64,000 nucleotides of DNA from an uncultured Arthrobacter sp. Lineage in GTDB: Bacteria; Actinomycetota; Actinomycetes; Actinomycetales; Micrococcaceae. Of the stretch, positions 1 through 64,000 are shown in pieces. The notes under the pieces were generated by a model. It did no database searches and was not told where the DNA came from. It saw nothing but the letters and a program-made list of their open reading frames with translations. The stretch spans positions 1-64,000 of the forward strand of contig NZ_CANLSZ010000003.1 of assembly GCF_947493765.1 (NCBI RefSeq). Direction: 5' to 3'. Made by a program: the position numbers and the translations under genes. Numbering within the stretch: the first letter of the stretch is position 1; each line of letters opens with the position of its first letter.

Positions 1-1
1 A

Positions 2-73
2 CCATTCTCGGAAGACCTCGGCGCCTACCTCAAGACCAACGCGCCACCGCGGCTACACCCTGGAATCGGATGA
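2..73 (+). CDS. C-terminal end of an unidentified protein (partial)
   Basis: The window opens inside a reading frame that runs from base 2 to a TGA at 71-73. It gives 23 residues ending NAPPRLHPGIG. A hairpin starts at the stop codon itself, which fits the 3' end of a real gene. A second frame also stays open to 88-90, so the frame choice is uncertain. No family can be recognised from so short a tail. Confidence 0.35.
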   Translation, partial: PFSEDLGAYLKTNAPPRLHPGIG

Positions 74-97
74 GCCCCTATAGCGCCTAGGGGCTAT
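73..97 (+). terminator. Hairpin after the truncated first gene
   Basis: AGCCCCTA (73-80) and TAGGGGCT (88-95) form a perfect 8-bp stem with a 7-base loop. It lies directly behind the stop codon at 71-73. There is no T tract, so this is a terminator-like hairpin rather than a proven intrinsic terminator. Confidence 0.45.
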
Positions 98-184
98 TCA
101 TCCCAGGTGGCCGGGAGGCAGAGTCGGACCGCTTTTGCCCAAAACCTCCCACTATGGGTTTCGGTGACAAACCTATGTGGTGCA

Positions 185-208
185 GCGCTGGGGTATACCC
201 AGTAACAC
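185..208. repeat. Imperfect palindrome, left copy of a pair flanking the HEPN cassette
   Basis: The core is TGGGGTATACCCA, a palindrome with one extra G. Aligned with bases 1626-1650 in the same orientation it matches at 19 of 25 columns. It lies 16-39 bases beyond the stop of the 252-aa gene. It could be a protein-binding site, a recombination scar or a weak terminator, and the sequence does not decide. Confidence 0.4.
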
Positions 209-223
209 ATCGGTGAAGAGTGC

Positions 224-982
224 TCAGTCGACCTGGAAAAGGGTGGGAGGAAAACCCGGAGTGGGTACGATCCCAGAGGCCCAGTTGAGCACCTTCCAGT
301 CGTCTCCTGAAAGCTTCATGACCATCGGGTACACCGCTCGGCTTTCTCCCTGCTCCCAGAGCCCTCCGTTCGGGCTGTCAGGATGCACGTACAGCAGTTC
401 CGTGTCGAGGTCGATCATCCTCACCATCGAACCGATAGCCGCTGTACTGGGGTCCAGAGGAAACCCCTTGCGGAAGTCGCGAAGGACAACTCGGCTGAGG
501 TCCTCCCACAGATCGTGTTCTCCCCGGATAGTAGACGCCAGTTCCTGCGCAGCCACGTCTAGGTCGTAGCCACCGCTGATTAGTGGCGTCTGGTTAGCCT
601 CCACCCACCATTGAGCTAGGCAAAGCCTGTAGGTTGGATGCATCACCCCCCAAGCCGCGATCAAATCGCCGCCATAGAACTTGTATAGGAAGCTCCACGC
701 TTCTTCAGTAACGGGTATTTGAGCGGCCATTTCTTGCTGGGCGTCTTCGGGCAAATCGCGTGGGTTGAAAGCCATGTCGTCCTTCGCGTAGTTCGTCGTG
801 ACGGGCTCGTCTGAACCATCTACTTCAACCTTGACTTTGTATCGCCCGGTCACAGTCTTGTCCACGATGACTCCAGTTGTCTCGTGGCGACCGAAGGTGA
901 CTTCGACTTGCGTGCCCGTCTTCATCTGGCCGGGTGATGGCCGCACGAAGCGACCCGGTATTACTCGACGATTCTTTGCCAT
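224..982 (-). CDS. Hypothetical protein, beta-barrel-like N-terminus and NTF2-like C-terminus
   Basis: The protein has 252 aa and no function I recognise. Residues about 20-70 (GTQVEVTFGRHETTG, then GRYKVKVEV) look like a small SH3/KOW-type beta barrel. The rest, rich in W and ending WKVLNWASGIVPTPGFPP, resembles an NTF2-like fold; both readings are by eye. The HEPN gene upstream stops at 996, so the two are almost certainly co-transcribed. GGAGG at 987-991 favours ATG 982; ATG 985 and GTG 1012 are also in frame. Codon use is less G/C-biased than in the pyr genes, suggesting acquisition. A partner or antitoxin role for the HEPN protein is conceivable but is inference. Confidence 0.7.
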   Translation of the reverse strand: MAKNRRVIPGRFVRPSPGQMKTGTQVEVTFGRHETTGVIVDKTVTGRYKVKVEVDGSDEPVTTNYAKDDMAFNPRDLPEDAQQEMAAQIPVTEEAWSFLYKFYGGDLIAAWGVMHPTYRLCLAQWWVEANQTPLISGGYDLDVAAQELASTIRGEHDLWEDLSRVVLRDFRKGFPLDPSTAAIGSMVRMIDLDTELLYVHPDSPNGGLWEQGESRAVYPMVMKLSGDDWKVLNWASGIVPTPGFPPTLFQVD

Positions 983-995
983 CATCCCTCCCTTG

Positions 996-1595
996 TCACC
1001 ACGGCCAGACACCGGTAGTTGTACCTAAGTATGCGCCTGTAATTTTGTCCATTCCATCCGCAAACTTGCCAAACCGCCCGCGCATCACGCGGAACGTATG
1101 CAAGGTGAGTGGGTGCTTAGAGTGTGCGGAAGCGATCTTCGTTACGTCGTTGTGTGCAATTCCGTTACGGGCTTCGTTTAGCCAGTCCAGCCGATCGCTC
1201 CAGTCAGCCCCACCCTTCGCCTGGGCGGGGTATATGGCTCTGAGATCAGTCCAGAGCGACATGCCGAGCTTTGCCCAGTCATTACCGATGTTGCCGGCGT
1301 TAGCGTTGCCAAAGTCAAGCTTCCTGCCGGTCAGGAGGGCTGCACGAAACGTATCGCGAAGATCTTGGAGGGGGACCTGCGCCGGGGTGCACAGAGCTTC
1401 GACGGATTCGTCATGTAAGTCCCTGCAGAAGCCCTGCACTTCGCCAGCGAGGCGCAGGAACAACGCGTGGTTGAGCTCGGTCACGTCACGCGGACGACCT
1501 CGAAGTCCACCTGTGACAGCCGCATGTACTTTTTCCATTCTTTCCAGAGCCTCTGCTCTGTCAGTTCCCCATTTTTGGAGCGCTTTTGAGGCCAT
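996..1595 (-). CDS. HEPN-fold protein, possible RiboL-PSP-HEPN-type ribonuclease
   Basis: The 199-aa, mostly helical protein carries RNGIAH at 143-148, the R-x4-H signature of the HEPN superfamily, whose R and H are catalytic in many RNases of toxin-antitoxin and defence systems. The upstream stretch DFGNANAGNIGNDW (94-107) resembles the conserved F-N-x-P-x-x-x-N-I segment of RiboL-PSP-HEPN proteins. It is the first gene of a two-gene minus-strand unit and is followed after about 13 bases by the 252-aa gene. TACATT lies seven bases before the ATG and no Shine-Dalgarno is visible, so the mRNA may be leaderless. Base composition is visibly lower in GC than the adjoining pyr genes. Superfamily assignment is fairly secure; subfamily and toxicity are inference. 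Confidence 0.65.
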   Translation of the reverse strand: MASKALQKWGTDRAEALERMEKVHAAVTGGLRGRPRDVTELNHALFLRLAGEVQGFCRDLHDESVEALCTPAQVPLQDLRDTFRAALLTGRKLDFGNANAGNIGNDWAKLGMSLWTDLRAIYPAQAKGGADWSDRLDWLNEARNGIAHNDVTKIASAHSKHPLTLHTFRVMRGRFGKFADGMDKITGAYLGTTTGVWPW

Positions 1596-1602
1596 GATGA
1601 GT

Positions 1603-1608
1603 AATGTA
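1603..1608 (-). promoter_or_regulatory. Candidate -10 box of the HEPN cassette
   Basis: On the minus strand TACATT is followed by seven bases and the ATG at 1595, matching the leaderless promoter geometry seen at many genes here. No clear -35 is present; the palindrome 1626-1650 occupies that region. Confidence 0.45.
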
Positions 1609-1625
1609 GCTCGATCTGCGCAGTA

Positions 1626-1650
1626 GCGTTGGGGTACACCCCAGCGTCAC
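1626..1650. repeat. Imperfect palindrome, right copy; possible operator of the HEPN cassette
   Basis: TTGGGGTACACCCCAG is an almost symmetric element with arms TGGGGT and ACCCCA. It lies 31-55 bases upstream of the HEPN start, about where a -35 box or operator would be. A similar sequence occurs at 185-208 beyond the other end of the cassette. Confidence 0.4.
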
Positions 1651-1835
1651 AGCTGCGGACCTCTTCATATTGTGTTGCTTCAGGGTCGTTCTCTGGTTTC
1701 ACCCGTGGATCTGGAGGCAGGTTTGCGCTCCGTGCAAAATGCCCCAGCTGCTCGGCCCGCCGTCGTCACACCCGGCCGGCAACCCCAGGACGCAACCGTC
1801 CCTGTGCTAGCTTTGATCCCGCAACCAGCCTTTAA

Positions 1836-1863
1836 GTTCCGTCCTGTGAGGCGGGGAAGGAGG
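1836..1863 (+). promoter_or_regulatory. PyrR-binding RNA element overlapping the pyrR ribosome binding site
   Basis: TCCTGTGAGG (1842-1851) matches the conserved PyrR-binding loop UCCxGxGAGG. TTCC (1837-1840) can pair with GGAA (1855-1858), whose last two bases belong to the Shine-Dalgarno AAGGAGG (1857-1863) of pyrR. Binding of UMP-loaded PyrR would therefore hide the ribosome binding site. PyrR-dependent translational repression of this kind is known from mycobacteria. No terminator hairpin with a T tract is seen, which argues against Bacillus-type attenuation. Confidence 0.7.
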
Positions 1864-1872
1864 AAGCGTGTC

Positions 1873-2460
1873 ATGACCATGCCTGCCCCCGAATCCGGCA
1901 TCACCAAGCGCGTTGTTCTCGCAGCAGCAGATATGGACCGCGCCCTCACGCGCATCGCCCACGAGATCCTCGAGGCGAACAAGGGCAGCGCCGATCTGAT
2001 CCTCCTCGGCATCCCCCGCAGGGGCTTCCCGCTGGCCCAGCGCCTCGCCCGGAAGATCGCCGCCGTCGACGACGCCGTCGATCCTGACCTGATCACCGGC
2101 CAGCTCGACGTCACGATGTACCGGGACGATCTCCGCCGCAACCCCACCCGCTCACCGCAGGCCACCCAACTGCCGCCGTCGGGCATCGACGACAGGGTCG
2201 TGGTGCTGGTGGACGACGTCCTCTACTCCGGCCGCACTATCCGCGCCGCCCTCGACGCCCTCGCCGATCTCGGCAGGCCCCGCATCGTGCGCCTGGCCGT
2301 CCTCGTGGACCGCGGCCATCGCGAGCTGCCCATCCGCGCCGATCACGTGGGCAAGAACCTCCCCACCTCCTCACGCGAACGCGTCCGCGTGCACCTGGGC
2401 GAGATCGACGGGCTCGACGGCGTCGCAGCCGACGAGGTCGTCATCGAGGACCGCGCATGA
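1873..2460 (+). CDS. pyrR: Bifunctional pyr operon regulator / uracil phosphoribosyltransferase PyrR
   Basis: PyrR senses UMP/UTP and binds pyr leader RNA; it also has uracil phosphoribosyltransferase activity. The 195-aa protein carries the PRPP-binding loop [13 protein letters not shown] and the family motifs [12 protein letters not shown] and VTMYRDD. ATG 1873 is chosen over the longer upstream frame because AAGGAGG lies nine bases before it and the family starts there. Its stop overlaps the pyrB start in ATGA. It heads the pyr operon, and its own leader (1836-1863) contains the expected RNA target, so autoregulation of the whole operon is likely. Confidence 0.95.
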
Positions 2461-3497
2461 AGCACCTGCTGAGCACGCGCGATCTTTCCGCAACGAGCGC
2501 CCTGCGCCTGCTGGACGTGGCCGAGGAGATGTCGGCCGTGGGGGAGCGCGAGATCAAGAAGCTTCCGGCCCTGCGCGGACGCACCGTGGTCAATCTGTTC
2601 TTCGAGGACTCCACCCGCACCCGGATCTCCTTCGAGGCGGCGGCGAAACGGCTCTCCGCCGACGTCATCAACTTCGCCGTCAAGGGATCCTCGGTGTCCA
2701 AGGGCGAGTCGCTGAAGGACACGGCACAGACCCTGGAGGCCATGAGCGCCGACGCCGTGGTGATCCGCCACCCGGCCTCGGGCGCCCCCGCACGGCTCGC
2801 GGCCTCCGACTGGATCGACGCGGCGGTGATCAACGCCGGCGACGGCACGCACGAGCACCCCACCCAGGCGCTGCTCGACGCGTTCACGCTGCGCCGGCAC
2901 TGGGCGCGCATCGGCGGCACCCCGTCCGCGGGGACCACGCTCGCCGGGATGAAGGTCCTGATCGTCGGGGACGTGCTCCACTCCCGCGTGGCGCGCTCCA
3001 ACGTGTGGCTCCTGACCACGCTCGGCGCCGAGGTACTGCTCGCGGGCCCGCCCACGCTGCTGCCCGTGGGCATCGCCTCCTGGCCCTGCACGGTGTTCTA
3101 CGATCTCGACGAAGCCATAGCCCAGCGGCCCGACGCCGTCATGATGCTGCGCCTCCAGGCCGAACGCATGAACGCCGCGTTCTTCCCCTCCACCCGGGAA
3201 TACTCACGGCGCTGGGGGTTCGACGACGGCCGGCTCGCCCTCCTGGACATCATGGGCCTCGACGACACCGTGATCATGCACCCCGGCCCCATGAACCGCG
3301 GACTCGAGATCTCCGCCGCCGCCGCGGACTCGCCCCGCTCCACCATCCTCGCCCAGGTCCGCAACGGCGTCTCGGTGCGCATGGCGGCCCTCTACCTGCT
3401 GCTGTCCGGCGACCAGCACGACGACGAGCCGCGCGACGACGGGACCCGCGCGCTGCCCCATGACCTGCCCATCCCGGAAGGCCGCACCACGCGATGA
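2457..3497 (+). CDS. pyrB: Aspartate carbamoyltransferase catalytic subunit
   Basis: Joins carbamoyl phosphate and aspartate to carbamoyl aspartate, the committed step of pyrimidine synthesis. The carbamoyl-phosphate motif STRTR is at residues 52-56 and HPTQ at 134-137, with the C-terminal [10 protein letters not shown] region intact. At 346 aa it is somewhat longer than usual because of a hydrophilic tail after about residue 315. Start and stop overlap pyrR and pyrC by four bases each (ATGA), indicating translational coupling. No pyrI-like regulatory subunit is present, as expected in actinobacteria. Confidence 0.97.
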
Positions 3498-4873
3498 CCG
3501 ACACGAAGCACGCCACCAGCCCGGACACCAGCACCGAATACCTCATCCGGAACGCCTCGATCCTGGGGAGGACCACCGCGGACCTCCTGCTCCGGGACGG
3601 CCGCATCGCCGCCGTCGGCGACACCGCCGCGGCCCAGGCCTCGCCGTCGGCCGTGACCATCGACGCCACCGGGCTCGTGGCGCTCCCCGGCATGGTGGAT
3701 CTGCACACGCATCTGCGCGAACCGGGCCGGGAGGACGCCGAGACGGTGGAGACCGGATCGCGCGCGGCGGCGCTCGGCGGGTTCACCGCGATCCACGCGA
3801 TGGCGAACAGCTCTCCCGTGGCGGACACGGCCGGCGTGGTGGAGCAGGTCCACAGCCTCGGCCTGGCCTCCGGCTGGGTGGACGTACGGCCCGTGGGCGC
3901 CGTGACCGTGGGGCTCGGGGGGGAGCGCCTCGCCGAGCTCGGAGCCATGGCCGAATCGCGGGCGACTGTCCGCGTCTTCTCCGACGACGGCGTCTGCGTC
4001 CACGACCCGGTGCTCATGCGCCGCGCCCTGGAGTACGTCAAGGCGTTCGACGGCGTCATCGCCCAGCACGCGCAGGAACCCCGCCTGACCGAGGGCGCCC
4101 AGATGAACGAGGGCGACGTCTCCGCCGTCCTCGGTCTCACCGGCTGGCCCGCCGTCGCCGAGGAGAGCATCATCGCCCGCGATGTGCTGCTGGCCCAGCA
4201 CGTGGGCTCCCGCCTGCACGTCTGCCACGTGTCCACGGCCGGCTCGGTGGAGATCATCCGCTGGGCCAAGGCGCGCGGGGTGGACGTCACGGCCGAGGTG
4301 ACCCCCCACCACCTGCTCCTGACCGACGAACTCGTCCGCAGCTACGACCCCGTGTACAAGGTGAATCCGCCCCTGCGCACCGCGGGCGACGTGCAGGCGC
4401 TGCGCGAGGCCCTCGCCGACGGCACCATCGACGTGGTCGGCACCGACCACGCCCCGCACCCGTCCGAGCACAAGGACTGCGAGTGGGCGCAGGCCGCCAT
4501 GGGCATGACGGGCCTGGAGACCGCCCTGTCCGTGGTGCAGCACACCATGGTGGAGACGGGCCTGCTGGACTGGGAGGGCTTCGCCCGCGTCACCTCCGTG
4601 ACCCCGGCGCGCATCGGCCGGCTCCGCGACCAGGGCCGGGAGCTCGCCGTCGGGGAACCCGCGAACGTGATCCTCGTCGATCCCGCCGTGCGCTGGACGG
4701 TGGACCCGGCCGCGATGGCCACGAAGGGCCGCAACAGCCCGTTCCGCGGTCTCGAACTGCCCGGCAGCGTGCGGGCCACGTTCTACGCCGGGCACGCCAC
4801 GGTCCTCGACGGCGCGCTCGCGACGCCGCGGCAGGTCGCCCCGGCACGGGAGGCCGCAGCATGGACCAGGTAG
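3494..4873 (+). CDS. pyrC: Dihydroorotase
   Basis: Cyclises carbamoyl aspartate to dihydroorotate. The amidohydrolase metal motif [10 protein letters not shown] starts near residue 69 (H71, H73), and GTDHAPH at 316-322 supplies the catalytic Asp318. Length is 459 aa, slightly above the class I average. The start overlaps the pyrB stop in ATGA, and the last codons overlap the next gene (start 4861) by 13 bases, so translation is coupled through the operon. Confidence 0.97.
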
Positions 4874-5403
4874 GGTGGGCCCTCCTGCCGCTGGGCATCA
4901 TCCTGGTGGTCGTCGCGCTCATGGCGCTCGGCTGGCGCAATCGCCTCCGTCGCCAGTCCGACGTCCCCGCGCCACCCGAGGTACCCGCCGAGCCGGGCCG
5001 GGTCCTCTACGAGGCGGACGGCCAGTACGTCTCCACGACGACGGCGGGGGACTGGCTGGACCGCATCGCCGTCCACGGGCTGGGGCTCCGCGGCAACGCC
5101 GTGGCCTCCGTGCACCCGGACGGCGTCCTGATCGCCCGGACCGGCGCCCCGTCCGTCTTCGTACCGCGCCAGGACCTGGTCTCCGTGCAGCTGGCGAGCG
5201 GCATGACGGGCAAGTTCGTCGAGAAGGAGGGCCTCGTCGTCATGACCTGGCGCCTCGGACAGCCCGGCACGGACCGCGAGTACCGCGTGGACACCGGCTT
5301 CCGCACCCGCCACGCCGCCCACAAGTCCCAGCTCGTCGCGGCCATCGCCGCGCTCCTCCCCACAGACGCACCACCCACTCCCGACGACAGGAAGCACCCG
5401 TGA
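4861..5403 (+). CDS. Membrane-anchored PH-like protein embedded in the pyr operon
   Basis: The 180-aa protein has one N-terminal transmembrane segment (residues about 5-26, [18 protein letters not shown]) and a soluble remainder of beta-rich, PH-like appearance with alternating short hydrophobic strands. Function is unknown; actinobacterial relatives are sometimes labelled transporter or export protein, for which I see no support here. An equivalent small membrane protein sits between pyrC and carA in M. tuberculosis (Rv1382), so the position is conserved. It overlaps pyrC by 13 bases and its TGA overlaps the GTG of carA. A scaffold or sensor role for the pyrimidine enzymes at the membrane would be inference. 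Confidence 0.85.
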
Positions 5404-6601
5404 GCACAGTTCCACCGAAAGTACCCGCGGTGCTCGTCCTCGAGGACGGGCGGATCTTCCGCGGCAGCTCCTACGGCGCCGAGGGCACCGCGCTCGGCGA
5501 GGCCGTCTTCGCGACCGGCATGACCGGCTACCAGGAGACCATCACCGACCCCTCCTACGCGCGCCAGCTCGTCGTGCAGACCGCACCCCACATCGGCAAC
5601 ACCGGCGTGAACGCCGCCGACGCCGAGTCGCGGCGCATCTGGGTGGCCGGGTACATCGTCCGCGACGCCGCCCGCCGCCCGTCGAACTGGCGCTCCGAGA
5701 AGAGCCTTGACGAGGAACTGCGCACCCAGGGCGTCGTGGGGATCGAGGGCGTGGACACGCGCGCCATCACCCGGCACCTGCGCGAGCGCGGGGCGATGCG
5801 CGCCGGGATCTTCTCCGGCGCCGATGTGCTGACCGACGACGCCCGGCTCGTCGAGCAGGTCCTGGCCCAGCCGTCCATGGCCGGCTCACGCCTGGCCGAG
5901 GAGGTCAGCATCGACGCGGCGTATGCCGTCGAGCCCGCCGACCACGGCTGGACCGGGGAGCCGGTGGCCACCGTCGCGGCCCTGGATCTGGGCATCAAGG
6001 CCATGACGCCCACGCACTTCGCGCAGCGCGGTGTGCGCTGCGTGGTCCTGCCCGCCACGGCCACGTTCGACGACGTCGTCGCGACCGGCGCCGACGGAGT
6101 CTTCATGTCGAACGGACCCGGTGACCCGGCCACCGCGGAACCCCAGGTGGAGCTGCTGCGCCGCGTCCTCGACGAGCGGATCCCGTTCTTCGGCATCTGC
6201 TTCGGCAACCAGATCCTCGGGCGGGCCCTGGGCTTCGGCACCTACAAGCTCCCCTACGGCCACCGCGGCATCAACCAGCCGGTGCTCGACCGCCGCACCG
6301 GCAAGGTGGAGATCACCTCGCAGAACCACGGCTTCGCCGTCGACGCCCCGCTCGACGGGCCCGTGCAGGCGCCCGCCGGATCCTACGGGCGGGTGGAGGT
6401 CAGCCACGTGAGCCTGAACGACGACGTCGTGGAGGGCCTGGCCTGCCTGGACCTGCCGGCCTTCTCCGTGCAGTACCACCCGGAGGCAGCGGCCGGTCCG
6501 CACGACTCCGCCTATCTCTTCGACCGCTTCATCGAGCTCATGCTGACCGAGAAGCAGACCGGGACCACCACCCCCGGCTCCCCAGCGCAGGAAGTGAACT
6601 G

Positions 6602-6602
<1 letters not shown>
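5400..6602 (+). CDS. carA: Carbamoyl phosphate synthase small (glutamine amidotransferase) subunit
   Basis: Hydrolyses glutamine and channels ammonia to CarB for carbamoyl phosphate used in pyrimidine and arginine synthesis. The 400-aa protein has the CarA N-terminal domain ([17 protein letters not shown]) and a class I GATase domain with Cys267 in FGICFGNQ and the His360/Glu362 pair in QYHPE. The FGNQ variant of the usual LGHQ nucleophile elbow is, to my knowledge, normal in actinobacteria. GTG 5400 is chosen because it overlaps the preceding TGA; longer in-frame extensions run through the upstream gene. The stop overlaps carB in TGATG. Confidence 0.96.
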
Positions 6603-9974
<3,372 letters not shown>

Positions 9975-9985
<11 letters not shown>

Positions 9986-10823
9986 CGCCCCGACGGTGCC
10001 CCGGGCGCCCTTCGGGGAGCGGCTCGCGGACGCCCGCCGCGCCCGGGGCAGCCTGTGCGTGGGCATCGATCCGCACCCCGCGCTGCTGGCCGCCTGGGGG
10101 CTCGAGGACACGCCGGCCGGGCTGGAGCGCTTCGCGCTCGCGGTGCTCGACGCCGTAGGACCCGTGGCCGCCGCACTGAAACCGCAGGTGGCCCTCTTCG
10201 AGCGGCACGGGGCGCGCGGCCTGGCCGTCCTGGAACTGCTGCTCGCCCGCGCCGCCGATGCCGGCGTCCTCACCATCGCGGACGCCAAGCGCGGCGACAT
10301 CGGCTCCACCATGCAGGCCTACGCCGAGGCCTGGCTGGGGGAGGGCCGGCCGCTCGCCGCCGACGCCGTCACCCTCAACCCCTATCTGGGCTTCGAGTCC
10401 CTGCGCCCGGCCCTGGAGCTCGCCGCGGCCACGGGCCGCGGGGTGTTCGTGCTGGCACTGACCTCCAACCCGGAAGGGAGATCGGTGCAGCACGCCGGCG
10501 GCTCCGAGTCGGTCGCCCGCTCGATCGCCGCCGCGGCGGCGATGGAGAACAGCGGACCGGCACCGGGACACGTGGGCCTGGTGGTCGGTGCGACCATCGG
10601 GGACGCCGCCCGGCGGCTCGGACTGGACCTGCCGGCGCTGAACGGGCCCGTCCTCGCCCCCGGCATCGGAGCCCAGGGAGCGGGCCGGGAGGCACTGGCC
10701 GCCGCGTTCGGCGACGCCCTGCCGCTCGTGCTGCCGACGGCGAGCCGCTCCGTCCTCGCCGCCGGGCCCGACGCCGGCCGCCTGCGCGCGGCCGCCGAGC
10801 GGACCCGGGACGACCTCGCGTGA
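9975..10823 (+). CDS. pyrF: Orotidine 5'-phosphate decarboxylase, PyrF subfamily 2
   Basis: Decarboxylates OMP to UMP, the last step of the pathway. The signature [10 protein letters not shown] places the catalytic Asp103, Lys105 and Asp108, followed by [11 protein letters not shown]. The 282-aa length fits the longer actinobacterial subfamily. GTG 9975, inside the end of carB, is chosen; GTG 9996 is an alternative and neither has a strong Shine-Dalgarno. It is the last gene of the pyr operon, and pyrD lies separately at 57037. Confidence 0.93.
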
Positions 10824-10849
10824 GCCGCCCGGTGCGCCCGCGTCGTGCA

Positions 10850-10879
10850 TTGATTTCCCCCTCGCGACCCCGGTAGGTT
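10850..10879 (+). promoter_or_regulatory. Candidate promoter upstream of mihF
   Basis: TTGATT (10850-10855), an 18-base spacer and TAGGTT (10874-10879) form a plausible housekeeping promoter in the 168-base gap after pyrF. It would drive mihF-gmk-rpoZ with a leader of roughly 105 bases. Nothing else was seen in the gap. Confidence 0.5.
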
Positions 10880-10991
10880 CGACAGCACAGCGACGCCCGT
10901 CGTCGACGACCCCGCCCCCGAACCGTGCAGACCCGATCCATCCAGACAACGAGCGGACGCCCTCCGGTGCGGTCCGGCCCAGGGAGGGCCC

Positions 10992-11330
10992 GTGAACCTG
11001 AAGCCTTTGACGGAGGCCGAACGGGCCGCCGCCCGTGAGAAGGCCGGAGCGGCGCGGATGGTCCGGGCGGACATCAAGTCCCGTCTGAAGGCGGGTAGTC
11101 TTTCGGTGGCGGAGGTGATCGAGAATCCCGACGGCGACGACGCCGTGGGGCGCCTGAAGGTCCTGGATCTGCTGAAGGCGCTGCCCCGCGTGGGCGACGT
11201 CCGCGCCGCAACCATCATGGCCGAGGTGGGGATCGCCGCCACACGCCGTGTGCGCGGCCTCGGCATCCATCAGCGCAAAGCCCTGGTCGAGTACCTCGAC
11301 CAGCAGAATGCCGGCCCCGCCGGTAAGTGA
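10992..11330 (+). CDS. mihF: Actinobacterial integration host factor
   Basis: The 112-aa nucleoid-associated protein belongs to the actinobacterial mIHF/sIHF family, which is unrelated to HU/IHF of proteobacteria. The H2TH-type DNA-binding segment is visible as [20 protein letters not shown] followed by RRVRGLG. The GTG start has AGGGAGG ten bases upstream. Placement directly before gmk (10-base gap) matches M. tuberculosis (Rv1388-Rv1389). Confidence 0.93.
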
Positions 11331-11340
11331 GGAAGCATTC

Positions 11341-11910
11341 GTGTCACTATCCCGGCTGACAGTCCTGGCAGGCCCGACGGCGGTGGGCAAGGGGACCGTG
11401 TCGACCTACATCCGTGACAACTACCCGGACGTCTGGCTCTCCGTCTCGGCCACCACCCGCCCGCCGCGGCCCGGCGAGGAGGACGGCGTGCACTACTTCT
11501 TCGTCTCTCCCGAGGAGTTCGACCGACTGACCGCGGAGGGCGAACTCCTCGAGTGGGCCGTGGTCCACGGCAGGAACCGGTACGGCACCCTGCGGCGCAC
11601 CGTGCAGGAGGCCATCGACCAGGGGCGCCGGGTGCTGCTGGAGATCGATCTGCAGGGAGCGCGCAAGGTCAGGGAGACCATGCCGGAGGCCAATTTCGTG
11701 TTCCTGGCCCCGCCCAGTTGGGACGAGATGGTGCGCCGGCTCGTGGGCCGGGGCACCGAAACAGCCCAGGAGCAGCAGCAGCGGCTGGAAACGGCTAAAC
11801 TGGAGCTTGCCGCCGAGCCGGAATTCAACCACACCGTCATCAACGACTCCGTGGAGCACGCGGCGGACGAGCTCGTTTCACTGATGGGACTGCACCCGCT
11901 GCAGCGCTGA
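11341..11910 (+). CDS. gmk: Guanylate kinase
   Basis: Phosphorylates GMP to GDP. The P-loop GPTAVGKGT is at residues 11-19, and [17 protein letters not shown] is the GMP-binding segment. The 189-aa length is typical. GTG 11341 is chosen because GAGGAAG lies just upstream; the open frame continues into mihF without a better start. It is followed by rpoZ after 42 bases, as in many bacteria where gmk and rpoZ are linked. Confidence 0.96.
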
Positions 11911-11952
11911 GAAGGCCTGCGCGCGCCGTTCCGACCACCCCTTGGAGATTTT

Positions 11953-12213
11953 GTGTCAACTCAGCCCGAAGGCATCATCAACCCGTCCATCGACTCCCTG
12001 CTGGAGACCTCGGACTCGAAGTACGCCCTGGTGATCTTCGGCGCCAAGCGCGCCCGCCAGATCAATGCGTACTACTCGCAGCTGCACGAGGGCCTCTTCG
12101 AGTACGTCGGCCCGCTGGTCGACACGAAGCTCAACGAGAAGCCCCTCTCCATCGCGCTGCGCGAGATCGACGAGGGCATGCTCGTCTCCTCGCCCATGGA
12201 CTCGTCCGAGTAA
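11953..12213 (+). CDS. rpoZ: RNA polymerase omega subunit
   Basis: The small subunit (86 aa) helps assemble RNA polymerase by clamping the beta-prime subunit. The family core is visible as [26 protein letters not shown] followed by the acidic C-terminal region. GTG start with GGAG eight bases upstream. It lies between gmk and coaBC with short gaps. Confidence 0.95.
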
Positions 12214-12241
12214 TCGGGCCCGCCGAGAGGGCAGCAGACCG

Positions 12242-13453
12242 GTGCGCATAGTACTTGGTGTCGGAGGAGGGATTGCAGCCTACAAGGCAGCATCCCTCCT
12301 CCGTCTTTTCACGGAGGGAGGGCACGAGGTCACGGTGATTCCCACCGAGGCCGCCACCCGCTTCGTCGGCACCGCCACGTGGGAGGCCCTCTCCGGCAAT
12401 CCCGTGACCAACAGCGTCTGGGACGCCGTCGACAGGGTCAACCACGTGCGGCTCGGCCACGAGGCGGATCTCATCGTGGTGGCCCCCGCCACCGCCGACG
12501 TCCTGGCCCGTGCCGCCGCAGGTCTCGCCGACGACCTCCTGACCGGCACGCTGCTCATGGCCCGCGGGCCGGTGGTCATGGCCCCCGCCATGCACACCGA
12601 GATGTGGCAGCACGCCGCCACGCGGGCCAATGTGGAGACCCTCCGGGACCGCGGCATCACCGTGGTCGAGCCTGCCTCCGGGCGTCTGACCGGAGCCGAT
12701 TCCGGGCCGGGCCGGCTGCCGGAGCCGGCGGACATCTTCGCCGCGGCCATGCGTGCCGTGGGACGCAGCGACGGAAGCGGCTCGCTCCAGGGCCGGCGTG
12801 TCACCATCTCGGTCGGGGGCACACGCGAGGCGCTCGATCCGGTCCGGTTCCTCGGCAACCGGTCCTCCGGCAAGCAGGGCATGGCCCTGGCCGAGGCAGC
12901 CCTCGCGCAGGGGGCCCACGTCACGCTCGTCCTCGCGCACGCGGAGGTGTCGCCGCCCGCGGGCTGCGACGTCGTCCGGGTCGAGTCGGCCCTGGACCTC
13001 CGGGAGGCCGTGCTCGCGGAGCTGCCCACCACCGATGTGCTCGTGATGGCCGCCGCCGTCGCGGACTACCGCCCGGCCGAGGTCATGGACGCGAAGATCA
13101 AGAAGGGCGACGGCGCCGATCCCGTGATCACGCTGGTGCGCAATCCCGACGTGCTGCGCGATGCCGTCCTGGCGCGCGCCGGACGGGCCGAGCCGCTGGT
13201 GATCGCCGGCTTCGCGGCGGAGACCGGCGACGCCACCGCTGATCCGCTCTCGCACGCACGGGCCAAGCTCGCCCGTAAGGGCTGCGACTTCCTGGTCCTC
13301 AACGTGGTCGGCTCCCACCTCGTCTTCGGGCAGGACACGAACGAGATCACCATCCTCGACGCGCGGGGCACCGAGTCCGCCGCGATCCGGGGGAGCAAGC
13401 GCACCATCGCCGACGCCGTGATCGCCCACGCGGCCGGGCTGCTCGAGGACTGA
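12242..13453 (+). CDS. coaBC: Bifunctional phosphopantothenoylcysteine decarboxylase / phosphopantothenate-cysteine ligase
   Basis: Carries out two successive steps of coenzyme A synthesis. The N-terminal flavoprotein half (about 1-185) begins VGGGIAAYKAASLLR and has PAMHTEMW, the actinobacterial form of the PAMN motif. The C-terminal ligase half begins near 185 (VTISVGGTREALDPVRFLGNRSSGKQG). The length of 403 aa is usual. GTG 12242 is preceded by GAGAGGG; the open frame overlaps rpoZ upstream but the family starts here. Confidence 0.95.
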   Translation: MRIVLGVGGGIAAYKAASLLRLFTEGGHEVTVIPTEAATRFVGTATWEALSGNPVTNSVWDAVDRVNHVRLGHEADLIVVAPATADVLARAAAGLADDLLTGTLLMARGPVVMAPAMHTEMWQHAATRANVETLRDRGITVVEPASGRLTGADSGPGRLPEPADIFAAAMRAVGRSDGSGSLQGRRVTISVGGTREALDPVRFLGNRSSGKQGMALAEAALAQGAHVTLVLAHAEVSPPAGCDVVRVESALDLREAVLAELPTTDVLVMAAAVADYRPAEVMDAKIKKGDGADPVITLVRNPDVLRDAVLARAGRAEPLVIAGFAAETGDATADPLSHARAKLARKGCDFLVLNVVGSHLVFGQDTNEITILDARGTESAAIRGSKRTIADAVIAHAAGLLED

Positions 13454-13555
13454 CCCGCCCGCCGAGGTGCGTGCCGGGTCTTCCGCCGGCACGGTGACCG
13501 ATCGCGCACCGGGGGAGCACCCGGGCCCCGGGCCGGAGCGTGCCGGCGAAGCCAG

Positions 13556-13561
13556 TAGAGT
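13556..13561 (+). promoter_or_regulatory. Candidate leaderless promoter -10 box of metK
   Basis: TAGAGT is followed by six bases and the GTG start of metK, with no Shine-Dalgarno between. This predicts a leaderless mRNA beginning at the start codon. No -35 consensus is visible. Confidence 0.6.
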
Positions 13562-13567
13562 GGGCAG

Positions 13568-14779
13568 GTGAATTCACCCAGTACTGCTCCTGCGCTGCGC
13601 CTGTTCACCTCGGAATCGGTGACGGAGGGCCATCCGGACAAGATCTGCGACCAGATCAGCGACGCCATCCTCGACGGTCTGCTCGAACAGGACGCCGAGT
13701 CCCGGGTGGCCGTGGAGACGCTCGTGACCACCGGCCTGGTGCACGTGGCCGGCGAGGTCACCACCGAGGCCTACGTGGAGATCCCCGACATCGTCCGCAA
13801 GACCATCCTGGGGATCGGCTACGACTCCTCGGCCAACGGCTTCGACGGCGCCCGCTGCGGCGTCTCGGTCTCCATCGGGCAGCAGAGTCCCGAGATCGCC
13901 TCCGGGGTGTTCACCTCCCTGGAGACCCGCGAGGGTACCGGGCTGGACCCCTACGACGCGCAGGGCGCCGGCGACCAGGGCATCATGTTCGGCTACGCGA
14001 GCGACGAGACCGCGGTGCTCATGCCCACCCCGGTCTGGCTGGCCCACCGACTCTCCGAACGGCTCACCACCGTCCGCAAGGACGGCACCCTGCCCTATCT
14101 GCGGCCCGACGGCAAGACCCAGGTGACCATCGGGTACGACGGCGACCGGCCGGTCTCCATCGACTCCGTGGTGATCTCCTCGCAGCATGCCGCCGAGGTC
14201 TCCCTCGACGAGCTCCGCGGTGCCCTGGTGGAGCACGTCATCACGCCCGTGCTGAGCGAGTCCGAGCTCGACACCTCCGCCGTGCGCCACATCCTCAACC
14301 CGGGGGGAGCGTTCGTGATCGGCGGCCCCGTGGGCGATGCCGGGCTGACCGGACGCAAGATCATCGTGGACACGTACGGCGGCATGGCCCGGCACGGCGG
14401 CGGGGCCTTCAGCGGCAAGGATCCCTCGAAGGTGGACCGCTCGGCCGCCTACGCCATGCGGTGGGTGGCCAAGAACGTGGTGGCCGCCGGCCTGGCGCGC
14501 CGGGCGGAGATCCAGATCGCCTACGCGATCGGCATGGCGCAGCCCGTGGGTGTCTACGTGGAGACCTTCGGGACGGAGACCGTGGACCCGCGGGCCATCG
14601 GTGACGCCATCCGGGAGATCTTCGACCTGCGGCCGCTCGGCATCATCAACGCGCTCGACCTGAAGCGTCCCGTCTACCAGCGCACGGCGGCCCATGGCCA
14701 CTTCGGCCGCGAGGAGGACGGCTTCACCTGGGAGCGGACCGACAGGGTCGACAAGCTGCGCGACTACTTCAACGCCTGA
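13568..14779 (+). CDS. metK: S-adenosylmethionine synthetase
   Basis: Makes S-adenosylmethionine from methionine and ATP. GHPDK is at residues 21-25, [12 protein letters not shown] follows, and the phosphate-binding loop [19 protein letters not shown] is intact. The 403-aa length is standard. The GTG start lacks a ribosome binding site but has TAGAGT six bases upstream. priA follows after 55 bases on the same strand. Confidence 0.97.
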
Positions 14780-14834
14780 TCGGGGGGGAGGGAGCGACCG
14801 GCATCCCGCAGACCGGCTGCCGGAGACCAGCATC

Positions 14835-16973
14835 ATGACGGACCGCACAGACCATGGCGGGGACGACGGGCAGCTCACCCTCCTGCACGGCTTCGGTCCC
14901 GCCAGGCTCCCCTCGGCGGATCCGGCCCGCGCCGCGTCGCTGCCCATCGCACGCGTGCTGCTCGACGGCCAGCTGCCGCACCTCGACCGCTTCTTCGACT
15001 ACAGCGTGCCCGCGGACCTCGACGCCGACGCGCAGCCCGGTGTGCGCGTGAAGGTCCGCTTCGCCGGGCGGGAGCACACCGGGTTCCTCGCGGAACGGGT
15101 CGCCGAGGCCAGCACGACGGCGACCCTGCTGCCCCTGGCGAAGATCGTCTCCCCGCTGCAGGTCCTCACGCCGCAGATCCTCGAGCTCGCGACCAGCGTG
15201 GCGGAGCGCACCGCGGGCATGGTGGGCGACGTGCTCCGCTCGGCCGTGCCTCCCCGGATGGCGCGCGTCGAGCCGGAGTTCCTGGAGCGGCGGCCCGACG
15301 CCGCGGACAGTGCCGCTCCGGAGGACCCGGGCCCCTCGGGGGGCTTCCGGCGCTACCCCACGGGACCGGCCTACCTGCAGCATCTCGCGGCGGGGGAGTC
15401 GCCCCGCGCCGTCCTGACGAGCCTCGGCGGGTACGGTACCGCCGCCTGGCCCGCCGAGCTCGCCGACGCCGTCGCCGCGGCCGCGGCATCGGGTCGCGGG
15501 GCCGTCGTCGTCGTGCCTGATCAGCGCGACCTCGCCCGCGTCGAGGCAGCCCTCGTGGCCCGCCTCGGCGCGCCCGCGGTGGCCCGCCTCACCGCGGAGG
15601 ACGGCGCCACGCCCCGCTACCGGAACTTCCTGCGCCTCCTCACGGGGACCGCGACCGTGGCCGTCGGGACGCGCTCGGCCGCCTACGCCCCGGTGCGGCA
15701 GCTCGGTCTCGTCTGTCTCTGGGACGACGGCGACGATCAGCACGTGGAGCAGCGTGCCCCCTATCAGCACGTGCGCGACGTGCTGCTGCTCCGCGCCGAG
15801 CAGGAGGGAGCGGCCATGCTGCTGGCCTCCTTCGCGCGGTCCACCCAGGCCCAGCGGCTCGTGGACACCGGGTGGGCGAGAGCCATCGAGGCGGACCGCC
15901 CCGAGGTGCGCCGGTCCACGCCGCGCGTGGTGCACGCGACCGACGCCTATCAGCTCGAACGCGATCCCCTGGCGGCTCAGGCGCGCATCCCGCACGTGGC
16001 GTGGTCCGCGGCGCAGGCGGGACTGCGTCACGGACCGGTCCTGCTGCAGGTGGCACGCACGGGCTTCTCCCCGGCCCTGGCGTGCGAGCGGTGCCGCCAC
16101 CCGGCGCGCTGCCGTGCCTGCGCCGGGCCCCTGGCGCAGACCGGGCGGAACGCGCTCCCAGCGTGCCGCTGGTGCGGGCGGCCCGAGACCCACTGGTCCT
16201 GCTCCGAGTGCGGCGGCACCCGGCTCCGGGCCACCGTCTCGGGGTCCACGCGGACCGCCGAGGAACTCGGCAGGGCCTTCCCGGGCATCCCGGTCGTCTC
16301 CTCCGCGGGCGAGCACATCGTGGACCACGTCGGGGAGGCACCCGCCGTCGTCGTCGCGACCCCCGGCGCCGAGCCGATCGCCGCCACCGGCTACGCGGCC
16401 GTGATCCTGCTCGACGGCAACGCCCTCCTGGGCCGGGAATCTCTGCGTGCGGGGGAGGACGCGCGGCGGCGCTGGTTCTCCGCCGCCGTCCTCGCCCGCC
16501 CCGCCGCGCTCGGCGGCACGGTGGTGATCACGGGCGACGACGACGTCGCCGTCGGGCACCTGGTGCGCTGGGATCCTGCCGGCGCCGCGACGCGCGAGCT
16601 CGCCAAACGCCAGGAACTCGGACTGCCGCCGGCCGTCCGCTTCGCGGTGCTGACCGGGTCGCGGGAGGCCGTGCTGCACTTCCTCGAGGGCGTGGAGCTC
16701 GAGGGTGTGGCGAGGGTGGTCGGTCCCTCACCCGTTCCCCCGGACGTGCGCCGGGACGCCCAGGCCGCGGCCCGTGCCGCGGCCGGCACCCCGGTCCGGG
16801 GCGGCGCGCCCACCGAGGCACTGACCGGCCAGGGCAGTCACCGCGCCCTCGTGTTCTTCCCGTACCGTGCGGCCGCCGGTGTCACGCGGCAGTTGCGTTC
16901 GCGGCGTGCGGCGCTGTCCGCGCGGCGGGCGGAGCCGGTGCACCTGCGCCTCGACGCGCTGGACGTGCTGTAG
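14835..16973 (+). CDS. priA: PriA-like primosomal protein lacking helicase motifs
   Basis: The 712-aa protein has the PriA N-terminal DNA-binding domain (HLDRFFDYSVP, GVRVKVRFAGREHTGF) and paired zinc ribbons between about residues 417 and 460 (CERC, CRAC, CRWC, CSEC). Where helicases have a Walker A lysine it reads TSLGGYGTAAWPAEL, and the DEEH position reads DDGDDQH. It is therefore predicted not to hydrolyse ATP, as known for actinobacterial PriA. It probably acts in replication restart or repair as a structural factor. ATG 14835 has CGGAG upstream. Confidence 0.9.
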   Translation: MTDRTDHGGDDGQLTLLHGFGPARLPSADPARAASLPIARVLLDGQLPHLDRFFDYSVPADLDADAQPGVRVKVRFAGREHTGFLAERVAEASTTATLLPLAKIVSPLQVLTPQILELATSVAERTAGMVGDVLRSAVPPRMARVEPEFLERRPDAADSAAPEDPGPSGGFRRYPTGPAYLQHLAAGESPRAVLTSLGGYGTAAWPAELADAVAAAAASGRGAVVVVPDQRDLARVEAALVARLGAPAVARLTAEDGATPRYRNFLRLLTGTATVAVGTRSAAYAPVRQLGLVCLWDDGDDQHVEQRAPYQHVRDVLLLRAEQEGAAMLLASFARSTQAQRLVDTGWARAIEADRPEVRRSTPRVVHATDAYQLERDPLAAQARIPHVAWSAAQAGLRHGPVLLQVARTGFSPALACERCRHPARCRACAGPLAQTGRNALPACRWCGRPETHWSCSECGGTRLRATVSGSTRTAEELGRAFPGIPVVSSAGEHIVDHVGEAPAVVVATPGAEPIAATGYAAVILLDGNALLGRESLRAGEDARRRWFSAAVLARPAALGGTVVITGDDDVAVGHLVRWDPAGAATRELAKRQELGLPPAVRFAVLTGSREAVLHFLEGVELEGVARVVGPSPVPPDVRRDAQAAARAAAGTPVRGGAPTEALTGQGSHRALVFFPYRAAAGVTRQLRSRRAALSARRAEPVHLRLDALDVL

Positions 16974-17027
16974 CGTCCGTGGTCGTCGACGCCGCGTGCC
17001 CGGACCGCGGCCTGCCGTCCGGTCAGG

Positions 17028-17078
17028 ATCAGGGTCAGGGCGAGTGTCAGGATCAGGGCGAGTGTCCGGGTCAGGGCG
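17028..17078. repeat. 18-bp tandem repeats between convergent genes
   Basis: Units at 17028-17045 and 17046-17063 share the pattern xTCAGGxTCAGGGCGAGT, and 17064-17078 is a partial third copy. They fill the space between the priA stop and the end of the 94-aa gene and touch its stop codon. No hairpin terminator is seen in this gap. Confidence 0.7.
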
Positions 17079-17355
17079 CCGCGATGCGCCAGCCGTCCGC
17101 GTCGACGTCGATCGCCACCGGCGGGTCGTCCCGGATCCGGTGCAGTCGCAGCGCGCGGACCAGGGACGGGGCCGGCGCGGCCACCACGAATGCCTCCCCG
17201 CGGAACTCGTCGGCCGTCGTCCCGACGAACGCGGCGACGTCCTCATCTGCTCGCAGCTCGAAGCGGGCCGCGATCCGCCGCCGGTCCGTCGCTGCGTCGT
17301 TGGCCGCACCGGTCTCCACGAGAACGGCCGTGGCGGGGCACTGCAGATCACTCAT
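17071..17355 (-). CDS. Small hypothetical protein at the end of the glycosyltransferase operon
   Basis: A 94-aa protein with no recognised family. It has no signal peptide or membrane segment and is rich in Ala, Arg and Asp. Its ATG lies inside the end of the glycosyltransferase gene (8-base overlap), which supports translation. Composition agrees with its neighbours. Its stop falls within an 18-bp tandem repeat, so the C-terminus may be variable. Confidence 0.55.
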   Translation of the reverse strand: MSDLQCPATAVLVETGAANDAATDRRRIAARFELRADEDVAAFVGTTADEFRGEAFVVAAPAPSLVRALRLHRIRDDPPVAIDVDADGWRIAAP

Positions 17356-18466
17356 GGGAGGGCCCCTGCGCCCGTGCCCACTGGCCGGCTCGCCGTCGGC
17401 CGAACTCCGAGACGGCCCGGGAGCACGCCTGCCTCAGTTGGTGGGCCGATGTCGCCCACGAGTACGCGGCGGCACGCTCCACCCCGGCGCGGGAGGCGGC
17501 GGCCCAGGTCCCGGCGTCGTCCAGTGACCGGACGGCGGCCGCGACGGCCGCCGGGTCGTCCGGATCCACGTAGGCGGCGGCACGGCCGCCCACCTCGCGG
17601 AAGATGGGGATGTCGCTCGCGATCACGGGTGTCCCGGTGGCCATCGCCTCGATGACGGGCAGCCCGTACCCCTCCGCCCGGGAGAGCGTCACGAGGGCCG
17701 TGGAGTCGTGGAGCAGCTCCTGGTACACGGCGTCGGTGACACCGTCGTGGAACACCACCCGGTCCGCCGGCGCCAGGACCGAGAGTTCCGCGCGGCGCGC
17801 GGGCGTGACGCGGCTCAGCAGGTGCAGCGTGTGCCCGGGGAGCAGGCGCATGGTCCGGACGAGCGTCTCCACGTTCTTGTACGGCATGAAGGAGCCCATG
17901 TAGAGCAGCGAGGACGAGCGCGGGGTGGCGGGGTCCCGGCGGCGTTGCGCCGGCTGGGGCGCGTTCCCCACGAGCAGTACCGGCCGGCGGGTGAGCCGGT
18001 GCTCCCGGATCAGCGCGGCCGTGGTCCCGGAGATCGTGGCGACGACGTCGGCACGGTCCAGCAGCAGGCGCTGCGGCCAGTACGCCAGGTGGTACAGCCG
18101 CCAGAGGAGGCGCACGGGCAGGGGCAGGAAGCCCGGCGGTGCGGGGTTCTGGTAGTAGATGAGGTCGTGCAGGGTGAGCACCAGGGGGTAGCGGCGGCCC
18201 CAGGAACCCATGGTCTGCAGGGGGCAGACGACGACGTCGGGCCGGAGCCGGTTGATGCGCAGGGCGATGAACAGCTCGGCGGGGGAGAGCGGGCTGCTGA
18301 CGCGCACGTGGGGCACGTCCGGGAGCAGGGCCAGCTGGCGCGGATCGCTGATGAGCATCACGACGTCGTCCGTCGCGGCGAGCGCGGCGATGAGTCCCGC
18401 CCCGTAGCGGCTGATGCCGTCGTGGTGGTCGGTGCGGGTGAAGCGCGCGTCGACGAGGATCCTCAT
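17348..18466 (-). CDS. Glycosyltransferase family 4 (GT-B fold)
   Basis: Transfers a sugar from a nucleotide-sugar to an unknown acceptor. The 372-aa protein starts MRILVDARFTRTDHHDGISRYG, a typical GT4 N-terminus with a Gly-rich loop. The C-terminal donor domain has GSFMPYKNVETLV and the E-x7-E motif in SRAEGYGLPVIEAMATG. No membrane segment is seen. ATG 18466 overlaps the hydrolase stop (ATGA). Partners in the operon are an alpha/beta hydrolase and an aldo/keto reductase; the substrate cannot be inferred. Confidence 0.9.
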   Translation of the reverse strand: MRILVDARFTRTDHHDGISRYGAGLIAALAATDDVVMLISDPRQLALLPDVPHVRVSSPLSPAELFIALRINRLRPDVVVCPLQTMGSWGRRYPLVLTLHDLIYYQNPAPPGFLPLPVRLLWRLYHLAYWPQRLLLDRADVVATISGTTAALIREHRLTRRPVLLVGNAPQPAQRRRDPATPRSSSLLYMGSFMPYKNVETLVRTMRLLPGHTLHLLSRVTPARRAELSVLAPADRVVFHDGVTDAVYQELLHDSTALVTLSRAEGYGLPVIEAMATGTPVIASDIPIFREVGGRAAAYVDPDDPAAVAAAVRSLDDAGTWAAASRAGVERAAAYSWATSAHQLRQACSRAVSEFGRRRAGQWARAQGPSHE

Positions 18467-19329
18467 CCGGGCAGGGCCTCCAAGTACTCCTCGATGAGCC
18501 GCGCGGCCTCCCGCGGCTTCTCGTAGTGGACCAGGTGCCCCACTCCGGGGATCATCCGGAGCGTGGCGTCCGGCACGAGCGCCGCGAGCTCGCGCTGGCT
18601 CTCCGGGGAGCCGAGGGGATCCTGCTCGGCGACGACGAGCAGGACGGGCGGCACGAGCTCCGCGGCCCGCTCCCGCACGGTGCCGGAGATGGAGGCGCGG
18701 AAGGCCTCGAGCACCACGCGGCGGCTGGTGAAGGAGCTGAAGTACGCCCGGTGCTGGCCGTGGATCCAGCGGCGCAGCGACCGGTCCCTCGTCGTCGCCA
18801 TGAACTCGCTCATGAGCCGGACGATCAGGCGGTTCGCCAGCAGGGCCCGGCCCAGCCGCTCCGGCAGGCGGTCCGCCGCCACGTAGTAGGCCTCGGCCGC
18901 CCGGGACGCGAGACGACTGGGTCCCTCGAGGGCCGGCGAGCTGATCGGGTTGATGAGCACCAGCGCCGCCACGGCCTCCGGCCGGACCGCCACCGCCTCG
19001 GCGGCGACGATGGAGCCGAAGGAGTGTCCCAGCAGCACGGGTCTGTCGCCCGCGAGGTCGAGGACGCACGCACCGACGAAGCGGGCGTAGGCGGCGACGT
19101 CGTGGGTCCCGGGCAGTTCCTGGCCCTGTCCGAAGCCGGGCAGGTCCGGCAGGAGGACGCGATGCGCCGGGAGCTCCTCGGCGAGGCGCCGCAGCCCGTG
19201 GTGGTCGCCGCGGAAGCCGTGCACCATCACGATCGTCGTGGCACCTGCGGCGGGATCTGTCGCGGCGACGTCCCACACCCGCTGCGTCGTACCCTCCCAC
19301 TGGACGGTGTGGGCGACCGTTCGGCGCAT
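18463..19329 (-). CDS. Alpha/beta hydrolase
   Basis: The 288-aa hydrolase has the oxyanion segment VMVHGFRGDHHG (about 34-45), nucleophile Ser103 in GHSFGS, a likely acid in AEQDPLG and the catalytic His in GVGHLVHYEKP. It is typical of esterases and lactone or carbon-carbon hydrolases; the substrate is unknown. No signal peptide. The ATG overlaps the reductase stop and its stop overlaps the glycosyltransferase start, both as ATGA, so the three genes are tightly coupled. Confidence 0.92.
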   Translation of the reverse strand: MRRTVAHTVQWEGTTQRVWDVAATDPAAGATTIVMVHGFRGDHHGLRRLAEELPAHRVLLPDLPGFGQGQELPGTHDVAAYARFVGACVLDLAGDRPVLLGHSFGSIVAAEAVAVRPEAVAALVLINPISSPALEGPSRLASRAAEAYYVAADRLPERLGRALLANRLIVRLMSEFMATTRDRSLRRWIHGQHRAYFSSFTSRRVVLEAFRASISGTVRERAAELVPPVLLVVAEQDPLGSPESQRELAALVPDATLRMIPGVGHLVHYEKPREAARLIEEYLEALPG

Positions 19330-20156
19330 CACCCCACCCGGTCGGGGTGCGAGCCGGAGCGCTGGTCCCGGTCCAGGCCGTCCAGGGCCGCCAGCTGCCG
19401 GTCGTCGAGCGCGAAGCCGAAGATGTCCAGGTTCGAGCTGATGCGCTCGGGGGTGCTGGACTTCGGGATGGTCAGGATCCCGTGCTGCAGGTGCCAGCGG
19501 AGCACCACCTGGGCGGGCGTGCGTCCGAGCTGCTCCGCGAGCTCGCCGACGACCGGATCGCCGAGCACACTGCCGCGCCCGAGTGGGCTCCAGGCCTGGG
19601 TCAGGATCCCGTGCTGCTCGTGGAACGCGCGCAGCTCGCGCTGCTGGAGATAGGGGTGCAGCTCCACCTGGTTCAGGACCGGGAGGACGCCCGTCTCGTC
19701 GAGCAGCCGCTGCAGGTGGTCCTGCTGGAAGTTCGAGACGCCCACGGAGCGCACGCGGCCCTCCGCACGGAGCTGGGTCAGGGCACGCCACGACTCGACG
19801 TACAGGTCCTGCGCCGGGCACGGCCAGTGGATCAGGTACAGGTCCAGCCGGTCGAGTCCGAGCAGGTCCATGGTGGTGTCGAAGGCGCGCAGCGTGGCGT
19901 CGTAGCCGTGCGCGTCGTTCCACACCTTCGAGGTGACGAACAGGTCGTCGCGATCGCCGCTCCAGGCCCGCACGGCGGCGCCGACGCCGGCCTCGTTCCC
20001 GTACAGCGCGGCCGTGTCGATGAGCCGGTACCCGCTCCCGAGCGCCGTCGCACACAGCCGCTCGGTGTCCTCGGGCGGTACCTTGTAGACGCCGTAGCCG
20101 ATCACGTCCAGGGAGTGACCGTCGGCGAGCTGGGCGTGGGGCACGGAGAGCGTCAT
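19329..20156 (-). CDS. Aldo/keto reductase
   Basis: NADPH-dependent reductase of the 2,5-diketo-gluconate reductase type (275 aa). The catalytic tetrad Asp47, Tyr52, Lys77 and His110 is complete, and the NADPH-binding segment IPKSSTPERI is present. It is the first gene of the minus-strand operon. TAGAGT lies six bases before the ATG with no Shine-Dalgarno, so the transcript is probably leaderless. The physiological substrate is not predictable. Confidence 0.94.
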   Translation of the reverse strand: MTLSVPHAQLADGHSLDVIGYGVYKVPPEDTERLCATALGSGYRLIDTAALYGNEAGVGAAVRAWSGDRDDLFVTSKVWNDAHGYDATLRAFDTTMDLLGLDRLDLYLIHWPCPAQDLYVESWRALTQLRAEGRVRSVGVSNFQQDHLQRLLDETGVLPVLNQVELHPYLQQRELRAFHEQHGILTQAWSPLGRGSVLGDPVVGELAEQLGRTPAQVVLRWHLQHGILTIPKSSTPERISSNLDIFGFALDDRQLAALDGLDRDQRSGSHPDRVG

Positions 20157-20162
20157 GAGGGC

Positions 20163-20168
20163 ACTCTA
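20163..20168 (-). promoter_or_regulatory. Candidate leaderless promoter -10 box of the aldo/keto reductase operon
   Basis: On the minus strand TAGAGT is followed by six bases and the ATG at 20156. No ribosome binding site is present in that interval. Confidence 0.55.
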
Positions 20169-20198
20169 CCGAGGCCCGCGCCGGGTGGCGTGATCGCG

Positions 20199-21191
20199 TC
20201 AGACCCCGATCAGTCGCCGCGCGGAGCCCTCGTCGAGGATGAGGTCCGTGGCCAGGCCCGCGGCGAGCGCCCCACGCAGGCCGTGGATCTTCGACTCGCC
20301 GGACACGACGCAGATGCGCCGGCCGACCCGCCGGAGATCATCCAGGTCGGGGCCGGTGCTGCGCTCGTTCAGCAGGATGTTCCGGTGGCTGCCGTCGGCC
20401 CGGAAGAACATCGTGGCCACGTCGCCCACCACGCCGTCGGCCTCCAGGGTCTCCAGGTCCTCCGGGTCGAGGTACCCGCCGCTGTAGACGTGGCTGGGAA
20501 TCCCCGCCCCGATGGAGCCGACGCCGAAGATGGCCATGGTCATGCGCTCCTGCAGATCCAGGATCCGCCGCACGCTGCGTTCGTTCCACATGGCCTGCTT
20601 CGTCCCGGCGTGGTCGAAGAACGCCGGGACGGGGAACTGCTCCACGCGCGCGCCGTAGGCCTGCCCGAAGCGGCGCAGGATCTCGCTGGCGTAGGAGATC
20701 CCCGTGGTCTCGGTGTTGCCCGCACCGTTCAGCTGCACGATCGTGCTGTCGTGCGTCTGCTTGCGCGTGAGGCAGTGGCTCACCGCGCTGAGGGTGGAGC
20801 CCCACGCCACGCCGATGATCGCGTTGGAGTCCACGAGCGGACCGATGGTGCGCGCTGCCTGCAGCGCCACGCGGTTGAGCACCTCCGACTCGTTGACGGT
20901 ATCGGCGATCGGCACCACGTGCGCCTCGATGTCGAACCGGCGACTTATCTGCTGCTCCAGCGCGGGCGTGCGTTCCGTCGGGTTGTTCACCTGGATCTGC
21001 ACGAGGCCCGTGCCGCGCGCCATGGCCAGCAGTCGCGACACCGTGGAGCGCGAGGTCCGCAGTTCGCGCGCGATGGCGTCCATGGTCAGATCCTGCAGGT
21101 AGTACATCTGCGCGGCGCGCAGGGCGTCGCGTGACCGGGTACCGGAGGCGTGCCCGGGGAGCGGAGGCTCGGCCTCGTTGGTCGCCGTCAT
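20199..21191 (-). CDS. SorC/DeoR-type sugar-binding transcriptional regulator, probable glp regulator
   Basis: The 330-aa protein has an N-terminal helix-turn-helix (about 25-60, MDAIARELRTSRSTVSRLLAMA) and a SorC-type effector domain resembling sugar isomerases (GVAWGSTLSAV, GVGSIGAG). It is transcribed away from glpD, with about 115 bases between, and so probably controls glpD-glpF-glpK in response to a phosphorylated effector such as glycerol 3-phosphate; this is inferred from position. The ATG is preceded at six bases by GACACT on the minus strand, so it may be leaderless. A perfect 14-base palindrome lies between the divergent starts. Confidence 0.88.
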   Translation of the reverse strand: MTATNEAEPPLPGHASGTRSRDALRAAQMYYLQDLTMDAIARELRTSRSTVSRLLAMARGTGLVQIQVNNPTERTPALEQQISRRFDIEAHVVPIADTVNESEVLNRVALQAARTIGPLVDSNAIIGVAWGSTLSAVSHCLTRKQTHDSTIVQLNGAGNTETTGISYASEILRRFGQAYGARVEQFPVPAFFDHAGTKQAMWNERSVRRILDLQERMTMAIFGVGSIGAGIPSHVYSGGYLDPEDLETLEADGVVGDVATMFFRADGSHRNILLNERSTGPDLDDLRRVGRRICVVSGESKIHGLRGALAAGLATDLILDEGSARRLIGV

Positions 21192-21211
21192 GACACCAGT
21201 GTCGACCCCCG

Positions 21212-21225
21212 TGCACGTTCGTGCA
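21212..21225. promoter_or_regulatory. Palindromic candidate operator between the regulator and glpD
   Basis: TGCACGTTCGTGCA has perfect 6-base arms around TT. It lies upstream of both divergent promoters, roughly at -20 to -34 of the regulator and just upstream of the glpD -35 candidate, so one bound protein could control both sides. Confidence 0.5.
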
Positions 21226-21231
21226 AGGCGG

Positions 21232-21260
21232 TTGACTGTTATTTGCAGTGCTCGGACACT
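21232..21260 (+). promoter_or_regulatory. Candidate glpD promoter
   Basis: TTGACT (21232-21237), 17 bases and GACACT (21255-21260). It would give a leader of about 40 bases before the TTG start of glpD, which has GGAG at 21296-21299. Confidence 0.5.
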
Positions 21261-21306
21261 TGAGGGGCAGCACCCATTCCAGACATTGACGTTACGGAGT
21301 AGTACC

Positions 21307-23055
21307 TTGAGCATCCCAGCCGGCCGGACCAGTCATGAAGGCGCAGCAGAATCGACCCGCACGGTGGTGCAGGAGCTCAGGGACAACCCCAGAGCCTCCG
21401 TGCTCATCATCGGCGGCGGGATCAATGGTGTGGGCACGTTCCGCGATCTGGCGCTGCAGGGGGTGGACGTGGCCCTCGTGGAGCGCGGCGACTACTGCCA
21501 GGGTGCCTCCGGTGCGTCCTCGCACATGATCCACGGCGGTATCCGCTATCTCGAGAACGGCGAGTTCCGCCTCGTGCGCGAATCGGTGATCGAGCGCAAC
21601 GCGCTCATGAAGATCGCCCCCCACTACGTCAAGCCCCTGCAGACCACGATCCCCATCTACTCCACCTTCTCGGGCATCCTCTCCGCACCGCTGCGCTTCC
21701 TGACGCACAAGCAGGGCAAGCAGGTGGAGCGCGGTGCCGTGCTCATCAAGGCCGGCCTGACCATGTACGACTTCTTCTCCCGCGACGGCGGCAATGTGCC
21801 CCGGCACTCCTTCGTGGGCCGCAAGAAGGCCCTCGCCTCCATGCCGGACCTGCGCAAGGACGTCAAGTACGCCGCCACCTACTTCGATGCCTCGGTCCAC
21901 AACCCCGAGCGGCTCACGCTCGACGTGCTGCGCGACGGCCAGACGGCCAACCCGGCGGCCCGGGCGGCCAACTACGTCAGCGCGGTCAGCGCGGGCGAGG
22001 ACGGCGTGGAACTGCGCGACGAGCTCACGGGCGAGACCTTCACCTTCCAGGCCGACGTCGTCGTCAACGCCTCGGGTGCCTGGACGGACGAGACCAATGC
22101 CGCACTGGGAACCAGGACCCGGTTCATGGGCGGGACCAAGGGCTCGCACATCGTGCTCGACCACCCGGAGCTGCTGAAGGCCTGCAACGGTACCGAGATC
22201 TTCTTCGAGCACGTCGACGGCCGGATCGTCCTCATCTACCCCATGGGCGACCGGGTGCTCGTGGGCACCACCGACATCGACGTCGACGTCACCGAGCAGG
22301 CGGTGTGCACCGACGAGGAGATCGACTACTTCTTCGAGCTCATCGGCCACGTCTTCCCGGACATCACGGTTGCCGCGAAGGACATCGTGTACTCCTTCTC
22401 CGGCGTCCGTCCACTGCCCCGGCACGACGAGACCCAGCCCGGCTTCGTGTCCCGCGACTACCGGATCGAGAAGCGCGAGGAGAAGGCCGACGGCCGCGCC
22501 GTGACCACGCTGAGCCTCGTGGGCGGCAAGTGGACCACGTTCCGTGCGCTGTCCGAGCATCTCGCCGACGACACGCTCGCCGCACTGGGCACCCCGCGCC
22601 GCACCTCCACCGCCGGCCTGGCCATCGGCGGCGGGAAGGACTTCCCCACGGACGAGGCCGCGGAACGCGCCTGGGTCAGGGGCATGGTGCGCCCCGGCTT
22701 CGACGAGGCGCGCGTGCGGGTGCTGCTGACCCGGTACGGGACCCGTGCGAGCGATGTCATCGACTACCTCACCGAAGGACCCGACCGCGTGTTCACCTCG
22801 ACCGCCGAGCTGAGCACCCGGGAACTGGCCTACATGGTGGAGCACGAGCAGATCGGCCACCTGATCGACGTGCTGATCCGCCGTACGTCGCTGGCCTTCC
22901 GCGGCCTCGTCACCGAGGAGCTGCTCGCCGAGCTGTCCGAGACCCTGGCGCCACTGCTGGGCTGGGACGAGGCACAGGCAGCGGCCGAGATCGGGCTGGC
23001 CGGCACGGTCCTCGCCGAGGCCCACAGGGTGCACGTCAAAAGCCTGACCTCGTAG
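21307..23055 (+). CDS. glpD: Glycerol-3-phosphate dehydrogenase, FAD-dependent
   Basis: Oxidises glycerol 3-phosphate to dihydroxyacetone phosphate and passes electrons to quinone at the membrane. The FAD-binding loop IIGGGINGVG is at 34-43, followed by GASGASSHMIHGGIRYLE; the C-terminal DAO_C domain is present, giving 582 aa. The chosen start is TTG 21307, with GGAG seven bases before it; longer frames reach into the promoter region. It is the first gene of the glycerol cluster, and glpF follows after a 138-base gap with two hairpins. Confidence 0.94.
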   Translation: MSIPAGRTSHEGAAESTRTVVQELRDNPRASVLIIGGGINGVGTFRDLALQGVDVALVERGDYCQGASGASSHMIHGGIRYLENGEFRLVRESVIERNALMKIAPHYVKPLQTTIPIYSTFSGILSAPLRFLTHKQGKQVERGAVLIKAGLTMYDFFSRDGGNVPRHSFVGRKKALASMPDLRKDVKYAATYFDASVHNPERLTLDVLRDGQTANPAARAANYVSAVSAGEDGVELRDELTGETFTFQADVVVNASGAWTDETNAALGTRTRFMGGTKGSHIVLDHPELLKACNGTEIFFEHVDGRIVLIYPMGDRVLVGTTDIDVDVTEQAVCTDEEIDYFFELIGHVFPDITVAAKDIVYSFSGVRPLPRHDETQPGFVSRDYRIEKREEKADGRAVTTLSLVGGKWTTFRALSEHLADDTLAALGTPRRTSTAGLAIGGGKDFPTDEAAERAWVRGMVRPGFDEARVRVLLTRYGTRASDVIDYLTEGPDRVFTSTAELSTRELAYMVEHEQIGHLIDVLIRRTSLAFRGLVTEELLAELSETLAPLLGWDEAQAAAEIGLAGTVLAEAHRVHVKSLTS

Positions 23056-23079
23056 CGGCTCCCGCCGCGACGACGTCGA

Positions 23080-23162
23080 ACCGCTGTCACTCGCAGCGGT
23101 GCAATGCCAACGGCAGCGGTTGCCGGGGGGAACCAACGGGTGCCGTCGAGGCGGCGGCACCC
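23080..23162 (+). other. Two hairpins between glpD and glpF
   Basis: ACCGCTG/CAGCGGT (23080-23086/23094-23100) and GGGTGCCG/CGGCACCC (23138-23145/23155-23162) form small stems without T tracts. They could set relative expression of glpD and glpF by processing or partial termination. Confidence 0.4.
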
Positions 23163-23193
23163 GACGACAAGTGAATAGACAAAGGAGTCAAGG

Positions 23194-23937
23194 ATGTCTC
23201 TGGAAGTGTTCGTCGCCGAAACCTTCGGCACAATGCTGCTACTGCTGCTCGGTACGGGTGTGGTCGCGAACGTCGCGCTCGCCAAGACCAAGGGCAACAA
23301 CGGCGGCTTTCTCATGGTCAACTTCGGGTGGGGGCTCGCGGTCTTCGCGGGTGTCTACGTGGCCGCCCTCTCGGGAGCCCACCTGAACTTCGCCGTCACC
23401 ATCGGACTGCTCTTCAGCGACTCCGCTGAATACGCACCGGGTGTCGACAAGACCTTCGTCACCACACTCGCGTACTTCGCGGCCCAGATGCTCGGCTCGA
23501 TCATCGGCGCCGTCCTGTGCTGGCTGTCCTACAAGCACCACTTCGACGAGGAGCCCGATCCCGCCAACAAGCTCGGTGTCTTCGCGACCGGCCCGGCGAT
23601 CCGCTCCTACGGCTGGAACATGGTCACCGAGATCATCGCGACCTTCGTCCTCGTGCTCGTCATCCTCTCGTTCGCAGGGACCCCGTCCGGACTCGGCCCC
23701 CTGGCCGTCGCACTCCTCGTGGTCGGCATCGGCGCCTCGCTCGGCGGGCCCACCGGATACGCCATCAACCCGAACCGTGACCTCGGCCCGCGCATCGCGC
23801 ACGCCTTCCTGCCCATCAAGGGCAAGGGCTCCAGCGACTGGGCCTACGCCTGGGTCCCGGTCTTCGGACCGGTCATCGGCGGTGCGCTCGCCGGCATCGT
23901 GGTGCAGTTCATCTCGTTCCCCGTCGTCGCCGCCTGA
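23194..23937 (+). CDS. glpF: Glycerol facilitator / aquaglyceroporin with non-canonical NPA boxes
   Basis: The 247-aa MIP-family channel has six hydrophobic segments and two half-helix boxes. The first box reads NFA (65-67, in SGAHLNFAVT) and the second NPN (192-194, in GYAINPNRDLGPR), where the family usually has NPA twice; the following aromatic/arginine filter Arg195 is kept. It sits between glpD and glpK, so glycerol is the likely cargo. AAAGGAG lies upstream of the ATG. Whether the altered boxes change selectivity is unknown. Confidence 0.92.
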   Translation: MSLEVFVAETFGTMLLLLLGTGVVANVALAKTKGNNGGFLMVNFGWGLAVFAGVYVAALSGAHLNFAVTIGLLFSDSAEYAPGVDKTFVTTLAYFAAQMLGSIIGAVLCWLSYKHHFDEEPDPANKLGVFATGPAIRSYGWNMVTEIIATFVLVLVILSFAGTPSGLGPLAVALLVVGIGASLGGPTGYAINPNRDLGPRIAHAFLPIKGKGSSDWAYAWVPVFGPVIGGALAGIVVQFISFPVVAA

Positions 23938-24000
23938 GAGCAGGCTCCCGCGGCTCCCAGCAGCCGCTGATCACCCCCTCATGAACTGAAGGAGTACGAC

Positions 24001-25518
24001 ATGTCACAGCAGTACGTCATCGCCATCGACCAGGGCACCACCTCCAGTCGGGCCATCGTGTTCGACCACAAGGGCGAGATCGTCTCGTCCGGTCAGAAGG
24101 AACACGAGCAGATCTTCCCGAAGGCCGGCTGGGTGGAGCACGACCCGGCCGAGATCTGGAACAACACGCGCGAGGTCATCGGCTCGGCCCTGTCCAAGGC
24201 CAATCTCACGCGGCACGACATCGCCGCCGTCGGGATCACCAACCAGCGCGAGACCGCCGTCGTGTGGGACAGGACCACCGGCCAGGCCGTCTACAACGCC
24301 ATCGTCTGGCAGGACACCCGGACGCAGTCCATCGTCGACGAACTCGCGCAGGACGGCGGGGTGGAGCGCTACAAGGCCACGGTCGGTCTGCCGCTGGCCA
24401 CCTACTTCTCCGGCACCAAGATCAAGTGGATCCTCGACAACGTCGAGGGTGCGCGTGAGAAGGCGGAGGCCGGCGACCTCATCTTCGGCAACACCGACTC
24501 CTGGGTGACCTGGAATCTCACCGGCGGCACCGACGGAGGCGTGCACATCACCGACGTGACCAACGCGTCCCGCACGCTGTTCATGGATCTGGAGACCCTC
24601 AGCTGGGACGAGTCGATCCTGGCCGACTTCGGTGTGCCCGTGTCGATGATGCCCGAGATCAAGTCCTCGTCCGAGGTCTACGGCACGGTGCACACCTCGC
24701 AGCTGCTGCGGGAGACCCCGGTGGCCGGCATCCTCGGCGACCAGCAGGCGGCGACCTTCGGGCAGGCGGCCTTCGACAAGGGCGGCGCGAAGAACACCTA
24801 CGGCACGGGCAACTTCATGATCGTCAACACCGGCGAGGAGATCGTCCACTCCAAGAACGGCCTGCTCACCACCGTCTGCTACAAGCTCGGCGACGCCAAG
24901 CCGGTGTACGCGCTCGAGGGATCCATCGCCGTCACGGGCTCGCTCATCCAGTGGCTCCGGGACAACCTGGGCATGATCAGGAGCGCGCCCGAGGTGGAGC
25001 AGCTCGCCACGACCGTGGAGGACAACGGCGGCGTCTACATCGTGCCCGCGTTCTCCGGCCTCTTCGCACCGTACTGGCGCTCGGACGCCCGCGGCGCGAT
25101 CGTGGGACTCACCCGGTTCGTGAACAAGGGCCACATCGCCCGTGCCGCGCTGGAGGCCACCGCCTTCCAGACCCGGGAGGTGCTCGATGCCGCCAACGCC
25201 GACTCCGGCGTCGACATGGAGGACCTGAGGGTCGACGGCGGCATGGTCGCCAACGATGCCCTCATGCAGTTCCAGGCGGACATCCTCGGGATCCCGGTCA
25301 TCCGCCCGAAGGTGACGGAGACCACCGCGCTCGGCGCCGCCTACGCCGCGGGACTCGCCGTCGACTTCTGGAAGGACACCGACGAGCTCGCGGCCAACTG
25401 GTCGGAGGACAAGCGCTGGAACCCCACCATGGACGCCGCCGCGCGCGACCGCCAGCTGCGCCTGTGGAAGAAGGCCGTCACGAAGACCTTCGACTGGGTC
25501 GACGAGGACGTCGAGTAG
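24001..25518 (+). CDS. glpK: Glycerol kinase
   Basis: Phosphorylates glycerol, trapping it after GlpF transport. The 505-aa FGGY-family protein has [13 protein letters not shown] at the N-terminus, WQDTRT, and the signature [12 protein letters not shown] in the ATPase fold. AAGGAG lies eight bases before the ATG. It is the last gene of the cluster and is followed by a strong hairpin. Confidence 0.97.
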
Positions 25519-25530
25519 CACAGCAGTCAC

Positions 25531-25565
25531 CGTACGCCCGGTCCGTCCGACGGACCGGGCGCACG
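25531..25565 (+). terminator. Hairpin terminator after glpK
   Basis: GCCCGGTCCGTC (25536-25547) and GACGGACCGGGC (25549-25560) are fully complementary, and flanking bases extend the stem with one mismatch. There is no T tract, as is common for actinobacterial terminators. Confidence 0.55.
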
Positions 25566-25598
25566 GTGCCCGCCGCGAGGGTCGCGGGAGCACACTGC

Positions 25599-25604
25599 TA
25601 AAGT
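25599..25604 (+). promoter_or_regulatory. Candidate -10 box of the leuS leader transcript
   Basis: TAAAGT is followed by six bases and the ATG of the leader peptide at 25611, predicting an RNA that starts at the leader start codon. No -35 consensus is visible. Confidence 0.55.
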
Positions 25605-25610
25605 GAGGGC

Positions 25611-25637
25611 ATGCCGCGGATCCTCCTCCTTCCCTAG
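25611..25637 (+). CDS. leuS leader peptide (Met-Pro-Arg-Ile-Leu-Leu-Leu-Pro)
   Basis: An 8-codon frame with three consecutive leucine codons (CTC CTC CTT) ends in TAG. A 6-bp hairpin and then a T-tailed terminator follow before leuS. This is the arrangement of a classical ribosome-mediated attenuator: stalling at Leu codons when charged leucyl-tRNA is scarce would favour readthrough into leucyl-tRNA synthetase. I recall comparative work predicting leuS attenuators in Streptomyces. It is too short to detect by normal gene calling. Confidence 0.65.
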   Translation: MPRILLLP

Positions 25638-25689
25638 CCGCACGGTCACGACCCTGCGGCGGCCCCTCCTGCGTGAGGGGCTTTTGTGT
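25637..25689 (+). terminator. Attenuator terminator upstream of leuS
   Basis: GCCCCTC (25662-25668) and GAGGGGC (25675-25681) form a 7-bp stem followed by TTTTGTGT, the clearest intrinsic terminator in the window. An upstream stem GCCGCA/TGCGGC (25637-25642/25655-25660) begins at the leader peptide stop codon and abuts the terminator, so a ribosome position can influence folding. Confidence 0.7.
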
Positions 25690-25784
25690 GTTCGGCGCCG
25701 ACCGGCCACATCGCGCAGCGCATCACCCGCCGGCCGGGAGGGCACGCCCGGCACCACGTTCCACCGACAAGGACAGGCCATACA

Positions 25785-28282
<2,498 letters not shown>

Positions 28283-28283
<1 letters not shown>

Positions 28284-29191
28284 TGGACGCCGACGCCGCT
28301 CCCGACGATGCGGAGGTACCGGCGCGCATCGCCGTCGTCACCGATTCGGCAGCCGGTCTCCCGCCCGCGTGGCTGGAGCCCGGCGGTGCGGCGCACGGGA
28401 TCCGCACCGTCGCGCTGCCGGTGCTCGTGGGGCACGACATCCTCACCGGGGAGCACGACGACGTCACCGCACCCCTGATGCTGGCCCTGGCCGCAGGGGC
28501 GGACGTGCGCACCTCCCGGCCGTCGCCGGGCCAGTTCGACCGCGCCTACGGGCAGCTCGCCGACGAGGGGTTCGACGGCGTCGTCTCCGTCCATCTCTCG
28601 GGCCTGCTCTCCGGCACGGTGGATGCGGCACGCATGGCCGCCGCCCGCGCGTCGTTGCCCGTGGAGGTCATCGACACGCGCACCGCGGGGATGGCGCAGG
28701 GCCGCGCGGCGCTCGCGGCCCTGGACGCGGTCCGGACGGGGGCGGAGCTGCACGCGGCGGCGGCGACCGCGGCGATGGTCGCGCGGGCGTCCTCCCTCTA
28801 CTTCTACGTCCCGAGCGTCGAGCAGCTGCGGCGCGGCGGGCGCATCACGGCGGCCGCCGGATGGCTGGGCACCCTCCTGTCGGTCCGGGTCATCCTGCAT
28901 GTCCGCGGTGGCGCCCTGGTGCCCCTGGAGCGCATGCGCTCGGCGGCACGCGGACTGCAGCGGCTCGAGGAGCTCACCGCCACCGACGTCGCCGCGCGGA
29001 GCGGCAGCGTGCACCTGACCGTGCACCATTTCGGCAACGAGGAGGACGCCCTCGCCCTCGCGGAGCGCCTCGGGACCGTCGCCCGCGCCGCGTCCGTCTC
29101 GACGGCACCCTGCCCGGCCGTCCTCGCCGCGCACGCAGGGCTGGGCGTGCTGGCGGTGACGGTCAGCTCCGCAGCAGCCGGGGAACGGTGA
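28283..29191 (+). CDS. DegV family fatty-acid-binding protein
   Basis: DegV proteins bind a fatty acid or its acyl phosphate and in many bacteria present it to fatty acid kinase. The 302-aa protein has the motif VVTDSAAGLPP (about 18-28), the segment TSRPSPGQF (about 75-83) and the serine-containing loop HLSGLLSGT. The ATG overlaps the leuS stop, so expression is probably coupled to leuS. No FakA-type kinase is seen nearby. Confidence 0.9.
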
Positions 29192-29262
29192 GCCCGGGCC
29201 TCGGCCGCTCGGAGGATGTCCACATAGGAGCGACCCGACCCGGTGGTGCCGACCCGGCCTCC

Positions 29263-29268
29263 TAGCGT
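29263..29268 (+). promoter_or_regulatory. Candidate leaderless promoter -10 box of comEA
   Basis: TAGCGT is followed by six bases and the ATG at 29275, with no Shine-Dalgarno. This also supports the long N-terminal form of the protein. Confidence 0.5.
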
Positions 29269-29274
29269 GGGGCC

Positions 29275-30483
29275 ATGGGAACGCATCGATGGCCAACCAC
29301 CGGGGACCCCCGCCGACCGGACGCCCGCCGACCGGACCCCGCGCCGGAGACGGCTGCGCCGGCGTCACTGCAGCACGCCCGGTCCCCCGCCGCTCCGGCG
29401 GCGGGAGAAGACCGCGAGGGGCGGCGAACCCCGTCCGGTACCGGCCCCGCCGGCAGCAGTGCTCCGCCGGACCGGGTGCGGCTGCCCCGACCGTCCGGCC
29501 GGGCGCCGGGCCCCGTCCGGGACCCTGCTGACTGGGACCCGCCGGACCACGCCGCTGGTGATCCGGACCCCGTTGATCTGGACCCCGTTCATCCGGACCC
29601 TGGTGATCCGGATCTCGCCGAGGACGCCCCTGTGGACACCAGGACTGCCGGCGGTATCACCGGAGCGAGGAGCGTCCACAGCGCCGGCCTCCGGTGGCGC
29701 GTCGGCCGGTCGGCCGCCCTCGTCTTCCTCGGCGTGGCCCTGGCCGTGGGAGCCGCACTGTTCCTCGTCCGCAGCTCCGAGCCGTCCGCCGCTGCCCTAT
29801 CCGTGGAACTCGACGCCACCCGTCCCACGGTGTCGGGTCCCACTGTGTCCGGTTCCTCCGCGGCGTCAGCACCGCCGGGCACACCCGTCGGGACCCCGCC
29901 CGCGGTGGACGGTCCCGTCGGTCCGGATACGGGTGGAGGACCGGGGAGCGGCACGGCTGGTGGACCACCGGGACAGGACGGCGCCGGCACGATCGTCGTC
30001 TACGTCACCGGGGCGGTCGCCGCTCCCGGCGTCGTGACCGTGCGGAACGGGACACGGCTGGGGGAGATCCTCGAGGAGGTGGGGGGAGCACTCCCGGACG
30101 CCGACCTGGAGATCGTCAATCTCGCGGCGCCGCCCGTCGACGGCCAGCACATCCACGTCCTCGCCGTCGGGGAGGAACCGAGGATCGTTCCGGGGGAGCA
30201 GCCGGCGGTTCTCGCTCCGGCCTCCGGCCCGGGCCCGACGACGGGCGGTCCTATCGGCTCCGGTGACGGTCAGGAAGGGGGCCCCGGCCAAGTGATCGAC
30301 CTCAACACGGCCACGCTCGCGCAGCTCGAGACACTGCCCCGCGTGGGCCCGGTGCTCGGCCAGCGCATCATCGACTGGCGCGAGGACAACGGGCCCTTCC
30401 TGCAGGCGGAGGACATCGACGCCGTTCCGGGTATCGGCCCGGCGATGCTCGAGGGCATCCTGCCGCTCGTCTCCGTGCGGTGA
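29275..30483 (+). CDS. comEA: ComEA-type DNA-binding competence protein
   Basis: ComEA is a membrane-anchored protein that binds incoming DNA outside the membrane. Order in the 402 aa: a long Pro/Asp/Arg-rich N-terminal region (1-140), one transmembrane helix (about 148-165, ALVFLGVALAVGAALFLV), a Ser/Thr/Gly/Pro linker, a SLBB domain (about 240-295, IVVYVTGAVAAPGVV), and C-terminal helix-hairpin-helix motifs (about 340-400, IDLNTATLAQLETLPRVG). Much of the N-terminal region is low complexity and partly repeat-encoded. comEC overlaps its stop, so the two form a DNA-uptake operon. Confidence 0.9.
   Translation: MGTHRWPTTGDPRRPDARRPDPAPETAAPASLQHARSPAAPAAGEDREGRRTPSGTGPAGSSAPPDRVRLPRPSGRAPGPVRDPADWDPPDHAAGDPDPVDLDPVHPDPGDPDLAEDAPVDTRTAGGITGARSVHSAGLRWRVGRSAALVFLGVALAVGAALFLVRSSEPSAAALSVELDATRPTVSGPTVSGSSAASAPPGTPVGTPPAVDGPVGPDTGGGPGSGTAGGPPGQDGAGTIVVYVTGAVAAPGVVTVRNGTRLGEILEEVGGALPDADLEIVNLAAPPVDGQHIHVLAVGEEPRIVPGEQPAVLAPASGPGPTTGGPIGSGDGQEGGPGQVIDLNTATLAQLETLPRVGPVLGQRIIDWREDNGPFLQAEDIDAVPGIGPAMLEGILPLVSVR
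29557..29616 (+). repeat. 15-bp tandem repeats in the comEA N-terminal region
   Basis: Four units of the pattern GxTxATCCGGACCCC begin at 29557, 29572, 29587 and 29602. They encode the Asp-Pro-rich stretch DPDPVDLDPVHPDPGDPD. The period keeps the frame. Confidence 0.75.
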
Positions 30484-33227
30484 GGGCCCACCCGCCGCGT
30501 CCCCGTCCCGCGCCACCCCCGGGAGGGCCACCGGAGGAGGGTGCGGTGGCAGCGGGCGGGCGTCCTTCGCCGTGGCGGTGGGCCGGAGACGTCCGTCTCG
30601 TCCCGGCCGTCGCCGCGGCCTGGCTCGGCGCCGTCCTGGCCCTGCGCGGGGAGGCGACCCACGCGACGGCTGCCGGGCTGATCGCCGCGGGAGCCGCGGC
30701 GGTGCTCGTGCTCCTGGCTCTGCTGTCCCCGGGGGAGGATCGCCGCCCCTGGGCCGTCCTGCCGGTGCAGGGCATCGTCCCCCTGGCAGCCCTGGCGCTG
30801 GTCCTGCTCTCCACCGGCGGCAGTCTCGCCCGGGCGGAGTACGGGCCGGTGGCCGACGCCGCCGAGGGGAAGATCCCGCTCGTGGCCCTGCTCCGGGTCT
30901 CCGGAGAGCCCGTGGCCGTGGGACCGGGTTCGTTCGGCGGCGGTGACCGCTTCATGGTCGAGGCGGTGGTGACCGGGGGGATGCTGCGTGGCAGGACCTT
31001 CGCCGCCCGGACCCCGGTCGTGGTCTTCGGCCCGGAGCTGTGGGGCACCCTGGGGACGGGGGACACGGTCCGCGCCTCCGGGACAGTGGCTCCGCCGGAC
31101 CGGATCGGCCGAGCGGTGGCGGTCTTCGTCCCCGCGGGCGCGCCGGTGATCGGGAAGGCCGGCGGCTGGCTCGCCCACACCGCGGACCTCAGGCGCGATG
31201 TCCGTAACCTCTCGCTGCGCGACGACCGGGACGGGGGCCTGCTGCCGGGGATGACTCTGGGTGATCGCACGGGCATGGACCCGGCACTCGCCGACGCGAT
31301 GAGGACGACAGGTCTGACGCATCTCACCGCCGTGAGCGGGGCGAACTGCTCCTACGTGGTCGGATTCGCCTACCTGGGCCTGCGGGGGCTCCGTCTGTCC
31401 CGATTCCCTGCGGCGGCGGGTGCCGTGGTCGCCCTCCTCGGCTTCGTCCTGCTGGTCCGGCCCGAACCGAGTGTGCTCCGGGCCGCGCTCATGGGCACCA
31501 TCGGCATCGTCGCCGTGCTGTCGGGTCGGGGCAGGGTGTCCCTGACCCTCCTGCTGGTCTCGATCATCGTGCTCCTGGCGGCCGATCCGTGGCTCTGCGT
31601 GTCCTTCGCCTTCATCCTGTCCGTCCTGGCGACCTTCGGCCTCATCACGGCCGGGCCGACGGTCGTCGCGGTCCTCACACCGATCATGCCCCGGCTGATG
31701 GCGCAGGTACTCGCCATACCGCTGACCGCCCAGCTGTTCTGCCTGCCCGTCCTCGTCCTGCTCCAGCCCGCCCTGCCGCTGTACTCGCTCCCGGCGAACG
31801 TCCTGGCCTCACCCGCCGTGCCGGGCATCACCCTCCTCGGCATGCTCGCGGTCCTGGCGCTCGTCGCCGCCCCCGCGCTCGCCCACCCGCTGATCCTCGC
31901 GGCGCAGTGGGGCACGCGGTGGGTGGCAGGCGTCGCCGAGACGTTCGCCGCGGCACCGGTGGCGTCACTGCCCTGGGTGCCCGGCATCGGGGGCACCGCA
32001 CTCGCGGCCGTCGGCTCAGCCCTCGTGCTGCTCGTCATCATGCGCGGGACACACTCCCGAGGACACCGCCGCAGGGCGCGGGACGGGCCGGCCGGCCGGA
32101 GCCGGAACGCGCACCAGAGCCCGGACGCGGACAGGTCCCGGGGGCGGACACCCCCTGCAGGGACACCCCCTGCACGGACACCCCCTGCACGGAAACCCAT
32201 CACACCGGGGCCACACCCCCCGGACGGGCGATGGCCGCGGCGGCACGGAGGACCACCATCGCGCGCCGTCGTCGTGACGATCCTGGTCCTGGTGCTCGCC
32301 GTCGGAGCAGTGCTCGTCGTACGGACCCCGGCGCCCGTGGAGGAGCGGTGGGTCATGGCCCTGTGCGACGTCGGGCAGGGCGACGGGATCGTCGTCAGGA
32401 CCACGGCCAGCCATGCCCTGGTGGTCGACGTCGGACCCGACCCCGACGCCATGGACCGCTGCCTGGACCGCCTGGGCATCGGGGTGATCGACGCGCTGGT
32501 GATCTCGCATCTGCACGAGGACCACTACGGGGGCATCGCCGGTGCTGTCCGGGGACGCACCGTGGACGCGCTGTACTACTCCACGGGGGAGGACGGCCTG
32601 CCCCGGGCGGTGACCGAGGCCGCGCTCGACGCGGGGGTGGACGCCACGAGACTGACGGAGGCCTCGGATCTCGATCTGCCGCCACTGGACGTCGAGGTCC
32701 TCCACGCCGGCGGACACGACGCGGGAGCGGAGGAGAACGATTCGAGTGCGGTGCTCCGGGTGCTCGTCCCCGCGCCGGGGCGATCCCTCGGTGTACTGCT
32801 GATGGGCGACCTCGAGGAACGGGCCACCGACGTCCTGCTGCGGGAGCACCCCGCGCTGACCGAGGGCTCCGTGGACGTGCTGAAGATCGCCCACCACGGC
32901 GCGCGGAACGGGGGAACGGCGATCATCGACGCCGTCAGGCCGCATCTGGCCCTCATCTCCGCGGGACGCGACAACGACTACGGTCACCCGCACCCGGAGA
33001 CCCTGGAGGCGCTGGCCGCCGACGGCATCGCCGTCGCCCGGACGGACGACCTCGGCTCCTTCAGAGTCGACGTCGTGGGTACGAGACTCGAGGTGCGCGC
33101 CGCGGGACGAGTCTCCGGCCGCCGCCCGGCACGCGGGGGACGAGGAGCCGCCCGGCACGCGGGGGACGAGGAGCCGCAGGGTCCGGCCTCGACAGCCCGA
33201 CCCGACGGCTCCGGGGCGCGGCTTTGA
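30480..33227 (+). CDS. comEC: ComEC/Rec2-type DNA internalization channel protein
   Basis: The 915-aa protein is the predicted channel moving single-stranded DNA across the membrane. It has N-terminal hydrophobic helices, an OB-like extracytoplasmic part, the competence domain with TGLTHLTAVSGANCSYV (about 280-296) and many membrane helices, then a Pro/Arg-rich cytoplasmic linker with 15-bp repeats, and a C-terminal metallo-beta-lactamase-like domain (about 610-880, ISHLHEDHYGG, IAHHGARNG). The GTG start overlaps the comEA TGA. The last residues are shaped by a 26-bp duplication. No competence pilus genes are in the window. Confidence 0.93.
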   Translation: MRAHPPRPRPAPPPGGPPEEGAVAAGGRPSPWRWAGDVRLVPAVAAAWLGAVLALRGEATHATAAGLIAAGAAAVLVLLALLSPGEDRRPWAVLPVQGIVPLAALALVLLSTGGSLARAEYGPVADAAEGKIPLVALLRVSGEPVAVGPGSFGGGDRFMVEAVVTGGMLRGRTFAARTPVVVFGPELWGTLGTGDTVRASGTVAPPDRIGRAVAVFVPAGAPVIGKAGGWLAHTADLRRDVRNLSLRDDRDGGLLPGMTLGDRTGMDPALADAMRTTGLTHLTAVSGANCSYVVGFAYLGLRGLRLSRFPAAAGAVVALLGFVLLVRPEPSVLRAALMGTIGIVAVLSGRGRVSLTLLLVSIIVLLAADPWLCVSFAFILSVLATFGLITAGPTVVAVLTPIMPRLMAQVLAIPLTAQLFCLPVLVLLQPALPLYSLPANVLASPAVPGITLLGMLAVLALVAAPALAHPLILAAQWGTRWVAGVAETFAAAPVASLPWVPGIGGTALAAVGSALVLLVIMRGTHSRGHRRRARDGPAGRSRNAHQSPDADRSRGRTPPAGTPPARTPPARKPITPGPHPPDGRWPRRHGGPPSRAVVVTILVLVLAVGAVLVVRTPAPVEERWVMALCDVGQGDGIVVRTTASHALVVDVGPDPDAMDRCLDRLGIGVIDALVISHLHEDHYGGIAGAVRGRTVDALYYSTGEDGLPRAVTEAALDAGVDATRLTEASDLDLPPLDVEVLHAGGHDAGAEENDSSAVLRVLVPAPGRSLGVLLMGDLEERATDVLLREHPALTEGSVDVLKIAHHGARNGGTAIIDAVRPHLALISAGRDNDYGHPHPETLEALAADGIAVARTDDLGSFRVDVVGTRLEVRAAGRVSGRRPARGGRGAARHAGDEEPQGPASTARPDGSGARL
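32146..32190 (+). repeat. Three 15-bp tandem repeats in comEC
   Basis: GGACACCCCCTGCAC occurs at 32146 (last base G), 32161 and 32176. The units encode repeated T-P-P-A-R in the linker between the membrane domain and the nuclease-like domain. Confidence 0.8.
33122..33173 (+). repeat. Perfect 26-bp tandem duplication at the comEC 3' end
   Basis: Bases 33122-33147 and 33148-33173 are identical. Because 26 is not a multiple of three, the two copies are read in different frames, giving two unrelated peptide segments near the ComEC C-terminus. Confidence 0.9.
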
Positions 33228-33282
33228 GGCGCGGTGGTGCCGTGCGACAGTAGGTGTTGATCCAACAGAAGGGAGCCGCCTC

Positions 33283-34299
33283 GTGGCCACACCGCCGAAG
33301 GGTGCGCGCAGCAGCGGCGGCAGCCGGCAGCCCACCTCCTGGCGAGAGGCGAAGCCGTCCGCCGTCGTCCTCCTGACCGGTCCCGAGGAGTACCTGGCCT
33401 CCAGGGCCGCCGAGTCCATCCGTCACCAGGTCCGGGCGGTGCAGCCCGACGCCGAGCTCGTCCGCTTCGACGCCGGAGCCTACGAGACCGGTGCCCTCGC
33501 CCTCCAGACCAGCCCGTCGCTGTTCGGCGACTGGAAGATCATCGAGGCTTCGGGCCTGGCCCAGATGAGCGACGACTTCCTCGTGGATGCGCTCGCCTAC
33601 CTCACCGATCCGGCGCCCGACGTCGTACTCGTACTGAGCCACGCGGGCGGCAACCGCGGCAAGAAGCTGCTCGACGCGGTGAAGGCCATGGGGAGCGCCA
33701 CGATCGTCGAGTGCCAGCCCCTGAAGAAGGACGCCGAGAGGGCGGACTTCGTCACCACGGAGTTCCGTCTCGCACGGCGCCGCATCGAACCGGACGCCGT
33801 CCGGGCCCTCGTCGCCTCCGTCGGCTCCCGGCTGGCCGAGCTCGCCGCGGCCTGCCAGCAGCTGATCGCCGACACCTCCGACGAGGTGACCGTGGAGCTG
33901 ATCGAGAAGTACTACGGCGGCCGGATCGAGGCCACCGGCTTCAAGGTGGCCGACGCCGCGCTGGCCGGGCGTACCGCCCAGGCGCTGTCGATGCTCCGCC
34001 ATGCGCTCGCGACAGGCGCCGACCCCGTGCCGATCGTGGCCGCGCTCGCCATGAAGGTGCGTGCGGTGGCGAAGGTCCACGGGGCCAGGGGTTCCTCGGG
34101 CCAGCTGGCCGGGGAACTGGGCATGGCGCCGTGGCAGGTGGACCAGGCGCGCAGGGAGGCCCGGCGCTTCAGCTCGGCAGCCCTCGCACGCAGCGTCCGC
34201 GCCCTCGCAGACGCGGACGCCCAGGTCAAGGGCGAGGCGCGTGATCCGGTGTACGCGGTGGAGCGGGCGGTCACCGTCATAGCACTCGGCGACGACTGA
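33283..34299 (+). CDS. holA: DNA polymerase III delta subunit
   Basis: The 338-aa clamp-loader subunit opens the beta clamp. Recognised by the N-terminal segment VVLLTGPEEYLASRAAE (about 27-43) and the central motif AACQQLIADTSDEVT, with the all-alpha C-terminal collar domain. GTG start with AAGGGAG nine bases upstream. It follows comEC after 55 bases, a common actinobacterial order, and ends before a large hairpin shared with rpsT. Confidence 0.93.
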   Translation: MATPPKGARSSGGSRQPTSWREAKPSAVVLLTGPEEYLASRAAESIRHQVRAVQPDAELVRFDAGAYETGALALQTSPSLFGDWKIIEASGLAQMSDDFLVDALAYLTDPAPDVVLVLSHAGGNRGKKLLDAVKAMGSATIVECQPLKKDAERADFVTTEFRLARRRIEPDAVRALVASVGSRLAELAAACQQLIADTSDEVTVELIEKYYGGRIEATGFKVADAALAGRTAQALSMLRHALATGADPVPIVAALAMKVRAVAKVHGARGSSGQLAGELGMAPWQVDQARREARRFSSAALARSVRALADADAQVKGEARDPVYAVERAVTVIALGDD

Positions 34300-34354
34300 C
34301 CGGAGCGGGTGCCGGGCTGCCGGAACGACGGAGGACACGATCCCCGGGGAACGA

Positions 34355-34435
34355 CGGAGGGCCCCACTCCCGAGGGAGTGGGGCCCTCCGCGAGAGGGTC
34401 CTCAGCTCGGCTCCCGAGGGAGTGGGGCCCTCCGT
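34355..34435. terminator. Strong bidirectional hairpin with a second partial copy, between holA and rpsT
   Basis: CGGAGGGCCCCACTCCC (34355-34371) pairs perfectly with 34374-34390, giving a 17-bp stem. The right half, starting CTCCCGAGGGAGTGG, is repeated over 24 bases ending at 34435. The genes on both sides converge here, so it should terminate both transcripts. Confidence 0.75.
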
Positions 34436-34450
34436 GCAAGGGTCAGCAGC

Positions 34451-34711
34451 TCAGAGCGCGTTGACCTTCTTGGAGATCGCGGACTTGCGGTTCGCCGCAT
34501 TGTTGCGGTGCAGCACACCCTTGCTGACAGCCTTGTCCAGCTTGCGGCTGGCGGTCTGCAGAGCCGTCGTGGCGCCGTCCTTGTCCGAGCCGGCGATCGC
34601 CGTGTGCACGGCGCGGATGGCCGTCTTCAACTCGGAGTTGATGGAGCTGTTGCGCTGCCTCGCCTTCTCGTTGGTGAGGATGCGCTTCTTCTGGGACTTG
34701 ATATTTGCCAC
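34451..34711 (-). CDS. rpsT: 30S ribosomal protein S20
   Basis: The 86-aa basic protein binds 16S rRNA in the small subunit. The whole family pattern is present, from [20 protein letters not shown] to [22 protein letters not shown] 34711 is chosen, since the longer open frame adds sequence not found in S20. An upstream AAAGAAAG is a weak ribosome binding site. It converges with holA. Confidence 0.96.
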
Positions 34712-34843
34712 GTATGAGAACTTTCTTTGTATTGCGGACTGGTCGTGAGGGTAGTTCGGCCGACCGACGACTGAGCGGCGTGGGGATACCGTGTGGAGAT
34801 CGGCTGAAGTGCCCGGAGACCTGCGCGGACACACAGCTGTAAA

Positions 34844-34849
34844 GACTAG
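34844..34849 (-). promoter_or_regulatory. Candidate rpsT promoter -10 box
   Basis: TAGTCT on the minus strand, about 130 bases upstream of the rpsT start, is the best -10 candidate in the 212-base gap. No convincing -35 is seen and nothing else is recognised in the gap. Confidence 0.3.
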
Positions 34850-34923
34850 CAGAAACGGGCATCGGACAGGGCTGGGTGCCGGCGCCGTCCGCCGGGACGC
34901 CCCGGTCCACGGCCCGTCGCGGG

Positions 34924-35490
34924 TCAGTCGAGCAGGTGCTCGGGCACGGATGCGATGACCCGGCGGAAGCGGTCGACGTCGAGCACGGCTCCCTCGCGCC
35001 GGATGTCCCCGGAGCCGATGCGCAGCAGCCGGTCCACCTTCACCTCGCTGGGCCGCCCCTGCCGGTCCCAGGCACCCGTGCCGATGTCGACATAGCGGTC
35101 GTCATGCTCCAGGGCGTTGTTGCGGTCCCGGCTCGTGAGCATCAGACCGAGCAGTGTCCCGCCGTCGCGCCCCACGAGCAGCACCGGTCGATCCTTGCCC
35201 CGGCTCGGATCGTCCTCGTACGCCACCCAGGTCCAGACGATCTCGCCGGGATCCGGCTCCCCGTCGTGGGAGGGGGAGTAGGACAGCAGTGCCCGCTCCC
35301 GAGGAGTGTCCTGGGTCCCGCGTGCCCGCCGTGGGCCCGGTCGGGGCGCGGGGGCGCTCTGCCCGCGGCCTCCGGTGGAGCGTGTCCGTCGACCGCTGCG
35401 GCGGCCGACGGCACCCGTGGTGTCCGAGGCGCTGTCGACCACGCGGATGATGCGGCGTGCCAGGGACAGGAGGGATCCGACACTTACCAT
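34924..35490 (-). CDS. MazF/PemK-like endoribonuclease-fold protein without an adjacent antitoxin
   Basis: The 188-aa protein has a C-terminal PemK/MazF fold (about 80-188) beginning [27 protein letters not shown] and continuing [10 protein letters not shown]. The N-terminal 75 residues are Arg/Ser/Gly-rich and probably disordered, unlike classical MazF of about 115 aa. No antitoxin gene lies upstream or downstream. The ATG has TACGAT seven bases before it on the minus strand. Solitary homologues near rpsT and lepA occur in related actinobacteria as far as I recall, so it may be a housekeeping or orphan protein. RNase activity is not shown. Confidence 0.85.
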
Positions 35491-35497
35491 GCCACGG

Positions 35498-35503
35498 ATC
35501 GTA
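35498..35503 (-). promoter_or_regulatory. Candidate leaderless promoter -10 box of the MazF-like gene
   Basis: On the minus strand TACGAT is followed by seven bases and the ATG at 35490, without a Shine-Dalgarno. Confidence 0.45.
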
Positions 35504-35684
35504 CCGACCGGCGTGGGCCCGACGCCAGCCCCCGACCGCGCTGTGCGGCGCCTGCGGTACCGGGGCGTTTGCCGCCGCGTGGGACACTGAGGGGAGAGAA
35601 CTGGTGCGAACCGGCGTCGGCTGCCCGAGAGACAGCGCCGGCGCCGCGTCCGCCCTCCCTGTCCCGCGAACGTGAGGAACCCAC

Positions 35685-37538
<1,854 letters not shown>

Positions 37539-37568
37539 GAACACGCTCCGGACCACCGGGAGGTCCCG

Positions 37569-38798
37569 TTGCCTAGCGCGCTGCCCCTCGGTCTCCCGGC
37601 GCCCGAGGACGGCACCCTTCCGCCGGCCGCCGTCGACGGGGCGGCCGCGAGGGACTTCGGCCTCTACGTACACATACCGTTCTGTGCCGTCCGCTGCGGC
37701 TACTGCGATTTCAACACCTACACGGCCACCGAGCTGGGGGGAGGGGCCTCGCAGGACGCCTACGCCGACTCCGTGCTCGGCGAACTCGCCCTCGGCGCAC
37801 GGGTGCTGACCTCCTCCGGGCTACCGGAGAGGGCCCTGTCCACCGTGTTCTTCGGCGGGGGCACGCCCACGCTGCTCCCGGCGTCGGACCTCGGGACCAT
37901 CCTGCGCACCGCCACGTCGCTGTGGGGGCTGGCTCCCGGCGCCGAGGTGACCACGGAGGCGAACCCGGACTCGGTCACGCCGGAGTCCCTGCGGACGCTG
38001 CGGGAGGCCGGCTTCACCCGTGTCTCCTTCGGGATGCAGTCGGCGGTGCCCCACGTGCTCGCGGTCCTGGACCGCACCCACGCACCCTCCCGCGTACCGC
38101 AGGCGGTGGCATGGGCGAGGGAAGCGGGACTGGCCGTGAGCCTCGATCTCATCTACGGCACGCCCGGCGAATCCCTCGAGGACTGGCGGACCACCCTGAC
38201 CACCGCCCTGTCCTACGGACCGGACCACATCTCCGCCTATGCCCTGATCATCGAGGAAGGCACTCGCCTGGCCGCACGCATCCGCCGGGGTCAGGTGGCG
38301 CCCATCGACGACGACGACCACGCCGACAAGTACGCGCTCGCCGAACAGCTGCTCACCGCGGGTGGCTTCACCTGGTACGAGGTCAGCAACTGGGCACGGA
38401 CACCCGAGGACCGGTGCAGGCACAATCTCGCGTACTGGCGTGGTGACGACTGGTGGGGCGCCGGACCCGGCGCGCACTCCCATGTCGGTGGTACCCGCTG
38501 GTGGAACGTCAAGCACCCCCGGGCATACGCGCAGGCCCTGGAGGCGGGCCGCTCGCCGGCCGCCGGTCGCGAGGTCCTCTCGGACACCGATCGGTCCGTC
38601 GAGGACGTCATGCTGCGCGCCCGGCTCCGCGACGGCCTGGGCACCGACCGGCTCACCCCCGCAGGACGGACGGCCGTGGCCGGGCTCATCGCCGACGGAC
38701 TGATCGAGCCTGCCGCGGCCTTCGCCGGTTCCGTGGTGCTGACGTTCCGTGGGCGCCTGCTGGCCGACGCCGTGGTACGACGGCTCCTTCCCGACTGA
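37569..38798 (+). CDS. hemW: HemW-type radical SAM heme chaperone
   Basis: Radical SAM protein with the cluster motif CAVRCGYC (C39, C43, C46) preceded by GLYVHIPF. It contains HNLAYW and lacks the extra features of coproporphyrinogen dehydrogenase HemN, so heme trafficking is the better call. Length is 409 aa. TTG start with GGGAGG five bases upstream. It lies just behind lepA, as in many bacteria. Confidence 0.92.
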   Translation: MPSALPLGLPAPEDGTLPPAAVDGAAARDFGLYVHIPFCAVRCGYCDFNTYTATELGGGASQDAYADSVLGELALGARVLTSSGLPERALSTVFFGGGTPTLLPASDLGTILRTATSLWGLAPGAEVTTEANPDSVTPESLRTLREAGFTRVSFGMQSAVPHVLAVLDRTHAPSRVPQAVAWAREAGLAVSLDLIYGTPGESLEDWRTTLTTALSYGPDHISAYALIIEEGTRLAARIRRGQVAPIDDDDHADKYALAEQLLTAGGFTWYEVSNWARTPEDRCRHNLAYWRGDDWWGAGPGAHSHVGGTRWWNVKHPRAYAQALEAGRSPAAGREVLSDTDRSVEDVMLRARLRDGLGTDRLTPAGRTAVAGLIADGLIEPAAAFAGSVVLTFRGRLLADAVVRRLLPD

Positions 38799-38810
38799 GG
38801 CGCGGGGTGT

Positions 38811-38851
38811 GCCTCCCGGACGGGGCCGCGCGGCCGGCTGTCGGGGGAGGC
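38811..38851. terminator. Hairpin between convergent hemW and DUF4870 genes
   Basis: GCCTCCC (38811-38817) pairs with GGGAGGC (38845-38851), and the palindrome GGCCGCGCGGCC (38824-38835) can form an inner hairpin. It occupies most of the 60-base gap. Confidence 0.5.
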
Positions 38852-38858
38852 CCGGGCG

Positions 38859-39275
38859 TCAGGGGATGAGGCGCAGGTTCAGGGCGTAGCGGTAGGGCTT
38901 GCCGCGGTTGACCTGGATGCCGGCGTGGACGGAGAGGAGGGTGACGGTGAGCCAGATCAGCGCATTGAGGACAGCGAACACCGCGCCGATCACGGGGATG
39001 AGCGAGAGCAGCCAGGCCAGAAGTGCGAGGACGGTCGGGGGCAGCGTGAAGTTCAGCGCCTCCTTCGACTCCTGCGCGGTGAAGGGGCCCCGGTTCCTGA
39101 AGATCAGGTAGATCAGCAGGGAGGGGATGAAGCCGAGGATCCCGCCGAAGTGGGCCAGGGTGGCGAACTGCCGGTCCTCCGACGCCGTCAGGGGTGGGGC
39201 CTGGGCCGGCGTCCCCTCGAACGCGGACTCCGAGGTGCGCTGCCCGCGCTGCGGGTTCTCGGCTCTGTTGGACAA
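38859..39275 (-). CDS. DUF4870 small membrane protein
   Basis: The 138-aa protein has a hydrophilic N-terminus with SEDRQFATLAHFGGILGFIPSL, the charged loop RNRGPFTAQESKEALNF typical of DUF4870, and about three membrane segments. Function is unknown. The start is TTG 39275, supported by AAGGAAG five bases upstream on the minus strand. It converges with hemW and is preceded by the DUF3097 gene on the same strand. Confidence 0.82.
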   Translation of the reverse strand: MSNRAENPQRGQRTSESAFEGTPAQAPPLTASEDRQFATLAHFGGILGFIPSLLIYLIFRNRGPFTAQESKEALNFTLPPTVLALLAWLLSLIPVIGAVFAVLNALIWLTVTLLSVHAGIQVNRGKPYRYALNLRLIP

Positions 39276-39353
39276 CGGGCTTCCTTTGCTGGCGGGCGGA
39301 TCCTGGACTCCGCCGTCTGGGTCAAGGATACGTGCTGGTCGGTCCAGGGCGAC

Positions 39354-40205
39354 TCAGGCCCGGCCCGGGGCGGCCGTGAGGAAGTCGATGACCTCCTCGA
39401 TGCGACCGAGCAGCGAGGGTTCCAGATCCGCGTAGCTGGAGACCGAGCCGAGGATGCGCTTCCACCCGTGCGCCACGTCTGCCTGGTCGTGGTGCGCCCA
39501 GCCGAGACCCGCGAGGATACCGGTCTTCCAGTCCTGCCCGCGCGGCACCACGGGCCAGGCGGTGAGGCCAAGCACGCCCGGTCTCACCGCCTGCCAGACG
39601 TCCACGTAGGGATGCCCCACGATCAGGACGTGCTCCTGGGCCCCGGGAACGGTCATGGCCTGCCGGGCGATCCGCGACTCCTTGGTGCCCGGGAGCAGGT
39701 GGTCGACGACGATGCCGAGTCGGCGCCCCAGCCCGGGAGCGAAGGAGCGGATGGCACCCTCGAGGTCGTCCACGCCGTGCAGCGGCTCGACCACGATTCC
39801 CTCCAGCCGCAGGTCGTCCCCCCAGACCTTCTCGACGAGTTCGGCGTCGTGTTGGCCCTCCACCCAGATCCTGCTGGCCAGGGCGGTGCGCGCCCTCGGG
39901 TTCTCCACCCGCACCGAGCCGGAGGCCGTCCTGGTGGACGCGGGCACCTTCGCGGCGGCCGGCGCGACGACGTGCACCGGAACGCCCTCGAGCAAGAACC
40001 CGTGGCCCAGGCGGAAGGTCCGCTGCTTGCCGCGCCGGTCCTCGAGGACCATGACGTGGAGTCCGCCCGACTTCTCCACCCGCAGCACGGCCCCGACGAA
40101 GCCGCTCTGGACGTCCTCGAGGACCATCTGTCGCTCCACGGGCACGTCGCGGAGCTGCACGCGCGCCGGTGCGGAGAGATCCTGTGCGCCCCAGCCGTAG
40201 TCCAT
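39354..40205 (-). CDS. DUF3097 family protein with a Toprim-like segment
   Basis: A 283-aa actinobacterial protein starting MDYGWGAQDL. By eye, the central part resembles a Toprim fold: WVEGQHDAELVEKVWGDD (acidic E-G motif, about 117-134) followed by GIVVDHLLPGTKESRIARQ. Such folds occur in primases, topoisomerases and small nucleases. No function is established that I know of. GGAGGACAGG precedes ATG 40205. It is divergent from hrcA, and CIRCE lies in the shared gap. Confidence 0.82.
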   Translation of the reverse strand: MDYGWGAQDLSAPARVQLRDVPVERQMVLEDVQSGFVGAVLRVEKSGGLHVMVLEDRRGKQRTFRLGHGFLLEGVPVHVVAPAAAKVPASTRTASGSVRVENPRARTALASRIWVEGQHDAELVEKVWGDDLRLEGIVVEPLHGVDDLEGAIRSFAPGLGRRLGIVVDHLLPGTKESRIARQAMTVPGAQEHVLIVGHPYVDVWQAVRPGVLGLTAWPVVPRGQDWKTGILAGLGWAHHDQADVAHGWKRILGSVSSYADLEPSLLGRIEEVIDFLTAAPGRA

Positions 40206-40288
40206 CCCTGACCTGTCCTCCAGACGACGGTCCGGGCGGATGCCGGCACCGGTGTCCAATGCTAACAATCGGCCGGATCGTATTAGAC

Positions 40289-40315
40289 TTGGCACTTGGG
40301 CGTGTCGAGTGCTAA
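40289..40315 (+). promoter_or_regulatory. CIRCE element (HrcA operator) upstream of hrcA
   Basis: TTGGCACTT (40289-40297), nine bases, then GAGTGCTAA (40307-40315). The consensus arms are TTAGCACTC and GAGTGCTAA, so the right arm is perfect and the left has two mismatches. A candidate -10 (TAGACT, 40284-40289) touches the left arm, which suits repression of hrcA-dnaJ by HrcA. Confidence 0.8.
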
Positions 40316-40377
40316 CCGCTCGGGCCGCCCGCGTCGCGAGCCCACGACAGAGGAACAGACCCGGAGGTGACCAGACG

Positions 40378-41391
40378 ATGAGTGAACCACGCCGCCTGGA
40401 GGTACTCCGGGCGATCGTCGAGGACTACGTCCATTCGCGCGAGCCCGTCGGCTCGAAGGCACTCGTGGACCGGCACCGGCTCGGGGTCTCCTCGGCCACG
40501 ATCCGCAACGACATGGCGGTCCTGGAGGAGGAGGGGCTCATCGCGGCCCCGCACACCAGCTCGGGCCGCATCCCCACCGACAAGGGGTACCGGCTCTTCG
40601 TCGACCGGATCTCCGAGGTGAAGCCGCTCTCGGCGGCGGAGAAAAAGGCCATCCAGTCGCTCCTCGACGGAGCGGAGGACCTCGACGACGTCATGGCCAG
40701 GACGGTCCGGCTGCTCGCGCAGCTGACCAACCAGGTGGCCGTCGTCCAGTTCCCCCGTGCCCAGGGGGCGTCCGTCCGGCACGTCGAGTGCGTGCTGGTC
40801 GCTCCGCAGCAGGTCCTCGTGGTCCTGATCGCCACCAACGGCAGCGTGCAGCAGCGCGTGGTCTGGATGCCGCTGGAGATCCGCGAGGCGGAGCTCACCG
40901 AGCTCAAGCAACGCCTGCAGTCCGCGGTGTCCGGCCTGAGACTCTCCGCCCTGCCCGCGGCGCTCGATGCCGTCCTCCTGCAGCTCCCTCCGACGCTGAG
41001 GGCCCACGGGGGTACCATTGCCGGAGCGCTGGGGCAGCTCGCCGATCTCGGGCGGGACGATCGGATCGTGCTCGCCGGCACCGCCAACCTGGCCCGCTTC
41101 ACGGGTGATTTCCCGCTGAGTATCGGTCCGGTCCTGGAAGCACTCGAGGAGCAGGTGGTGATGCTGCGGCTCCTGTCCGAGATGGAGTTCGACGCGCGCG
41201 GCATCTCCGTACGGATCGGCAGCGAGAATCCCTACGGCGGGCTTTCGGAGGCCTCGGTGGTGGCCACGGGATACGGCCCCGACGCCGGCGCACGGCTCGG
41301 GGTGCTCGGGCCCACCCGGATGGACTACCCCACGACCATGGCGGCGGTGCGCGCCGTCGCCCGCTACGTCTCGCGGGTACTCGAGGAGTAG
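40378..41391 (+). CDS. hrcA: Heat-inducible transcription repressor HrcA
   Basis: Repressor of the CIRCE regulon (337 aa). The N-terminal winged helix is visible (RLEVLRAIVEDYVHSREPVGSKAL, SSATIRNDMAVLEEEGLI, HTSSGRIPT), followed by a GAF-like dimerisation domain. CGGAGG lies upstream of ATG 40378. A CIRCE site in its own promoter indicates autoregulation. dnaJ and rsmE follow on the same strand. Confidence 0.96.
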   Translation: MSEPRRLEVLRAIVEDYVHSREPVGSKALVDRHRLGVSSATIRNDMAVLEEEGLIAAPHTSSGRIPTDKGYRLFVDRISEVKPLSAAEKKAIQSLLDGAEDLDDVMARTVRLLAQLTNQVAVVQFPRAQGASVRHVECVLVAPQQVLVVLIATNGSVQQRVVWMPLEIREAELTELKQRLQSAVSGLRLSALPAALDAVLLQLPPTLRAHGGTIAGALGQLADLGRDDRIVLAGTANLARFTGDFPLSIGPVLEALEEQVVMLRLLSEMEFDARGISVRIGSENPYGGLSEASVVATGYGPDAGARLGVLGPTRMDYPTTMAAVRAVARYVSRVLEE

Positions 41392-41470
41392 GCCGCACCA
41401 GGCGGTGCTCCGGATCACGGACGACCGCATTCAGCTGACAACAGTTCTCAACAGGAAGTGATGTGCACGA

Positions 41471-42604
41471 GTGAGTAATCACTATGAGGTCCTCGGTGTG
41501 GCGCAGGGTGCGACCGGGGAAGAGATCAAGAAGGCGTACCGCAAGCTGGCAAGGAAGCTCCACCCGGATGTGAACACCGGGGACGACGCCGCCGAGGAGT
41601 TCAAGCTCGTGACCCGTGCCTACGAGGTCCTGTCGGACCCGCAGAAGCGGCGCGTGTACGACACGACGGGCAACGAGAACGGCACGGACACCGGGTATGG
41701 TGCAGGCTACTCCGGCTCCGGCTTCGCCTTCCAGGACATCTTCGAGACGTTCTTCGGGGGTAGTGGTGGCCAGCAGGCCGGCACTCCGTCCCGGACCCGG
41801 CGCGGCCAGGACGCACTGATCAACGTACGGATCGACCTGAAGGACGCCGTCTTCGGCTCGAACAAAAAGATCGAGGTGGACACGGCGGAGGTGTGTCCCA
41901 CCTGTGACGGCACGTGCTGCCAGCCGGGGACCAGCGTGCGCACCTGCGACATCTGCGGCGGCTCGGGCCAGGTCCAGCGCGCCGTGCGTTCCATCCTCGG
42001 CCAGGTCATGACGAGCGCACCCTGCGGCACCTGCCAGGGATACGGCACCGTCATCCCCCACCCGTGCCACGAGTGCAGCGGCGAGGGCCGCGTCCGTGCC
42101 CGCCGGACCCTGACCATCAAGGTCCCCGCCGGCGTCGGCACGGGCACGCGCATCCAGCTCGCCGGCCAGGGCGAGGCCGGAGTCGCCGGAGGACCGCAAG
42201 GCGACCTGTACGTGGAGATCCGTGTCAACACGGACTCCACCTACCTGCGCGACGGTGACGACCTGCACGTCACCCTGAGTGTCCCCATGACGGCCGCCGC
42301 CCTCGGCACCACCGTCCGCCTGGACACCTTCGACGGCGATCAGGAGCTGTCGATCAAGCCGGGCACGCAGTCCGGGGAGATCCTGACCCTCCGGAATCTC
42401 GGCGTCACGCACCTGAGGAACCAGGGCAGGGGGGACCTTCGGGTCCACCTGAACGTGGAGACACCCCGCAACGTCGATCCGCAGCAGGAGGAGCTCCTGC
42501 GCCAGCTCGCCGAACTGCGCAGCGAGGAGTACACCGACGGGCAGCTGGCCAGCAACGGTTCGGGTGTCTTCGCCCGCCTGCGGGAGCGACTCGGGAACCG
42601 CTGA
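41471..42604 (+). CDS. dnaJ: Chaperone DnaJ
   Basis: The 377-aa co-chaperone has the J domain with HPD at 31-33, a Gly/Phe-rich linker, four zinc repeats (about 142-210) and two C-terminal substrate-binding domains. The first zinc repeat reads CPTCDGTC rather than CxxCxGxG, with Cys149 at the usual Gly; the metal ligands are intact. Position behind hrcA matches actinobacterial DnaJ2. GTG start; the AGGAAG upstream is a little far (12 bases). Confidence 0.95.
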
Positions 42605-42606
42605 TC

Positions 42607-43374
42607 GTGACGCAGCCCCTCTTCTTCGCCCCGCGGGAGGCCGTCCGGGCCGCCGTGCCCGGCGAGCTCTTCGTGCTCGACGGTGAGGAGGGCCGCCACG
42701 CGGCCACGGTGCGCCGACTCGGACCGGGGGAGCGGGTCGACGTCTCCGACGGTGCCGGCTACCGCATCAGCGGCAGTGTCACCGGCGTCGGAGCAGGCAC
42801 GCTCGAGATCGGGATCGACTCCGCCGGGCAGGATCCGGAGCCCGCGCAGCGTCTCGTCCTGGTCCAGGCCCTCGCCAAGGGCGGGCGCGACGAGCAGGCG
42901 GTCGAGGCGGCGACCGAGCTCGGCGTGGACGCCGTGGTCCCGTGGCACGCCGAGCGCAGCATCGTCCGCTGGCGGGGCGAGAAGACGGAGAAGGGGCGCC
43001 TGAAGTGGCAGTCGCTCGTCGCGGCGGCGGCCAAGCAGTCCCGCCGGTCCTTCGTGCCGGAGGTCCAGGCACTCGTCGACACCGCGGGGCTCGTACGCTG
43101 GGCCTCCGGGCTCGACCACGTGATCGTCCTCCACGAGGACGCCGCCTCCTCGCTCGAGCGGGGCATCTCCGTGCTACGGGAGACCGGCAGGACCGGGAAC
43201 GTGGCCACCACCGCCGTGGTGGTGGGGCCCGAGGGCGGGATCAGCACGGCGGAGCTGCGATCCCTGCAGGCGGCGGGGGCCACGGCGGCCCGACTCGGTC
43301 CCCATGTGCTGCGGTCCTCCACGGCCGGCCCCGCGGCCCTCGTCCTCCTGAACCACCTGCTCGGGCGCTGGTAG
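42607..43374 (+). CDS. rsmE: 16S rRNA (uracil-1498-N3)-methyltransferase
   Basis: SPOUT-class methyltransferase of 255 aa modifying 16S rRNA. The SAM-binding knot is visible as VVVGPEGGISTAEL and LGPHVLRSSTAGPAAL, with the N-terminal PUA-like domain (DGEEGRHAATVRRLGPGE). It begins two bases after the dnaJ stop and is therefore co-transcribed with hrcA-dnaJ. Confidence 0.95.
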   Translation: MTQPLFFAPREAVRAAVPGELFVLDGEEGRHAATVRRLGPGERVDVSDGAGYRISGSVTGVGAGTLEIGIDSAGQDPEPAQRLVLVQALAKGGRDEQAVEAATELGVDAVVPWHAERSIVRWRGEKTEKGRLKWQSLVAAAAKQSRRSFVPEVQALVDTAGLVRWASGLDHVIVLHEDAASSLERGISVLRETGRTGNVATTAVVVGPEGGISTAELRSLQAAGATAARLGPHVLRSSTAGPAALVLLNHLLGRW

Positions 43375-43385
43375 GCCGGGCCGGG

Positions 43386-43404
43386 GCCGCCGCATCACGG
43401 CGGC
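43386..43404. terminator. Hairpin between convergent rsmE and the GerMN gene
   Basis: GCCGCCG (43386-43392) and CGGCGGC (43398-43404) form a 7-bp stem with loop CATCA in the short convergent gap. Confidence 0.45.
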
Positions 43405-43450
43405 GCGGCGCTATCGGCGGTCATACCCGTGCGGCGCTACCGTCGGTCAT
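43405..43450. repeat. 20-bp direct repeat at the 3' end of the GerMN gene
   Basis: Bases 43405-43424 and 43431-43450 share GCGGCGCTA-C-G-CGGTCAT with two mismatches. The second copy contains the GerMN stop codon; the first supplies an identical stop further on. Confidence 0.65.
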
Positions 43451-44433
43451 CCGACGACGACGGTGGACGAATCCGCCGCCACCCTGCCCTCGAAGGGGAC
43501 GGAGACGGTGATCTCGTAGCGGCCGGGGGGAAGATCGACGGAGAAGGAATAGGTCCCCGCGGCGTCGTCCCCGCCGATGCCCACGACTCCCTCGCTGACG
43601 GGGCGGCCCGGGTCCGGGCGGCCCCGCTGCAGGGGGAGGATGCTCCAGGTCGCCGAGCTCCGTGGCGCCCAGACCACCCCGTGGACCGTCAGGGTACCGG
43701 CGTCGAGCCCCACGCCCTCCTGCGGGTCGATGATCCACACCGGCGCGAGGACGGAGGCGTCGCGTGACCACTCGCCGCCGAGATCGACGGAGCCGAAGGC
43801 CCGGTAACCGGCGGTGGCGTCCACGAGGACGATCACCGAGCTCGCCTCGCCTCCCCGGATCAGACCGGCGTCCGAGGCCGCCGCCGTGGCGGTGTAGATC
43901 AGCTGCTGCACGGCGAGGAGTGCCTCGTCCTCGCCGAGCTGCCCGTCGAAGGCGTCCGCGGAGATGTCGAGCGTGATGACGTTGTCCGTGGAGATCGAGG
44001 AGCTCACCTCGGAGGCAGGACTCCACGGCGAGCGGTAGTCCGGGTCGAGGGGATCCTCCGAGGTCATGAGGTGCACGGCGTCCGAGATGGCGTCGCCGGA
44101 GGCACCGGCGGGTGATCTGCGGAACTCCCGGAACAGGCGTTCGACGCCACCGCTCTCACCCACCCAGTAGACGGGGACGAGCGGACCCGTCTCCCCGGCC
44201 GGGGAGGAAGCCGTGTCCGCGGTCCGGGTCGCGCCTGCGGACGACGTCGTCCCGGATCCGATCGTCGGTTCCGGTGTGGGCGCCGCGGTCAGATCCGTGG
44301 TCACTGCTGTGCCGTCGAGCGGGCCCACCGCCGGAGCCACGAAGACCGCTCCGGCCACGAGCACCGCGCCCGTGACGAGCAGGATGCCCCCGAGGCCGAG
44401 TCTCTTCGTCCGGAGGGGATCGGGCTCGCTCAT
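43447..44433 (-). CDS. GerMN and Gmad2 domain protein, membrane-anchored
   Basis: The 328-aa protein has one N-terminal transmembrane segment (about 13-36, [20 protein letters not shown]) and a Thr/Ser/Pro-rich linker. A GerMN domain follows (about 85-210, [22 protein letters not shown]) and a C-terminal Gmad2 Ig-like domain (about 235-328). These domains were named from spore germination but are common in non-sporulating actinobacteria, and a cell-surface role is likely. AAGGAAAGG precedes the ATG. Function is unproven. Confidence 0.82.
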
Positions 44434-44513
44434 ACCGGCCCCTTTCCTTCGGGCGCAACGCGGTTCGGTCGACGGGACACGGCAGGTGCCGGTGTCCCTG
44501 AGGAGGACAGGGT

Positions 44514-44579
44514 GATCCGGGGAGTCGAGCGGCTTTTCGCGGCGCGTCGGTCAGGGCGGCCTCGGCCGCTCCCCGGATC
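44514..44579. other. Long inverted repeat in the gap between the GerMN gene and phoH
   Basis: GATCCGGGGAG (44514-44524) and CTCCCCGGATC (44569-44579) are perfectly complementary over 11 bp, and GAGCGGC/GCCGCTC extends pairing inside. The loop contains the smaller palindrome GCGGCCTCGGCCGC. It lies in a 460-base gap whose only other element seen is the phoH promoter candidate. Confidence 0.45.
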
Positions 44580-44764
44580 CGTCCCAGCTTGGCACAGGCC
44601 GGATGCTGTCAGGACGCCGATCGCCGGGATGTGGACGATGTGCAACCCGATCGATATGCATTCGTCACCGCTTCGCGATCCGCACGGTCCGTCGGGGCCT
44701 GCCGTCCGGAGCGCGGACCGGTTCCGCTCCTCCGGAACCCTCCTGCCGCGGCGGGCCCATGCCG

Positions 44765-44770
44765 TAACAT
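44765..44770 (+). promoter_or_regulatory. Candidate phoH promoter -10 box
   Basis: TAACAT is followed by six bases and a GTG at 44777 that is in frame with phoH. This is either a leadered promoter with a 117-base leader or a leaderless start for a longer PhoH. Confidence 0.45.
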
Positions 44771-44893
44771 TGTGCTGTGCGCGGTGTACGACTGCCCCGG
44801 TGGATCCGGGCCCGTCGGTGCGGCGCGGCCGCAGCACCATCCATCAGCGCAACTACTCGTACGAGGGGCGATCAGAGGCCGCACGGCCGAACT

Positions 44894-45928
44894 ATGAGCG
44901 AATCTTCATCAGGCATCAACACGGCAGGGCTGGACAGCAGGACGTTCGTCTTCGACTCCACGGAGCAGATGGTACAGGCGCTCGGATCCAACGACGAGGC
45001 CCTCCGCCTGATCGAGGACTCGTTCCCCGGCGTCGGACTGCAGGCCCGCGGCAACGAGCTGACCATCACCGGGCCGTCCGCGGACGTGCTGCGGACGGAG
45101 CGCCTGATCGGGGAGATCCGCACCATGGCCAGCAACAATGCCACGGTGACACCCCAGGTCCTCGGGCAGCTCGTCACCATGCTCAAGACCCAGAGCGCCG
45201 TCCGGCCCGCGGACGTCCTGTCGGTCAACATCCTGTCCTCGCGGGGGCGGACCATCCGCCCGAAGACGCAGAACCAGGGCTCCTACGTCGATGCGATCGA
45301 CGACAACACCATCGTCTTCGGGATCGGCCCTGCCGGCACCGGCAAGACCTACCTCGCAATGGCCAAGGCCGTCCAGGCCCTGCAGCACAAGGAGGTCAAC
45401 CGGATCATCCTCACGCGCCCGGCGGTCGAGGCGGGGGAGCGGCTCGGCTTCCTCCCGGGAACGCTGAACGACAAGATCGACCCGTATCTCCGCCCGCTCT
45501 ACGATGCGCTCCACGACATGATGGATCCCGACAGCATCCCCCGCCTCATGGCGGCAGGGACCATCGAGGTGGCTCCGCTGGCCTACATGCGCGGCAGGAC
45601 CCTCAACGATGCGTTCATCATCCTCGACGAGGCGCAGAACACCACGCCGGAGCAGATGAAGATGTTCCTGACGCGCCTCGGCTTCGGGTCGAAGATGGTC
45701 GTCACCGGCGACGTCACCCAGGTGGACCTGCCCAGCGGGACGAGCTCGGGCCTGCGGATCGTGCGCGACATCCTCCACGACGTCGACGACGTCCACTTCA
45801 GCGAGCTCGACGCCTCCGACGTGGTGCGCCACCGGCTGGTCGGCGACATCGTCGCGGCCTACGGGGTGTGGGACGAGGAGCAGCGCGCCGGGCAGCACCG
45901 GATCATGCGGACGGCGGCCGGGCGATGA
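44894..45928 (+). CDS. phoH: PhoH-like ATPase
   Basis: Cytoplasmic P-loop ATPase of 344 aa often linked to RNA metabolism. An N-terminal KH-like segment (about 35-85) precedes the ATPase domain with Walker A GPAGTGKT (145-152) and Walker [10 protein letters not shown]. It is followed by ybeY, CNNM and era with overlapping starts, a conserved cluster connected with ribosome maturation. ATG 44894 is chosen by family length; an in-frame GTG 44777, six bases after TAACAT, would add 39 mostly Arg-rich residues. Confidence 0.94.
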
Positions 45929-46398
45929 GCGTCGAGGTCAACAACGAGACGGACCACGACGTCGACGCCGAGTCCCTCGTCAGCCTCGCCAGCTTCCTGT
46001 TCGAGTCCCTCTTCCTCCACCCCGAGGCCGAGCTGTCGATCATCCTGGTGGACACCGCCGCCATGGAGAAACTGCACGTGGAGTGGATGGACGAGCCGGG
46101 TCCCACCGATGTCCTCTCCTTCCCGATGGACGAGCTGCGCCCGGGCGCGCCCGGTCAGGTGACCCCTGCCGGACTGCTGGGCGACATCGTCCTGTGCCCC
46201 GAGGTCGCCGCCGCCCAGGGCGCTGCTGCCGGCCACGGGACCGACGACGAGCTGCTCCTGCTCACCACCCACGGTGTCCTCCACCTGCTGGGCTACGATC
46301 ACGCCGAGCCCGCGGAGGAGAAGGAGATGTTCGATCTCCAGCGTCAGCTCCTGTCCGAGTTCCTCGGTGGCCGGGCGCCGAAGGAGACCCGCGCTTGA
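45925..46398 (+). CDS. ybeY: Endoribonuclease YbeY (rRNA maturation factor)
   Basis: Zinc-dependent RNase of 157 aa involved in 16S rRNA 3' maturation. The metal motif H-x3-H-x5-H is [11 protein letters not shown] with His116, His120 and His126. The start overlaps the phoH stop (ATGA), and the stop overlaps the next gene (TTGA). Confidence 0.96.
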
Positions 46399-47705
46399 CC
46401 ATCTGGCTCCTCGCACTCCTGGGCCTGCTCTTCACCCTGACGGCTGCTCTCGTCACGGCTGCCGAGGCAGCCTTCGTCTATCTCCCCCGACAGGAAGGTG
46501 TTGCCCTCGTCCAGGACTCGGGCAGGTCCTCCCTGCGTCGGATCCTCGACGCCCCGGTCGCCCACATGCACGCGCTGCGGTTCTGGCGCGTGTGGTTCGA
46601 GATGGCCGGCGCCGTCGCCGTCGCGATCCTGTTCCACGACCTGCTGGACAGCATCTGGCTCGCGGGGCTCCTGGCCACCGCGGTGATGGCGCTGGTCGGC
46701 TTCGCGATCGTCGGCATCTCACCCCGCCAGCTCGGCCGGGTGCACGCGGCCACCGTGGTCCGGCTGACCGGAGGTCCGGTCGCCGTGCTCGCCGCCGTCC
46801 TCGGCCCCATCCCGCGCTGGCTGGTGCGCGTCGGTAGCTCCGTCACCCCCGGTGCGGCCCGTGACGAGGCGGCCTTCTTCACGCAGGAGGAGTTCCGTGA
46901 GCTGCTCTCGCGGGCCTCGGACGCGGAGATGATCGAGGACAACGAGGCAGAGCTGATCCACTCCGTGTTCGAACTCGGCGACACGAAGGTCCGCTCCGTC
47001 ATGGTCCCGCGCACCGACATGCTGACCATCGACTCCGGATCCACGCTCAGCGAGGCCATGCCCCTGTTCCTCCACTCCGGCTATTCCCGGATCCCCGTGA
47101 TCGGGGAGAGCTCCGACGACATCAAGGGCCTGCTGTACCTCAAGGACGTCGTCGCGGATCTCCACGGGCGCCCGGCGTCGAACCTCTCCCGCTCGGTCGA
47201 CGTCGTGGCGCGGCCGGCGCGGTTCGTGCCGGAGTCCAAGGCCGTCGGCGACCTCCTGCGGGAACTGCAGCGCGAGTCCACGCACGTCGCGATCGTCATC
47301 GACGAGTACGGCGGCACCGCCGGACTCGTGACACTCGAGGACCTCATCGAGGAGATCGTGGGGGAGATCGTCGACGAGTACGATTCCGAGGTCCCCGAGC
47401 AGGAGCAGCTCGACGACGCCGGGTACCGCGTCAGCGCCCGCATGGGGATCGACGACCTCGGGGAACTGTTCGGCCTCGATCTCGACGACGAGGAGGTGGA
47501 CACGGTGGGCGGACTGCTCGCCAAGACCCTCGGCAGGGTGCCGATCGTGGGATCAGAGGTCACAATTGACGGTATCGGGCTGCGGGCGGAGCGCGTGGAG
47601 GGCCGACGGAACCGGGTCTCCCACGTGGTCGCCTACCGCCTCCCTCCGGAAGAATCCGAGCACGCCGAGCGAGAAGAAGCAGAGGCAGACCATGAGCGAC
47701 GCTGA
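46395..47705 (+). CDS. CNNM/CorC-type hemolysin family membrane protein with CBS domains
   Basis: The 436-aa protein has an N-terminal CNNM (DUF21) membrane domain with about four helices (1-145), a CBS pair (about 195-325, [33 protein letters not shown]) and a C-terminal CorC_HlyC domain (about 340-420). Family members act in magnesium or cobalt efflux or homeostasis. TTG 46395 overlaps the ybeY stop. It overlaps era by 14 bases. Confidence 0.92.
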
Positions 47706-48621
47706 GTACCGGGCCGGATTCGTCTCGCTCGTCGGACGGCCCAACGCGGGCAAGTCCACCCTGACCAACGCACTGGTGGGGCAGAAGGTCGCTATCACGT
47801 CGGCGAAGCCCCAGACCACGCGCCACACCATCCGCGGCATCGTCAATCGTGACGACTGCCAGCTGATCCTCGTCGACACCCCGGGCCTGCACCGCCCGCG
47901 CACCCTGCTGGGGCAGCGGCTCAACGATCTGGTCGCGGACACCCTCGCCGAGGTCGACGCCGTGGGGTTCTGCCTGCCGGCCAACGAGAAGATCGGGCCG
48001 GGTGACCGCTTCATCGCGGAGCAGCTCGCCCGGCTCCGGCGGAAGCCGGTGATCGCCGTGGTGACGAAGACCGATCTCGTGGACCGCCAGGCGCTGACCG
48101 AGCAGCTCCTCGCCGTCGCGAAGCTCGGGACGGATGTGGCGGGCGCTGACGGCTGGGCCGACATCGTGCCGGTCTCCGCGTCGGGCGGGGTCCAGGTGGA
48201 CACCGTGGCAGAGGTGTTCAGCACGTTCATGCCGGTCTCGCCCATGCTCTATCCGGACGGCGAGCTGACCGACGAGCCCGAGGCAGTCATGGTGGCCGAA
48301 CTCGTCCGCGAGGCGGCCCTCGAGGGCGTGCGCGACGAGCTGCCCCACTCGCTCGCCGTGGTCGTCGAGGAGATGATCCCGCGGGAGGGGCGCAGCGAGG
48401 ACAACCCGATGCTCGACGTCCACGTCAATCTCTACGTGGAGCGGCCGTCGCAGAAGGCGATCATCATCGGCAAGGGCGGAGCACGGCTCCGTGACGTGGG
48501 GATCGTCGCGCGCCGCGGGATCGAGGCCCTGCTCGGAACCAGGATCTACCTCGATCTGCACGTGAAGGTCGCGAAGGACTGGCAGCGGGATCCCAAGCAG
48601 CTCGTGAAGCTCGGATTCTGA
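47692..48621 (+). CDS. era: GTPase Era
   Basis: Ras-like GTPase of 309 aa that binds 16S rRNA 3' end through a KH domain during 30S assembly. G1 is GRPNAGKST (15-23), DTPG and TKTD follow, and the C-terminal KH region reads AIIIGKGGARLRDVG. ATG 47692 lies within the end of the CNNM gene. The cluster with ybeY supports a joint role in ribosome biogenesis. Confidence 0.97.
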   Translation: MSDAEYRAGFVSLVGRPNAGKSTLTNALVGQKVAITSAKPQTTRHTIRGIVNRDDCQLILVDTPGLHRPRTLLGQRLNDLVADTLAEVDAVGFCLPANEKIGPGDRFIAEQLARLRRKPVIAVVTKTDLVDRQALTEQLLAVAKLGTDVAGADGWADIVPVSASGGVQVDTVAEVFSTFMPVSPMLYPDGELTDEPEAVMVAELVREAALEGVRDELPHSLAVVVEEMIPREGRSEDNPMLDVHVNLYVERPSQKAIIIGKGGARLRDVGIVARRGIEALLGTRIYLDLHVKVAKDWQRDPKQLVKLGF

Positions 48622-48700
48622 CGCCCTGTCAGGCACGCCCCGCGCGGCAACGGAACGGGAACGCACCCGTGTCCTTGCACCCGACCGGCCGTGTCGGCGG

Positions 48701-48706
48701 TAACGT
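48701..48706 (+). promoter_or_regulatory. Candidate promoter of the LCP gene
   Basis: TAACGT lies in the 123-base gap after era, with TTGCAC (48675-48680) 20 bases upstream as a possible but widely spaced -35. The gene also has GAAGGAG before its ATG. Confidence 0.35.
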
Positions 48707-48744
48707 TCACACGATCCACGACCATCCAGTGAAGGAGCACGGGC

Positions 48745-50310
48745 ATGACCGGCCAAGCGCCCCCCGACGGCACGGACGCCGCCGGTGACCCCGCAGGTGG
48801 AGCAGGGGCAGCGGGGGCGTCGACGGTAGGGCGGCACCTGCGGCACGAGCGGACCCACGGCGGTCTGCGCCTGACCGCGATCCTGCTGGCCGCCGTGCTG
48901 CTCGCAGCCATGGCCTTCGTCGCCGTCCAGGTCATCCGGCTGCAGTCGAACGTCCTGACCTCGCCCCTGAATCTCGGCGAGGGGCAGGAGACGGCCCTCC
49001 CCGTCGATTCCAGTACCGATCCGCTCCAGATCCTCGTCCTCGGCACCGATACCCGCACGGGTAACGACGGCGAGTTCGTCGGCGGCGAGGACCTCTCCTC
49101 GGGCGAGGGCAACTCCGACGTCATGATGCTGGTGGCGCTCTCGGCTGATCGCGAGGACGTCACGGTGGTGTCCTTCCCCCGCGACCTGCTCGTGCCTCTG
49201 CCCCGGTGCATCAGCCCGGACACGGACGAGGTGTCGCAGGCCGTGGAGCTGGGACAACTCAACGGGGCGCTCAACGAGGGTGGACCGGGGTGCACCGTCG
49301 CGGCCATCAACGACCTCACGGGCCTGTCGATCGACCACTTCATGATGGCCGACTTCAATGCGGTGAAGGAACTCTCCTCGACGCTCGGCGGCGTGGAGGT
49401 CTGCGTGGAGGAGCCGGTGGACGACGAGTACTCCGGGCTGACGCTGCCCGCGGGGACCAGCGAGGTGGAGGGCGACCAGGCCCTGGCCTTCCTGCGGACC
49501 AGGCACAGCTTCGGCGACGGGGGAGATGCCGGTCGGATCGCGGCCCAGCAGTCGTTCCTGGCGTCGATGGCCCGCAAGGTGCAGGACGAGGGGACCCTGA
49601 CGAACCTGCCGAAGCTCTACTCCATCGCCGAGGTCGTCACGCGGCACCTGACCGTCAACGAGGAACTCTCCCGGCCGGCCGAGCTGCTGAAGATCGCCGA
49701 CCGCCTGAAGGACGTGGATCTGGGGAAGATCGCGTTCGTGACGGTACCCACCCGGCCCTGGGTCGAGGATCCGAACCGGTTGGTCCTCGACGACGAGCGG
49801 GCGGAGCCGCTCTTCCAGGCACTCCGCCAGGACCGGGGGCTGTCCGAGAAGACGCCCGTCGCCGAGCCGACGGACACCGCCCCCACCGGGGGAACTCCGG
49901 CACCGTCCGGGCCGGCACCGACCACCGAGGCGGCGGAGGTCCCCGCGATCGATCCCGCGAGCATCCCCGTGCTCGTCCTCAACGCCACGAACGATCCCGA
50001 TCGCGGGGGCGAGATCCAGGAGCTCCTCCTCGACGCCGGCTACACCCAGGCGGTCCCGCTGGAGGCCGAGCAGGCGGAGGAGACCCAGATCCTCTTCGGC
50101 ACCGGGTACGAGACCGCCGCAGGCGATCTCGCCGAGCGCTTCGGGGTCCCGGCCTCCCAGGTCCTGCTCAGCGGGACCGCCTCCGGAGTGCAGCTGGTCG
50201 TCGGCGTCGATCTCGCCACGGGCACGACGGTGGTCCGGCCGCCGCTCTCCAGCGAACTCGACGGCCAGACGGCCGAGCAGAGGACCTGCCAGGCGTCGTC
50301 CGGCCTGTAG
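48745..50310 (+). CDS. LytR-CpsA-Psr family protein with LytR_C domain
   Basis: LCP enzymes attach teichoic acid, arabinogalactan or capsule polymers to peptidoglycan outside the membrane. The 521-aa protein has a hydrophilic N-terminus, one transmembrane helix (about 43-64), the LCP domain (about 90-300, ILVLGTDTR, VVSFPRDLLVPLP, ALAFLRTRHSFGDGGDAGR) and, after a Pro/Thr-rich linker, a LytR_C domain (about 410-505). The Arg and Asp residues of the phosphate-binding site are present. The exact polymer is unknown. Confidence 0.92.
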   Translation: MTGQAPPDGTDAAGDPAGGAGAAGASTVGRHLRHERTHGGLRLTAILLAAVLLAAMAFVAVQVIRLQSNVLTSPLNLGEGQETALPVDSSTDPLQILVLGTDTRTGNDGEFVGGEDLSSGEGNSDVMMLVALSADREDVTVVSFPRDLLVPLPRCISPDTDEVSQAVELGQLNGALNEGGPGCTVAAINDLTGLSIDHFMMADFNAVKELSSTLGGVEVCVEEPVDDEYSGLTLPAGTSEVEGDQALAFLRTRHSFGDGGDAGRIAAQQSFLASMARKVQDEGTLTNLPKLYSIAEVVTRHLTVNEELSRPAELLKIADRLKDVDLGKIAFVTVPTRPWVEDPNRLVLDDERAEPLFQALRQDRGLSEKTPVAEPTDTAPTGGTPAPSGPAPTTEAAEVPAIDPASIPVLVLNATNDPDRGGEIQELLLDAGYTQAVPLEAEQAEETQILFGTGYETAAGDLAERFGVPASQVLLSGTASGVQLVVGVDLATGTTVVRPPLSSELDGQTAEQRTCQASSGL

Positions 50311-50349
50311 GACCTGTGGGACCTGTAGAACTTATAGGACCGGCAGAAC
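50305..50349 (+). repeat. Five degenerate 9-bp tandem repeats behind the LCP gene
   Basis: CTGTAGGAC, CTGTGGGAC, CTGTAGAAC, TTATAGGAC and CGGCAGAAC follow one another from 50305. The first contains the LCP stop codon. No hairpin is evident. Confidence 0.65.
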
Positions 50350-50409
50350 TGCACCCGAGCTCCCGAGCGACCCCCCGGGGCCGCACGGGAGCAGCAGGAG
50401 CGCGGGGCG

Positions 50410-52377
50410 TCACCAGATGCGGACGCGGTCCCCGGGGTCGAGCCACAGCTCGTCGCCGGCCGCGACGTCGAAGGCCTCGTGGTACTCGTCGAGGTTCCGT
50501 ACCACCTGGTTGCAACGGAACTCGTTCGGGGAGTGGGGATCGACGGTGAGGCGCCGTGCGGCCTCCTCGGGCCGGATCTTCTGCTGCCAGCACGTGGCCC
50601 AGGACAGGAAGAACCGCTGGGTGCCCGTCAGGCCGTCGACGACCGGTGGCTCCTCGCCCCCGAGGCTGAGCAGGTACGCCCGGTAGCTGATGCCCAGCCC
50701 GCCGAGATCGCCGATGTTCTCCCCGAGGGTCAGCTCACCGTTCACCGTCCGGTCCGGCACCTCGGCCGGGGCCAGCATGGCGTACTGGTCCACGAGCCGG
50801 CCGGTCAGGGCGTCGAAGGCCTCCCGGTCGGCCTCGCTCCACCAGTTCAGCAGCCGTCCGGTCCCGTCGAACTGAGAGCCCTTGTCATCGAAACCATGAC
50901 CGATCTCATGGCCGATGACCGCTCCGATGGCGCCGTAGTTCACGGCGGCGTCGGCCGCGATGTCGAAGAAGGGGGGCTGGAGGATGGCTGCCGGGAAGAC
51001 GATCTCGTTCATCGTGGGCATGTAGTAGGCGTTGACGGTCTGGGGTGTCATGAGCCATGCGCCGCGATCGATGGGCCCACCCAGCTTGTCCAGTTGCCTG
51101 CGGTGCTCGAACTCGGCCGCCCGCAGGACATTGCCGTACAGGTCGGACGGTCTCACCTCGAGGGGCGTGTAGTCGATCCACTCGTCCGGGTAGCCGATCT
51201 TGGTGCTGAACAGGGAGAGTTTCGCCAGCGCACGCTCGCGCGTCGTGTCGGTCATCCAGGTCAGCGCCGCGATGGACGACTCGTAGGCCCCGATCAGATT
51301 GCCCACGAGGTCGAGCATCGCCGCCTTGTGGGTCGCGGGGAAGTGCCGCTGGACGTAACGCCGGCCGATCTCCTCACCCATGGCTCCCTCGACGAGGGCG
51401 ACGCCGCGCTTCCAGCGTTCCCGCAGGCGCGGCGTGCCGGCCAGGTGGGTGCCGTAGAAGGCGAAGGCCGCCTCCACGAACCGTTCGTCGAGGTAGTCGC
51501 TGGCATGCAGGAGGACGCGGCTGGCCAGCCACTGCTTCCAGTCCGAGAGACTCTCCTCGGCCAGGGCCGTGTCGAGGCCCCGGACGAAGTCGGGCTGGTT
51601 CAGCACCACCTCGGCGGTCTGTCCGGGCACGTCGGTGACGATCCGCAGCCAGGGCCCGAGCACTGCCGACATGCCGGTCAGCTCGTCGTGCTGCAGGAGG
51701 TTGTACGTCTTCTGCGGGTCCCGGCGCTCCACGCTCCCCATGGACGAGGCGGCGAGGCGGGTCTCGAGCGCCAGGACACGATCCGCGGCGGACCCGGCCT
51801 CGTGCGTGCCGACGAGCCCGAACAGCGTCGCGAGCAGCTCCCTGTACTCGGCGCGTGTCCCGGCGAAACCCTCCTCGCGGTAGTACGACTCGTCCGGCAG
51901 TCCCAGGCCCGACTGGTGCAGGTGGAGCAGATAGCGCTCCGGGTCGCCGGCGTCGTTGCTGACGTATGGGGCGAGCACGCCCTGGACACCCGAGCGGGTG
52001 AGGCCCGCGCTCAGGGACACCAGCTCCGCGATCGACGTCGTCGCCTCGATCCGCTCGAGCAGGGGTGCGACCGGTGCCGAGCGCTCCGCCTCGATGCGCC
52101 CGGTGTCCATGAACCCGGCGTACAGCAGGCCGAGCTTCGCCCCGGCATCGCCGGCCGCCGGCGCCGCTTTGTCCCGGGTGGTCGCCGCAGCCTCCTCGAT
52201 GATGGTGCGGACGGCGAGCTCGGAGGCGTCGCGCAGCGCCGTGAACGAGCCGGTCAGCGGCCGGTCGTCGGGGATCACCGCGTCACGCAGCCACACCCCG
52301 TTGGCGTGCCTGAACAGGTCGTCCTGCGGGCGGACGTCCGTGTCGAGCTGGTTCGGGTCGAGTGTGCTGATCGTCAT
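50410..52377 (-). CDS. M13 family (neprilysin-like) zinc metallopeptidase
   Basis: The 655-aa peptidase has the zinc motif HEIGH at 490-494, the third ligand region GELTLGENIGDLGG, the substrate-binding NAYYMPTMNE and the conserved C-terminal ending. It cleaves short peptides; no signal peptide is visible, so it may be cytoplasmic or exported non-classically. ATG 52377 is favoured by GAGGAAACGGGAAG upstream; ATG 52410 is an in-frame alternative. It is divergent from the leuA leader. Confidence 0.94.
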   Translation of the reverse strand: MTISTLDPNQLDTDVRPQDDLFRHANGVWLRDAVIPDDRPLTGSFTALRDASELAVRTIIEEAAATTRDKAAPAAGDAGAKLGLLYAGFMDTGRIEAERSAPVAPLLERIEATTSIAELVSLSAGLTRSGVQGVLAPYVSNDAGDPERYLLHLHQSGLGLPDESYYREEGFAGTRAEYRELLATLFGLVGTHEAGSAADRVLALETRLAASSMGSVERRDPQKTYNLLQHDELTGMSAVLGPWLRIVTDVPGQTAEVVLNQPDFVRGLDTALAEESLSDWKQWLASRVLLHASDYLDERFVEAAFAFYGTHLAGTPRLRERWKRGVALVEGAMGEEIGRRYVQRHFPATHKAAMLDLVGNLIGAYESSIAALTWMTDTTRERALAKLSLFSTKIGYPDEWIDYTPLEVRPSDLYGNVLRAAEFEHRRQLDKLGGPIDRGAWLMTPQTVNAYYMPTMNEIVFPAAILQPPFFDIAADAAVNYGAIGAVIGHEIGHGFDDKGSQFDGTGRLLNWWSEADREAFDALTGRLVDQYAMLAPAEVPDRTVNGELTLGENIGDLGGLGISYRAYLLSLGGEEPPVVDGLTGTQRFFLSWATCWQQKIRPEEAARRLTVDPHSPNEFRCNQVVRNLDEYHEAFDVAAGDELWLDPGDRVRIW

Positions 52378-52452
52378 GGGCGCTTCCCGTTTCCTCGATG
52401 GCACCGGCATGTGTGGGCCGGCGCTCCTGAGAAGCCATCCTATGGCCCGTGC

Positions 52453-52458
52453 TAGGGT
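52453..52458 (+). promoter_or_regulatory. Candidate -10 box of the leuA leader transcript
   Basis: TAGGGT is followed by six bases and the ATG of a 15-codon leader peptide at 52465, predicting an mRNA starting at that ATG. Confidence 0.6.
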
Positions 52459-52460
52459 GA

Positions 52461-54341
<1,881 letters not shown>

Positions 54342-54346
54342 TCCTC

Positions 54347-54375
54347 GGACGCCGTCCGCGCGGCGGGCGGCGTCC
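54347..54375 (+). terminator. Hairpin after leuA
   Basis: GGACGCCG (54347-54354) and CGGCGTCC (54368-54375) form an 8-bp stem directly behind leuA and upstream of the recO promoter candidate. No T tract. Confidence 0.45.
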
Positions 54376-54392
54376 GTGGGGGCGCCAGGTGG

Positions 54393-54398
54393 GACAAT
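54393..54398 (+). promoter_or_regulatory. Candidate leaderless promoter -10 box of recO
   Basis: GACAAT is followed by six bases and the GTG at 54405. It deviates from TANNNT at the first base but shares the exact spacing of the other sites. Confidence 0.4.
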
Positions 54399-54404
54399 GG
54401 AGCG

Positions 54405-55151
54405 GTGCCCTCGTCCTCCGCGTCACGTACCTACCGCACCCACGGTGTCGTCCTGCGCACCTACAAGCTCGGCGAAGCCGACCGCATCATCGTGCTCCTG
54501 ACCCGGGACCACGGTCAGGTACGCGCCGTCGCCAAGGGCGTGCGGAGGACGAGCAGCAGATTCGGCTCGCGCCTGGAACCGTTCATGGCCGTCGACCTGC
54601 TCCTGGCACACGGCCGGAACCTGGACATCGTCACCCAGGCCGAGACCAGGGGGTCCCACGGCTACGGCATCGCCTCGGACTACGCGCGCTACACCGCAGC
54701 GACGGCCATCGCCGAGACCGCCGAGCGGCTCACCGACCTGTCGGAGGCGGGCAGCGCCCAGTACGCCCTCGTCGCCGGGGCCTTCTCCGCCCTGAGCCGC
54801 GATCTGCACCCGGCGGAGCTCATCCTCGACTCGTACCTGCTCCGGGCCCTGGCCACGGCGGGATGGGCCCCGAGCTTCACGGATTGCGCGCGCTGCGGTG
54901 CACCCGGACCCCACAGCGCCTTCTCGGCGCCCCTCGGCGGTGCCGTCTGTCCCGTGTGCAGACCGCCCGGGGCGGCCTCACCCTCCGCCGCCGCGATGGA
55001 GCTGCTCGGGGCGCTCCTCACGGGGGACTGGGCCATCGCCGACTCGTCCGGGATCGGTGCGCGCCGGGAGAGCGCGGGCCTGGTCGCGGCCTATCTGCAG
55101 TGGCACCTGGAGCGTTCCGTGCCGTCCCTGAAGCACGTGGAGCGGGTATGA
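54405..55151 (+). CDS. recO: DNA repair protein RecO
   Basis: Works with RecF and RecR to load RecA on gapped DNA. The 248-aa protein has an N-terminal OB fold ([26 protein letters not shown]), and a zinc finger formed by Cys161, Cys164, Cys182 and Cys185. GTG start without Shine-Dalgarno, behind GACAAT. The stop overlaps uppS (ATGA), the usual actinobacterial pair. Confidence 0.96.
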
Positions 55152-55957
55152 GGAAGTCCGATCACCGTCCCGATCACCGTCCCGACGCGCCGTGGCCCCA
55201 CCCGAGCGGCGAGCAGGCGCCCGCCATCCCGCAGGCCTTCGTGCCGGATCATGTCGCGATCATCATGGACGGCAACGGGAGATGGGCGAACGAGCGCGGT
55301 CTGCCGCGGACCGAGGGACACCGGGCGGGGGAGGCGGCGCTGCTCGACGTCGTCGCGGGCGCCATCGAGATCGGTGTCAAGCATGTGTCCGTCTACGCCT
55401 TCAGCACCGAGAACTGGAAACGGTCCCCCGAGGAGGTGCGCTTCCTCATGGGGTTCAACAAGGAGGTGCTCCGGCGTCAGCGGGACCAGCTCGACGCCTG
55501 GGGGGTGCGGATCCGCTGGTCCGGGCGACGCCCCAGGCTGTGGCAGTCCGTCATCCGTGAACTCGAGGACGCCGAGCAGTACACGCGCCACAACAGCACC
55601 TGCACCCTGACCATGTGCGTGAACTACGGCGGGAGGGCCGAGATCGCCGATGCGGCGCGGGCCATCGCCGAGGACGTCGCCGCGGGCACCCTCAAGGCGT
55701 CGTCCGTGAACGAGCGGACGATCCAGCGCTACCTCGACGAACCGGACCTGCCGGACGTCGATCTGTTCCTCCGCACCTCGGGGGAGCAGCGGCTGTCCAA
55801 CTTCATGCTGTGGCAGTCCGCCTACGCGGAGATGGTCTTCATGGACACGCTCTGGCCCGACGTGGACCGCCGGACCCTCTGGCGGGCGATCGAGGAGTAC
55901 GCAGCGCGCGACCGCCGCTACGGGGGAGCCGTGGACCGGGCCGCCTCGGGCACCTGA
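55148..55957 (+). CDS. uppS: Isoprenyl (undecaprenyl/decaprenyl) diphosphate synthase, cis type
   Basis: Makes the long-chain polyprenyl diphosphate carrier for cell wall synthesis. The 269-aa protein has the substrate motif [10 protein letters not shown] with Asp41, the middle motif [12 protein letters not shown] and the C-terminal [20 protein letters not shown]. The first 20 residues include a short DHRPDHRP repeat. ATG 55148 overlaps recO. Chain length cannot be predicted from sequence here. Confidence 0.95.
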
Positions 55958-55969
55958 CCTGCCGCAGGG

Positions 55970-56968
55970 TCACGGGACCCGGTGCTCCAGCCAGCCCAGC
56001 ACCGCCGCGGTGCCCTCACGCCGCACCGCCGGCTCGGAGAGGAACACGTCGTGGAGGGCTCCCGGCAGGCGCCGGAGCGTGACGTCGTCGCCCAGTTCGG
56101 CGGCCCGGTGCACCATCGGGGTGACATCGAGGATGCTGTCGGTGTGGCGCATCGCCTCGCTCCACGTGGCACTGATGGTGGACGCCCGGGAGCAGACCAC
56201 GAGGATCGGCACCGCGATGGAGACGCCGTCGGCGAGGACGGCGTGCCCTGCGAGGACGGCTCGGAGCCAGCCGACGCGGACCGGGAACCCGGCCTCGGGG
56301 CGCCACGCCGGATCGATGGGCCACTCGCCGTCGCGGGAGTCGCTGATGTTCCGGAAGTAGAACCCGAGTTCGGGCAGCGGGATCCGTGCCTTGGGCCGAC
56401 GGCGGGAGACGGTCCCGAGGATCCCCTGGGCGGCCGCGCGCAGCAGTGCGCTGCCCTGCAGGTCCAGCCAGGGACTGTTCAGGACCAGGGCAGCGAGCCG
56501 ACCCGGGTTCCGATGGGCCCACAGCGCCGCGATCAACCCGCCCATCGAGTGCGCCATGAGGACGAGGTCGACGGGAACCGGTACCGCTGCGCGCTGGTCC
56601 AGCCGGTGCTGGAGCGCACCGAGTGCGGCCTCGAGATCGGCGTCGTAGTCGTCCAGCGACGTGGCGAAGCCCGGGGTCTGGTCCGGGCGCAGGCTGCGTC
56701 CGTACTTGTGCAGATCGAGCGCGAAGAAGGCCCAGCCCTGCCCGTGCAGGGCCCGGGCGAGCTCGGCATGCAGGAAGTAGTCGCTGAAGCCGTGCAGGTA
56801 GAGCACCGCCCGGACCCGACCGGTGCCCGCGACCGGGGCCGGTACCGGACCGTCGGGTTCGTAGGCGATGAGGGTGGCCTCGCGCGGGCCTTCGTCGTCG
56901 GGTTCGAGGGGAAGGGTCTTCGAACGGAACGACGCGCCGAGGACGTCCTCGGACCAGGGCTCTGGCAT
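55970..56968 (-). CDS. Alpha/beta hydrolase, S33/monoacylglycerol-lipase-like
   Basis: The 332-aa protein has LYLHGFSDYF (about 57-66), nucleophile Ser141 in MAHSMGG, and a likely catalytic His in LPGALHDVFLSEP. The usual acid position after the strand VPILVVCSR is not obvious. No signal peptide. It converges with uppS and is divergent from pyrD. TAGGGT lies six bases before the ATG on the minus strand, so it is probably leaderless. Substrate unknown. Confidence 0.9.
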   Translation of the reverse strand: MPEPWSEDVLGASFRSKTLPLEPDDEGPREATLIAYEPDGPVPAPVAGTGRVRAVLYLHGFSDYFLHAELARALHGQGWAFFALDLHKYGRSLRPDQTPGFATSLDDYDADLEAALGALQHRLDQRAAVPVPVDLVLMAHSMGGLIAALWAHRNPGRLAALVLNSPWLDLQGSALLRAAAQGILGTVSRRRPKARIPLPELGFYFRNISDSRDGEWPIDPAWRPEAGFPVRVGWLRAVLAGHAVLADGVSIAVPILVVCSRASTISATWSEAMRHTDSILDVTPMVHRAAELGDDVTLRRLPGALHDVFLSEPAVRREGTAAVLGWLEHRVP

Positions 56969-56974
56969 GCCCCG

Positions 56975-56980
56975 ACCCTA
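56975..56980 (-). promoter_or_regulatory. Candidate leaderless promoter -10 box of the hydrolase gene
   Basis: On the minus strand TAGGGT is followed by six bases and the ATG at 56968. Confidence 0.55.
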
Positions 56981-57001
56981 CCCCGCCCGTCGGGACGGAA
57001 C

Positions 57002-57030
57002 TTGGAGGTGCGCAGCGCGCATGGGATTCT
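57002..57030 (+). promoter_or_regulatory. Candidate leaderless promoter of pyrD
   Basis: TTGGAG (57002-57007), 17 bases, GATTCT (57025-57030), six bases, then ATG 57037. GGAG just before the ATG is too close to serve as a normal Shine-Dalgarno. Confidence 0.5.
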
Positions 57031-57036
57031 GGAGTC

Positions 57037-58116
57037 ATGCGCATCTACCCGACGTTCTTCCGGATCGCCTTCTCCGGAATGGATGCGGAGAAGGCCCACA
57101 CGATCGGCTCCACCCTCATCCGGATGGTGGACCGCACACCCGTCGGCTGGGTCCTGCGCCGGCGGTGCGCCCCCGATGCGTCCCTCGCCACCACCGCCTT
57201 CGGGCTGGACTTCCCCTCGCCCTTCGGACTCGCCGCCGGTTTCGACAAGGCCGGCACCGGCGTCCTGGCCCTCACCGCGCTCGGCTTCGGCCACGTCGAG
57301 ATCGGGACGATCACGGGCCGGGCCCAACCCGGCAACCCCAGGCCGCGGCTCTTCCGCCTGGTCGAGGACCGGGCGGTGATCAATCGCATGGGCTTCAACA
57401 ACGACGGCGCCGCGCAGGTGGCGCCGCGCCTCCTCTCGGCCCGGCGTGCCCTGGAGCGCCGCTACGGCTCGGGCCTGCGTCCGATCGTCGGCGCCAACAT
57501 CGGCAAGACCAAGGCGGTCGACATCGCGGACGCCGTCGAGGACTACCTCGAGAGCGCGCGCGAACTGGCGCCGGTGGCCGACTACCTCGTGGTCAACGTA
57601 TCGTCACCGAACACTCCCGGCCTGCGGCTCCTGCAGGGCGTGGAACAGCTGAGGCCCCTGCTGGAGGCGGTGCGCCGTACGGCCGACGAGGCCGCGGACC
57701 GGCACGTGCCCCTCCTGGTCAAGATCGCGCCCGACCTGCTGGACCAGGACATCGACGACGTCGGTGCGCTGGCGCTGGAACTCGGCCTCGACGGCGTGGT
57801 GGCCACCAACACGACGATCACGCGCGGGAACCTCCGCACCGCTCCGGACACCGTCATCGCGCAGGGAGTCGGCGGCCTCAGCGGTGCCCCCCTCAGAGCG
57901 CGATCCCTCGAGGTCCTCGTCCGTCTCCGGGCGGCCGTGGGTCCCGAGCTGGCCATCATCGGCGTGGGCGGCATCGAGAGCGCCGAGGACGTCGTGGAAC
58001 GGCTCGAGGCCGGGGCCACACTCGTCCAGGGCTACACCGGTTTCCTCTACGAGGGGCCCTTCTGGGCGCGGCGGATCAATCGTGCGCTGGCCGCACGGGT
58101 ACGATCGACCGCCTGA
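57037..58116 (+). CDS. pyrD: Dihydroorotate dehydrogenase, quinone-dependent (class 2)
   Basis: Oxidises dihydroorotate to orotate, passing electrons to quinone at the membrane. The 359-aa protein has the class 2 N-terminal helical extension, AAGFDKAGTGVLAL, the FMN-binding NRMGFNNDG and the catalytic serine region NVSSPNTPGLR. It completes the pathway encoded at 1873-10823 but is unlinked and has no PyrR element in front. Confidence 0.96.
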   Translation: MRIYPTFFRIAFSGMDAEKAHTIGSTLIRMVDRTPVGWVLRRRCAPDASLATTAFGLDFPSPFGLAAGFDKAGTGVLALTALGFGHVEIGTITGRAQPGNPRPRLFRLVEDRAVINRMGFNNDGAAQVAPRLLSARRALERRYGSGLRPIVGANIGKTKAVDIADAVEDYLESARELAPVADYLVVNVSSPNTPGLRLLQGVEQLRPLLEAVRRTADEAADRHVPLLVKIAPDLLDQDIDDVGALALELGLDGVVATNTTITRGNLRTAPDTVIAQGVGGLSGAPLRARSLEVLVRLRAAVGPELAIIGVGGIESAEDVVERLEAGATLVQGYTGFLYEGPFWARRINRALAARVRSTA

Positions 58117-58165
58117 GGCCCGATCGACCGGGACGAGCGAGGGCAGCGCCGCGTCAGAGCGCCCC

Positions 58166-58235
58166 GGTGTGATCGCGCCCCCGGGTGCGATCGCGGGGTG
58201 TGATCGCGGGGTGTGATGCCGGGGTGCACCCCTGG
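58166..58235. repeat. 13-bp tandem repeats between pyrD and the DUF3043 gene
   Basis: GGTGTGATCGCGG-like units start at 58184, 58197, 58210 and 58223, with an interrupted copy at 58166. They fill most of the gap between the two convergent genes. Confidence 0.75.
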
Positions 58236-58242
58236 TCGGTGG

Positions 58243-58833
58243 CTACGACGGGTAGTCGCCCCGGCGCACCTGCGGCTTGGGCAGCCTGAGCCGGCGCAGT
58301 TGCAGCGCGCGGGTGGTCGCGTACCAGAGATCGCCCTGGTTCGGTTCCCCGAACTTCTCCGTGAGCCTCTTCTTCACCTTCCGCCGCATCACGATCGTGT
58401 CGAGGACGACGGCGACGATGAGCACCCAGAACGCCATGAGGACGGCGCTCTGGACCGTGAGTGACCGGAAGAAACTGAGCACCACGAAGAAGAGGGCCGC
58501 GATCATGAGGAACTCACCGAGATTCACGCGCGCGTCGACGAACTGGCGGATGTAGCGGCGCTGCGGCCCCTTGTCGCGCAACGGCAGATAGCGCTCGTCG
58601 TCGGTGTCGAGGGCCTGACGCGTCCGTGCCCGCTCGTCCCGCGCGACGGAACGGCTCTGGTCCCGGGCGGCCTTGCGGTCGTCCGGCACGAGGGGCCGCC
58701 GACGTGCGGCCTCCTGCACGCTGCGCTTGGGCGTGGGTGCGCCCTTGCCGGGCGAGCGGCGCTCCTCGGGCAGCTTCGAAGCGTTGTCGACCACTTCCTG
58801 GGCAGGGGGGGCTTCTCTGTTTCGTCCGAACAC
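58243..58833 (-). CDS. DUF3043 membrane protein
   Basis: The 196-aa protein has a charged N-terminus (KGAPTPKRSVQEAARRRPLVP, about 28-48), the motif LPLRDKGPQRRYIRQFVDAR and two adjacent membrane helices (about 115-155), typical of the actinobacterial DUF3043 family of unknown function. GTG 58833 is chosen because TATCCT lies six bases before it on the minus strand and the family starts there; longer frames extend into the M20 gene region. Confidence 0.85.
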   Translation of the reverse strand: MFGRNREAPPAQEVVDNASKLPEERRSPGKGAPTPKRSVQEAARRRPLVPDDRKAARDQSRSVARDERARTRQALDTDDERYLPLRDKGPQRRYIRQFVDARVNLGEFLMIAALFFVVLSFFRSLTVQSAVLMAFWVLIVAVVLDTIVMRRKVKKRLTEKFGEPNQGDLWYATTRALQLRRLRLPKPQVRRGDYPS

Positions 58834-58839
58834 CTCTTC

Positions 58840-58845
58840 AGGATA
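58840..58845 (-). promoter_or_regulatory. Candidate leaderless promoter -10 box of the DUF3043 gene
   Basis: On the minus strand TATCCT is followed by six bases and the GTG at 58833. Confidence 0.5.
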
Positions 58846-58973
58846 CCGGGTGATCACCGGCCCGCCCTGACCGTCGGGGCGTACGAGGCACACCAGGCAC
58901 ACGAGGGGCCGCCCGGGAGCGATCCGGACCTCCGTCGCGGGAACCGGGACGCTCCGTCCGAACGGTCTGTGTA

Positions 58974-58979
58974 TAGGGT
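58974..58979 (+). promoter_or_regulatory. Candidate leaderless promoter -10 box of the M20 peptidase
   Basis: TAGGGT is followed by six bases and the ATG at 58986. No Shine-Dalgarno is present. Confidence 0.55.
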
Positions 58980-58985
58980 GCTGGC

Positions 58986-60404
58986 ATGACAGATACCTCC
59001 AGCACGCCATCGAACGATACGACGCGCATCCCCGACCTCCTGCGGAGCAGCGTCGATGCCGCCTTCCCGCGCATCGTCGAGCAACTCTCGGACCTCGTCG
59101 CGATCCAGGGGATCGCCTGGGACGCCTTCGATTCCAGCGAGCTCGACCGCAGCGCGGACGCCGTGGTCGACCTGATCCGGGGCGTGGGCATCGACGACGT
59201 CCGGATCCTGCGGGTCGACAACGACGGCGTCCCGGGCGGGCCGGCCGTCGTCGCCCGCCGCACGGCCGCCGAGGGTCGGCCGACGGTGCTGCTGTACGCC
59301 CACCACGACGTCCAGCCGCCGGGGGACGAGGCACTGTGGGAGACGCCGCCGTTCGTCGCGACCGAACGTGACGGCAGGCTGTTCGGCCGCGGGGCAGCCG
59401 ACGACAAGGCAGGCATCATGGCGCATATCGGGGCCTTCGGGGCGCTCGGCGAGGTGCTTGGTGACTCCTTCGGCGTCGGCGTGACCCTGTTCATCGAGGG
59501 GGAGGAGGAGGCGGGTTCGCCGACCTTCCGCACCTTCCTCGAGACCTACCGCGACGATCTCGAGGCGGACGTCATCGTCGTCGCCGACTCGAGCAACTGG
59601 AAGGTCGGCGTGCCCGCCCTGACCACGAGCCTGCGTGGACTCGTGGACGGCACCATCGAGGTGCGGGTGCTGGAGCACGCCGTGCACTCGGGAATGTTCG
59701 GCGGCCCGGTGCTCGACGCCCCGACCCTCCTGGCACGACTCATCGCCACCCTGCACGACGACGCCGGTGACGTGGCCGTCTCCGGGCTCACCGGCGGCGA
59801 CCACGCCTCCGTGGACTATCGGGAGGAGGACTACCGGTCCGACGCATCGGTGCTCGACGGCGTCGAACTCGCCGGGACCGGCTCGATCGCCTCACGCCTG
59901 TGGCACAAGCCGGCACTGTCCATCATCGGGATGGACATCCCGAGCGTGGCACTGTCCTCCAACACCCTGCTGCCGCAGGCCCGCGCGAAGTTCAGCCTGC
60001 GGCTCGCACCGGGGCAGGACCCGGCAGCGGCCATGGACGCCGTCCGGGCGCACGTCGAGGCGCATGCACCGTTCGGGGCGCAGGTGACCTTCACTCCGGG
60101 GGAGACGGGAAGTCCCTTCCGAACGGACACTTCCGAGCCGGCGTCACGGGCCGCCCTGGAGGCCCTCCGGGAAGCATGGGGGGTCGACGCCGTCGAGGCA
60201 GGCATGGGCGGATCCATCCCCTTCATCGCGGACCTCATCGAGGTGTTCCCCGCGGCGCAAATCCTCATCACCGGCGTCGAGGACCCCGACTCGCGGGCCC
60301 ACAGCGCGAACGAATCCCTCCATCTCGAGGAGTTCCGGAAGGCGATCCTGGCCGAGGCGATCCTCCTCGCGCGGATCGACGACGGCGCGTTGACGCGGCC
60401 GTAG
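58986..60404 (+). CDS. M20 family dipeptidase
   Basis: Zinc-dependent exo-/dipeptidase of 472 aa. Metal-site motifs are HHDVQPPGD (His106, Asp108), GAADDKAGI, and the catalytic pair in IEGEEEAGS. A dimerisation domain is inserted in the middle. It is close to the carnosinase-like branch. No signal peptide, so probably cytoplasmic. A strong hairpin follows. Confidence 0.93.
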   Translation: MTDTSSTPSNDTTRIPDLLRSSVDAAFPRIVEQLSDLVAIQGIAWDAFDSSELDRSADAVVDLIRGVGIDDVRILRVDNDGVPGGPAVVARRTAAEGRPTVLLYAHHDVQPPGDEALWETPPFVATERDGRLFGRGAADDKAGIMAHIGAFGALGEVLGDSFGVGVTLFIEGEEEAGSPTFRTFLETYRDDLEADVIVVADSSNWKVGVPALTTSLRGLVDGTIEVRVLEHAVHSGMFGGPVLDAPTLLARLIATLHDDAGDVAVSGLTGGDHASVDYREEDYRSDASVLDGVELAGTGSIASRLWHKPALSIIGMDIPSVALSSNTLLPQARAKFSLRLAPGQDPAAAMDAVRAHVEAHAPFGAQVTFTPGETGSPFRTDTSEPASRAALEALREAWGVDAVEAGMGGSIPFIADLIEVFPAAQILITGVEDPDSRAHSANESLHLEEFRKAILAEAILLARIDDGALTRP

Positions 60405-60416
60405 GGTCCACGGCGG

Positions 60417-60452
60417 ACGACCGGGAGGAATGGACGGCTCCTCCCGGTCGTT
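60417..60452 (+). terminator. Terminator between the M20 peptidase and erpA
   Basis: ACGACCGGGAGGA (60417-60429) and TCCTCCCGGTCGT (60439-60451) form a 13-bp perfect stem with a 9-base loop. Confidence 0.7.
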
Positions 60453-60474
60453 CCACCCGGTGAGGCGCCCGGCG

Positions 60475-60480
60475 TAGAAT
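60475..60480 (+). promoter_or_regulatory. Candidate erpA promoter -10 box
   Basis: TAGAAT lies after the terminator and about 70 bases before the erpA ATG. No clear -35. The gene has TAGGAG as ribosome binding site. Confidence 0.45.
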
Positions 60481-60549
60481 TGACCCAGGCCGCATCAGAC
60501 AGCGGCATTCAGAGCGGACGCACCGAAGGTCCGAGCTAGGAGAAACACC

Positions 60550-60927
60550 ATGAGCACGCCCACCGAGACCGCACCCACCATGGATACCGCAGAACTCGCC
60601 GCCCACGAGGTGGAGCTCTCCGAGGTGGCCGCCGGGAAGGTTCGCAGCCTGCTCGAGCAGGAGGGGCGGACGGATCTGCGACTTCGCGTCGCCGTCCAGC
60701 CCGGAGGCTGCTCGGGCCTGATCTACCAGCTGTACTTCGACGAGCGCGTCCTCGAGGGCGACGCGGTCCGCGAGTTCGACGGCGTCGAGGTCATCGTCGA
60801 CAAGATGAGCGTCCCCTATCTGTCGGGTGCCTCCATCGACTTCGAGGACACCATCTCGAAGCAGGGTTTCACCATCGACAATCCCAACGCGGGCGGATCC
60901 TGCGCCTGCGGGGATTCCTTCCACTAG
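60550..60927 (+). CDS. erpA: Iron-sulfur cluster insertion protein ErpA (A-type carrier)
   Basis: Delivers Fe-S clusters to target enzymes. The three cluster cysteines are present: Cys54 in PGGCSGL and Cys118/Cys120 in GGSCACGDSF. The 125 aa include an N-terminal extension of about 20 residues; ATG 60580 is an alternative start. The position beside ctaC is shared with other actinobacteria and fits supply of clusters to respiratory proteins. Confidence 0.94.
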   Translation: MSTPTETAPTMDTAELAAHEVELSEVAAGKVRSLLEQEGRTDLRLRVAVQPGGCSGLIYQLYFDERVLEGDAVREFDGVEVIVDKMSVPYLSGASIDFEDTISKQGFTIDNPNAGGSCACGDSFH

Positions 60928-60939
60928 CACGCGAGGACG

Positions 60940-60980
60940 GGGCCCGGAATTCGCCGAAACGGCGGGTTCCGGGCCCTTCC
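60940..60980 (+). terminator. Terminator after erpA
   Basis: GGGCCCGGAA (60940-60949) and TTCCGGGCCC (60967-60976) pair perfectly, with an inner CGCCG/CGGCG stem; TTCC follows. Confidence 0.7.
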
Positions 60981-61008
60981 CATGTCACCGAATCGCCGGT
61001 CGTACAGG

Positions 61009-61014
61009 TAAGCT
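61009..61014 (+). promoter_or_regulatory. Candidate ctaC promoter -10 box
   Basis: TAAGCT lies about 85 bases before the ctaC start and after the erpA terminator. No convincing -35 was found. Confidence 0.35.
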
Positions 61015-61098
61015 CTACAGTGAGTAGTAAAACTGGAGGTGCACCCCGGACAGCTTCCTGGGCGGGTGGCAACGCACGTAGAAAAGGAAGGTCCGTCT

Positions 61099-61971
61099 GT
61101 GAGATCGCAGGACCGAACCGGTAGCAGGAGCGTCAGGATCGCGAAGATCTCCAGCATCTCGCTGGCCGGCGCTCTCCTACTGAGTGGTTGCTCGGCAGAG
61201 GCCCAGAAGGGCTGGCTGCCGGCAGACCGCGACAACACCAACCACACCGGTCTCGTGACCGACCTCTGGGTGAATTCCTGGATCGCCGCGACGATCGTCG
61301 GACTCATCACCTGGGGTCTGATCATCTGGTGCATGGTCGCCTACCGCCGGCGCAAGAACGACACGGGATACCCGCGCCAGATCAGCTACAACCTGCCCCT
61401 CGAGGTCTTCTACCTGACGATCCCGGTCTTCATGGTGCTGGTGTTCTTCTACTTCACGGAACGTGACATCGCCACGATCGATGCCCGCGTGGACGACCCG
61501 GACGTGGTCGTCGATGTGCGCGGCAAGCAGTGGTCCTGGGACTTCAACTACGTGAAGGAGGACAAGTACTCCACCGGAGTGCAGGCCAACCTGAACGGCG
61601 AGGAGGGAGTCCCCGACAATCTCCCCACCCTCTACCTCCCGGTCAACCGGTCGGTCGAGCTGCAGCTCAACGCCCGCGACGTCCAGCACTCCTTCTTCGT
61701 GCCGGCGTTCCTGCAGAAGCGTGACCTGTACCCGGGCCGCACCAACTACATCAACCTGACCCCCACGAAGGAAGGCACCTTCGCAGGCAAGTGTGCCGAA
61801 CTGTGCGGTCAGTACCACTCGGAGATGCTGTTCAACGTCGAGGTGGTCTCCCAGGCCGAGTTCGACGCACAGATGGCACAACTCGAGGACGGCCAGCTCG
61901 GAGACGAGTACGACCGCGACTCCTACCCGGATGATGATCCCGACACCGACCCAGCCAGGAGCAGCAGCTGA
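61099..61971 (+). CDS. ctaC: Cytochrome c oxidase subunit II (CuA lipoprotein)
   Basis: Accepts electrons from the bcc complex and passes them through CuA to heme a. The 290-aa protein has a lipobox LLLSGC (Cys31), two transmembrane helices (about 55-80 and 100-125), and the CuA site [12 protein letters not shown] with Cys232, Cys236, His240 and Met243. GTG 61099 has AAGGAAGG seven bases upstream, better than the longer frame. The stop overlaps ctaD (TGATG). Confidence 0.96.
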
Positions 61972-63698
61972 TGTCCACCTTCGAATACACCCTCGAGGAA
62001 GCCGGCACCGTCGCCGCTCCACGTGTTGTTCCGAGGTCCAAGGGACGCATCGTCGTCAACTGGATCACGTCGACCGACCACAAGACCATCGGGTACATGT
62101 ACCTGATCGCGTCCTTCGTCTTCTTCTGTTTCGCCGGGGTCATGGCGCTGATCATCCGGGCCGAGCTGTTCGAGCCCGGCATGCAGATCCTGCAGACCAA
62201 GGAGCAGTACAACCAGCTCTTCACGATGCACGGCACCGTGATGCTCCTGATGTTCGCCACCCCGCTGTTCGCAGGCTTCGCGAACGTCATCATGCCCCTG
62301 CAGATCGGTGCCCCCGACGTCGCCTTCCCGCGGCTCAACGCCCTGGCGTTCTGGTTCTTCCTGTTCGGCAGCACGATCGCGGTGTCCGGCTTCATCACGC
62401 CACAGGGCGCCGCGTCGTTCGGCTGGTTCGCCTATGCACCGCTGTCCAGCACCACCTTCTCCCCGGGCGTGGGCGGGGACCTCTGGGTCTTCGGTCTGGC
62501 CCTGTCCGGCTTCGGGACCATCCTCGGCTCGGTCAACTTCATCACGACCATCATCTGTCTGCGTGCTCCCGGCATGACCATGTGGCGGATGCCGATCTTC
62601 ACCTGGAACACGCTCATCACCGGCATCCTCGTGCTGATGGCCTTCCCGCCCCTCGCCGCGGCCCTGTTCGCCCTGGGAGCCGACCGTCGGTTCGGTGCCC
62701 ACATCTTCGACCCGGAAGCCGGTGGGGCGATCCTCTGGCAGCACCTCTTCTGGTTCTTCGGGCACCCCGAGGTCTACATCATCGCGCTGCCCTTCTTCGG
62801 CATCGTCTCCGAGATCTTCCCGGTCTTCAGCCGGAAGCCGATCTTCGGCTACAAGGGCATCGTCTTCGCGACCATCGCGATCGCCGCGCTCTCGGTCACC
62901 GTCTGGGCCCATCACATGTACGTCACCGGAGCGGTTCTGCTGCCGTTCTTCGCCTTCATGACCATGCTGATCGCGGTGCCCACCGGGGTGAAGTTCTTCA
63001 ACTGGATCGGCACCATGTGGCGAGGGTCGATCACTTTCGAGACGCCCATGCTCTGGAGCATCGGCTTCCTGGTGACCTTCCTCTTCGGCGGGCTGACCGG
63101 CATCATCCTGGCGTCGCCGCCGCTGGACTTCCACGTCTCGGACACCTACTTCGTGGTTGCCCACTTCCACTACGTGGTCTTCGGCACCGTGGTCTTCGCG
63201 ATGTTCGCCGGATTCTACTTCTGGTGGCCGAAGTTCACGGGCAAGATGCTCAACGAGCGGCTCGGGAAGATCCACTTCTGGATGCTCTTCCTCGGGTTCC
63301 ACGCCACATTCCTGATCCAGCACTGGCTCGGCGTGGACGGTATGCCCCGCCGCTACGCGGACTACCTGCCCGAGGACGGGTGGACCGCCATGAACCAGTT
63401 CTCCACCGTGGGATCGTTCGTGCTCGGCGCCTCGATGATCCCGTTCTTCTGGAACGTGTACATCACCTGGCGCACCGGTAAGAAGGTGGACGTGGACGAC
63501 CCGTGGGGCTTCGGAGCGTCCCTTGAGTGGGCCACCTCCTGCCCGCCACCACGGCACAACTTCACCTCCCTGCCGCGCATCCGCTCGGAGCGCCCGGCAC
63601 TCGACCTGCACCACCCGGAGCTGCAGCAGACCCACACTCCCGATGAGAGTGCTGCGGGCTTCATGGGGGCGGCCGACCGACAGGACACCAACGCGTGA
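61971..63698 (+). CDS. ctaD: Cytochrome c oxidase subunit I
   Basis: Proton-pumping catalytic subunit of aa3 oxidase, 575 aa with about twelve membrane helices. Heme and CuB ligands are visible in [22 protein letters not shown] and HFHYVVF. The C-terminus ends in a hydrophilic tail. It overlaps ctaC and ctaF, so the three subunits are coupled. Confidence 0.97.
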
Positions 63699-64000
63699 AA
63701 ATCGAGACGAAGCTCTTCACCTACCTCACCCCGTTCTTCTTCCTGGTCGGGACCGTGTACGGCGTCCTCGTCGAGTGGCAGGAGCCCGTGGGGTTCCTGG
63801 CCCTGTACCTGTCGGGCGGACTGTCGGGCATGATCGGGTTCTATCTCGGGTTCACGGGCAACCGGGTGGGACTGCGCCCGGAGGACCGCCTCGATGCCGA
63901 GATCCACGAGGGCTCCGGCGAACAGGGGCACTTCAGCCCGTGGAGCTGGTGGCCCCTGGCCCTGTCCCTCGCCGCTGCCACGGGTTTCCTCGGTCTGGCC
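63695..64000 (+). CDS. ctaF: Cytochrome c oxidase subunit IV, actinobacterial type (partial at window end)
   Basis: GTG 63695 overlaps the ctaD stop. The 102 visible codons read [16 protein letters not shown] and contain two membrane segments, a loop with [18 protein letters not shown], and [16 protein letters not shown] at the end. This matches the small actinobacterial subunit IV of the bcc-aa3 supercomplex. The gene is cut by the end of the window; a few tens of codons are missing. Confidence 0.9.

What the first reader, a model, noticed from the sequence alone, without database searches (positions are those of the whole stretch)
224..1608. Two-gene HEPN cassette with an unrecognised NTF2-like partner
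A 199-aa protein with R-x4-H (R143/H148) and a RiboL-PSP-HEPN-like upstream segment is coupled to a 252-aa protein that looks like a small beta barrel plus an NTF2-like domain. HEPN RNases are recurrent toxins and defence effectors. The pair lies in a visibly less GC-rich patch next to the core pyr operon, as expected for acquired DNA. I do not know a described HEPN/NTF2-like system, so this is the best candidate in the window for something new.
Basis: partly seen in the sequence, partly recalled or inferred. Interest (0 to 1): 0.7.

Follow-up and report, generated by a model that had tools for sequence, protein, structure and literature searches.

The report
Mobile HEPN RNase with barrel partner
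A small, recently transferred pair of bacterial genes encodes a predicted RNA-cutting HEPN protein and a small barrel protein found beside it in distant bacteria, probably a toxin and its keeper, in a pairing for which we found no description.

Summary
The 199-aa protein is HEPN-like: R143-N144-x3-H148 is invariant in 10 aligned sequences, the model is confident (pLDDT 91.5) and five of its six best PDB rows are HEPN toxins. The pairing is real: of 20 distinct loci (Actinomycetota, Planctomycetes), all 13 with an intact HEPN frame are followed, -4 to +14 nt away, by a small KOW/SH3-like barrel protein. A leave-one-out profile recovers 16 of 16 barrels and no other ORF; pair distances co-vary (r 0.76). 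The NTF2-like domain is in 2 of 17 readable partners, and elsewhere sits on a PIN RNase; the barrel elsewhere sits on nucleotidyltransferases. The cassette (188-1640) is mobile: 92% identical to a copy elsewhere in a congener, dS 0.16-0.25 against 1.10 for pyrB. Best reading: a HEPN RNase toxin whose barrel partner neutralises or regulates it. Toxicity, neutralisation and RNA cleavage are untested; close rival: the barrel targets the nuclease to RNA or ribosomes. New variant of a known kind.

The parts
188..1640 (-). Transferred cassette holding both genes; this stretch is shared with congener G034 at another chromosomal place
   Evidence: blastn 91.7% over 1453 nt, 188-1640, while the pyr region is about 75% identical; lowest-GC stretch of the window
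996..1595 (-). HEPN protein, 199 aa, predicted RNase toxin; R143-N144-x3-H148, conserved QGFCRDLHD region, C-terminal PW
224..982 (-). Partner protein, 252 aa (262 aa if the GTG at 1012 is used)
749..982 (-). KOW/SH3-like barrel domain of the partner, the part found in every intact pair
   Evidence: A6 profile vs PDB: Spt5 KOW region 8e-4, NusG 0.0018, ProQ C-terminal domain 0.0034; leave-one-out test
224..748 (-). C-terminal domain of the partner, probably NTF2-like; lineage-specific extension, relatives found on a PIN RNase (L013), a protein with predicted membrane helices (L014, by eye) and alone (L032)
186..200 (+). Left arm of a 15-nt inverted repeat at the cassette edge
   Evidence: the repeat finder I3, 93% complementary; the motif TGGGGTAYACCC (up to 1 mismatch) occurs only at the two edges in 64 kb
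1632..1646 (+). Right arm of the inverted repeat, upstream of the HEPN start; itself a near-palindrome, so an operator is also possible
   Evidence: G034 shares only the inner part
1603..1608 (-). Possible -10 element TACATT, 7 nt before the HEPN ATG (would give a leaderless mRNA)
   Evidence: read by eye; not reported by the sigma-70 scan; inference only

Best explanation
A mobile two-gene HEPN toxin module. Shown by sequence: the pair is conserved, its two parts co-vary, and it was transferred as a unit. Inferred: the HEPN protein dimerises and cuts RNA with R143/H148, stopping growth; the partner, made from the abutting or overlapping second gene, binds the HEPN protein through its KOW/SH3-like barrel and holds it inactive; the variable C-terminal domain (NTF2-like here, other domains or none elsewhere) adds regulation or sensing. 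It would serve plasmid/locus addiction or abortive-infection defence.
Confidence: 0.53

Rival explanations
1. The barrel protein is not an antitoxin but the targeting or sensing subunit: its KOW/ProQ-like barrel carries the HEPN RNase to RNA, RNA polymerase or the ribosome, and the pair acts together as an abortive-infection effector.
For: The closest sequence relatives of the barrel are KOW/SH3 barrels of Spt5, NusG, ProQ and uL24. The same barrel is on nucleotidyltransferase-like proteins (L056, L057, L068) and the C-terminal domain on a PIN RNase (L013). In G034 the cassette lies about 1.9 kb from a DndB-family gene.
Against: A barrel kept open while HEPN is broken in 4 loci, and alone in L059, would be pointless for a pure targeting subunit. 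The window pair has no match in PADLOC-DB. Neighbouring genes were mostly read by eye only, so absence of defence islands is not established.
Confidence: 0.28
2. A relative of HEPN-MNT control: the HEPN RNase is restrained by a nucleotidyltransferase encoded next to it or elsewhere, and the barrel is a docking piece for that enzyme.
For: L003 has a DUF6036/AbiEii-type nucleotidyltransferase two genes downstream of the barrel. In L023 an ORF with a GSxARG...SDVD nucleotidyltransferase-type motif (by eye, motif recalled) follows directly after the broken pair. The barrel is fused to nucleotidyltransferase-like proteins in L056, L057 and L068 (Pfam run on the first two).
Against: In the other loci no such gene was noticed next to the pair, but they were read by eye only and several loci are short. 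The window itself ends 223 nt past the partner, so its far side is unseen.
Confidence: 0.1
3. An ordinary non-toxic RNA-processing pair.
For: Several copies lie singly among housekeeping-type genes (L002, L008, window; by eye).
Against: Patchy spread, plasmids, recent transfer and frequent decay do not fit housekeeping. Mere chance adjacency is excluded.
Confidence: 0.09

Closest known systems
HEPN-MNT (HepT-MntA) toxin-antitoxin systems
   Same: Two-gene mobile module with a HEPN RNase of the R-x4-H type; best structural matches of the window HEPN model
   Different: No nucleotidyltransferase match in the partner; the partner is a small barrel encoded second, whereas MNT is almost always first (passage)
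Ribo L-PSP-HEPN family (Pfam PF18735; Anantharaman et al. 2013, PMC3710099, passages seen)
   Same: Same HEPN subtype by sequence: 9 of 10 scanned members match at E<=1, best 7.7e-7
   Different: Listed there as fused to endoRNase L-PSP or in operon with ParB; 'barrel' and 'KOW' do not occur in that text, 'SH3' once for another HEPN family
MAE_18760 HEPN with ParA/Soj ATPase dyads (PMC3710099, passage seen)
   Same: Also a HEPN gene paired with a non-MNT proposed antitoxin
   Different: Different HEPN family; an ATPase, not a barrel
KOW/SH3-like barrels (NusG, Spt5, ProQ C-terminal domain, uL24)
   Same: Sequence-profile similarity of the barrel; the profile also finds NusG genes (named by eye)
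   Different: Here free-standing or with a variable extra domain, next to a HEPN gene
RelS-RelI (PMC13284704, passages seen)
   Same: Actinobacterial two-gene RNase toxin found by pairing; some RelI homologues are fused to a domain of the SnoaL/NTF2 superfamily
   Different: RelS is a BrnT-like RNase and RelI a distinct antitoxin with an HTH-like region

Membership tests
HEPN superfamily RNase | R-x4-6-H motif (recalled definition), conserved | tested here: met
   R143, N144, H148 invariant in 10 of 10 aligned sequences
HEPN superfamily RNase | sequence match to a HEPN profile | tested here: met
   9 of 10 scanned members match HEPN_RiboL-PSP at E<=1, best 7.7e-7; the window protein alone only E 0.1
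HEPN superfamily RNase | HEPN fold | tested here: inconclusive
HEPN superfamily RNase | RNA cleavage | not testable with these tools
   needs an assay
Pfam HEPN_RiboL-PSP (PF18735) | profile score at or above the gathering cut-off | tested here: inconclusive
   window protein 12.9 bits, cut-off 28.4; bit scores of the relatives were not printed
HEPN-MNT toxin-antitoxin | partner is an MNT nucleotidyltransferase | tested here: not met
   no nucleotidyltransferase match in the window partner at E<=10 in Pfam or NCBIfam
Type II toxin-antitoxin | conserved abutting or overlapping gene pair that moves as a unit | tested here: met
   13 of 13 loci with intact HEPN, -4 to +14 nt with the starts I chose; transfer
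Type II toxin-antitoxin | toxicity of one protein, neutralised by the other | not testable with these tools
   needs expression tests
KOW/SH3-like barrel | profile similarity to solved barrels | tested here: met
   A6 vs PDB: Spt5 8e-4, NusG 0.0018, ProQ 0.0034, over 32-46 of 65 positions; no structure model of use
NTF2-like superfamily | fold of the C-terminal domain | tested here: inconclusive
   single-sequence model pLDDT 35; A8 matches A7 over 34 columns (probability 90.6) and A7 matches designed NTF2 folds at E 0.016 and 0.22 (that 8uqf is an NTF2 scaffold is recalled); A8 itself finds no NTF2 entry
Catalogued anti-phage systems (PADLOC-DB 2.0.0) | match to a model | tested here: not met
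   0 families for both window proteins at E<=10; of 10 scanned members 3 match RTasHEPN (best 0.0091) and 1 Cas13-ApeA (0.021)

The most novel reading that the evidence does not exclude
A new class of HEPN module whose antitoxin is a KOW-type barrel carrying exchangeable sensor domains: the barrel inhibits the HEPN RNase directly, and lineage-specific C-terminal domains (NTF2-like here, at least two other unnamed ones elsewhere) tie release to different signals, with the same barrel reused on nucleotidyltransferases and the same NTF2-like domain reused on a PIN RNase.
Probability: 0.3. Interest if true: 0.7.

Novelty: new variant of a known kind. Interest (0 to 1): 0.55.

Why it matters
HEPN RNases are widespread bacterial toxins and defence effectors, and the two-gene HEPN modules described in the paper passages seen here use enzymes (MNT, ParA-like) as the partner. 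A HEPN module with a small KOW-type barrel as constant partner would be a new way to hold or aim such an RNase. It is compact enough to test quickly, and its two partner domains (barrel, NTF2-like) are probes for further unrecognised modules.

Tried and rejected
Rejected: chance adjacency. Rejected: the NTF2-like domain as the defining partner (2 of 17 readable partners). Rejected as members: L025 (by eye a histidine kinase sharing RDLHD), L024 and L026 (remote HEPN-like, no barrel noticed). L015, a weak hit of the whole partner (E 5e-4), looked unrelated. The A6 hits L058, L060 and L065 are NusG by eye.

Dropped or merged before counting: L028 repeats L002; L001, L012, L031, L047 and L054 are the window; L051 and L052 are the L011 place; L027 is the second match in the L022 locus; L053 and L055 are L020 and L019. 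L029 (contig ends just past HEPN) is counted among the 20 loci but is neither intact nor broken. The 17 readable partners are the 13 intact loci plus L006, L008, L010 and L022. L011 was left out of the Mantel and leave-one-out tests as a near-copy of the window. L009 has an open HEPN frame but no obvious ATG start.

Led nowhere: viral-contig scans with A1 and with the L016 HEPN; phages at E<=1e-5; partner against plasmids; the L013 domain in viral contigs gave one short match (L030) that the A3 profile did not score, and in plasmids one weak Streptomyces hit (E 2e-3; region fetched, not followed). PHROGs gave only weak unnamed matches. The single-sequence model of the partner is useless. No Rfam match in the window. 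HEPN profiles find no PDB relative by sequence. Alignment A5 had one wrong row (strand error for L020) and was replaced by A6. The promoter scan did not report the eye-read -10.

Literature: no paper describing a HEPN/barrel or HEPN/NTF2 pair was seen in searches of the open PMC library; most subscription papers are not held, so this is not proof of absence. Seen: passages of PMC3710099, PMC13284704, PMC8195603 and PMC10440598; all others as listings only.

Full report
What is there. The window is the start of contig C3 of a 2.99-Mb draft genome in 31 contigs. On the - strand lie a 199-aa ORF (996-1595) and a 252-aa ORF (224-982; 262 aa from an upstream GTG). Pfam gives only sub-threshold matches: HEPN_RiboL-PSP (E 0.1) and HEPN_MAE_28990 (0.31) for the first, a PriA-type barrel (0.068) and DUSP (0.11) for the second. 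PADLOC and NCBIfam give none at E<=10, PHROGs only weak unnamed ones.

The partner is a conserved barrel. I tabulated 20 distinct loci: window, L002-L011, L016-L023 and L029. The HEPN frame is intact, or cut only by a contig end (L020), in 13: window, L002, L003, L004, L005, L007, L009, L011 and L016-L020. All 13 have, -4 to +14 nt after the HEPN stop (with the start codons I chose; several have alternatives), an ORF that begins with a barrel region. A profile trained on 15 barrels and tested on the sixteenth, for each of 16 in turn, recovered all 16 at E<=0.0064 among 3,032 ORFs of the same loci; the best ORF that is not a partner never went below E 0.34. The weakest are L022, L019 and L008 (E 0.0064, 0.0058, 0.0015), and some barrels are close relatives of one another. 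HEPN and barrel distances of 12 loci correlate (r 0.756; 0 of 10,000 permutations); part of this may be shared ancestry of the hosts. The barrel profile resembles KOW/SH3 barrels: Spt5 8e-4, NusG 0.0018, ProQ C-terminal domain 0.0034, uL24 0.075. Of 17 readable partners 12 are essentially the barrel alone (L002, L005-L010, L016, L017, L019, L020, L022) and 5 have a C-terminal extension: window and G034 (174 aa, 91% identical to each other), the planctomycete loci L003 and L004 (similar to each other by eye), and the Mycobacteroides plasmid locus L018.

The C-terminal domain of the window partner. Relatives occur fused to a PIN_3 domain (L013; whole-partner search E 2.3e-11; PIN E 2.4e-11) behind a ribbon-helix-helix gene (E 9.5e-6), behind stretches that look like membrane helices (L014, E 1.5e-4) and alone (L032, E 1.3e-22 with profile A3). 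NTF2-like is the likely fold but thinly supported: a 34-column profile match to a domain (A7) that itself matches designed NTF2 folds at E 0.016 and 0.22; no direct match.

The barrel elsewhere. In 376 genomes the barrel profile matched in 23, 25 places in all, of which three are pairs already counted. I read 9 of the other 22 places: L056, L057 and L068 carry it at the C-terminus of a nucleotidyltransferase-like protein (Pfam run on L056 and L057: Aminoglyc_resit, DUF2204, DUF6036, AbiEii; best 2e-4, one of them above its cut-off), L057 after an HTH_3 gene (3.9e-15); L059 is a lone barrel beside an integrase-like ORF; L058, L060 and L065 are NusG by eye; L064 was not explained; L074 gave no ORF. 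These contexts tie both domains of the partner to toxin-antitoxin-like genes, but do not say on which side the barrel acts.

Mobility. Window 188-1640 is 91.7% identical to a copy at another place in congener G034 (C1 about 1.456 Mb; its pyr genes are near 3.58 Mb), and the match stops at those edges. dS is 0.247 for HEPN, 0.157 for the partner and 1.097 for pyrB of the same two genomes: recent transfer. In 8 of 8 congeners examined the conserved pyr region begins at 1778-1820 of the window, beyond the cassette; of 6 congeners searched with window 1-1750 only G034 has the cassette; the HEPN is in 2 of 35 genomes of the genus, own included. The edges carry a 15-nt inverted repeat (186-200 / 1632-1646, 93%) whose motif occurs nowhere else in the window; G034 keeps only part of it, so it may be a transposition end, a recombination site or an operator. 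Window 1-77 is a repeat with two near-identical copies elsewhere in the genome, which would explain the contig end. One pair (L007) starts 63 nt after a tRNA-Leu gene. Of the three plasmid records, L017 (69 kb) and L018 (173 kb, MOBF) look like plasmids; L016 is 2.66 Mb with PurF- and PurL-like ORFs by eye and may not be one.

Decay. HEPN is broken in 6 of 20 loci: L006 (70-aa ORF), L008, L010, L021, L022, L023. The barrel stays open in L006, L008, L010 and L022, is broken in L023, and was not seen in L021. No intact HEPN lacks a barrel. This is what loss of a toxin with a kept antitoxin would look like, but the HEPN gene is about 2.7 times longer, so the direction alone is not significant (about 0.29), and some of these sequences are metagenome or draft assemblies.

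How it most likely works. A HEPN dimer cuts RNA with R143/H148 (inferred from the family), and the barrel protein made right after it binds and restrains it, with extensions adding regulation. Against this stands the rival that the barrel, resembling RNA- and ribosome-binding domains, brings the RNase to its target. I therefore moved the odds slightly: 0.53 neutraliser, 0.28 targeting, 0.10 nucleotidyltransferase control, 0.09 ordinary. Addiction and phage defence cannot be separated here: PADLOC-DB does not hold the pair, phage records gave no match at E<=1e-5, and in G034 it lies about 1.9 kb from a DndB-family gene (PF14072 8.4e-32).

Novelty. HEPN modules with MNT or ParA-like partners are known (PMC3710099 passages); none of the searches listed under Tried and rejected showed a HEPN with a KOW/SH3 barrel partner. 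I call it a new variant of a known kind.

Noticed in passing
window 1-77: Repeat at the contig end with near-identical copies at C1:747-823 and C14:27063-27136 and a short partial one in C8; possibly an insertion-sequence end.
   Followed up: partly
window 186-200 and 1632-1646: 15-nt inverted repeat at the edges of the transferred cassette; the motif TGGGGTAYACCC is absent from the rest of the window.
   Followed up: partly
L013 707-2010: Ribbon-helix-helix gene followed by a PIN_3 protein fused to a relative of the window partner's C-terminal domain: an unusual PIN toxin architecture.
   Followed up: partly
L056 910-1665, L057 624-1686, L068: Nucleotidyltransferase-like proteins with the HEPN-partner barrel at their C-terminus, in L057 behind an XRE-type regulator; upstream in L056 a VapC-like PIN ORF by eye: a possible separate toxin-antitoxin type.
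   Followed up: partly
L003 8496-9083 and 2251-2793: Near the planctomycete pair: a DUF6036/AbiEii-type nucleotidyltransferase and a ParE-like toxin gene.
   Followed up: partly
L023 (reverse strand) 1930-2634: Nucleotidyltransferase-type ORF by eye directly after a broken HEPN/barrel pair.
   Followed up: no
window 1778-1820 onward: Conserved start of the pyr upstream region in 8 of 8 congeners; no Rfam family matches it.
   Followed up: no
L016: A 2.66-Mb Nocardia farcinica record labelled 'plasmid 2' carries PurF- and PurL-like ORFs by eye, so it may be a mislabelled chromosome piece.
   Followed up: no
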